Part shown: one piece after another, positions 1-44,465 of the stretch
Layout of the letters: each line of letters starts with the position of its first letter
Position numbering within the stretch: the stretch's first letter is position 1
From: Prevotellaceae bacterium
Lineage (GTDB): Bacteria > Bacteroidota > Bacteroidia > Bacteroidales > UBA932
Assembly: GCA_031257315.1 (NCBI GenBank)
Contig: JAIROW010000187.1
Coordinates: 1-44,465, forward strand
DNA: 44,465 nt
Direction of reading: 5' to 3'
Notes under the pieces: model-generated
Told to the model about the DNA's origin: nothing
The model's database searches: none
What the model saw: the letters and a program-made list of their open reading frames with translations, nothing else
Position numbers and translations under genes: made by a program

Positions 1-22
1 GATAGACAGAGCCCGCGACAGC

Positions 23-77
<55 letters not shown>

Positions 78-191
78 GTAAGATTTTATACTTCGGGTTT
101 AATACCCAAATTTACGTATATATATTATTATATGGCGAGAAGTCTGAAAAATTTCAGGCTTGCGTTTATTTTGAGGCAGTTTTGCCACAAT

Positions 192-235
192 ATTGCAGAT
201 ATGCGATTAATTGCATATCTGCAATTTCTTTTTGT
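192..235 (+). terminator. Hairpin followed by T-tract, probable terminator of an upstream gene or leader
   Basis: ATTGCAGATATGC (192-204) / GCATATCTGCAAT (213-225) is a perfect 13-bp stem with an 8-nt loop, followed by TTCTTTTT. Confidence 0.6.
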
Positions 236-477
236 ACTTGTTGTTTAACCCCTAAAACAGTATGCCTATGGAGAATGAAAACTGAAAAATAAAGAAAGAA
301 AACTGAAAATCATTAATGATTTTACCTGCCAGTTCATTAATTTCCGTAAAAGGATATTAATGACAGTCCCGATACAACAGGTTAAAACTGTGATATTCGG
401 AGTATTTTATATTAAAATTAGAATTGTAATTAGAATTAAGAAAACATTTATTATTGATAATAGATAAATAATAAAGT

Positions 478-3400
478 ATGAAGACATTATTGAAATTTAT
501 TAATAAAAAAACGTTCCGCACGCTTGTAACAGTATTTTTTATGTGCGGATGTTCGATTTCTCTGTTTGCTCAGGGAAAAATAACGGGAAAGGTTTCCGAC
601 GAATCCGGTAAACCGCTTACAGGAGTTTCCGTATTTATAAAGGGAACAAATTCAGGCGTAACAACCGGCGTTGACGGGAACTATTCCATCAATGTAACCG
701 GCGCAGACAATGTGCTGGTATTTTCGCTTATGGGATTTTCCGTCAGGGAAATTGTTGTCGGAAACAAAACTGCAATTGACGTGGCTCTGGCAGAAGAAAC
801 GACGGAACTTGAAGAAGTTGTCGTTACCGCTCTCGGTATGAAACGGGCAGAAAAGGCTCTGGCTTACGCTACTCAAAAACTCGACGGCGAGGCGTTGAAC
901 AAAGTAAAAGGCGCTAACCTTACAACGAGCTTGACCGGACGAGTTTCGGGGCTACAAATCAACAACTCTACCGAATTTCTTGAAGACCCGTCGATCAACC
1001 TGCGTGGCGGCGGCGGTGCATTGCTCGTTATCGACGGCGTGCCTTACGGGAATATGAACCTGCGCGACCTCAATCAGGACGATATTCTCGACATTAACGT
1101 ACTGAAAGGCGCGACTGCATCCGCTCTCTACGGATCGCGCGGAGGCAACGGAGCTATAATGATCACGACCAAGAAGGGCGCAGACAAGAAAGGCTTCACC
1201 CTCGATGTCAACACCAGCAACATGTTCTACGCCGGCGAGCTTACCATGCCGAAGAACCAGACTTCGTACAGCTCCGGTCAGGACGGCGTGTACAACCACG
1301 TTGACTACGTATGGGGCGACAAGCTCGACATCGGCAAGATTTACGAGCAATGGGATCCTATCAACAAGGAATGGAGATGGATGGAACTGACATCGAAGGG
1401 AAAGAACAACTTTCAGGACTTCCTTCAGTTCAGCATGATTAGCAACACGACCGCCAGCGTTTCGCAGCGCGGAGAAAACGGCGGTATCCGCTCCTCGCTC
1501 TCCTACCTTTATAATAAAGCGCAATACCCGAACCAGAAGTATCAACGCTTCAACTACACCTTAGCCGGAGATATTAAGCTCGGTGACAAGGTGACGGTCG
1601 AGAGTTCGATGGGATTCACCAAGCGTCTTTCTCCCAACATTGTCGGAGGTGGATCAAGCGAGCAAGGCTACATATATAATATATTAATATGGACAGGTCC
1701 CGAATACCGTCTTGCCGATTACAAGGACTATTGGGTGATACCTCACCAGAAGCAAAGCTGGCATTACGATAATTATTACGATAACCCGTGGCTGAGCGCC
1801 AACGAGTGTATCCAGACCTTGGACGAAAATAAATTCAACGGCATGTTCTCCGTCAACTATCAAATACTTCCTTCACTAAAGCTCATGGTGCGAAGCGGAG
1901 TAGACGTGTATGGCAAGCGCGAAGTGAAGCGCAATCCAATCGGCGTAAACGGAAGCCGCAACTGGGTAAAGGCAGTCGGAGGATACGGCGAGGCGCACTG
2001 GCAGAACTGGAGTATGAACAACGACCTTATCGCCACGTTCGACAAGCGTTTCGGAGATTTCAGCGTAAATGCCATTGCGGGAGGAACGATTTATTACTAC
2101 GAGAATACATATATGAAGAACTTGACTAAGGGCGGTTTGGCAGTGCCGGGCTTTTATTCGATAACGAACTCGAAGGATGCCATCACGCCGGAAGTCAGCT
2201 ACCAGCGCAAACAGCTTAACAGCGTTTACGGAAATATATCGCTCGGCTTCAAGAACGCAATCTTCGCAGACGTATCCGGAAGAAACGACTGGAGTTCCAC
2301 GCTTCCGGTTGATCAGATTTCATACTTCTATCCATCGGTCGGAGCCAGCGTTGTTATGTCGGAGTTTATCCCGTTGCCGGAAGTAATTAAATTCTGGAAG
2401 CTGCGCGGCTCTTGGACAGTGTCCAAGACCGACCTTGGCGTTTATGCAATCAATCAGACCTACGGCATAACTCTCGGCGCATGGGACAGCTTTAACTCGG
2501 CAAACTATCCGGAGAATATTCGCGGAAGCGTCAACCCGATAACAAACCGTACATACGAGCTGGGAACATCTTTATACCTATTTGACAACAATCGTCTGAA
2601 GTTAGACTTTGCCTACTTCAATCGCTTGCGCTACGATGACACACGCCAAGTGGACATATCCAATGCCTCTGGATTCAAAAAGATGCTTGTCAATATCGAC
2701 GAGCAAACGGTATACAGAGGAGTTGAACTTACCGTCGATGCTGTTCCTGTCAGCGTAGGCGACTTCAAATGGAATATCATAGCCAACTGGTCTAAGTACG
2801 GAAGCTATTATGCGAAGCTCGACGAGACATTCTCGTCGAAAGCGCCATGGGTGAAGGTAGGCAATCGCACCGACTTTGCAACGGACATAGATTATCAGCG
2901 CGACCCGCAGGGCAACATTGTTCATGACAATAGCGGATTGCCGATAGTCAACTCTTCGTACAGCACACCTTTGGGGTACAGTAATCCCGACTGGATTTGG
3001 GGATTGCACAACAGCTTTACATATAAGAAGTGGACACTCAATGTTTCATTAGACGGTCGTGTAGGCGGTACGGCTATTAACTTCCTTGAGCGTTACAGCT
3101 GGGCTAACGGTTCAAATCCCGAATCCGACAACCAATGGAGATATGACGAGGTTGTGAACGGTAAGAAGAATTATGTAGGCGAAGGTGTTCGTGTAGTTTC
3201 CGGTAGCGTAACTTATGACGGCTACGGACAAATCACGGAAGATACCCGCGTATTTGAACCCAACAAAACTCCGGTCAGCTATCAGGCATACATTAAACGC
3301 TGGGCAGGCAATAACACCAAAGCGTTCTATCAGGATATGACATTCTTAAAGCTGCGCGAACTCTCGCTGGCTTATGATATACCTTATCTTTACGCAAAAA

Positions 3401-3561
3401 AAATCGGCGCACGGAAGGCTTCCGTCGCAATAGTAGGGCAAAATCTGCTTATATGGGTAAAAGAGTTTAAATATTCCGACCCCGACAAAAGCTTGGGTGG
3501 AAACGATCTTCCTGCTCCATCTGTGCGCTACATAGGATTTAATCTCAATCTCACATTTTAA
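478..3561 (+). CDS. SusC/RagA-family TonB-linked outer membrane protein
   Basis: 1027 aa. Signal peptide, then carboxypeptidase-regulatory-like domain (GKITGKVSDESGKPLTGVSVFIKGTNSG), LEEVVVTALG plug motif, and an NGAIMITTKKG segment typical of SusC. Followed by susD. Confidence 0.97.
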   Translation: MKTLLKFINKKTFRTLVTVFFMCGCSISLFAQGKITGKVSDESGKPLTGVSVFIKGTNSGVTTGVDGNYSINVTGADNVLVFSLMGFSVREIVVGNKTAIDVALAEETTELEEVVVTALGMKRAEKALAYATQKLDGEALNKVKGANLTTSLTGRVSGLQINNSTEFLEDPSINLRGGGGALLVIDGVPYGNMNLRDLNQDDILDINVLKGATASALYGSRGGNGAIMITTKKGADKKGFTLDVNTSNMFYAGELTMPKNQTSYSSGQDGVYNHVDYVWGDKLDIGKIYEQWDPINKEWRWMELTSKGKNNFQDFLQFSMISNTTASVSQRGENGGIRSSLSYLYNKAQYPNQKYQRFNYTLAGDIKLGDKVTVESSMGFTKRLSPNIVGGGSSEQGYIYNILIWTGPEYRLADYKDYWVIPHQKQSWHYDNYYDNPWLSANECIQTLDENKFNGMFSVNYQILPSLKLMVRSGVDVYGKREVKRNPIGVNGSRNWVKAVGGYGEAHWQNWSMNNDLIATFDKRFGDFSVNAIAGGTIYYYENTYMKNLTKGGLAVPGFYSITNSKDAITPEVSYQRKQLNSVYGNISLGFKNAIFADVSGRNDWSSTLPVDQISYFYPSVGASVVMSEFIPLPEVIKFWKLRGSWTVSKTDLGVYAINQTYGITLGAWDSFNSANYPENIRGSVNPITNRTYELGTSLYLFDNNRLKLDFAYFNRLRYDDTRQVDISNASGFKKMLVNIDEQTVYRGVELTVDAVPVSVGDFKWNIIANWSKYGSYYAKLDETFSSKAPWVKVGNRTDFATDIDYQRDPQGNIVHDNSGLPIVNSSYSTPLGYSNPDWIWGLHNSFTYKKWTLNVSLDGRVGGTAINFLERYSWANGSNPESDNQWRYDEVVNGKKNYVGEGVRVVSGSVTYDGYGQITEDTRVFEPNKTPVSYQAYIKRWAGNNTKAFYQDMTFLKLRELSLAYDIPYLYAKKIGARKASVAIVGQNLLIWVKEFKYSDPDKSLGGNDLPAPSVRYIGFNLNLTF

Positions 3562-3579
3562 TATAAAATAAAGACAGAT

Positions 3580-5094
3580 ATGAAAATAGCATATAAAATA
3601 GCTGCGCCTGTCCTTGCTGCCGTATTTACTCTTGCGGGTTGCAGCAACTTTGAAGACATTAATACAAATCCCAACGGCGCGACGTCCGTAACATCGGGCA
3701 TGCTGGCGACCCAGCTGATCAAGCCCATCCTCGACGGTCAGGGCGGATACTACAATGTCCGTAATAAATACATCATCTCGATAGAAACAACAACGGCTAA
3801 TATCGATGCCATGAACAATTCTCTCGGTCGCTGGGATTTCGCAGACCTTGCACCGCTTCGCAACGTGGAGAAGATGATCAGCTTTGCTCCTGAAGGCGGC
3901 TTGAAGAACTCCTATACTGCGCTCGGACATTTCCTCCGCGCCCGCATGTTCTTTGATCTTACAATGCGCTTGGGCGATGTTCCGTACAGCGAAGCCCTCA
4001 AAGGTGAATCAGGATCATATTATCCGGCTTACGACACTCAGAAGGATGTTTTTGCAGGCATACTCGACGAGCTTGACGAAGCAAACCGTCTCTTTGCCGA
4101 AGGAGCAAAGTTCGACGGCGACCCGTTCAGCTTCGGCGGCGACCCTGCCAAATGGCGCAAACTTGTCAACGCCCTTGAACTCCGCGTCCTCATCAACCTC
4201 TACAAGCGAGCCGACGATACGCCGGAACTGAAAGTAAAGGAAAGATTTCAGCAGATAGCATCTTCCCGTCCGCTTCCCGAAACGGGCGATGATATGTATC
4301 AGGTTTTCTGGAACGACATCCACCGCTACAATTATTATCGTCCGAATGATAACGGATCGAACAATCGCTTCATCACAACTCTTATTATCGACAGCCTCAA
4401 GCAATACGACGATCGCCGGTTGTTCTACTATGTTACTCCGACCGTCAATTCTGTGTCCGCAGGTATTTCGTCGAGCAGCAAGGATGCGTATGTGGGCGTC
4501 AATTCGTTGGAACCGATTAATACCGCAGATATAGCAAATCGCAATTCCCGCCTTAATCGCCGCTATACCGAGCGTGCCGAAGGCGAACCGACGTATATAT
4601 TAAGCTGTGCCGAAGTAAACTTTATCCTTGCCGAAGCAGCCGCTCGCGGATTTATCTCCGGCAGCGCAAAAGATTATTACGAGAAAGGCATACGCGCTTC
4701 CATGAAATACACAGCCGACGTTACGCCGGATGATGCCGACTATCATCATAACATGAAGATAACCGACGCCTCTATTAACGACTATCTCAAGTCGCCCGGC
4801 GTTGCCTTCGCTTCCAATTTAGCCGAGCAGATACATCAAATCGGCGTACAGAAATTCTTCGACTTCTTCATGAGAGACTATGACAACGCATGGTTTGAAA
4901 TGCGTCGCACCGGCTATCCTGCCTTCCCTATTAATCCTGCTACCAACCTCAATTCTCCGAACACTAAGATGCCGGTAAGATGGATGTACGCCTCCGCAGA
5001 GTACAACTATAACAAGGCGAATGTAGAGGCTGCCGTTACCCGCCAATACGGAGGCGCTGACGACAACAATGGAATAATGTGGATTTTGAAATAA
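3580..5094 (+). CDS. SusD/RagB-family nutrient-binding outer membrane lipoprotein
   Basis: 504 aa. Lipobox (VFTLAGCSNFEDINTNPN), SusD-like N-terminus, located 18 bp downstream of susC. Confidence 0.95.
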   Translation: MKIAYKIAAPVLAAVFTLAGCSNFEDINTNPNGATSVTSGMLATQLIKPILDGQGGYYNVRNKYIISIETTTANIDAMNNSLGRWDFADLAPLRNVEKMISFAPEGGLKNSYTALGHFLRARMFFDLTMRLGDVPYSEALKGESGSYYPAYDTQKDVFAGILDELDEANRLFAEGAKFDGDPFSFGGDPAKWRKLVNALELRVLINLYKRADDTPELKVKERFQQIASSRPLPETGDDMYQVFWNDIHRYNYYRPNDNGSNNRFITTLIIDSLKQYDDRRLFYYVTPTVNSVSAGISSSSKDAYVGVNSLEPINTADIANRNSRLNRRYTERAEGEPTYILSCAEVNFILAEAAARGFISGSAKDYYEKGIRASMKYTADVTPDDADYHHNMKITDASINDYLKSPGVAFASNLAEQIHQIGVQKFFDFFMRDYDNAWFEMRRTGYPAFPINPATNLNSPNTKMPVRWMYASAEYNYNKANVEAAVTRQYGGADDNNGIMWILK

Positions 5095-5096
5095 TT

Positions 5097-6137
5097 ATGT
5101 ACATGATAAAAAGAACGAATATGTTAAAGTATATCAGTAAATATTCTCTTATATGCCTCATTGCAGGCTTAATCTTCTCTTGCAGCGAAGAAGAGATTCC
5201 TGCCGAGAAGCCCTTCTTTCAGATGGAGATCGGCAGCGCTCTCTCCTTCAAAGCTCCGGGCGGCACACAGTTTCTCAACGTTAAGACCAATACAGTCTTC
5301 ACTGTCGCCTCCACTGCCGCATGGTGTACGCCGGAAATAGTCGGTAAAGGCGAGAACAATCTCAAGATAACCGTAGCCGAGAACACAGACCCTGTCGAGC
5401 GCAACGCGGTTATTACTATCTCGTCGGAAGGCTATGACAGCTATAAAATAGACGTAGTGCAAGGGTTCGTACCTCCGAAGCCGCCTGCTCCCGAAGGTAC
5501 TGACGAGCGTATCATCGACCTCATTCCCGACCTTTACTATGCTTTCCACAATTCAGCGAATCTCGCCGCGCCAGCTGTCGGCACGGCAGATATGGAGTTC
5601 TCCATTCCCGCAAGCGTGGTTGCAACGGACGCCCCCCGCGAAGGCAGACGCGCCGTTACCATCACTAAGGACAATCACGTTAAGGTAAAATCGCCTTCGC
5701 CCAACGGAGCGAAGACTTACACGATGCTGTTCGACGTCCGTGTTCCGACACTCTTGTCAGAGCCTAAGGAGCAGTGGTACGCCCTACTCCAAACAAACGA
5801 GAGGAACAGCGACGATGGCGACCTTTTCATTAAGTTTAACGGTACGGTTGGAGTATCGCAGTACACAAATCCCGTTATTGAGCCAACCAAATGGTATCGC
5901 ATAGTCGTAGTTGTAGATGTACAGAATGGCGCATCAGTATGCAAATACTACATTAATGGCGAGTTCGCCTTCGCTAACGGCAGCTCGTCCATACCCAGCC
6001 GCATGGGGCTCAACGAAACCTTCTGGCTCTTCACCGACGAGGACGGTGAAGAGGACACGCTCGACTGTTCAGCCTTCGCGCTGTGGACAGACACAATGCT
6101 GACAGACGATGAAATTGCAGCAATCGGAGCGCCGTAA
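5097..6137 (+). CDS. Lipoprotein with BACON domain and LamG/concanavalin A-like domain; probable surface glycan-binding protein
   Basis: Lipobox LIFSCSEEE; BACON-like segment (FLNVKTNTVFTVASTAAWCTPEIV...ITISSEGYDSYKIDVVQG); C-terminal LamG-like fold (WYRIVVVVDVQNGASVCKYYINGEF). The listed ORF starts at 5079; the start is more likely 5097, 5103 or 5121. Confidence 0.75.
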   Translation: MYMIKRTNMLKYISKYSLICLIAGLIFSCSEEEIPAEKPFFQMEIGSALSFKAPGGTQFLNVKTNTVFTVASTAAWCTPEIVGKGENNLKITVAENTDPVERNAVITISSEGYDSYKIDVVQGFVPPKPPAPEGTDERIIDLIPDLYYAFHNSANLAAPAVGTADMEFSIPASVVATDAPREGRRAVTITKDNHVKVKSPSPNGAKTYTMLFDVRVPTLLSEPKEQWYALLQTNERNSDDGDLFIKFNGTVGVSQYTNPVIEPTKWYRIVVVVDVQNGASVCKYYINGEFAFANGSSSIPSRMGLNETFWLFTDEDGEEDTLDCSAFALWTDTMLTDDEIAAIGAP

Positions 6138-6188
6138 CAGCATGTATAATATCAGTTTGAATTTATTTTAAATTATCTTCTTAATAGA

Positions 6189-6221
6189 AAGGGGCAATCG
6201 GTATTCGGTTGTCCCTTTTTT
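6189..6221 (+). terminator. Intrinsic-type terminator downstream of the SusCD operon
   Basis: GGGGCAATCGGTATTCGGTTGTCCC followed by TTTTTT, 3' of the BACON/LamG gene. Confidence 0.7.
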
Positions 6222-6239
6222 AATTGATAATTGACAATT

Positions 6240-6495
6240 ATGCGAATCAAGGGTTGAAAACGTTATTTTAGTCCGAATGGGCTTAATTTTCATAACCGCA
6301 AACAAGCGAAGCGCGGTATGCGGTAGCACAATCGTTCTCATCATTGCCTGTAAGGCAAAACTTTAATGCTTTTGCGATAGAGTTCTGCCTTTCAGACAGT
6401 CTGTTATTGTCGTTTTTAGCCGCAGGCAACGCTATCGCTCGCCTGCGGTTATGAAAATTTTGTCTCTGCGGGACATTTTAACTTCTGATTCGCAT
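6240..6495 (-). repeat. Modular palindromic intergenic element, copy A (256 bp)
   Basis: Bounded by ATGCGAATCA (6240-6249) and TGATTCGCAT (6486-6495). Near-identical to the reverse complement of 9736-9991. Contains CCGCAGGC..GCCTGCGG and other hairpins. Confidence 0.9.
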
Positions 6496-6757
6496 TATTT
6501 AATTTTTCGGAGGTGATGTAAAAAGTATGCTGCTATAAAAAACTTGTGATCATATGTTTTGACACTGTACTGATAATGCTATAAATCAATATGTCCGGTT
6601 TTTATTCTGCAATATTTTACGAATAATTATTTTAATATCAAAGAGTTGAATTATTAGAAGTACCTTTAAGAGATTCTGTTTTATTCCGTGATTAATACCC
6701 TAAATCTTTTAACCGTAATCTGGCAAACAAATATCAAATTAATCGTTAAAATAACAG

Positions 6758-6786
6758 TAGAGACAGAGCGCGATGCCCTGTCTCCA
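6758..6786. repeat. GTAGAGACAG...CTGTCTCCAC palindrome
   Basis: GAGACAG (6760-6766) / CTGTCTC (6778-6784) with inner GC/GC pairing, 3' of the GH95 gene. Resembles the TAGAGACGCGAT palindromes at 9450 and 43690. Confidence 0.65.
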
Positions 6787-6831
6787 CACAATCACAAATT
6801 ATAAAAAATGAAAATAAAATATTGTCTGTTT

Positions 6832-9306
6832 TTACTTTTTAGCTGCTATTTCGTAGCTTTTTCCTTTTGTTGTCGGGAAACCGGTAAGGTAATATGTCTT
6901 TCCGTTAGCCGTCGTTTCTTCCGACTTGCAGCTAACGCCTTTTACTTCTATCGGTATTTCGGTGCGTATCAGGCAGCGGTTTCCGGCAAGCGACGTAATT
7001 TTTGCTTTCAGTAGCCGGCTGTTTTTCCAGTCGATAGATACTTCAAAGCCGCCGCGTGCTCGCAAACCGGCAACGCTTCCATCGCTCCATTCGTCGGGGA
7101 GCGCGGGCAGCAGATGTATGTCGGACAGATGGCTTTGCAGCAGCATTTCGGTCATGCCTGCCAGTCCGCCGAAATTGCCGTCAATCTGGAAAGGCGGATG
7201 AGCGCAGAACAGGTTGAGGTAACTGCCTCCTCCGGCTCCGTACTGCGTATTAGCCGTTTTGCTGACGCGGAGCAGGTTTCGTATCAGTTTGTAGGCGTGG
7301 TTTCCGTCGAGCAGACGCGCCCACATGTTGATTTTCCAGCCTATCGACCAGCCGGTGCCGTCGTCGCCGCGCAGTTCGAGGCTTCGCTTGCAGGCGTTGG
7401 CATATTCGGGGGTTGTAAGCGGGGCTATTTGCCGTCCGGGGTGAAGCCCGATAAGGTGCGACAAGTGCCGGTGATGCGGTTCGGCGTCGTCAAAATCCCT
7501 GTACCACTCCTGCAAATTGCCTTTTTTGCCTATTTGCAGCGGATAGAGCCTGTCCAGTTTTTCTTTGAGCATTGCGCGGTAGTCGTCGTCAACGCCAAGA
7601 ATTTCGGAGGATTCAATCAGACCGGTAAACAAATCCCATATAAGAACCAAATCGACGGTCATTGACTGAGCTACGGAATGACGTTTTCCTTCGCTGTCGA
7701 TAAAAGCGTTTTCGGGCGACGTCGAGGGCGACGTTATCAGCTGTCCGTTTTCGTTTTCTACCAGCCAGTCGAGTACAAAGTCGGCAGCGCCTTTCATAAG
7801 CGGGTAGGCATAATTTTTCAGGAAGGCGGTATCGCATGTAAACCTGAAATGGTCGAACAGATGCTGGCAAATCCATGGTCCGCCCATAGCCCAGTTAGCC
7901 CAAATGGGGGAACCGTTTCCAAGGTCGCCCACCGGATTGGTCTGACCCCATATATCGGCGTTGTGGTGCAAAGCCCAGCCTTTCATGTCGTAGAAATTGC
8001 GGGCTGTGGCGCTGCCTGTTTTTGCAAACTTTTCGACATAGCTCAAAAACGGCTCGTGCATTTCGGACAGGTTTACCGGTTCGGCAGCCCAGTAATTCAT
8101 CTGGTAATTGATGTTTGTCGTAAAATTGGCGCTCCATGGCGGGCGAAGTTCCATATTCCATATTCCCTGAAGGTTTGCAGGTATTCCTCCGGGGCGCGAG
8201 CATGAAATCAGCAGATAGCGGTTAAACTGAAAGTAAAGCGCTTCGAGCGACCTGTCGTGTCCGCCTTCAAAATACGCTTTCATTCTTTCGGGAATGGTTT
8301 TGTCAATTGCAGGATTCTGTTCGTCGAGCTTGAACGACACGCGGTCGAAGTACGACTTGTAGTCATTAACATGAGCTTTTTTAAGCATGTCGAAACTCTT
8401 TGCCGACGCACTCGCAAGGTAATTTCCGGCAATCTGCTTTTCGTCGCGACCTTCCTTGAACGGGTCTTTGTCGAATCCGTTGAAACTTGTAGCCGCCGAC
8501 AGCAGTATAACCGCGCTTGTAGCTCCGCTGACCTTCGCCGTATTTCCGTCAACCGTAACTGTGCCGTCCTTTGCAATCGCTTTTGCAAGCAGCTGGAAAC
8601 GCATACCGGCGTCGTCGCTGTAAATCACCGGAGTTTCGTTGACGTTATAGTAACTTGGGTCGGCATGAGCCGGAGCGCGTCCGTTCATAACGAGCGTATT
8701 GCCGTTTTCGGTTGAAATACTGTATTTCAACTGACTGTCGAGCGAAAAATCGAAGCTGAGAGCGCCTTTTCGGTCAGCATCTAAACGAATGGCAATCACC
8801 TGATCGGGCGCCGACGCAAAGATTTCACGTCTGTAACTTACGTCGCCTGCCTTGAACTGCACGTTTGCAACGGCGCTATTCAGGTCGAGGTCGCGCCGAT
8901 AGTCGGAAACGTCGCCCGAATAATGCTGAACAATGCGCAGGTCGCCAAGCGGGGCATACGATTCGGTGTATAATCCCTGCATGTTGTGCAGCAGGCTCTC
9001 CGCTTTGCCGTAATCTTCGGCTGCAAGGGCTTCCCTGACCGCCGAAAGATATTTTGGCGATTCGGGGTTTGGATTGGGATTTACCGGACCTCCCGCCCAT
9101 AAAGATTCTTCGTTCAGCTGAATCAATTCATTGTCGGAACGTCCGAAAATCATGGCTCCGAGCCTTCCATTGCCCACAGGCAACGCCTCGACCCATTCCC
9201 TCGCCGGAACGTCGTACATGAGTTTTAGCGCAGGGTCGTCAACATTATTTTCCCCACAACTGGAAAGTAAAAAACTTCCAAAAAACAAAAATAAAAATTT
9301 ATTCAT
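6832..9306 (-). CDS. GH95-family alpha-L-fucosidase (lipoprotein signal peptide)
   Basis: 824 aa. Motifs [63 protein letters not shown] and [21 protein letters not shown] are characteristic of GH95. Confidence 0.93.
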
Positions 9307-9402
9307 TGTATTTATTTTGTTAATAATTATAACTTAATTTATTAAATCAGACTTAATAATAAAGGTGCAAAATTAATAATATTTTTGATAACAGATGAAT
9401 TT

Positions 9403-9446
9403 AATTGACAATTGACAATTGACAATTGATAATTGACAATTGTCAA
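9403..9446. repeat. Tandem TTGACAA/TTGATAA AT-rich repeat
   Basis: aattgacaattgacaattgacaattgataattgacaattgtcaat read directly. Shorter versions lie at 6222-6239, 9721-9733 and 43671-43686. Confidence 0.85.
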
Positions 9447-9449
9447 TCG

Positions 9450-9480
9450 TAGAGACGCGATAAATCGCGTCTCTATTTTT
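9450..9480. repeat. TAGAGACGCGATaaATCGCGTCTCTA palindrome followed by T5
   Basis: Perfect 12-bp stem with a 2-nt loop at 9450-9475. A copy with loop tt is at 43690-43715. Confidence 0.92.
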
Positions 9481-9483
9481 CAC

Positions 9484-9721
9484 AAAAAAGCAGGCGAGCT
9501 TTTCAAAAAAGCAGGCGAGCTTTCATAAAAAAGCAGGCGAGCTTTTCAAAAAAGCAGGCGAGCTTTCATGGAAAAGCAGGCGAGCTTTCATGGAAAAGCA
9601 GGCGAGCTTTCATGGAAAAGCAGGCGAGCTTTTCAAAAAGGCAGGCGAGCTTTCACAAAAAAGCAGGCGAGCTTTCACAAAAAAGCAGGCGAGCTTTCAC
9701 AAAAAAGCAGGCGAGCTTTTT
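9484..9721. repeat. 21-22 bp minisatellite, 11 units of AAAAGCAGGCGAGCTTTT(c/ca)
   Basis: The gcaggcgagct core occurs 11 times at 21-22 bp spacing. Each unit can form AAAAGC/GCTTTT around an AGGCGA loop. Confidence 0.95.
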
Positions 9722-9735
9722 GACAATTGATAATA

Positions 9736-9991
9736 ATGCGAATCAGGAGTAAAAATGTCCTTACAGGACAAAATTTTCATAACCGCAGGCGAGCGATAGC
9801 GTTGCCTGCGGTTAAAAACGACAACAACTGACTGCCTGAAAGGCAGAACTCTATCGCAATAGAATTGAAATTTTGCCTTTCAGGCAATGATGAGAACGAT
9901 TGTGCTACCGCATACCGCGCTTCGCTTGTATGCGGTTATGAAAATTTAGCCCATTCGGGCTAAAATAACGTTTTCAACCCTTGATTCGCAT
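9736..9991 (+). repeat. Modular palindromic intergenic element, copy B (256 bp)
   Basis: ATGCGAATCA (9736-9745) ... TGATTCGCAT (9982-9991). Inverted relative to copy A with the same length. Confidence 0.9.
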
Positions 9992-10002
9992 AATTTATAA
10001 AA

Positions 10003-10040
10003 ATTATGAAAATCAGGACATTTTTACTCCTAATTCGCAT
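10003..10040 (-). repeat. Truncated remnant of the same element family
   Basis: TTATGAAAATCAGGACATTTTTACTCCTAATTCGCAT matches the end of copies A and C with an internal deletion. Confidence 0.7.
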
Positions 10041-10104
10041 AAATAATTTTTTTTATTTTTGCGGTGTTGAATTTATTGTTTCAATGTAGTGTATGATTTT
10101 TTAT

Positions 10105-10962
10105 TCAGTAGCGCAGTTCCAGTAAAAATTTTTTATTTCCCGAATTGTAGATTGCGAATATTTTTTCACGAGCCATAAAATCATCTATCGACAGCGTCTG
10201 CTGTAAAAAACGGTTGTGTAATTCTGCCGGCAATCTGTCGGGACGATATCTTTCGCAGGTTTGCGTGTTCAGATAGAATTTTTGAGGTTCGGTATATTCC
10301 GTAAATTTGAAACCAAGCTGTATGTAGCTTTTTCCCGAAGCCCAGTCAACATCGGCATAACTCATAACGTCGTCGGGGTTGCGTTCTGAAATAAAATGCG
10401 CGAGCAGTTTTCCGACGCCGCCGGTTACGATGCTGTTTTGCAGATTTGCAAACCGTATGAGTTCATGCGATCGGCAGGTCTTTCCATTACGGACAATCGG
10501 TCTGCCGCCACTGAAAGTCGCAACGGCTACAAGCTGCCTGTTGTAGAACAGTCCGTATTTGTACTTTGCCGTTGGCGAGCCGTGTAGATGGTTTGCTGTA
10601 AGAAATTCGTCAGCCTGCCGTTTTGCAATCCTTTCCACACTGCACTGTCGGGCGTGAATACGTTTGAATTTGCCCAGATGCGACAAAATCCGTAGCCGTA
10701 CAATGCTGTTTTTTGCCGTCCACAAGTCTTCCCAGACTGTTACAAGATGCAGTTTACGGTTTGCGGCTGCGATTGACAGATTCTGAAAAAACATTTTTTG
10801 CGCCCCGTTCATACTGCCTGATGGCATGGGAATCAGCAGAAAAACGAGGTTCTTTTGCGGTAAAATTACGTGACTGAAAGCAGAACACAAAATTTTGTCA
10901 GTCAGGATTTCGCCCGTGAAGTTTTCGGAGATAAATGTTTCAGTTTCGCTGCAAAAAGACAT
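10105..10962 (-). CDS. Conserved protein with phage homing-endonuclease/Mom-like C-terminal region; function unknown
   Basis: 285 aa. VTVWEDLWTAKNSIVRLRILSHLGKFKRIHARQC...FLTANHLHGS...YKYGLFYNRQLVAVATF...HELIRFANLQNSIVTGGVGKLLAHFI...DDVMSYADVDWASGKSYIQLGFKF resembles proteins common in large phages. Recalled similarity, not searched. Confidence 0.55.
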   Translation of the reverse strand: MSFCSETETFISENFTGEILTDKILCSAFSHVILPQKNLVFLLIPMPSGSMNGAQKMFFQNLSIAAANRKLHLVTVWEDLWTAKNSIVRLRILSHLGKFKRIHARQCSVERIAKRQADEFLTANHLHGSPTAKYKYGLFYNRQLVAVATFSGGRPIVRNGKTCRSHELIRFANLQNSIVTGGVGKLLAHFISERNPDDVMSYADVDWASGKSYIQLGFKFTEYTEPQKFYLNTQTCERYRPDRLPAELHNRFLQQTLSIDDFMAREKIFAIYNSGNKKFLLELRY

Positions 10963-10976
10963 TTCATCAACCGGTG

Positions 10977-11996
10977 TTACTGAAACAGATTTCCCGTTTC
11001 GGCGTTTTTTACAATTCCAAGATGCGAATATGCCAGCGGGGTAATTTCTCTGCCTCGCGGAGTGCGTTGCAGAAATCCTTCCTTTATCAGAAACGGTTCA
11101 TATACTTCTTCGATTGTGCCTGCGTCTTCGCCCACAGCTGTTGCTATGGTGTTAAGTCCAACAGGACCGCCACCAAATTTGTGTATAATTGTTGTAAGTA
11201 TTTTATTGTCCATACTGTCGAGACCGCGTTTGTCGATATTCAAAGCGTCGAGCGCATAGCGCGTTATTGCCAGATCTATTGATCCTTTGCCTTTTACCTG
11301 CGCAAAATCGCGTACTCTCCGCAACAGTGCGTTGCAGATGCGCGGCGTTCCGCGACTTCGCAGCGCTATTTCGTTTGCCGCAGTGTCGTCGATTCCTACT
11401 CCCAAAATGGAGGCAGATCTTTTTATAATGTAAAAAAGCGTAACTGCGTCGTAATATTCGAGATGGCACTGTATTCCAAACCGCGCTCTCAGCGGACTTG
11501 TCAGCAGTCCGCTGCGGGTTGTCGCTCCAACCAGCGTAAATGGGTTAAGCGAGATCTGTATCGAACGCGCTCCCGGTCCTTTGTCGAGTATTATATCTAT
11601 TGTATAATCTTCCATTGCCGAATAGAGATATTCTTCGACAACGGGGCTGAGTCGGTGAATTTCGTCGATAAATAAAATCTGACCTTTTTCCAGTCCGGTG
11701 AGCAGACCTGCAAGGTCTCCGGGTTTGTCGAGTACCGGACCTGAGGTTGTTTTCATCGAAACCCCAAGTTCTTTGCTGATAATGCCTGCCAGAGTTGTTT
11801 TTCCAAGTCCGGGAGGTCCGTGCAGCAGTACATGGTCGAGGCTTTCGTTGCGCATCAGAGCCGCTTTGACAAATACTTTCAGGTTTTCGATAATTTTGTC
11901 CTGACCGCTAAATTCGCCAAAACCCTGCGGACGGATTTGATTCTCGAAATCGGGATTGGTCTGTTCCTTTTCTTTTTGTGGGTCGAAACGTTCCAT
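10977..11996 (-). CDS. ruvB: Holliday junction branch migration helicase RuvB
   Basis: [74 protein letters not shown]. Confidence 0.98.
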
Positions 11997-11998
11997 TG

Positions 11999-12628
11999 TT
12001 ACAGCAGATTTTCGATTTTGAAAAAATCCGAATCGTTTTCAAACAGCAAAGTTCTGAACCCACAAGCTGCTCCGGCTTCGATATTTGCCCTGCTGTCGTC
12101 TATAAAAAGCGTTTCTTCGGGGTTGATATTCGCCGCTGCAACAAGCTGACTGTAAATTCGGCTGTCCGGTTTCATGCAGCGCATTTTGTACGACAGAAAC
12201 ATAATGTCGAAATAACTTTCGAGAGGTTTTCCTGAGGGAGAAAACTGCGGAGAATTTGCCCACTCCATAATAATCGGATTTGTGTTGCTCAGCAGCATTG
12301 TTTTACGGTTTTTTCGCAGTTCCGATATATAATCCAGTTTTTTCTGACTTACAGGTTTTTTGAGAAAATCGAGCCAGCCTCTGTCAATTTCTTCCGGATC
12401 GACCGGTACGCCTGCTATTAGGGCTAATTTTTCATAAAACTGTTCTCTCGAAACGCTTCCGTCTTCAAAATCCTTAAAAATGCCTTTTTGCCTGTACGGA
12501 TCGATATAAGTTTCGATGTCGGCAATTCCGGCAGCTTTAAACTGCCTGACCGCAGCGTCTCTGTCAATATCGACAATTACTCCTCCAAAATCGAATATAA
12601 TATTTTTTATGGACATATAAATACTCAA
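11999..12628 (-). CDS. HAD-superfamily hydrolase (haloacid dehalogenase-like phosphatase)
   Basis: [50 protein letters not shown]. Confidence 0.9.
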
Positions 12629-13281
12629 ACTGTTATATTATTAAATATATTTTTCATTTTCAAATACGAAATTTGCCCTTTGGCAAGCGGTTGTTTGTCC
12701 GAAACGGCAGCGTATGTGTATGGCGCTCCCAGAAACGTACAGGCAATTCTTGTTATCACTCCCATATCGCCCATTGCAAAGGCAATCAGGTTTTTATCGA
12801 CAAATGTTTCGTAAAGCGACAGAACTCTTGCCGAATCGGACTGACAGACAGCCGATGTAACTAATTTAACAATGTCAGCGCCCTGCCTGATACATTTGTT
12901 GACAATTTCTGTCAGTTCTTTCAACGGCGGAGTGTTTTCAAAATTGTGATACGAAACAATGAGTTTGCAGTTTTTTTTTGCTGCCGCCGCTGCCGAAACC
13001 GCCGCCAGGAAACCGTCGTCCGCTTCTGTTTCGACGTCAACAAAGGCAGCTCCTGCATCGACAGCTGTCAACAGCCTTTCGAGACGGCTGTTTCTGTCGT
13101 AAAAACCTTCACGGCATGTCGCCACCAGCTGTTTTTCCGACGAAAAAAGCTCCATTATTTCAGCCCTGTCAATACGCGACAGGTCAAGTCGGATTTCGGC
13201 AAAATCGAACCCGTCCAAAACATTAATTATTGCGTCAAAAGTTCTTTCGCCGATAGATACGCAAATTGATCCTTGTTTCAT
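12625..13281 (-). CDS. aroD: Type I 3-dehydroquinate dehydratase
   Basis: 218 aa. FAEIRLDL, LVATCR, YVDVE-like FVDVETE, VSYHNF, ADIVKLVT, IAFAMGDMGVITRI. Overlaps the HAD gene by 4 nt. Confidence 0.88.
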   Translation of the reverse strand: MKQGSICVSIGERTFDAIINVLDGFDFAEIRLDLSRIDRAEIMELFSSEKQLVATCREGFYDRNSRLERLLTAVDAGAAFVDVETEADDGFLAAVSAAAAAKKNCKLIVSYHNFENTPPLKELTEIVNKCIRQGADIVKLVTSAVCQSDSARVLSLYETFVDKNLIAFAMGDMGVITRIACTFLGAPYTYAAVSDKQPLAKGQISYLKMKNIFNNITV

Positions 13282-13385
13282 ATTTTTTTACCAAATAATT
13301 TGCAAAGTTAGTATAAAATATTCGGATTACATGCAAACCGATAAAAATGTATCCAAAATTTATACAAAAAATGAATTGCGATTAT

Positions 13386-15227
13386 TCACTGTTCGCTGTT
13401 TATCAGTTTAATTAATTCATCAATAGCATTTTCCTGCGGTATATTTTTTTTGACAGGTTCTTTTCCTCTGTACAGGGTTATTTTTCCATGTCCAGCGCCC
13501 ACATATCCGTAATCTGCGTCAGCCATTTCTCCGGGTCCGTTTACTATGCAGCCCATTATTCCGATTTTCAGGCTTTTAAAATTTTGCGTAGCGTTTTTAA
13601 TGTTTTGCAAAGTTGTTTTTAAATCAAACAAAGTTCGTCCACAGCTTGGACATGCAATATACTCTGTTCTGGTATATCGAACTCTTGAAGCCTGTAAAAT
13701 TCTGAAACTCAAATCGTTAATAAGTTTTACAGGAATTGACTTTGCCGAAATCATTATTCCTGCGCCAAAGCCGTCAATTAAGAGCGCACCAAAATCAGCC
13801 GCTGCCATAAGCTGCAATTTTTCAAAATCCGTTTCATCATATTTTCGATTGATTATCACAGGATTGCTAATTCCCAATGCTTTGATTTTCAGAAAGCAGG
13901 CGCGAAGTTCGGCAATTCCGGTATCATTATCGGAACTGATAATCAATATTTTATCACTGTTTATGGCAAGCCATTTCTGAAACTGTTTATCGCAAATCTG
14001 TCGGTAATTGCAAAAAATCAGGTTGTTGTCATTATCGTCCAGAATTTTCAAATTTTCACGTTCAAAACAGACTGCCGACGAAGCCGTATAAATAAAATCA
14101 GGTAAAACAGAGTCCGAATCGGAACTGCCAGATTTAAAGCCAAGATTTTCAATATCTTTTTGATAGACAGGATTCAGATGCGACAAATCGGAAATGACAG
14201 CAACTGGATTATCGCCGCCAATGCCATTGACCGCATGAGAACGTTGTTTGACATAACCGTATGGATTAAAGCCTGTTATGTCAATTTTTTCTGCGAGGTT
14301 GCAATTTTTTCTTTTTTCAAAATAATGAACCAGAGTTTTGGCAACAGGTATTTCATTTTCAGGAGGTTCGGTTAAAGAAACCCTTACGGTGTCGCCAAGT
14401 CCGTCCGCTAACAGAGCGCCAATTCCGACAGCAGATTTTATACGTCCATCCTCGTCGTTTCCGGCTTCTGTAACTCCCAGATGCAAAGGAAAATACATAT
14501 CTTCCGCGTTCATGGCGGCAACTAAAAGCCGGTAAGCATATACCATCACCCGTGTATTGCTCGCTTTCATTGAAACAATAACGTTATGGAAATTTTCGTT
14601 TTTGCAAATTCTCAAAAATTCCATCGCCGATTCAACCATGCCTTCGGGCGTATCGCCATACCGCGACATTATCCGTCCTGACAAAGAGCCATGATTTGCG
14701 CCGATACGCAAAGCTGTGCCATATTCTTTGCAAATATTGAGCAGCGAAACAAATTTTGTTTCAAGTTTCTCCAAATCAGCGTCCCAGTCATATTCGCAAT
14801 TGAGGTTTGAAGTTTGCAGCATTGCCTGCCTGTCGGTAAAATTGCCGGGGTTTATTCTGATTTTTTCTACATTTCGAGCCGCCGTTTCTGCTGCGTCAGG
14901 ATTAAAGTGAATATCAGCTATCAAAGGAAAATCGTAGCCGCCGTCTCTGAGCTTCTGCCGTATTATTCCCAGAGCTTCAGCGTCTCTTATGCCCGGCGCT
15001 GTTATGCGAACCAGTTCTGCTCCGGCATTGAAAACCTTAATACATTCATTGACAGTCGCTTCAATATCCATTGTCGGAGTTGTTACCATTGTCTGGATTC
15101 TAACGGGATTGTCGCCCCCGATTCTGATTTTTCCCACTGTTACTTCCCACGTTTTGCGCCTTGAAAACAAAAATAAATCACTACAATATAAATTTTGCGT
15201 ATTTTTAGAGTCTGTTTTGTCTGTCAT
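13386..15227 (-). CDS. ispG: 4-hydroxy-3-methylbut-2-enyl diphosphate synthase (long Bacteroidetes form)
   Basis: 613 aa. VGGDNPVRIQTMVTTPT-like N-terminus, PLIADIHFNPDAA, EYIACPSCGRTLFDL, IGIMGCIVNGPGEMADADYGYVG. Confidence 0.95.
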   Translation of the reverse strand: MTDKTDSKNTQNLYCSDLFLFSRRKTWEVTVGKIRIGGDNPVRIQTMVTTPTMDIEATVNECIKVFNAGAELVRITAPGIRDAEALGIIRQKLRDGGYDFPLIADIHFNPDAAETAARNVEKIRINPGNFTDRQAMLQTSNLNCEYDWDADLEKLETKFVSLLNICKEYGTALRIGANHGSLSGRIMSRYGDTPEGMVESAMEFLRICKNENFHNVIVSMKASNTRVMVYAYRLLVAAMNAEDMYFPLHLGVTEAGNDEDGRIKSAVGIGALLADGLGDTVRVSLTEPPENEIPVAKTLVHYFEKRKNCNLAEKIDITGFNPYGYVKQRSHAVNGIGGDNPVAVISDLSHLNPVYQKDIENLGFKSGSSDSDSVLPDFIYTASSAVCFERENLKILDDNDNNLIFCNYRQICDKQFQKWLAINSDKILIISSDNDTGIAELRACFLKIKALGISNPVIINRKYDETDFEKLQLMAAADFGALLIDGFGAGIMISAKSIPVKLINDLSFRILQASRVRYTRTEYIACPSCGRTLFDLKTTLQNIKNATQNFKSLKIGIMGCIVNGPGEMADADYGYVGAGHGKITLYRGKEPVKKNIPQENAIDELIKLINSEQ

Positions 15228-16402
15228 GATATTTTTTTAATGTCCGATATAAGCGTGTGAACCATATTTTTCAGTTTTTCGACCGACGAGAGCATTTCTC
15301 TGTCAGCCAGACTGATGCCGTTCAGATATTGCAAAGCTTCGTAGAGTTTTAAATTTGCTTCATTCAGTTTTTTCTTCAACACGCTATTTTTCTGATTTTT
15401 AATATAACTGTTGTAAATACCGCATGACTGGTTGTAAAGATTGACAGCCAGATTGTATTTTTCTACATTTTCGCTTTCCTGAATGGATTTAATAATTTTG
15501 ATATTTATTTCTATATGTTTCTCTGTTGCAGAATTATATATTCCCATTGATATAATGCGCCTGTTTGATGCTATGATACGTTCTTTTTCGGATAACATGC
15601 TTATTTTATTGATTGTATCTGGAAAATTAAAAAAGCGCGAAGTTATTGAATCTGCAACTTTATCTGTATAAAATTCCTTATGATTTATCGGAAAATATGA
15701 GAACTGCCAGACAGGATCAAAAGGCATGTGTGAATTAATAATTTTTCCGGGTTCAACTAAAAACCATTTGTCGTTAAACCGTTTGCGAAACTGTCCCTGC
15801 GAAACTGTCCCTGCCGACCATGTAGGGTCGATAAGTTTCCATTTGCCGGCAATTTTTACGGCGCACCATGCGTGAGAATCTTCGTCGATTTTACCGTTTT
15901 GTTTTACATATCCGCTGATTTCCTGCACATTAAGTCCAAGTTTTTCTGCAATGGCTTTAAACGTTTTTGTATATCCCGAACAGACAGATTTACGTGTTCT
16001 TAACGTTCTTTCTATCAGTTCGTTTTCGTTTTTATAGGTAGTTCTGTTATTCAGTTCGTCTATATCGTAAGAAATATGCTGGGCAGTCCAACTGTATGCA
16101 GCTCTGAGTTTTGCACTGTTTGACGAAAATTTTTTCATAATATAATTTGCAATATCTTCCACCGATTTTGCCTGTTTGTCGGGGAAAATTCGCATAATCG
16201 AATCTATATATTTGTAAGATTGAGCGTTAACAGTGGAACAGTGAAACTGTAAAAAAATGAAAAAAAATAAATAATATGGAAACATGGAAATATGTCTGTT
16301 TTTTAAATAATATTTCCATGTTTTTATATTTTCGTAAAAAGTGTAAAATTTAAATAAATATTTCACATAATTTATTATCACATCAAAACCGCATTTCCGC
16401 AT
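15224..16402 (-). CDS. Transglutaminase-like domain protein
   Basis: RKSVCSGYTKTFKAIAEKLGLNVQEISGYVK...DSHAWCAVKIAGKWKLIDPTW contains the Cys/His/Asp transglutaminase core. Confidence 0.8.
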   Translation of the reverse strand: MRKCGFDVIINYVKYLFKFYTFYENIKTWKYYLKNRHISMFPYYLFFFIFLQFHCSTVNAQSYKYIDSIMRIFPDKQAKSVEDIANYIMKKFSSNSAKLRAAYSWTAQHISYDIDELNNRTTYKNENELIERTLRTRKSVCSGYTKTFKAIAEKLGLNVQEISGYVKQNGKIDEDSHAWCAVKIAGKWKLIDPTWSAGTVSQGQFRKRFNDKWFLVEPGKIINSHMPFDPVWQFSYFPINHKEFYTDKVADSITSRFFNFPDTINKISMLSEKERIIASNRRIISMGIYNSATEKHIEINIKIIKSIQESENVEKYNLAVNLYNQSCGIYNSYIKNQKNSVLKKKLNEANLKLYEALQYLNGISLADREMLSSVEKLKNMVHTLISDIKKIS

Positions 16403-16421
16403 TTTCTCTTTTCCATTTTTT

Positions 16422-18353
16422 TTATTTGTCGAAAACCGACCAGTTTATTTTTAATATTTGCGCCGGTTCGTTTTCGTCAGCTCCTTCCTTATGAACCTCC
16501 TGCAATATTATGTTCGGATATTTTTCCATAATATAATATAGATAGCGCTCGACGGTGTTTACTGTTCTATCGTTTTTCTGTTTGGGATTTAAACGCAAAT
16601 TGGCTGTCAAAATGTGAGTAACTCCAACCTGTTTCAACTGATTAAGTAAGGAGTCTGCATAAAATACTCCGAAATTATTATTGTTTTTTGCATTTAATTC
16701 CTGCACTTTCGGTAAAGTAAGAGGCTGTATTTTTGTTCGATAAAGTGTACTGTCCAGATTTTCAGAACGATTCAACACCCATAACGACTGTTCGCCTATG
16801 TTTAAGCGGGCATAATAATGTTTTCGCAAAAAATCCAGATGTTTTTTGGTTTGGTCATTTATTGAAACAGCGACATAGCTGTCAGGGGCTGCTGTCCATC
16901 TGTGCATAAAAGCGTCAATATTGCCTCCATTTACCGAATAGATACCGTGAAAACGTTTGCCATTGCCATAAATCGTTGATATTGAGTGTTTTCGACAGGC
17001 AACCAATTCGTCGCTGTTCAAATTTTTGCCAGCCCATTCGCTTGCTTTCAGATAGTTTGTCCAGTCGGGAGTAAGCCCGCTGTACCGGTTGGTCAATTTT
17101 CGGGCTTCGGAAATCGCTTTTACCGTACTGTTCAATCCTGTAATTAATAATATCCCGATAACAGCAGGGTAAATAAACTGTAAGGAACGTTTTTTTAACA
17201 GAAAATAATAAATACATGCAAAAATGCTCATTAAAATAAATGGATAAGCAGGAATAATCAACCGTTCCTGATTCCAAAACACTTGCAGTACAATAAATGA
17301 TACGGAGAGAAAAGCTCCGGCAACAATTATTGTTGCAAATAAATATCTGTTTCGTTTGAACGAAAAACATAAACCTGCAACAGCGCCGAAATAAACGAGA
17401 AGCATCCTTAAAGTGTTATTTTCTCCAATGTTCAATTTAAATCCTGTTATTCTGAATAATCCGTTTGAAATGTACTGATTGGAATTTTGCCAGAAACGAA
17501 CTATAAAACCTGCGATAGTTTCTCTGCCTTCTTCTGCCTTGTAGGGGTCTTTGTTCAGTAAAATGTTTCCCTGTCCCGAAAACTGTAACTCGTTGTTTCC
17601 CCATGCAAAGTCTTTCAGTAAAGAATAAACTGCAAATACGGCGACATAGCAGGCGAGGAAGACAGCTATTTTTCGCCACTGCCCGTAAAACAGAAAATAT
17701 CCGACTATTCCAATGGCTATGGAAAACCCGACGAGACGGGTTAGTGCAACGCTCAGCGCCGAAAGCGCCAGACACAGCAATATTTTAATTTCCTTACTTA
17801 ATCCTGAGTGTTCATTGTTTTCATTTTTAATAAAACGGAAAAATACAAGGAAAAAAAGCGACAGCATAAACATAAAAAACGCTTCGGAATAAGTCTGGCT
17901 TGCATAATACAGCACATACGAATTAATGGATACAAGCGCAAGAACCGGCATCAAAATCGAAGCGGGAATTTTTCCGCGAAATACTCTGAATGTAAAATAC
18001 ATAAATCCAAGTATTGACAGCATGGAAAACATTTTCAGCGGAAAAAGCGACAGTCCGAAAAAATATGCGACCGGCGACAGCGCTATTTTATACAGCATTG
18101 CCTGCGCTCCGGGGAAGTGAAAATCCTGTAAAAATCTGTTTGCCGCTAAAATATATTCCGAATCGTCTCCTCCAAGGCTGACTCTGGGGTCGTATAACAG
18201 CATGGAAACGAGCGCCGTAACTCCAAAAATTATCCAGAAACAAATCTTTTCGTTTTTCTGAAAATACATGTCCATTTTGTCTAACAGGGTAACCGTAATT
18301 GTCGTGTCCTTACTTCTTTTTTTACTCTTGATTGATGCCGTATGATGTTTCAT
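16422..18353 (-). CDS. Multi-pass membrane protein, GT-C-type (ArnT/PMT-like) glycosyltransferase candidate
   Basis: 643 aa. Many hydrophobic segments, an early acidic DDSEY motif in the first loop (SLGGDDSEYILAANRFLQDF) and a soluble C-terminal domain. Confidence 0.6.
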   Translation of the reverse strand: MKHHTASIKSKKRSKDTTITVTLLDKMDMYFQKNEKICFWIIFGVTALVSMLLYDPRVSLGGDDSEYILAANRFLQDFHFPGAQAMLYKIALSPVAYFFGLSLFPLKMFSMLSILGFMYFTFRVFRGKIPASILMPVLALVSINSYVLYYASQTYSEAFFMFMLSLFFLVFFRFIKNENNEHSGLSKEIKILLCLALSALSVALTRLVGFSIAIGIVGYFLFYGQWRKIAVFLACYVAVFAVYSLLKDFAWGNNELQFSGQGNILLNKDPYKAEEGRETIAGFIVRFWQNSNQYISNGLFRITGFKLNIGENNTLRMLLVYFGAVAGLCFSFKRNRYLFATIIVAGAFLSVSFIVLQVFWNQERLIIPAYPFILMSIFACIYYFLLKKRSLQFIYPAVIGILLITGLNSTVKAISEARKLTNRYSGLTPDWTNYLKASEWAGKNLNSDELVACRKHSISTIYGNGKRFHGIYSVNGGNIDAFMHRWTAAPDSYVAVSINDQTKKHLDFLRKHYYARLNIGEQSLWVLNRSENLDSTLYRTKIQPLTLPKVQELNAKNNNNFGVFYADSLLNQLKQVGVTHILTANLRLNPKQKNDRTVNTVERYLYYIMEKYPNIILQEVHKEGADENEPAQILKINWSVFDK

Positions 18354-18365
18354 TGTTTATGAGTT

Positions 18366-19112
18366 TTATTGTTTTTCTGCATATATGATTACGGAGCCTG
18401 CGATTTCCTTTAACAGCGGTATTTTTTCTATTGTTTGTCCTATTGCTGAAAATATGCCGGTTAACGAATGAGGAATTGCCGGATGTAAAAAATCGTAAGG
18501 AAACACACGCACGTTTTTATAACCTGTTTTCTGCAATAATTTTGTCATGGAAAACCGGATGATAGCGGTTTCATCGGGAGAATCACCCATCCACCGTTTG
18601 ATACACGGCACGTTTTTTTGTATAAATATTTGCGGGTTAAGCATATTAGGCTCTGCAAAAATCAACTTGCCGGGCTTTCCTCTGTTAGCCGTCGAACGAA
18701 GCACTCTGTAAAATTCCGATAAAGCCGTCGGCATATCAAGATGATGCAGCACGGAACTGCCATATACTACGTCGAAAGTATTGTCTTCAAACGATAGCGA
18801 CATGGCGTCTTCTTCAAGAAATTTTACGTCGGGCATCTTTGTTCTGGCTTGCTCCAGCAATGCAGGAGATACGTCAACGGCAGTAATATCGGCGCTGGTT
18901 GCCGAATATATCTTTTGGGTGAAAATTCCTGTACCGCAGCCTATTTCAAGTATCGCGCTGTCGCGATTGATTTCTCCAAGGTCAATGAAATATTTTGCAC
19001 GACGTTCAGCTCTTTTCTGTCCGGCAACGCTACTCCATCCCCATATTTTTTCCGCGTCATGACTGATTTTTTCGCCGTGAGCGATTTCGTGATTAATCAG
19101 ATTTTTCTTCAT
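18366..19112 (-). CDS. Class I SAM-dependent methyltransferase
   Basis: AILEIGCGTGIFTQKI; TAVDVSPALLEQAR; FDVVYGSSVLHHLD. Confidence 0.88.
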   Translation of the reverse strand: MKKNLINHEIAHGEKISHDAEKIWGWSSVAGQKRAERRAKYFIDLGEINRDSAILEIGCGTGIFTQKIYSATSADITAVDVSPALLEQARTKMPDVKFLEEDAMSLSFEDNTFDVVYGSSVLHHLDMPTALSEFYRVLRSTANRGKPGKLIFAEPNMLNPQIFIQKNVPCIKRWMGDSPDETAIIRFSMTKLLQKTGYKNVRVFPYDFLHPAIPHSLTGIFSAIGQTIEKIPLLKEIAGSVIIYAEKQ

Positions 19113-19146
19113 GTTATTTGTATAAATATTGCTTCGTTTTCGATTA

Positions 19147-20550
19147 TCATATAAATTTTATTTTTCTTGCTGCAAAAAAACTCATTTTAAACAGTAAAAT
19201 TCCATGTTTGAAGCGGCTGATTTGCGTCGTTCCGTATTCGCGGTCTCTGTAACGGATAATAACTTCGGTTAATTTCAAATTCTGCTTTGCTGCGCCGAAC
19301 AGTAAATCGAAATCGCCAAACGGGTCGAAATCGCCGAAATATGCGCGGTTAGCCTTGATTGTTGCATAATCTTTGCGAAACAGCGCTTTTGTTCCGCAAA
19401 GCGTATCTTTCAACGGCTGGCTTAACAAATATGAAAAAAACAGTCCGAAAAATTTGTTGCCGAGCAGGTTCAAAAACCGCATGGCGTTTTTGTCCATCGG
19501 GTAAACCAGCCGGCAGCCGTTGATAAATTCGCCCTTGTTGCGGCACAAAGCGTCGTAGAATTTGGGAAGTTCTTCCGGCGCCACGGTCAGGTCTGCGTCG
19601 AGAATCATCAGAATATCGCCCGTTGCAGCGTCGAAAGCTTCGCGCACGGCGTTGCCTTTTCCCCTGCCTGTTTGTTGCATAAGTTTAATATTTTTCTCAG
19701 GATATGCGGCTTTTACGCGCTCCATTTCTTCCCATGTACCGTCGGACGAATTGCCTTCGATGAAAATAAATTCCTGCGACGTTCCGAACACCGGCGTCCG
19801 TTTTACGGCATTTTCAATGTTGCCGCGTTCATTTCGTGCGGGTACGATAATGGAAACGCTTGCCTGCGCATTTTTTTCCGATAAAAGCCGCGCAACTGTC
19901 AGATTTACCAGACAAAGCCGGTTCAATATCGGCAAACTGGCTGTAAATCCGTTGAAAAAAGTGTTTAACAGTGGAATATTAAGCGGAAAAAGTATTTTCC
20001 GTTCAGTTTTAATTATCTGAAAATCTTCCAGTTCAAGCAGATTGATAACATCTTGATTGGAAAACCAGCTGGCATTGGGCAATTTTTGTTTTAATCTTAA
20101 AAATTCCAGAATTTTAACTGCCGGCTCCCACAGAAAATTATACTGAGAAATGACAATCCGCGTCTGCGAATGGCAACATCTGCGCACATTATGTATGGCA
20201 GCCTGCGCGTCCCACAGGCAGCCCAGCGTATCGCTTATAATAATGTAATCGAAAGTTTCTGTCAGCTTTGTGTTTTCTATATCGTCAACGTAAAAATGAA
20301 GATGAGCGTATTTTTGCTTTGCAATTTCAATTGCCTCCGGCGCAAAATCAATGCCAACGCCGTAAGAAGGTTTGACGGCGTTCAGCAAGTCGCCCGAACC
20401 GCAACCGATTTCCAGTACGCGACTGCCCTGCGGTATAATAAACGAGCAGTACTTTTCAATCAGCCGGTGATAATACCGGTTTCGCCTGTTCCAGCGTTCG
20501 CGCTGCCGCGCTGTGCGGCGATAAAATTCAAGGATGTCGTTTTTTCTCAT
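19147..20550 (-). CDS. Bifunctional class I methyltransferase / GT2 (DPM1-like) glycosyltransferase fusion
   Basis: N-terminal VLEIGCGSGDLLNAVKPSYGVGIDFAPEAIEIAK. C-terminal VSIIVPARNERGNIENAV...GRGKGNAVREAFDAATGDILMILDADLTVAPEELPKFYDAL. Confidence 0.88.
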   Translation of the reverse strand: MRKNDILEFYRRTARQRERWNRRNRYYHRLIEKYCSFIIPQGSRVLEIGCGSGDLLNAVKPSYGVGIDFAPEAIEIAKQKYAHLHFYVDDIENTKLTETFDYIIISDTLGCLWDAQAAIHNVRRCCHSQTRIVISQYNFLWEPAVKILEFLRLKQKLPNASWFSNQDVINLLELEDFQIIKTERKILFPLNIPLLNTFFNGFTASLPILNRLCLVNLTVARLLSEKNAQASVSIIVPARNERGNIENAVKRTPVFGTSQEFIFIEGNSSDGTWEEMERVKAAYPEKNIKLMQQTGRGKGNAVREAFDAATGDILMILDADLTVAPEELPKFYDALCRNKGEFINGCRLVYPMDKNAMRFLNLLGNKFFGLFFSYLLSQPLKDTLCGTKALFRKDYATIKANRAYFGDFDPFGDFDLLFGAAKQNLKLTEVIIRYRDREYGTTQISRFKHGILLFKMSFFAARKIKFI

Positions 20551-20583
20551 ATCGAACTGTTTACCGATTAAAATTACCGACAG

Positions 20584-21306
20584 TTACCATCCGAAAGGAT
20601 TGTCATTACGTCTTTTATATACTGCATACGAAGTTTTTTCCGATTCGCTTCCAATTGAGTTTACTGCTTTGTATGTTATCGAAATAATTGTAGAATCTGC
20701 ATATAAATAATCTTGGTAAGCGTCTAATTTTAAAGAGACAAGCGCATCTGCAACATTATTTTTGCCGGTTTCGGTCGTATTGTGCCACAATCGCAAAAAA
20801 AGCGTATCGTGCCTGTGAAGCGACGGTTCTTCGATAAAACCGAAATTATGATACGAGTTCTTGTCTGAATATCTGATAAAAAAATGAGAAGTCAAATAGT
20901 TTTGTACAACCCACGAATTGACGCTGTATTTGTCAGAACCTGAAGTATAATCCAAAAAATTACTTGTACCGACGGTATCTACGCTTGATGGAAGAGCCTG
21001 TTCCTGAGTAGGTATCGGTATGACATTTGAGACGTCAACATACACGCCTGTACTGGTTTCGCTTACCGAATATGGGTTATAATAAAAAGCGACGAAAACT
21101 CTGTCGCCGTCTGTTCCCCATTTGCTATCCCAGACGTCGCCTTTCGGGTACAGGTAGAGTCCCTCGTCGGCGAGGAAATATTTACTGTTTTGTCCCTGTT
21201 TGACAATTGCATACTGCGATCCGTAAAACGACGCTTCTTTTCTGCTGCACGAAATCAGCAACAGTCCTGCTATTAGTGCAACTATTGATTTGTAAGATGT
21301 TTTCAT
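20584..21306 (-). CDS. NigD-like lipoprotein, function unknown
   Basis: Lipobox LLLISCSRKE. Overall shape resembles Bacteroidetes NigD-like proteins. Confidence 0.5.
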   Translation of the reverse strand: MKTSYKSIVALIAGLLLISCSRKEASFYGSQYAIVKQGQNSKYFLADEGLYLYPKGDVWDSKWGTDGDRVFVAFYYNPYSVSETSTGVYVDVSNVIPIPTQEQALPSSVDTVGTSNFLDYTSGSDKYSVNSWVVQNYLTSHFFIRYSDKNSYHNFGFIEEPSLHRHDTLFLRLWHNTTETGKNNVADALVSLKLDAYQDYLYADSTIISITYKAVNSIGSESEKTSYAVYKRRNDNPFGW

Positions 21307-21381
21307 ATCTCTAAACAGTGTTTTAATTTTATTTAATCGTTTTTAAATTCATTTTTTATTATTTGCGCGAACAGTTGGTTT

Positions 21382-22377
21382 TTACAGTGTCGGAAACGAA
21401 TTTTTACGCTGTGCGCCATTAAGTTTCATATACTTGTTGGGGTTGAACGAATCGACTGCTTTCAGAATGTTGTATGCTTCTTCGGTTTCCTGCTGCGGCG
21501 CTTCGGCAAAGATATTGATCAGCTCGTCGGCTTTTGCGTCGAAAAACATTTTCAGATAAACAGCCGATACTTCCGACTGACTTTCAAATGTGCGTTTCAG
21601 GTCTGTCAAAGCCTGCGTTATCTGTTTTCTGCCTTCTGACGAATTGTCGGTTAATCTGTCCAGCCCCATGCGGTGATATTTATAATATGCGTTGCGTTCG
21701 GGAACGAACAGGTTGCTTAAAATATTTTCTGCAATCCAGTATCTGTTTTTCCGGTTTGCATTTTCGTAGGGATTCCAGCCCGAATACCCTTCTTTTTGAG
21801 CGTAAGAGACAATTGTATGAGCGTTTTCAAAATATTCTGAACCGCCTTTAAGCGAGAATGTATCGTAATCGATACCCAAAATCAGATAGGCATAAAAAGC
21901 CATCACCGAAGTAAGATTCGATTTAAACGAGCGTAAATCAAAATCCAGACGGTCAAATTCGATATATTCAAAACTGAAATCGTCGTCTAAATGATTTAGC
22001 GTAATTGTCTGATATGAAGAAGCATATACAGGTCTGTGCGCCTGAATCTGCAATGTTCCCGAATATCTGGAACCGTTTGCTTCGTTTACAGTTATATAAA
22101 ACGAACAGTCGATACGTTCGACTTCCGAAAAAGCATTGTCCGTCCATCTTGTTCCGTTCATAAATTCGTTAAGGGAAGTTTGCAGTGTTGTAAATATGCT
22201 TTTGTTTGTACCCTGAATTTTTGATGAATTTACTGTAACATTGCATCTTAGCTCCTGAGCTTCTGCCGAAACAGCCAGTACCGCAACAAATATCGTCGCG
22301 TGTAAAAATATGGCGAGACGCATGACAGACTGCGATATTTTTTTATATAAAACCCTGTTATTCAATACCAATTCCAT
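21382..22377 (-). CDS. porD: DUF4835 / PorD-type IX secretion-associated protein
   Basis: QELRCNVTVNSSKIQGTNKSIFTTLQTSLNEFMNGTRWT...FYAYLILGIDYDTFSLKGG...GWNPYENANRKNRYWIAENIL is characteristic of DUF4835. Confidence 0.88.
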   Translation of the reverse strand: MELVLNNRVLYKKISQSVMRLAIFLHATIFVAVLAVSAEAQELRCNVTVNSSKIQGTNKSIFTTLQTSLNEFMNGTRWTDNAFSEVERIDCSFYITVNEANGSRYSGTLQIQAHRPVYASSYQTITLNHLDDDFSFEYIEFDRLDFDLRSFKSNLTSVMAFYAYLILGIDYDTFSLKGGSEYFENAHTIVSYAQKEGYSGWNPYENANRKNRYWIAENILSNLFVPERNAYYKYHRMGLDRLTDNSSEGRKQITQALTDLKRTFESQSEVSAVYLKMFFDAKADELINIFAEAPQQETEEAYNILKAVDSFNPNKYMKLNGAQRKNSFPTL

Positions 22378-22400
22378 TTCTAAATCATAAAAATATTGCG

Positions 22401-22431
22401 CAAAGTTACATATTTTCCTTCAAAACGCAAA
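22401..22431 (-). promoter_or_regulatory. Bacteroidetes-type promoter (-7 TAnnTTTG, -33 TTTTG) upstream of the DUF4835 gene
   Basis: CAAAGTTA at 22401-22408 (reverse complement TAACTTTG) with CAAAA at 22428, 19-nt spacing. Confidence 0.5.
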
Positions 22432-22492
22432 ATATGAATTATGAATTATTTGATTACCGCAAAATTAATTCCATCAACTGAAAACTGAAAAC

Positions 22493-23086
22493 TCATAATC
22501 CTATTTTTTCTGTTATGGCGTTAAAATCGTCTGTGTTTTCTGAAAAATTATACACATCGACATCAATAGACAACGATTTTCCTTCGTATGTTTCAATCCA
22601 GTTTTCGTATCTTTCGTTTAAACTTTGGAGATAATCGGGACGAATGTTTGTTTCGTATTCTCTGCCGCGTTTTTGAATTTGCTTAACCAGAGTCGGAACA
22701 GATGCTTTGAGATATATCAGCAAATCGGGCGGCGGAATCAGACTTGTCATTATGTTGTACAGCGATATGTATGTGTCAAAATCCCGTTGCGACATCAGTC
22801 CCATGTTAAGGAGAGCCGGAGCAAATATACATGCGTCTTCATAAATGGTTCTGTCCTGAATGACGGATTTTGCACTTTTTTTTATGTCGAGTATGTTTTC
22901 GTACCGCAAACCGAGAAAAAATATCTGCAAATTGAACGACCATTCGTGCATGTCTTCATAAAAATCTATAAGATAGGGGTTTAATTCAGGATTGTCGTAC
23001 TGAACCTCCCATTCGTAGCGGCGGGAAAGCATTGTTGCCAAAGTTGTTTTTCCGCTGCCGATATTTCCTGCAATTGCTATGTGCAT
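22493..23086 (-). CDS. Deoxynucleoside kinase
   Basis: IAIAGNIGSGKTTLA, QDRTIYEDACIFA, PDLLIYLKASVPTLVKQIQKRGREYE. Confidence 0.92.
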   Translation of the reverse strand: MHIAIAGNIGSGKTTLATMLSRRYEWEVQYDNPELNPYLIDFYEDMHEWSFNLQIFFLGLRYENILDIKKSAKSVIQDRTIYEDACIFAPALLNMGLMSQRDFDTYISLYNIMTSLIPPPDLLIYLKASVPTLVKQIQKRGREYETNIRPDYLQSLNERYENWIETYEGKSLSIDVDVYNFSENTDDFNAITEKIGL

Positions 23087-23159
23087 TATTATATTGTATT
23101 ATATTTTATGTTTACAATTTAAAATCAGTATTGGCGTTGTGCAAATTTTATTATATGAT

Positions 23160-23930
23160 TTAGAATTTCAGATGTTTGATGGAACGTCCGTCGCGTTTTA
23201 TCAGTTTCAGCGATTCGATTCCGAGTTTTACGTGCGTAGCTACAAAATTTTCAGTTACCTTTCTGTCGCTTTCGGCGGTTTTTATTCCGCTCGAAATCAT
23301 CGGCATGTCGGAAGTCAGCAGCAGCGCTCCCGTGCTGATATTATTTGCAAAACCGACAGTAAAAATTGTTGCCGTTTCCATGTCTATTGCAATACAGCGG
23401 ATTTGTTTCAGATATTTTTTAAACTCTTCGTCATGTTCCCATACTCGCCGATTTGTGGTATAAACAGTTCCAGTCCAGTAATCCAGTCCCATGTCTCTGA
23501 CTGTTGTCGAAACGGCTCGTTGCAGGCTGAATGCTGGTAATGCAGGGACTTCGGGCGGCAGATAGTCTGTCGATGTTCCGTCGCCGCGTATGGCGGCAAT
23601 CGGGAGTATAAAATCGCCCAGACTGTTTTTGTTTTTCAGCGTTCCACATTTTCCCAGAAAAAGTACGGCTTTCGGCGTAATTGCCGATAAAAAATCCATA
23701 ATAATAGCCGCGTTTGGGCTGCCCATGCCAAAATTGATCATGGTTATTCCGTCGGCTGTGGCGCACGGCATGTTTGCGTTTTCGTCGAATATCCTTACGT
23801 CGTTCCATTCGGCAAACAGATTCAGATATTTTTTGAAATTGGAGAGCAATATATAGTCTCCAAATTCGTCAACTTTGCACCCTGTGTATCTCGGCAACCA
23901 GTTTAACACTATTTCTTCTTTTGTTTTCAT
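23160..23930 (-). CDS. amn: AMP nucleosidase (short Bacteroidetes type)
   Basis: INFGMGSPNAAIIMDFL, LFLGKCGTLK, AIDMETATIFTVGFANNISTGALLLTSDMPM. Confidence 0.88.
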   Translation of the reverse strand: MKTKEEIVLNWLPRYTGCKVDEFGDYILLSNFKKYLNLFAEWNDVRIFDENANMPCATADGITMINFGMGSPNAAIIMDFLSAITPKAVLFLGKCGTLKNKNSLGDFILPIAAIRGDGTSTDYLPPEVPALPAFSLQRAVSTTVRDMGLDYWTGTVYTTNRRVWEHDEEFKKYLKQIRCIAIDMETATIFTVGFANNISTGALLLTSDMPMISSGIKTAESDRKVTENFVATHVKLGIESLKLIKRDGRSIKHLKF

Positions 23931-23942
23931 AATCTTTTGGTT

Positions 23943-26108
23943 TTATTCTGTTGTTATAATCAAATTTTTGTCGTTTAAAAGCATGTCATGAGTTATAAAC
24001 AATCCTTTAAGAATATTGTTTCCACAGACAATATCTGTGATTTTTTTTCCATTGCCTTTTTTCGTAATGGTAAACTGAGTTTTATTGTCAAAAGTAAATT
24101 TCACTTTGTCGAACAGGGGGACAGAGATTATATATTCGGGGTCTGCCGGAGAATATGTATATAATCCTGTTGCATTAAATACATACCACGACGACATTTC
24201 TCCCGCGTCGTCCATGCCGGCGTAGGCTAATTTTTCAACTCCCATGTCGTAAAAACGGTTCATTATGCTGTCGAGTATGCGCTGCGTTTTTTCCTGTTTT
24301 CCAATAAGGCTGTAAACATACGGCACGCTGTGATCCGGCTGATTTCCATGACAGTAGTTACCAATAAACCCAGTCATGTTATGAGCCTCGTATCCGCGCC
24401 ATGGCTCTGAAAACAGGGAATCAAGTTTGTTTTCAACCGCTTTTATGTTCGGGTATAACGCCAACATTCCTTCCGTGTCATGCGGAGCGAAAAACAGTGA
24501 TTGCCACGCATTTGCTTCTCTGTACATGTATGCGAAATAGGGATAATAAGGGTCAAAATCCTTTATCCAGTTTCCGTTGTCAATGCGTCCGCGCCAGAAT
24601 CCGGTCGAGGGGTCGAACAGGTTTTTGTAGTTTTTGGAACGCTTCATTAACATATCGTAACTGTCGCTGTCGTTTAATATTTTTGCTATCAGTGCGGTAG
24701 CGTAATCGTCGTAGGCATACTCCAGCGTTTTTGTTACAGCAGCCTTATATTCGTCCCATGTCGGTACGTTGACCGTATCTTTTTCGGCAATCCATCCATT
24801 TTCAATATATTCGTCGAGATACGGTCTGCCCCCACGTCCCGAAACCATAGAATTTTTCAGCATAAGTTTATAGGCTCGCGCGAGGTCAAAACCCCTTAAT
24901 CCTCTCAAATAAGCGCCGGCAACAAAAACCGAAGCATGGTCTCCGTGAAAAAATGTCGGCATATATCCGCCCTGTTTTTCGCCTCTGTCAGTTATCGACC
25001 TGATAATGTCGGTTGCCACATCGGGAGTCAATATTGTTAACAGTATCAATTTATTACGGTAGTCGTCCCAGAAAGAAGGGTCGGTATAATAACGAAATTC
25101 TCCGTTAACAGTATTTCCTTTTGCATCTGTATAATCGCCGTTAATATCGCTGCGCAGAGCAGGCCATAAAAATGAACGGTAAAGACATGAATAAAATATT
25201 GTTTTTTCCCGTTTTGTTTTTCCCTCCACAACTATTTTTGACAGGAGTTTTTCCCATATACTGTCAGCTTCTCTGCAAACCTGCGTAAATGTTTTGTGTA
25301 TCATTTCTGATTCAAGATTGGTTTTTGCATTTTCTATACTTACAAATGAAAATCCAATTTTCAGTTCAAGTATCTGTTCTTTTTTACCGTTTTTATTGCT
25401 GCGAAACTTAACAGCCGAAACTTCGTGTTTGCCGTCTTTAACCTGCACTATGTCATCTATTTCGCAGTTTGAAACTGCATAAAAATACATTTTGCCTTCG
25501 GCATTTTGAAATCCCGTAAAAATATTTTTTCCCGCTTTCCGTATATCCCATTCGGAGACCCTGTTATTCGAGCGTTTCATATCTGCAATCAATTCTTTTT
25601 CAACATTCTCCGGATATGTATATTTATGATATGCGCAGCGCAGCGTCGCCGTCAGTTCAGCATTGATACCGTATCTTTCGAGAAAAACCTGATAGTATCC
25701 GGGTTTTGCCGATTCTCTGTCATGACTGAACCGCGAACAGTAATTGTCAGGTGAAATCGCGCCGGTTACTGGCAGCAGCGGTATGTGAAGCAGATTCCAG
25801 TGTCCCTTGTTTGTATGGCTAAAACCGTAAATAACAGTATCTTCATACTGATAGCCTGCTCCGCTCCGGAATTTGGTAACGGGACTTAACTGAACCATGG
25901 CATTGGGAAGCGACGCTCCGGGGAAAACTTCCGCGCCCCAGGTACGTTCCTTCATTTTGCGCACATATCCGAGATCTTCTGGATTCCAGAGAGTTGCAGT
26001 CCCCAAAAACGGATTTACATAACCCGTAAGACTTCCGCTCGACAAACTGCAAGCTGTCAATAAGCAAATTGATGCACTCAAAAGACAATTATTCAAAATT
26101 TTATACAT
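23943..26108 (-). CDS. GH92-family alpha-mannosidase-like glycoside hydrolase (lipoprotein)
   Basis: VFPGASLPNAMVQLSPVTK, GFSHTNKGHW, LYRSFLWPALRSDINGDYTDAKG, YFPYFAYMYREANAWQSLFFAPHD-type motifs and GMDDAGEMSSWYVFNATGLY. Confidence 0.93.
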   Translation of the reverse strand: MYKILNNCLLSASICLLTACSLSSGSLTGYVNPFLGTATLWNPEDLGYVRKMKERTWGAEVFPGASLPNAMVQLSPVTKFRSGAGYQYEDTVIYGFSHTNKGHWNLLHIPLLPVTGAISPDNYCSRFSHDRESAKPGYYQVFLERYGINAELTATLRCAYHKYTYPENVEKELIADMKRSNNRVSEWDIRKAGKNIFTGFQNAEGKMYFYAVSNCEIDDIVQVKDGKHEVSAVKFRSNKNGKKEQILELKIGFSFVSIENAKTNLESEMIHKTFTQVCREADSIWEKLLSKIVVEGKTKREKTIFYSCLYRSFLWPALRSDINGDYTDAKGNTVNGEFRYYTDPSFWDDYRNKLILLTILTPDVATDIIRSITDRGEKQGGYMPTFFHGDHASVFVAGAYLRGLRGFDLARAYKLMLKNSMVSGRGGRPYLDEYIENGWIAEKDTVNVPTWDEYKAAVTKTLEYAYDDYATALIAKILNDSDSYDMLMKRSKNYKNLFDPSTGFWRGRIDNGNWIKDFDPYYPYFAYMYREANAWQSLFFAPHDTEGMLALYPNIKAVENKLDSLFSEPWRGYEAHNMTGFIGNYCHGNQPDHSVPYVYSLIGKQEKTQRILDSIMNRFYDMGVEKLAYAGMDDAGEMSSWYVFNATGLYTYSPADPEYIISVPLFDKVKFTFDNKTQFTITKKGNGKKITDIVCGNNILKGLFITHDMLLNDKNLIITTE

Positions 26109-26396
26109 AACTATTCAAAATTTTATTAATATAACCGGTACGGTTTTTACTTTATTTTTCGACAAAGTTAATATCTTTTGTCGAATATCCGCATATCCTG
26201 TTCAAAACATATACCTGTCAACTGATTTTACAGGCTTTCAAATTCCATGAATGAAATATACAGAAAAACTGGAATTTTACGCTGCAAAAAAACTGGAAAA
26301 AGCTCATTACTGTACTTTCGGTTCAATATTAATGAACAGTAACAGAATTTTACTGCTCGAAAAAATTCGTCAATTAGAGATTATGTAGATTTATTT

Positions 26397-26627
26397 ATGC
26401 GAATATCAGGTGTTGCAAAAGTTTTTTTAACCAGAATGGACTTAATTTTCATAACCGCATACAAGCAAAGCGCGGTTTGCGGTAGCACAATAGTTCTCAT
26501 CTTTGCCTGTAAGGCGAAACTTTAACAAGGGGTTGCAACCCCTTGTTAAGCCGCAGGCAACGCTATCGCTCGCCTGCGGTTATGCAAATCGCTGTACTGA
26601 AAGGACTTTTTTACTCCTGATTCGCAT
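26397..26627 (-). repeat. Modular palindromic intergenic element, copy C (231 bp, module-swapped)
   Basis: ATGCGAATATCAGG ... CTCCTGATTCGCAT. Shares the CATAACCGCATAC..GCGGT, TTTGCCTGTAAGGC and CCGCAGGCAACGCTATCGCTCGCCTGCGG modules. Confidence 0.88.
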
Positions 26628-26683
26628 AAATTATGGCTTTGTTTAAATTTTAGCATATTTTTACATCGCCTCCGTCGTATTAA

Positions 26684-27415
26684 TTACCTGTAAAAATCCA
26701 TAAAAGCCTCAACGTTTTCGCGTGGAAGAAGCAAAGTTATCAGTCCGGCAGAATACGGTGCAATATCGTCCGGATTGTAGTAAAATACAAGTCCCGAAGC
26801 AGTAAAAGCAAACGTGTCGCTCAGCTGAAAAACATTATCTTTAAATCTGTATAATTCATACATCTTTTCATCGGGATTCATTCCTGACTGTTTTTTAAAT
26901 TCAATTTCAGCCATCTTTAAAAACTCCTGTTTGTCGGAGACTGTCAGATTGTCGGGAACAATTCTGGAACCGTCTTTCATGTTTAGAACAAAGCAGTATT
27001 TTCCAAAATTTTTGCGCACGCCCTCTCTGTCTAAAAACCAGTTATATGTAAATGAGATAATTCGATTATTCTGATAAACGTCTTTGGGTAAAATTTCAAG
27101 TTTAAAAACATGTTTAACCTGTTCGTTGACAAAATTTTTTACCGACATTTCAATATCCAATTTGTTTGAAATATTAAACCACGAAGCAAACAGTAATCCA
27201 GTATGCTTCATAATTGAATCTTTAAGATATTGAGGCGCATCGATGGGAGTAAAATATTTTATCAAAATTTTGCACGTCGAATCAGGGTCGGAACTGTTTT
27301 GTTCAATTGTCGTCATTTCAAAATTGACGGCTGAATTTAACGGTTTGCCGGTTTCCATACATGAAACAAATAATGTCAAACCTGTATATAACAGGCAAAT
27401 ACAAATTTTTTTCAT
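26684..27415 (-). CDS. DUF3298/RsiV-like lipoprotein
   Basis: Lipobox TLFVSCMETG. C-terminal DNLTVSDKQEFLKMAEIEFKK...FAFTASGLVFYYNPDDIAPYSAGLITLLLPRENVEAFM is typical of DUF3298. Confidence 0.75.
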   Translation of the reverse strand: MKKICICLLYTGLTLFVSCMETGKPLNSAVNFEMTTIEQNSSDPDSTCKILIKYFTPIDAPQYLKDSIMKHTGLLFASWFNISNKLDIEMSVKNFVNEQVKHVFKLEILPKDVYQNNRIISFTYNWFLDREGVRKNFGKYCFVLNMKDGSRIVPDNLTVSDKQEFLKMAEIEFKKQSGMNPDEKMYELYRFKDNVFQLSDTFAFTASGLVFYYNPDDIAPYSAGLITLLLPRENVEAFMDFYR

Positions 27416-27424
27416 CGTTAACGT

Positions 27425-28732
27425 CTATTTTTGCCGCAATACAATTGACACCGGTACTCCGGTCAGTTCAAAGTGTTTACGTAATTTATTTTCCAGAAAC
27501 CGTTTGTATGTGCTGCTGACGTATTGCGGAAGATTGCAGAAAAATGCAAATGTGGGCGAAGGCGTGGGCAATTGCGTTATATATTTGATTTTAACGTATT
27601 TACCCTTTATTGCAGGAGGCGGATACGCCAAAATTTCTTCAAGCATAACTTCATTTATCTTTGTGGTTGAAATTTTTCGCCTGCGATTTTCATACACTCT
27701 TGTAACAGATTGCAAAACATCAAATATTCTCTGTTTATTTATTACAGAGGTGAAAATTATTGGAATATCGTTGAATGGAGCGATTTTTTTTCTGATTGAT
27801 TCCGTATATTCTTTCATCAGGTTACTGTCCTTATTTTCAATCAAATCCCATTTATTGACTACAATTACACAACCTTTCCTGTTTCTTTCAACAAGTCTGA
27901 ATATGCTCATATCCTGAGTTTCAACGCCGGAAGTTGCGTCGATCATTAATACGCAAACGTCTGAATATTCGATTGCTCTGATTGCTCTCATTCCCGAATA
28001 AAATTCGAGATTGTCGGTTACTTTTGTTTTTTTTCGCAGTCCGGCGGTATCAATCAAATTAAACTCAAAACCAAATTTGCTGTATCTCACAGTTATGCTG
28101 TCGCGCGTAGTTCCAGCAATATCGGTTACAATATTTCTGTCTTCGCCAAGCAAGGCATTAGTCAGAGAAGATTTGCCGACATTCGGTTTGCCGACAACGG
28201 CAATGTTCGGAATATTTTCTTCCTGATTTTCAGTATTATTTGAAAAATCGGCAACAATTGCGTCTAACAATTCGCCCGTACCGCTTCCGTTGATAGACGA
28301 AATACTCCACGGGTCTCCAAGTCCCAGCGAATAAAACTGGGCTGCGTCGAACAGTCTGTTTGAATTGTCAACCTTGTTTGAAACAAGAAAAACTTTTTTG
28401 CCGGAACGTCGCAAAATGTTTGCAATTTCATCGTCGAAATCGGTAATTCCGCAGGTAACGTCCACCATAAACAGAATAATATCAGCTTCTTCGATAGCGA
28501 TAAGAACCTGTTTTCGGATTTCGGTTTCAAAAATATCCTCTGTATTTATGGCGTATCCTCCCGTATCAATCACCGAAAATTCCTTGCCGTTCCAGTCCGA
28601 TTTTCCATAGATTCTGTCGCGCGTAACTCCGGCAGTCTCATCTACAATAGATTGGCGCATTCCTGTCAAACGGTTGAACAGTGTTGATTTTCCAACATTT
28701 GGACGACCTACAATAGCTACAATATTTCCCAT
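27425..28732 (-). CDS. der: Ribosome biogenesis GTPase Der (EngA)
   Basis: Tandem GTPase domains: [20 protein letters not shown] and [21 protein letters not shown], plus a KH-like C-terminus. Confidence 0.97.
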
Positions 28733-28769
28733 TTTCGACTTTTATTATAATAAAAATATGATACAAATT

Positions 28770-31211
28770 TCACCTTAAAACCGCTCCCGTTTCTTTTTCA
28801 AACGCTTTCAACAGGTTATTCATTATCTGCTCTACACTGCTGTCTGTCAATGTTTTTTCTTCGTCGCGGATTGTAAAACTCAAAGCGTACTGTTTTTTGT
28901 CAGGAGCAAGTTTGTCTCCTTCGTAAATATCAAACAGACCAACGCCTTTTAAAAGTTTTCTCTCGGTGCGGAAAGCAATGTCGCGCAAAACCGAAAAACT
29001 GACATTTTTATCAATCACAAGAGCAAGGTCTCTGCGGACTTCCGGAAAACGTGCAAGTTCTCTGAAATTTGTTTTATTTTGTCTAACAAAGTTCATCAAA
29101 GCCGGAAAACTGATTTCGGCAAAAAATACATCTTGATTGACGTCTAAATTTTTACGCAAATTTTTCGACACAATTCCCATGTTAAGTACCGGCTTTCCTT
29201 TCGGTACGCTCAAACTCATTCCGTCGGCAAAAATATCTTTCGGCACGTCGCCAATGCTTAAATTATGAACTGCAACGCCAAAACGCAGCAATATTTTTTC
29301 AACATGCGTTTTAAGAGTAAAAAAGTTGGATAATTCCGCTTTTTTGTTCCACGACGGCGAATTTTCGTTTCCGGTTATAAACAGTGCAATTTTGGTTTCT
29401 TCTCTGTAATTATTCAGTCTGTCAGGCGATTGCGTTTCTCTGTATTCATAAACGTTTCCCGTTTCATAAAATTTAAGGTCTGATTTTTTATGATTTATGT
29501 TTCCGGCAATCGCTTCCAGTCCGCCGAACAGCAAAGTCTGTCGCATAACATTCAATTCGTTGCTCAGAGGGTTGAGAATTTTAACGCAGTTTTCCGGTTT
29601 ATATGTTTCAAGGCTTTCGTAGTATCCTGATTTTGTGAGCGAATTTGACATTATTTCTCTGAAACCGTTTGCCGTAAGAAAATCCGATATACTGTTGATT
29701 AACTTGTCTTTATCGGGTTTGCGAACATAGCTGAGCGTTGAATGAACTATATTTGGAATTTCTATACTGTTATATCCGTAGATACGTAAAATATCTTCTA
29801 TCACGTCAATTTCTCGCTGTACGTCAACGCGATAGGTTGGAGACAGAACTGTAAAACCGTCTTCATTTCTGTCGATTATCTTCATTTCCAGAGCTTCGAC
29901 TATGCTTTGGATTTCGTCGGCAGGAATATTTTTTCCAATGATTCTGTATATATTGTTGTATGACAGTTTTATCTCGGCAGGCTCAATTACTTGCGGATAA
30001 ATATCAATAATGTCTGACGAAATTTCGCCTTCTCCAAGTTCTTTGATTAACAGGGCTGCGCGTTTCAGTGCATAAACAGTCATATTCGGATCTGTTCCGC
30101 GCTCGAAACGAAATGAAGAATCAGTGAACAGACCGTGAAACCGCGAAGTTTTACGAATTGATTCAGGATTGAAACAGGCAGATTCTATAAAAACGCTGGT
30201 TGTTTCATCAGTAACTCCCGAATCAAGTCCGCCAAAAACTCCGGCAATACACATCGGTTTCGACTGATCGCAAATCATTAAATCAGATGATTTTAATTTA
30301 CGGATTTCTCCGTCAAGAGTTTTAAATTCGCAACCTTCGTCGCAGACGCGAACATTTATTTTGCGTCCGTCAACTTTGTCGGCGTCGAAAGCATGTAAAG
30401 GCTGTCCCAGTTCGTGGAGAACGAAATTTGTTACGTCCACCACATTGTTTTTTGGCTTGATTCCTATGGCTTTCAAACATTTTTGCAACCATTCGGGCGA
30501 GGGTTTTACTTTGAGATTCGAGACTGTAATTCCTGAATATCTGAAACATCTGTCCGTATCTTCGACAGAAACCTCAAACGGATTCTCATAATTATCAATC
30601 ATAAAGGCAGATACGTCTGGCAGCACAGCCTTTGTTCTGAAAAATGCCGACAAATCGCGAGCCGTACCGTAGTGCGAAGCCGCGTCGATTCTGTTGGGCG
30701 TAAGTCCGATTTCAAAAACATAATCGTCTTCGAGTTGCAGTATTTCTTTGAGGCTGACGCCCGGAATGGCTTCGCCGTCAAGTACCATTATTCCTTCGTG
30801 AGAATTTCCGATACCGAGTTCATCTTCGGCGCATATCATTCCAAACGATTCTACTCCCCGTATTTTTGATTTTTTTATTTTCACTTCATCGCCTGACGAA
30901 AAATACAGAGTCGTTCCTGTCGTGGCAACCGCAACTTTTTGTCCCTTAGATACATTCGGAGCGCCGCACACGATTTGCAGCGGTTTGTCAGCGCCAATAT
31001 CGACCGTCGTTACTTTAAGTTTGTCGGCGTCGGGATGTTTTTCGCACGATAAAACTTCGCCGACAACAACGCCGTTCAATCCACCCTTAACGCTTTCGAT
31101 ACGCTCGACCGATTCCACTTCAAGACCTGTGGAAGTTAATATATTTGCGACCACTTCAGGCGTGCCGCATTGAGTCAGGTAATTTTTTAGCCAGTTATAA
31201 GATATTTTCAT
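28770..31211 (-). CDS. pheT: Phenylalanine--tRNA ligase beta subunit
   Basis: MKISYNWLKNYL; GVVVGEVLSCEKHPDADKLKVTTVDIG; QIVCGAPNVSKGQKVAVA; ARFPEVRRDLALVID. Confidence 0.98.
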   Translation of the reverse strand: MKISYNWLKNYLTQCGTPEVVANILTSTGLEVESVERIESVKGGLNGVVVGEVLSCEKHPDADKLKVTTVDIGADKPLQIVCGAPNVSKGQKVAVATTGTTLYFSSGDEVKIKKSKIRGVESFGMICAEDELGIGNSHEGIMVLDGEAIPGVSLKEILQLEDDYVFEIGLTPNRIDAASHYGTARDLSAFFRTKAVLPDVSAFMIDNYENPFEVSVEDTDRCFRYSGITVSNLKVKPSPEWLQKCLKAIGIKPKNNVVDVTNFVLHELGQPLHAFDADKVDGRKINVRVCDEGCEFKTLDGEIRKLKSSDLMICDQSKPMCIAGVFGGLDSGVTDETTSVFIESACFNPESIRKTSRFHGLFTDSSFRFERGTDPNMTVYALKRAALLIKELGEGEISSDIIDIYPQVIEPAEIKLSYNNIYRIIGKNIPADEIQSIVEALEMKIIDRNEDGFTVLSPTYRVDVQREIDVIEDILRIYGYNSIEIPNIVHSTLSYVRKPDKDKLINSISDFLTANGFREIMSNSLTKSGYYESLETYKPENCVKILNPLSNELNVMRQTLLFGGLEAIAGNINHKKSDLKFYETGNVYEYRETQSPDRLNNYREETKIALFITGNENSPSWNKKAELSNFFTLKTHVEKILLRFGVAVHNLSIGDVPKDIFADGMSLSVPKGKPVLNMGIVSKNLRKNLDVNQDVFFAEISFPALMNFVRQNKTNFRELARFPEVRRDLALVIDKNVSFSVLRDIAFRTERKLLKGVGLFDIYEGDKLAPDKKQYALSFTIRDEEKTLTDSSVEQIMNNLLKAFEKETGAVLR

Positions 31212-31330
31212 ACAATACTTTATAAAAATTTTGACTGTTCAAAATCTTGGCAAAGGTAGTAAAATATTTGTAAAACAAGAAAATGCACCATTTTATTTAC
31301 CACTGTACTGGATTCAAAGGAAAACCACAA

Positions 31331-31360
31331 TTTTCATAACCGCGAGCCGTTGACCTGCGA
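31331..31360. repeat. Degenerate fragment of the modular palindromic element
   Basis: AATTTTCATAACCGCGAGCCGTTGACCTGCG (31329-31359) resembles AATTTTCATAACCGCAGGCGAGCGATAGCGTTGCCTGCGG. Lies 3' of cls. Confidence 0.5.
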
Positions 31361-31378
31361 AAATTTCAAAGTGCAAAA

Positions 31379-32842
31379 TTACAGCAAAGGGGTCAGCAGC
31401 CTCGCCGTTCCTTCGACAATGCGCTTGTAAACAGGACGGTTTTGCCATTTCTCAATATTGACAAGTTTGCTGTTGTTCTGAATGTCTATATGAAATGTTT
31501 TTTCGAGACGGCGGGTGAAATTTTCGTCATATATAATTGATGTAACCTCAAAGTTGTGTTCAAAGCTTCGCATGTCAATATTTGCAGAACCGACAGCTGC
31601 TATATGTCCGTCAACAGTGATATATTTTGAATGATTAAATCCCTTGCTGTAAAGATACACTTTTACGCCGGCTTCCATCAGTTCGTCAAGAAACGACAGA
31701 GTGCTTTGATATACGATACGCGAATCGCTTTTTTCGGGCAGCATCAGCCTTACGTCCGTTCCGCTAAGCGAGGCGGTTTTTATTGCCGTGAGAATACTTT
31801 CGTTGGGCGTAAAATAGGGAGTTGAAATATATATGTGTTTCTGGGCGCTGTTGATAATCGAAAAATATGCCTGCATTATGCTTGCCCAGTCGCTGTCGGG
31901 ACCTGAGGCGACAATCTGTACGGGGGTTCGTTTGTATGACAAAAATATTTGTTCGGGAAAATATTTTTGACGTTTTCTGAGTAAAATTTCTTTCGACACA
32001 AAATACCAGTCCACCAGAAAAATTATTTGAAGAGAAAAAACCGCTTCGCCTTCGATTTTTAAATGGGTATCAGCCCAGTAGCCGAATCTTCCGCCGTCGA
32101 TGTATCTGTCGGCGATATTTATTCCACCCATAAAAGCAACCTTGCCATCGACAACCAAAATTTTGCGATGGTTTCTGTAATTAAGTTTGCTGGACAGAAA
32201 CGGAAAACGGACTTTCATGAACGGAAAAATCTTTCCGCCAGCTTTTTTTATGCTTCCCGTATATCGTTTCGACAGACTCCAGCTGCCAACATCGTCGTAT
32301 ATTACCCTGACGTCAACGCCTTCTTCGGCTTTGCGTACCAGAATTTTTCTTATTTCGTTGCCTATTTTGTCGTCTTCTATGATATAAAATTCGATATGAA
32401 TATGGTCTTTCGCCGAAAGCAGAGCTTCCTTGACCGCCGCAAAGGTTTTTTCGCCGGTATGGTACGTTTCAATACTGTTGTATTCCGAAATCAGCGCTTT
32501 GCTGTTGTTCAACAGTAAAGTCATAATATGTTTAAATTCATTCTGTTCGGGATAATCTTCAAATATTTTACTTGCGTGCAGTTTGCGGACTTGCTGACGT
32601 GTAAGCCTGTCGGTATATTTGAAATCTTTCAGCGCTTTTCTGCTGAATATCTTTGTTTTCCGATAATTCTGTCCGAAAAATACATAGAGAACAGGTCCTG
32701 CTACCGGCAAAAAATAAAGTACAACAATCCACATTGTTGTACGGGTCGGGTCGCGTTTGGTGTGATTGTGAATCATTATTACCGAAATTGCCACCGCAAT
32801 CAGGTAATGAGCTATCATAATGATTTGAAAAATATTTGTCAT
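31379..32842 (-). CDS. cls: Cardiolipin synthase (phospholipase D family)
   Basis: Two HxK motifs: NHRKILVVDGKVAFMGGINIADRY and NHSKYITVDGHIAAVGSANIDMRSF. N-terminal membrane anchor. Confidence 0.95.
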   Translation of the reverse strand: MTNIFQIIMIAHYLIAVAISVIMIHNHTKRDPTRTTMWIVVLYFLPVAGPVLYVFFGQNYRKTKIFSRKALKDFKYTDRLTRQQVRKLHASKIFEDYPEQNEFKHIMTLLLNNSKALISEYNSIETYHTGEKTFAAVKEALLSAKDHIHIEFYIIEDDKIGNEIRKILVRKAEEGVDVRVIYDDVGSWSLSKRYTGSIKKAGGKIFPFMKVRFPFLSSKLNYRNHRKILVVDGKVAFMGGINIADRYIDGGRFGYWADTHLKIEGEAVFSLQIIFLVDWYFVSKEILLRKRQKYFPEQIFLSYKRTPVQIVASGPDSDWASIMQAYFSIINSAQKHIYISTPYFTPNESILTAIKTASLSGTDVRLMLPEKSDSRIVYQSTLSFLDELMEAGVKVYLYSKGFNHSKYITVDGHIAAVGSANIDMRSFEHNFEVTSIIYDENFTRRLEKTFHIDIQNNSKLVNIEKWQNRPVYKRIVEGTARLLTPLL

Positions 32843-32876
32843 ACGGTTTCGGTTATTGATTTATTTTTTTACATGT

Positions 32877-33449
32877 TTATTTAGGGAACAGGCTGTAATA
32901 CAAATCTTCAAAAGTTCCGTGTTCGCACATCTGTACAAGTTCTTCGAGAATTTTATCGCTGTCGCCATCGTATTTTGCTTTAAGATTGTGTCCGAACACT
33001 ACTGCAATACTTTGCCAGAACAGTGCGGAAAATCCTCCACGAAACTCTTTCAATACCGAATACGATGTTTTTCCTGTTTCTCTGTCAATCAGTTTTATCA
33101 GCATTTTACCCTGCGAAACGGTTAAATCGCGCAAAGGCGCGTCAAACTCCGCAAACAGCTCTTTTTCTGTCTGTTTTGCAAATGCTTTCCGTTCTTTTTT
33201 CGACGGTATGGACTGATATTTTCTGTCGAGTTCTGCCAGTTTTTTTTTCGCAATTTGCGTATATGGATACACTTTTTTCAAATTGTAAACTGTACGTTTA
33301 AACCTGTTGAAATCTTTTTTATTTTTCCATGCGTAAACGTAAATTCCGGGTAAAACAACAGTATCGCACTGTAAAAAAGATACAGTTTTTGCCTCGACCG
33401 AGCCAGAAACAAACAGTAATAAAAGCGTTAAAAAACGTCTGACATACAT
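32877..33449 (-). CDS. DUF4294 domain protein
   Basis: CDTVVLPGIYVYAWKNKKDFNRFKRTVYNLKKVYPYTQIAKKKLAELD is typical of DUF4294. Confidence 0.75.
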   Translation of the reverse strand: MYVRRFLTLLLLFVSGSVEAKTVSFLQCDTVVLPGIYVYAWKNKKDFNRFKRTVYNLKKVYPYTQIAKKKLAELDRKYQSIPSKKERKAFAKQTEKELFAEFDAPLRDLTVSQGKMLIKLIDRETGKTSYSVLKEFRGGFSALFWQSIAVVFGHNLKAKYDGDSDKILEELVQMCEHGTFEDLYYSLFPK

Positions 33450-33473
33450 TTGCGTATTAAATAATCATCTGCT

Positions 33474-34568
33474 CTAAATAAAATCCTTGCCCTTATCTGC
33501 CAGAACGTCTGAAACCGTTTGCTTTATCGATTCTTCGTCGTTTCGGGGACAAATCATCAAAACGTCTTCGGTGTCAACAATGAGATAATTTTCCAGTCCT
33601 TTTACTACAAGCAGTTTATTCGGATTTGCAGAATCTATCATGCTGTTCGATACTTCCGATAAATATACATTACTGCTTTTCAGAGCATTACTGTTTTCGT
33701 CTTTCGACATCTGGATATAAAGCGAATTCCATGTTCCGACGTCAGACCATCCAAAATCGGCGGCAAAAACGTAAACATTTTCAGCTTTTTCCATCAATCC
33801 ATAATCAATGGAAATACTTTTGCACTGGCTGTAAGCGTCGAAAATAAAACTTTCTTCCCTGTCTGTATTGTAATAATCGTTTCCTGCTGCAAAAATTTCC
33901 GTAACATCAGGTAAATGCCGCGCCAGCGCTTTTCTTATAGCGTCAAGACTCCAGATAAAAATTCCGGAGTTCCAGTAAAATTCGCCGCTTTTAAAAAATA
34001 TTCTTGCGGTTTCTATATCTGGCTTCTCAGTAAAAGTTTTGACCTTGCACACAGAATCCTGACATTCGGGAGCGTCTTCCTTTTCGACCTGAATATATCC
34101 GTATCCGGTTTCGGGTCTCGACGGTTTCAGCCCAACTGTAACCAGAGCGTTGTTGTCGCCAGCATAAGCCAATCCGTTGAGCATTACTTCAAGAAACTTG
34201 TTTTCGTTGAAAATAAAGTGGTCGGACGGAGTAACGACAACCCTTGCCTGTGGATTGATTTTCAGAAGTTTGCAAGTTGCGTAAACTATACATGGAGCAG
34301 TGTTGCGACGCATTGGCTCGCACAGAACCTGACTTTCGTTCAGTTCAGGTATTTCTTTAAGTACCAGTTCTTTGTAAATTTCTCCCGTAACGACGAGAAA
34401 GTTCTGAACGGGAATAATTCTTGCAAACCGTTCAAAAGTCTGACGTATAAATGTTTTACCGGTACCCAGAATATCAAGAAACTGTTTTGGTTTTTTTGTT
34501 CTGCTCATTGGCCAGAATCTGCTTCCGATTCCGCCTGCCATTATTATACAATAATCGTTGTTATTCAT
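33474..34568 (-). CDS. manC: Mannose-1-phosphate guanylyltransferase
   Basis: IMAGGIGSRFWPMSRTKKPKQFLDILG, TPSDHFI, FTEKPDIETA, FGWSDVGTWNSL. Confidence 0.93.
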   Translation of the reverse strand: MNNNDYCIIMAGGIGSRFWPMSRTKKPKQFLDILGTGKTFIRQTFERFARIIPVQNFLVVTGEIYKELVLKEIPELNESQVLCEPMRRNTAPCIVYATCKLLKINPQARVVVTPSDHFIFNENKFLEVMLNGLAYAGDNNALVTVGLKPSRPETGYGYIQVEKEDAPECQDSVCKVKTFTEKPDIETARIFFKSGEFYWNSGIFIWSLDAIRKALARHLPDVTEIFAAGNDYYNTDREESFIFDAYSQCKSISIDYGLMEKAENVYVFAADFGWSDVGTWNSLYIQMSKDENSNALKSSNVYLSEVSNSMIDSANPNKLLVVKGLENYLIVDTEDVLMICPRNDEESIKQTVSDVLADKGKDFI

Positions 34569-34971
34569 TTATTCTATATTGTTTATTTCTTAATCCAAAC
34601 ATATTATAAAGTTTCGACAAAATTAATCAATTTTTATCAATCCAATATATGTTCGATGCAAAAAACACGAAAAACGTTGTATCAATGACTGCTCCAAACA
34701 GGCGAATAAGGTTATAATATATTGATAATTAACAAAATATAACATTAAAATACAGATATTTTTTTTGTCTGAGTTATGACAAACAGATAAAGGTTTTGAG
34801 AATTGTAATTGACAGAAATTTGTCATTCAGGATATTCATGTCAACAAATATGCTACCGTTATGATTTTTTTTGCTTGCGAAAATATCCTTTTTTGTTGAT
34901 ACATTTGCCTCAACAGCAAATTTTTCAACCTATGAGTTACTGTTATGTCCATATTATTTATTTTTCACGCT

Positions 34972-35616
34972 TTAACTGATTTTAAATTTCAGATATGTAA
35001 CAGGAATGCCCTGCGCAGCAAACCGCATTTCGTAAAACGTTTTTATTTTCAGAAATTCATTGTCGGGACACTGAGCGTATATATCTGTAAACGCATCAAG
35101 TAATGTGAAATTATTTTTATTGATAACAGACAAAGTATAATCGTGCAATATCCGGCTGTCGGTTTTCAGATGAATGATACCGTCCTGTTTCAAAAACTGA
35201 CGATACCGTTCTATAAACTCAGGAGCGGTAAGCCGTTTTCGCGGTTTATTGATTTGCGGATCAGGAAAAGTTATCCAGATTTCTTCAACTTCGTCGGCAT
35301 CAAAAAAATCAACTATAAATTCGATGCGCGTTCTTAGAAATGCAGCATTCGGAATTTTCTCTTCCTCAACTGTTTTTGCTCCGCGCCATATTCTGGCGCC
35401 TTTGACGTCAATGCCCAAAAAATTTTTTTGAGGATATTTTTTTGACAGTGCAACCGTGTATTCTCCTTTGCCGCAGCCAAGTTCAAGAATTAAAGGATTT
35501 AAATTGCCGAACCTGTTTTTCCACAAACCTTTATATTCGCAAAAGTTATTTTCGGGTTGAAAAACATGCGGAAAGTTTTTATTTTCGGCGAATTTCATCA
35601 GTTTATTTTTTCCCAT
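34972..35616 (-). CDS. trmB: tRNA (guanine-N7-)-methyltransferase
   Basis: LILELGCGKGEYTVALSKKYPQKNFLGIDVKGARIWRGAK; IWITFPDPQINKPRKRL. Confidence 0.95.
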   Translation of the reverse strand: MGKNKLMKFAENKNFPHVFQPENNFCEYKGLWKNRFGNLNPLILELGCGKGEYTVALSKKYPQKNFLGIDVKGARIWRGAKTVEEEKIPNAAFLRTRIEFIVDFFDADEVEEIWITFPDPQINKPRKRLTAPEFIERYRQFLKQDGIIHLKTDSRILHDYTLSVINKNNFTLLDAFTDIYAQCPDNEFLKIKTFYEMRFAAQGIPVTYLKFKIS

Positions 35617-35666
35617 TTTTTTGACGATTTACCGGATATATCAGTTTTTTATATGATACAAAACCA

Positions 35667-35732
35667 GACAGAACTGTCTTAAAAACACATTTACAGCATT
35701 TTGCAACAAATGTTCTGTAAGACAGTTCTGTC
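35667..35732. repeat. 15-bp perfect inverted repeat, each arm itself a hairpin
   Basis: GACAGAACTGTCTTA (35667-35681) / TAAGACAGTTCTGTC (35718-35732), in the trmB to acidic-ORF gap. Confidence 0.85.
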
Positions 35733-35760
35733 GAAAGATAACCTGTTATGTTACTGTTTT

Positions 35761-36168
35761 TTATCTGTCGTCATTACGGTTTTCTTCATCTTCACTGTCG
35801 TCATCGTCCCAGTCTTCACTGTCATCGTCGTCCCAGTCTTCACTGTCGTCATCGTCCCAGTCTTCACTGTCATCATCGTCCCAGTCCTCACTGTCATCAT
35901 CGTCCCAGTCCTCATCATCGTCGTCCCAGTCCTCATCATCATCGTCCCAGTTCTCATCGTCGTCGTCCCAGTCCTCATCTTTGTCGGTGTTGTCGAGATA
36001 ATAACTGCCGGTTGTCAATTTTCCGTTTCGATAGATACTTAATTCGTCAAATTCATCATAGTCAGAACGTTTTGACCTTTTTTCCTTCAATGGCGATTTT
36101 CCTCTAACTTGCTGTTCGCCAGTACGACCTTTGTCGTAAAATTTATGAAAATTCATGTTAGTTTTCAT
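35761..36168 (-). CDS. Small bipartite protein with extremely acidic C-terminal (EDWDDDD(S))8 repeats
   Basis: 135 aa. Basic/polar N-terminus (HKFYDKGRTGEQQVRGKSPLKEKRSKRSDYDEFDE) followed by eight EDW/ENW-DDDD units. The ORF stays open across the repeats. Confidence 0.75.
   Translation of the reverse strand: MKTNMNFHKFYDKGRTGEQQVRGKSPLKEKRSKRSDYDEFDELSIYRNGKLTTGSYYLDNTDKDEDWDDDDENWDDDDEDWDDDDEDWDDDDSEDWDDDDSEDWDDDDSEDWDDDDSEDWDDDDSEDEENRNDDR
35783..35983. repeat. 21/24-bp coding minisatellite
   Basis: Eight TCGTCCCAG-centred units: 24-bp spacing for the SEDWDDDD units and 21-bp spacing for the EDWDDDD units. Confidence 0.9.
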
Positions 36169-36327
36169 TTGTATTTAAGATAAAAACTTTATAATACCAT
36201 CTTTAATAAAAAAATTATGATGCAATTTTAATACTATTTTTTGAAATGAACAGCATTAAAATCAAAATTTTTTGCGTATTTATTTTTTTTGGACGCATAA
36301 CTGTTTTATAATCAGCAATAAATAAAA

Positions 36328-36942
36328 TCATTTCAGGTTACAGAATTTGAAAAAAAAATTTTTTTTATGCACAAAATTTGACGGTATTGCCGTCTCAAAG
36401 TATGTGTTTAAGTCTTTTTTTACCGGTTTTGCGTTTTGCGACAGTTTTACCATGTATGGAAAAACGAAATCTGCCGCATAAACAAGTTTGCCGTATGTTG
36501 CCGATTTTTTCAAATCCTTATTCAGAATATCGACGCCTGTGAGTTTCAAAGAATGGATTGCGTATGCTAAAATACTGAAAATCACTACTGTTTTCAGTAT
36601 TCCAAAAATCATTCCCAAAAGTCGGTTTATCCAGTTCAGCATTGCCGATTTCAGCAATTTGTCCAGTATTTTTGAAAGTCGGAATGTGATAAAATATACT
36701 GTGAGAGCAATTATTGCAAACATAATTATAAAAACGATGATTTTTGTTGATCCTTCGTCAACGTTAAAATATTTGCGCCACCAGTCTGTAAACATTAATG
36801 CAAGTTTGCAGGCGACGTATGTTCCGGCAATTATTCCAATCAAGCCAATCAGCTGACAGACCATTCCTCTGATATAGCCAAAAACGGCTGCCAAAAACAG
36901 GGAAATCAGTACAATAATATCAAAAATCGAAAATGCTTCCAT
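36328..36942 (-). CDS. CvpA family protein
   Basis: FDIIVLISLFLAAVFGYIRGMVCQLIGLIGIIAGTYVA with four transmembrane segments. Confidence 0.85.
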   Translation of the reverse strand: MEAFSIFDIIVLISLFLAAVFGYIRGMVCQLIGLIGIIAGTYVACKLALMFTDWWRKYFNVDEGSTKIIVFIIMFAIIALTVYFITFRLSKILDKLLKSAMLNWINRLLGMIFGILKTVVIFSILAYAIHSLKLTGVDILNKDLKKSATYGKLVYAADFVFPYMVKLSQNAKPVKKDLNTYFETAIPSNFVHKKNFFFKFCNLK

Positions 36943-36951
36943 ATTTATCGT

Positions 36952-37233
36952 TTACTCAAAAATAAAAACATCTTCGTTTTCAAATTTCATGCAGTAATGT
37001 TCCCGCGCATATTTTTCGACGCTGTCTCTGCAAGTTTCAAACGTTTCAATCCGTTTTTCGAGTTCCTGCGTATTTTTTTTATACAGTTCTATCTTTTTTT
37101 CGATTTTTCTGTTGACGGCTCTCTGCCGTAGCCACTGCATGATACTGGCTTCGTCGAAAAAAACAATCCAAATGGCAAATATTATCAGAATGGCACAATA
37201 TTTGTTTCTGAAAATTTTGGGTACTCGCCTCAT
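36952..37233 (-). CDS. FtsB/DivIC-type septum formation initiator
   Basis: 93 aa. One transmembrane segment, coiled coil, and YAREHYCMKFENEDVFIFE C-terminus. Confidence 0.85.
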   Translation of the reverse strand: MRRVPKIFRNKYCAILIIFAIWIVFFDEASIMQWLRQRAVNRKIEKKIELYKKNTQELEKRIETFETCRDSVEKYAREHYCMKFENEDVFIFE

Positions 37234-37235
37234 TG

Positions 37236-38147
37236 TTATGGAGTTTGAGTTGATTCTATAATGTCCATCAATTCTGAAATTTTGGGGGTAAGAATTATTT
37301 CCGTTCTTCTGTTTTTCTGTTTTCCTTCGTTTGTGTCATTCGGTTCAATCGGGACAAATTCGCCGCGACCGGCGGCAGTTATTCTCGACGGGTCGATTGA
37401 TTTGTTTATCAGCAGAGTACGGACTACGGTAGTTGCACGTTTTACGCTCAAATCCCAGTTGTCGGTCAAAGCGCCTGTTCCAGAATATTTTACGTTATCG
37501 GTGTGTCCTTCTACCATAATATTAATATCGGGATTTTGCTCCAACACTTTTCTGATTTCAGCCAGAGCCTGCAATCCGGGCTTTTCGATGTCCCATTTTC
37601 CTGATTTGAAGAGCAGTTTTTCATCTACGGATACATATACCTTGCCGTTTTTTTGCTTGACAGTCAATCCCTTTCCTTCAAAACCCATCAGAGCGTCGGC
37701 AACTTTTTTCTTTAACTGATTCAGAGCGGCAGCCTGTTTTTCCATTGCTTCCTGAAGTTCTACATATTTTTTGTTTTTTTCTCTCAGTTCGTCTTCTTTC
37801 TGTTGCAGAGATTCTTCGTTTTGCTGTATCTTTTTCAACAAATCCTGCATTTCTTTTTGCGAAGCGCTGGTCATGCTTTTTTGCAGAGTTTGGGAATCTT
37901 CATACTGTTTTTTCAGCGATTTGTTTTCATCTTTCAGCGATTTTATTTCGCCGTTTAAATCGTTAATATCTTTCTCATACTGAGCAAGTTTGGCTGTCTG
38001 TTCGTTTGATTTTACATTTAAATTATCGTAACTGTCTGTCAGCCTGTCATATCTGAATTTTAAATCATTATATTTTTTCGATGTAACGCAAGACGTCAAC
38101 AATTCAGAAAAACATATCAAAACTAAAAAAATAAATACTCTTTTCAT
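37236..38147 (-). CDS. OmpA-family lipoprotein with coiled coil
   Basis: Lipobox LLTSCVTSKKYND; coiled coil; NPDINIMVEGHTDNVKYSG...DLSVKRATTVVRTLLINKSIDPSRITAAGRGEFVPIEPNDTNEGKQKNRRTEIILTP. Confidence 0.95.
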   Translation of the reverse strand: MKRVFIFLVLICFSELLTSCVTSKKYNDLKFRYDRLTDSYDNLNVKSNEQTAKLAQYEKDINDLNGEIKSLKDENKSLKKQYEDSQTLQKSMTSASQKEMQDLLKKIQQNEESLQQKEDELREKNKKYVELQEAMEKQAAALNQLKKKVADALMGFEGKGLTVKQKNGKVYVSVDEKLLFKSGKWDIEKPGLQALAEIRKVLEQNPDINIMVEGHTDNVKYSGTGALTDNWDLSVKRATTVVRTLLINKSIDPSRITAAGRGEFVPIEPNDTNEGKQKNRRTEIILTPKISELMDIIESTQTP

Positions 38148-38172
38148 GATAAAACCATAATAAAATCCGGCG

Positions 38173-38180
38173 CAAAGTTA
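38173..38180 (-). promoter_or_regulatory. Bacteroidetes -7 box (TAACTTTG) upstream of the OmpA-family gene
   Basis: CAAAGTTA on the + strand, 26 bp upstream of the start codon. Confidence 0.4.
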
Positions 38181-38535
38181 ATAACTTTTATTGAAATTTT
38201 AATAACATTTCCTGATTTGTACGCTACAAATTTTTGGGCATTGAAATTAGAGTTAATGTAAATTTAAATATGATATTGGAAAGCATATATCTGGCTTTCA
38301 GCCAGTACATACTCAAATAAATTTACATAAACGCTATTAAATGAAACTGAATACTGTGGATTGACTTTATAAAGGATTTTAAACAGCATGTACAAAAGTT
38401 TTTAAACTCTGTAACAGATACAAAACAGAGTTTATGCAAATTTATCGACGTATCAATTGACTGAAAGCCAATAGTTTTACAACCGCATGTATTTAACCTT
38501 TGCAGAGATGCGATAAATTGCGTCCATTACTAACT

Positions 38536-38558
38536 GGGCGCGATTTATTATCGCGCCC
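38536..38558. repeat. GGGCGCGATttattATCGCGCCC palindrome
   Basis: 9-bp perfect stem with 5-nt loop, directly 3' of the S9 peptidase stop. Preceded by a degenerate GCAGAGATGCGATAAATTGCGTC. Confidence 0.85.
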
Positions 38559-38564
38559 CTGCTT

Positions 38565-40652
38565 TCATATTCCTAAATATTTTTCGAGCCATGCAAAAAA
38601 TTCTCTTTGCCATAAAATAGCATCTTGTGGACGAAGTACCCAGTGACTTGCTTTCGGGAATACGACCAGACGGGCTGGCACATTCATCATGCGTGCAGCA
38701 TTGAATGCAGCCAGCGATTGCGTGTATGGAACGCGGAAATCGTTTTCGCCGTGAAATATAAGTATCGGAGTATCCCATCTGTCGATAAATTTTATGGGCG
38801 ACTGGGAATAAATTTTTTCGACATATTTATTGTTTTTGTCAAGGAACGAGCCGCCGGTTTCCCAGTTTTCAAAAAACAGTTCTTCCGTTGTGTAGTACAT
38901 TGTTTCCATCCAGAAAATTCCGCAGTGTGCAATGAATGTCTTGAACCGTTTGTTGTGATTGCCCGCAAGCCAATATACAGAATAGCCTCCGTAACTTGCG
39001 CCAACAGCGGCAAGCCGGCTGGAGTCAATCCACGACTGTCGGGCGATATAGTCTGCCGCCGAAAGCAAATCGCGTTCAGGCTGTCCGCCATGATCTTTGC
39101 TGACAGCGTCGCACCATTCCTGTCCGTAGCCGCTGACGCCGCGCCGTGCGGGATAAATGACGGCATAACCTTTCGACGCCATCAAAGCATAATTCCAGCG
39201 GTAGCTGAACGACTGGCTTACTGCGCCCTGAGGTCCGCCGGTACACATCATTATACATGGATACTGTTTCGATTTGTCGATATTTGGAGGCAGTATGACC
39301 CATACCGGCATTTTTTTGTCGTCGGTGGTTTTTACCCAGTGTAATTCCATTTCGGGCAGGTCTAACTGTTCAAGAATATGCCGGTTGATGAACGACAGTT
39401 CCGTCGATTCGCCGGTAGCAGCGTCAAGTCTGAATATTTCCGACGGTTTTGTAATCTGCGAACGCACTGTTACAAGGTCGTTACCGGCGGTCAGCTGAAC
39501 GTTTTGAAAGTCGAAGTATCCGTCTTTGCTTATCTGTGTAAATTTTGTTTTGTCCGACAGTTCCATTTTAAACACTCTGTATGTTTCGTCGAAACAGGCT
39601 GTAAGATACATCGACTGGCTGTCTCTGTTCCATACGAGACTTGAAGGGCTGGCGTCGAAATTCTGCGAATGGTCGCTCATGTTTCCGGCAGCGAAATCGT
39701 ATATAAAGATGCGTTCTTTGTCGGCTTCAAATCCTGCGCGTTCCATGCTTAGCCACGCCAATTTTGTTCCGTCGGGCGAATATACGGGGTGTTTGTCGTA
39801 ACCGTACATTCCTTCGGTCAGGTTCGAGGTTTTTCCGGTTTCGAGATCATATATATAAATGTCGGAATCGGTTGATTCTGCATAATCTTTACCTGTCAGT
39901 TTTTTGCACGAGTATGCCAGTTTTTTGCCGTCGGGCGACCACGATGTTTCGGAAATGTCGTCGAAGGGTTTCATTGGCGCGTCCCATGGTTCGTCTTTCA
40001 TTATATCTTTCATGCCGCTAAGTTTTCCGTCGCTGTATCCGGCAATGTAAAGATGTGAAAATGTGCCGTCTTTCCACGAATCCCAGTGACGGTACATCAG
40101 GTCGTCGGCAATGTATGCTTCGGCTTTTGGCAGGTCGGCATATACGTCTTTTCCAAGCGTTTTTGTAACCTGAGTATCTATGGAAATCAGCAGTTTTGAG
40201 CCGTCGGGCGAGTACGAAAATTCGTTGACGGGCTGGCTGTCGGGCGTTTTCACTTCTCTTTCCCATGCGCCGCCTGGCGTGATTTCATATATTTTGCCGT
40301 TTCGTACAAAACCTATGTACTTGCCATCGGGACTCCATTGCAGCGAACCTTCCTTTTCGGGGGTGAATGTCAGCTGTTTGCCGTTGTTGCCGTCAATGTC
40401 GCAGACATGGATTTCCGAATTGCTTCTGTTCTGTTCAATATCGTACCACGTAACGGTATAAGCCACCGTTTTACCGTCGGGCGATACCTGCACGCTGCCA
40501 AGTCGTCCGAAGTTCCACAGGACTTCGGGGGTCAGCAGTTTGCTTTCGAGTTTAATTTCTTTTTTTCCAATCATTTCAGATGATGTTTTTTGCTCCCGTC
40601 CGTTGCAGGCGCACAGAAGAGCGACTGTTAACAAAAATACTGAATTTTTCAT
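38565..40652 (-). CDS. S9-family prolyl oligopeptidase/acylaminoacyl-peptidase
   Basis: N-terminal beta-propeller (TolB-like WSPDGKK repeats) and C-terminal GASYGGYSVYWLAGN nucleophile elbow with FHGENDFRVPYTQSLAAFNAARMM. Confidence 0.95.
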   Translation of the reverse strand: MKNSVFLLTVALLCACNGREQKTSSEMIGKKEIKLESKLLTPEVLWNFGRLGSVQVSPDGKTVAYTVTWYDIEQNRSNSEIHVCDIDGNNGKQLTFTPEKEGSLQWSPDGKYIGFVRNGKIYEITPGGAWEREVKTPDSQPVNEFSYSPDGSKLLISIDTQVTKTLGKDVYADLPKAEAYIADDLMYRHWDSWKDGTFSHLYIAGYSDGKLSGMKDIMKDEPWDAPMKPFDDISETSWSPDGKKLAYSCKKLTGKDYAESTDSDIYIYDLETGKTSNLTEGMYGYDKHPVYSPDGTKLAWLSMERAGFEADKERIFIYDFAAGNMSDHSQNFDASPSSLVWNRDSQSMYLTACFDETYRVFKMELSDKTKFTQISKDGYFDFQNVQLTAGNDLVTVRSQITKPSEIFRLDAATGESTELSFINRHILEQLDLPEMELHWVKTTDDKKMPVWVILPPNIDKSKQYPCIMMCTGGPQGAVSQSFSYRWNYALMASKGYAVIYPARRGVSGYGQEWCDAVSKDHGGQPERDLLSAADYIARQSWIDSSRLAAVGASYGGYSVYWLAGNHNKRFKTFIAHCGIFWMETMYYTTEELFFENWETGGSFLDKNNKYVEKIYSQSPIKFIDRWDTPILIFHGENDFRVPYTQSLAAFNAARMMNVPARLVVFPKASHWVLRPQDAILWQREFFAWLEKYLGI

Positions 40653-40685
40653 ATCTAATATCTAAAAAATATTTATCAAATTTCA

Positions 40686-42881
40686 TCAATTGGCAATTTC
40701 CGACATAAATTTTATTCTTACCAGTCTGATTTCTTCTTCTTCATAGTCGTCGCCAAGCGCTTCCATTGCTTCGTCCATAGTTCCAAGTTCGGCTTCGTTT
40801 CTGAAAAAGTCAAAAATATCGTCCCGTTTTTCTTCGTCGAGAACTTCATTTATATAATAATCGATATTTAATTTTGATCCGGAATTAACTATCGATTCAA
40901 TTTCGTCAAGCAGCGACATCATGTCTATATCTCTTGCCTGACAGATGTCGGCAAAGTCAATTCTTTTGTCAATGCTTTGAATAATAAATACCTTGTTGCT
41001 CGATTTGTTTACTACCGATTTCACAATCATATCCTGCGGACGCACGATTTCTTTTTCATCGACATAAGCCTTAATCAGTTCAACAAAAGGTTTGCCGTAT
41101 TTTTTTGCCTTACCTTCTCCTACGCCCTGGCAGTTTTTCAGTTCGTCGATTGTAATCGGGTACAGTATAGCCATGTCTTCGAGCGAAGGGTCTTGAAATA
41201 TGACAAAGGGGGGCAGATTCAGTTTTTTGGCAACGCTTTTACATTCCTGTTTCAGCATCGAGAGCAGTTCTTCGTCGCATGCAATTTCGCCGTTTTTGGC
41301 TGAGTTAACCTGAACGCTGTCGTCGTCGTCGCCATCTTCGTATGTCCTGTCCATCGTTATCATTATTTTATAAGGATTTTCAAGATACTGGCGTCCTTTT
41401 TCCGTCAGATGCAGCAGCCCGTAATTTTCTATTTCCTTGTCAATCAATTCTTCGACCAGCGCTTTTCGTATGACCGAGTTCCACAGACGCGGACTTTCGT
41501 CGGCTCCTTCGCCGAATATTTCCAGCTCGTCGTGTTCATACGAGCGTATGGCTGAATTGCTTACGCCCATAAGAATTTGAATAATATAGTCGATTTTGAA
41601 TTTTTCCTTCACGGCAAGTATTGCTTCGAGAACGGTTTTAATATATTCTTCGCCCTCGAACTGGATTTTGGGATTGAGGCAGTTATCGCAGTTTTCGCAA
41701 TTTTCTGTCGTATATTCTTCGCCAAAATAATGCAGAAGGAATTTCCGGCGACAGATTGACGATTCGGCAAAAGCCGAAGCTTCCATCAGCAGCTGTTTGG
41801 TGATTTCCTGTTCGGCTATAGGTTTTCCCTGCATGAATTTTTCCAGTTTTTGAATATCCTTGTAACCGTAGAACATTATACACTGCCCTTCGCCGCCGTC
41901 TCTTCCTGCGCGTCCCGTTTCCTGATAGTATCCTTCCAGACTTTTGGGTATATTATAATGTATAACAAATCGCACGTCCGGCTTGTCGATACCCATTCCG
42001 AAAGCTATTGTTGCAACAATTACGTCAACGTCTTCCATCAAAAAGCTGTCCTGATTGTTAGACCTCGTAATGGCGTCCATGCCGGCATGATACGCCAGCG
42101 ATTTTATGCCGTTAACTTTCAGAACTTCGGCGACTTCTTCGACTTTTCTTCTGCTGAGACAGTAAATTATTCCCGATTTTCCCTCGTTTGCCCTGATAAA
42201 TTTAATGATTTCCTTCATTGTATTTATCTTGGGTCTGACTTCGTAGTACAGGTTTGAGCGGTTGAACGACGATTTGAAAACATTAGCGGCAAGCATGTCC
42301 AGATTTTTCTGAATATCGTGCTGAACCTTGGGCGTTGCCGTTGCCGTCAGCGCAATTATGGGCGATGCGCCAATTTGTGTAATTATCGAACGTATGCGCC
42401 GGTATTCGGGTCGGAAATCGTGTCCCCACTCCGATATGCAGTGTGCTTCGTCCACAGCATAAAACGATATTTTCAGCTGTTTGAGAAACTGAATGTTCTC
42501 CTCTTTCGTCAACGATTCGGGAGCGACATACAGCATTTTCGTATGTCCTCTTACAACGTCTTCTCTGACCCTGGTTATCTGCGCCTTATTCAGCGTCGAA
42601 TTTAAAAAGTGCGCAACGCCTTCTTCCGTAAATCCGCGCATTGCATCAACCTGATTTTTCATCAGCGCAATCAACGGCGATATGACAATTGCCGTACCTT
42701 CCATTATCAGAGCTGGAAGCTGATAGCACAGCGATTTTCCGCCTCCCGTAGGCATCAATACAAATGTATCGTGTCCCGACAGTACGCTCCGAATTATTAC
42801 TTCCTGATTCCCCTTGAAATAAGAGAAACCGAAATATTTTTTTAGATATTCGGTCAACGAAATATCTGCATAATTTTTCAT
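40686..42881 (-). CDS. recQ: ATP-dependent DNA helicase RecQ
   Basis: VLMPTGGGKSLCYQLPAL, DEAHCISEWGHDFRPEYR, GYYQETGRAGRDG, Zn-binding Cys cluster, HRDC domain. Confidence 0.97.
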   Translation of the reverse strand: MKNYADISLTEYLKKYFGFSYFKGNQEVIIRSVLSGHDTFVLMPTGGGKSLCYQLPALIMEGTAIVISPLIALMKNQVDAMRGFTEEGVAHFLNSTLNKAQITRVREDVVRGHTKMLYVAPESLTKEENIQFLKQLKISFYAVDEAHCISEWGHDFRPEYRRIRSIITQIGASPIIALTATATPKVQHDIQKNLDMLAANVFKSSFNRSNLYYEVRPKINTMKEIIKFIRANEGKSGIIYCLSRRKVEEVAEVLKVNGIKSLAYHAGMDAITRSNNQDSFLMEDVDVIVATIAFGMGIDKPDVRFVIHYNIPKSLEGYYQETGRAGRDGGEGQCIMFYGYKDIQKLEKFMQGKPIAEQEITKQLLMEASAFAESSICRRKFLLHYFGEEYTTENCENCDNCLNPKIQFEGEEYIKTVLEAILAVKEKFKIDYIIQILMGVSNSAIRSYEHDELEIFGEGADESPRLWNSVIRKALVEELIDKEIENYGLLHLTEKGRQYLENPYKIMITMDRTYEDGDDDDSVQVNSAKNGEIACDEELLSMLKQECKSVAKKLNLPPFVIFQDPSLEDMAILYPITIDELKNCQGVGEGKAKKYGKPFVELIKAYVDEKEIVRPQDMIVKSVVNKSSNKVFIIQSIDKRIDFADICQARDIDMMSLLDEIESIVNSGSKLNIDYYINEVLDEEKRDDIFDFFRNEAELGTMDEAMEALGDDYEEEEIRLVRIKFMSEIAN

Positions 42882-43122
42882 ATATTTATCATTATATCAA
42901 AAAAACAAAAATTGAAATAAATCAAATCCAATTTTATAGCCAAAATTATATATAAAAAATCAAATGTCAAAATTATTGGAATATTTTTTTGATTTTCATT
43001 GATTTTCATGTTTTAAAAACGACGAAAAAAATGCGCCGCAAACTTTTATGACCTGATTTTGGCAGCCTTATTGTCTGAATTGTTTGTGTTTGGATTGCAA
43101 AAATCCGGACTTTGCAAAAATA

Positions 43123-43154
43123 TTGACCAAATCAGGATTTTTAGATTAACTTTG
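43123..43154 (+). promoter_or_regulatory. Bacteroidetes-type promoter upstream of mgsA
   Basis: TTG (43123-43125), 21-nt spacer, TAACTTTG (43147-43154). Confidence 0.45.
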
Positions 43155-43202
43155 CGGCGAATTTTAAGGATATTTTAATACCGATTAATAATAATTAAGA
43201 GT

Positions 43203-43667
43203 ATGAAGGAAAAAACAATAGCGCTTGTCGCTCACGACAACAGAAAAAAAGATTTGGTCGAGTGGGTTGAATTTAATGTCGATATACTGATGAACTACAA
43301 TCTTATATGTACCGGAACTACTGGAATTTTGGTTGAAACCGCTCTCAGAGAAAAACTTGGAGTTAAAAAAGACAGCCTGAAAATCACGAAACTGAAATCA
43401 GGCCCGCTTGGCGGCGACCAGCAAATGGGGGCAATGATTGCCGAAGGAAAAATAGACTACCTTATATTTTTGTGGGATCCGATGGAACCTCAGCCCCACG
43501 ACGTTGACGTAAAAGCCCTGTGGCGGATTGCTTCCGTTTACAACATTCCAACGGCTATCAACCGTTCTACTGCCGATTTTATTATCTCTTCTCCCCTAAT
43601 GAACTACGATTACCGTCCAATCCGCAAAGATTTTTCAGAATATCTTAATCGGGTTGTAGAACTTTAA
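43203..43667 (+). CDS. mgsA: Methylglyoxal synthase
   Basis: IALVAHDNRKKDLVEWVEFN; CTGTTGILVE; KSGPLGGDQQMGAMIAEGKIDYLIFLWDPMEPQPHDVDVKALWRIA; YNIPTAINRSTADFI. Confidence 0.97.
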   Translation: MKEKTIALVAHDNRKKDLVEWVEFNVDILMNYNLICTGTTGILVETALREKLGVKKDSLKITKLKSGPLGGDQQMGAMIAEGKIDYLIFLWDPMEPQPHDVDVKALWRIASVYNIPTAINRSTADFIISSPLMNYDYRPIRKDFSEYLNRVVEL

Positions 43668-43689
43668 AGCAATTGACAATTGATAATCG

Positions 43690-43720
43690 TAGAGACGCGA
43701 TTTATCGCGTCTCTATTTTT
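43690..43720. repeat. TAGAGACGCGATttATCGCGTCTCTA palindrome followed by T5
   Basis: 12-bp perfect stem 3' of mgsA. Second copy of 9450-9480. Could act as a terminator. Confidence 0.92.
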
Positions 43721-43724
43721 CACG

Positions 43725-43786
43725 AAAAGCAGGCGAGCTTTTCAAAAAAGCAGGCGAGCTTTCATAAAAAAGCAGGCGAGCTTTTT
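43725..43786. repeat. 3-unit version of the GCAGGCGAGC minisatellite
   Basis: Three gcaggcgagct units, same flanks as the 11-unit array at 9484-9721. Confidence 0.95.
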
Positions 43787-43800
43787 GACAATTGATAATA

Positions 43801-44465
43801 ATGCGAATCAGGAGTTAAAATGTCCCGCAGGGACAAAATTTTCATAACCGCAGGCGAGCGATAGCGTTGCCTGCGGCTAAAAACGACAATAACAGACTGC
43901 CTGAAAGGCAGAACTCTATCACAAAAGAATTAAAGTTTTGCCTTACAGGCAAAGATGAGAACGATTGTGCTACCGCATACCGCGCTTCGCTTGTTTGCGG
44001 TTATGAAAATTCGGCTTTTTAAGCCGTACCCCTAACCCCTTGCTAAGCCGCAGGCAACGTTGCGCTCGCCTGCGGTTATGCGAGAGTTCGGCTTTTAAAG
44101 CCTGTTCAAACCCCCTGACTTTTTGCCCGCAGGGACAAAATTTTCATAACCGCAGGCGAGCGATAGCGTTGCCTGCGGCTAAAAACGACAACAACCGACT
44201 GACTGAAAGGCAGAACTCTATTGCAAAAGCATTAATGTTTTGCCTTACAGGCAAAGATGAGAACGATTGTGCTACCGCATACCGCGCTTCGCTTGTTTGC
44301 GGTTATGAAAATTAAGCCCATTCGGGCTAAAAGTCAGGTTGTTCATAACAGCGGCTTGAAAAGCCGAACCTTCATAACCGCAGGCGAGCGTAGCGTTGCC
44401 TGCGGACAACGAAACGTACAAGCACCCCCTGCCCGAATGGGCAGAACAATAACGACTGAGGCGTT
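43801..44465 (+). repeat. Modular palindromic intergenic element, copy D (expanded; runs off the window)
   Basis: Starts ATGCGAATCAGGAG. Contains two ~190-bp direct copies (43821-44011 and 44124-44313) plus further hairpin modules. The terminal TGATTCGCAT is not reached before 44465. Confidence 0.88.

Follow-up and report, generated by a model that had tools for sequence, protein, structure and literature searches.

A 256-bp intergenic repeat in a Bacteroidales genome, a probable hybrid of IS982-related transposon ends and an emptied Y1 transposase element

The 256-bp intergenic element described here is, with high probability, a non-autonomous hybrid transposon, in which a shell of IS982-related terminal inverted repeats (TIRs) encloses the core of a gutted Y1 transposase element of subclass 1.2. 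The initial annotation had proposed a MITE/REP-like element, and each half of that term proved apt: the ends belong to an IS982-related insertion sequence (IS), and what they enclose is a REP-like palindrome of the kind associated with Y1. Its remark that no transposase accompanies the copies also holds, as none is present in the window (the whole stretch analysed, 44,465 nucleotides) and neither cognate transposase was found in the assembly. Since the outer ends are TIRs of an IS982-related IS, the transposase of that IS most likely copied the element and inserted it in trans.

Reading of the sequence confirmed copies A, B and C at 6240-6495, 9736-9991 and 26397-26627, together with the hairpins described for them. 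The position of copy C is correct; its left end is imperfect (ATGCGAATATCA) and the central hairpins H3 and H3′ are swapped for CAAGGGGTTGCAACCCCTTG. The fourth proposed copy, D (from 43801), is not a simple copy and comprises two or more complete core units plus an incomplete further one. As the window is a whole contig (C224), D breaks off where the contig stops. The features are as follows.

9736..9991, + strand: copy B, full 256-bp element, the probable hybrid (sequence reading and own-genome BLAST)
9736..9756, + strand: left TIR of the IS982-related type (ATGCGAATCAGGAGTAAAAAT); the same TIR bounds IS982-related transposase genes
9757..9769, + strand: hairpin H1 (GTCC-TTACA-GGAC)
9774..9784, + strand: conserved anchor TTTTCATAACC, between H1 and H2
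9783..9811, + strand: hairpin H2 (CCGCAGGC..GCCTGCGG)
9832..9846, + strand: hairpin H3 (CTGCCTGAAAGGCAG); in Y1-bearing relatives the Y1 gene begins just downstream
9847..9872, + strand: spacer at the place of the autonomous element's Y1 gene, from half-by-half matches to Y1-flanking arms
9873..9887, + strand: hairpin H3′ (TTGCCTTTCAGGCAA)
9908..9935, + strand: hairpin H2′ (CCGCATAC..GTATGCGG); copies L061 and L062 have this loop inverted
9934..9944, − strand: anchor in inverted orientation (GGTTATGAAAA)
9946..9963, + strand: hairpin H1′ (AGCCC-ATTC-GGGCT)
9968..9991, − strand: right TIR (reverse complement ATGCGAATCAAGGGTTGAAAACGT), resembling the IS ends in L187 and L210
6240..6495, − strand: copy A, full 256-bp element
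26397..26627, − strand: copy C, 231-bp variant with a different central hairpin
43801..44465, + strand: D, composite with a single TIR in front, incomplete at the contig end
10015..10040, − strand: solo inverted left end (TIR relic) adjoining copy B, 96% over query positions 1-26

Other repeats are found in the same window. Copies B and D are immediately adjacent to a 22-bp minisatellite (GCAGGCGAGCTTTT..AAAA; 9478-9720 and 43717-43785), in which the 5′ arm of H2 is contained. Arrays of heptamers (AATTGAC and TTAGATA-like; 9403-9447 in the window) adjoin many elements and are possible insertion hotspots; they resemble the short tandem repeats of cyanobacteria. A 24-bp tandem repeat of approximately seven units (35786-35977) overlaps a short ORF, and genes for SusD, TonB, GH92 and GH95 are also present, in line with a Bacteroidales host.

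The genome that carries the window (Bacteroidales, 3.0 Mb) is assembled in 281 contigs, many of which end in these repeats. When copy B was compared with its own genome by BLAST, approximately 50 copies were found, most of them at 85-97% identity, bearing out the expectation of further copies. The 10-bp end ATGCGAATCA occurs 156 times in this genome, 78 times on each strand, against 0 + 0 for the reversed pattern. We aligned the 34 copies of 225-265 bp that had both ends; identity to the consensus was 91-97% for most of them and 60-76% for a few variants. Copies are seen in both orientations, none of 39 lies within a long ORF, and intergenic copies are often located between convergent genes (9 of the 21 that could be classified). 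The same TIRs also bound elements of 54, 129, 177, 228, 247, 435 and 490 bp, whose insides differ, and it is therefore the ends, not the inside, that form the constant part. The smallest of these (L096:377-430, G000:C48) is a perfect 54-bp palindrome consisting of two TIR ends and one hairpin, and is possibly the minimal mobile form. An additional contribution from recombination or repeat expansion is suggested by the composite and tandem copies (D, L038 and L052). With no transposase inside, lengths of 54-490 bp, approximately 50 full copies and a TIR in common with an autonomous IS, the family resembles a MITE.

The TIRs of the 256-bp element are those of an IS982-related IS of approximately 1.05 kb that is distributed throughout the Bacteroidota. 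One such IS (L187, on contig C45 of genome G019) is 1068 bp long, has the TIR ATGCGAATCAAGGGTT and encodes a transposase matching the IS982 model; on inspection, this gene copy has a C-terminal frameshift. The identical TIR is present in homologues (47-51% identity) from three other families of the order (G038, G052 and G096). A scan of named genomes, using an alignment of four transposase proteins as the query, yielded 80 loci, mostly in Bacteroidota, and the TIR was present at both ends in 53 of the 65 transposase loci with sequence on both sides. Against the NCBIfam model NF033520 (IS982), the IS transposases gave E values from 2e-31 to 8e-19 and 68-109 bits, below the cut-off of 130, and by their sequences they appear to be a divergent branch of the IS982 type. 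No useful relative of the IS982-like transposase was found among solved structures. TIRs start with AC in 57 of 69 members of the IS982 family (PMC7335449); the partner TIR starts with ATGCG, not AC, and a canonical IS982 in G058 starts with ACCC. The score below the cut-off and the non-AC TIR are the reasons why we call the partner 'IS982-related' and not 'IS982'. Its transposase was not found in the fragmented own assembly (281 contigs), where the best match had an E value of 3e-4. MITEs can be orphaned, and a cognate transposase in the same genome is supportive, not strictly required.

The target sites of the two kinds of element were compared. An exact 5-bp duplication flanked 30 of 51 unique IS flank pairs, against a shuffled mean of 2.0, and these duplications obey NANTN. 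The same target motif was seen among the miniature copies, with A at −4 (40/42), T at −2 (37/42), A at +2 (40/42) and T at +4 (37/42); the corresponding counts for the IS were 40/52, 44/52, 41/52 and 42/52. Just 6 of 42 miniature copies kept an exact 5-bp duplication (2.1 shuffled, P ~0.011), which is fewer than expected for copies approximately 95% identical to the consensus and counts against the hybrid transposon. A scan of offsets and of duplication lengths other than 5 bp gave weak, scattered signals.

Hairpin chains that match the inside of copy B and lack the ATGCGAATCA ends are found in congeners as well as elsewhere in the family, in several other genera. The plan of the arms is constant: H1, the anchor, H2, a linker and H3, followed by an inverted repeat of the same. 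Across genera the stems vary yet pair, both in H1 (AGCCC/GGGCT, GTCCT/AGGAC, GGCTT/AAGCC and AACCC/GGGTT) and in H2 (CCGCAGGT/ACCTGCGG and CCCCATGC/GCATGGGG); as these arms were chosen for having hairpins, the paired fraction is not an independent test. At two loci (G032:C29 and G013:C69), a 149-aa Y1 gene begins just past H3 and stops just before H3′. Of copy B, the left half (query 24-111) aligns with the arm that precedes Y1 in G013:C69, and the right half (query 139-231) with the arm that follows Y1 in G032:C29. Two further Y1 loci at 77-79% identity (G120:C175 and G132:C201) have the same kind of arms. All four genomes belong to the same family, and their core-type Y1 genes form one clade (support 95/99). 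Intermediates were also found: between intact arms, L403 retains the C-terminal part of Y1, and L306 retains approximately 30 nt of its 3′ end. The Y1 gene within the same arms and the intermediates together indicate that the core is a deletion derivative of a Y1 element. The core-type Y1 transposase was not found in the own assembly (281 contigs). A Y1 fragment at the end of contig C128 (G000) was considered and rejected, being a different Y1.

The initial annotation had suggested a trans-acting Y1 of the RAYT type. This came close: the enzyme associated with the core is a Y1, not of the class 2 RAYTs but of subclass 1.2, which is IS200-related. The core Y1 proteins scored 71.8 and 65.9 bits against the IS200 model NF033573, above its cut-off of 55, and matched ISHp608 TnpA in the PDB (E 9e-8). 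With 149 aa and the motifs NHIH and YIKNQKEHH they carry the signature of TnpA_Y1 subclass 1.2, which has been described as approximately 148 aa with HUH and Y---Q--HH motifs (Quentin et al. 2018, PMC6006769); at the first HUH residue the core Y1 has N in place of the published D. They are also like that subclass in occurring in Bacteroidota. Subclass 1.2 was reported to be generally without terminal secondary structures, with REP listed as 'no' (Quentin et al. 2018, PMC6006769). Unlike in that description, the members studied here are flanked by inverted hairpin arms, copies of which are dispersed. For most of the Y---Q--HH genes examined, the upstream and downstream 300 bp share inverted repeats well above shuffles, and folds of the flanks show hairpin arms. 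A second Y1 clade (G035/G003/G064) has its own arms, dispersed in the genome and in many cases present as inverted pairs without Y1. Hairpins anchored by ATAACC were detected solely in a supported 15-member clade that holds the four core-type Y1 genes, which suggests that enzyme and arm type are paired. It is likely that subclass 1.2 Y1 enzymes constitute a REP-like system of their own, each clade being enclosed by and spreading its own arms, and that emptied copies can be captured between the ends of DDE transposons, giving hybrids that two unrelated transposases could recognise.

A further Y1 clade (L408, L409 and L422, in G094, G085 and G129) has flanking hairpins of a different type, CCGTCCC..GGGACGG followed by AATGT..GGTAGAAA. 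Two repeats of the own genome, L112 and L206, also contain a CGCTCGGTAGAAA motif.

For three copies flanked by coding sequence, the orthologous loci of congeners were read; the core was absent from 16 such loci and the TIR from 14. In the search for empty-site orthologues that the initial annotation had proposed, orthologous flanks without the core were present, and no sequence spanning the junction was found. A search of the genus for joined flanks returned the flanking genes at 70-82% identity and nothing across the junction, the divergence being too high for an exact cross-species empty site. No exact empty site was proven within the genome, because the flanks are often other repeats (heptamer arrays).

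As single-stranded DNA, copy B folds with −64.8 kcal/mol, compared with −29.5 ± 3.4 for dinucleotide shuffles (z = −10.3). Such foldability, the conservation of stems across genera while the stem sequence changes, and the intergenic position, frequently between convergent genes, would also suit a structured RNA, such as a riboregulator or sRNA, or terminators or sites for protein binding arrayed under selection by the host. We regard this as very unlikely. A search of Rfam gave no match to a curated family at the gathering score, and beyond the hairpins nothing speaks for the structured RNA that had been proposed. Covariation of the stems was present among own-genome copies, with 19 double-change cells against 9.5 shuffled; it was weak and came mostly from two pairs, one in H1 (C-G/T-A, 19:9) and one in H2′ (T-A/A-T, 11:8), the latter unpaired in 10 of 29 copies. 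Moreover, the element is a palindrome found in both orientations, orthologous loci lack it, and the transposase gene nested in its relatives explains its plan. Conservation of stems across genera is as expected for single-stranded DNA hairpins bound by HUH enzymes. In L061 and L062 the H2′ loop is reversed while the stems stay the same, and the H1 loop is GAA in some copies and TTC in others. These inversions point to hairpin-mediated inversion or exchange and not to RNA selection, and suggest that loop inversion at short palindromes is frequent.

The dispersal in several genera of Y1 arms identical in plan also fits a purely Y1/REP-type (REPIN-like) element, mobilised by Y1 as single-stranded DNA, of which the ATGCGAATCA ends would be the outer part. 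This is improbable, since the Y1-bearing relatives and the other genera have different outer ends, whereas the ATGCGAATCA ends bound IS982-like genes across the Bacteroidota, as well as the TIR-only palindrome and unrelated insides. The NANTN target and the partial 5-bp duplications likewise fit a DDE enzyme. Another gene found within such ends encodes a DUF1016/YhcG PD-(D/E)XK nuclease, located in a 1611-bp TIR-bounded unit (G000:C1:2458-4068) that has the ATGCGAATCA ends and the same hairpin modules (L093:459-2069). That it is the autonomous partner is almost certainly wrong: other DUF1016 genes in the own genome, and approximately 30 in relatives, have no enclosing TIRs or long inverted repeats, and DUF1016/YhcG was rejected as a transposase after approximately 30 loci had been tested. 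A literature search found nothing relevant linking DUF1016 to transposition. As the gene in the 1611-bp unit is broken, it is either captured cargo or sits between two neighbouring elements.

For the hybrid transposon, a pathway can be proposed. It would have started from a Y1 element with a 149-aa nuclease gene between two inverted arms, each H1 - AATTTTCATAACC - H2 - linker - H3, on which Y1 would act as single-stranded hairpins. This element would have lost its gene and then been enclosed by IS982-type ends, either through template switching or because it inserted between two such ends. The package would have been amplified in trans by the DDE transposase, at NANTN sites and with a 5-bp duplication, and the hairpins would now be passengers. 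With neither enzyme in the assembly, the family may have been left without a means of moving; alternatively, the two genes may be hidden in gaps between the 281 contigs.

The proposed element shares features with several known systems. MITEs of the IS982 family are known, for example in Cardinium (PMC9769881; family review PMC7335449), and as in that family the partner IS is approximately 1 kb long, with a DDE transposase matching NF033520, short TIRs and a non-autonomous derivative that shares the TIR and is probably moved in trans; it differs in its ATGCGAATCA TIR and in a transposase that scores below the curated threshold. In Cardinium, the MITE is described as descending from an IS982 element that is its own parent (PMC9769881), whereas the inside of the hybrid comes from an unrelated Y1 element. 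The core resembles IS200/IS605 elements in its hairpin arms and in a TnpA that matches the IS200 model. Like the REPs, REPINs and REPtrons of RAYTs (PMC3116915, PMC3733652), it consists of intergenic palindromes in inverted pairs, which flank Y1 or are dispersed without it. Unlike RAYT REPs, the arms inspected have no GT[AG]G at the hairpin foot, and each has three hairpins and the TTTTCATAACC anchor; the core Y1 motif is YIKNQ, and not the Y..NP of class 2 RAYTs. BrickBuilt/MITE464 of Porphyromonas gingivalis (PMC4596501) is likewise intergenic and repeat-filled, a Bacteroidales MITE that takes its TIRs from an IS to which its inside has no relation, but it has IS5-type TIRs around a 23-bp minisatellite instead of a Y1 hairpin core.

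The main novelty is a set of putative cognate hairpin arms for an orphan class of HUH nucleases. They provide candidate DNA substrates for TnpA_Y1 subclass 1.2, which had none, so that defined oligonucleotides could be used for direct assays of these enzymes. For the IS982-related partner an experimental system exists, as cultured Bacteroides, Phocaeicola and Parabacteroides carry IS copies with intact TIR and 5-bp duplication (L273-L289). The family would illustrate a route by which a REP-like palindrome becomes the cargo of a DDE transposon unrelated to it and is amplified in this new package, bringing together two processes that are usually studied apart. It also accounts for much of the intergenic repeat content of these Bacteroidales genomes, and for a large share of their contig breaks.
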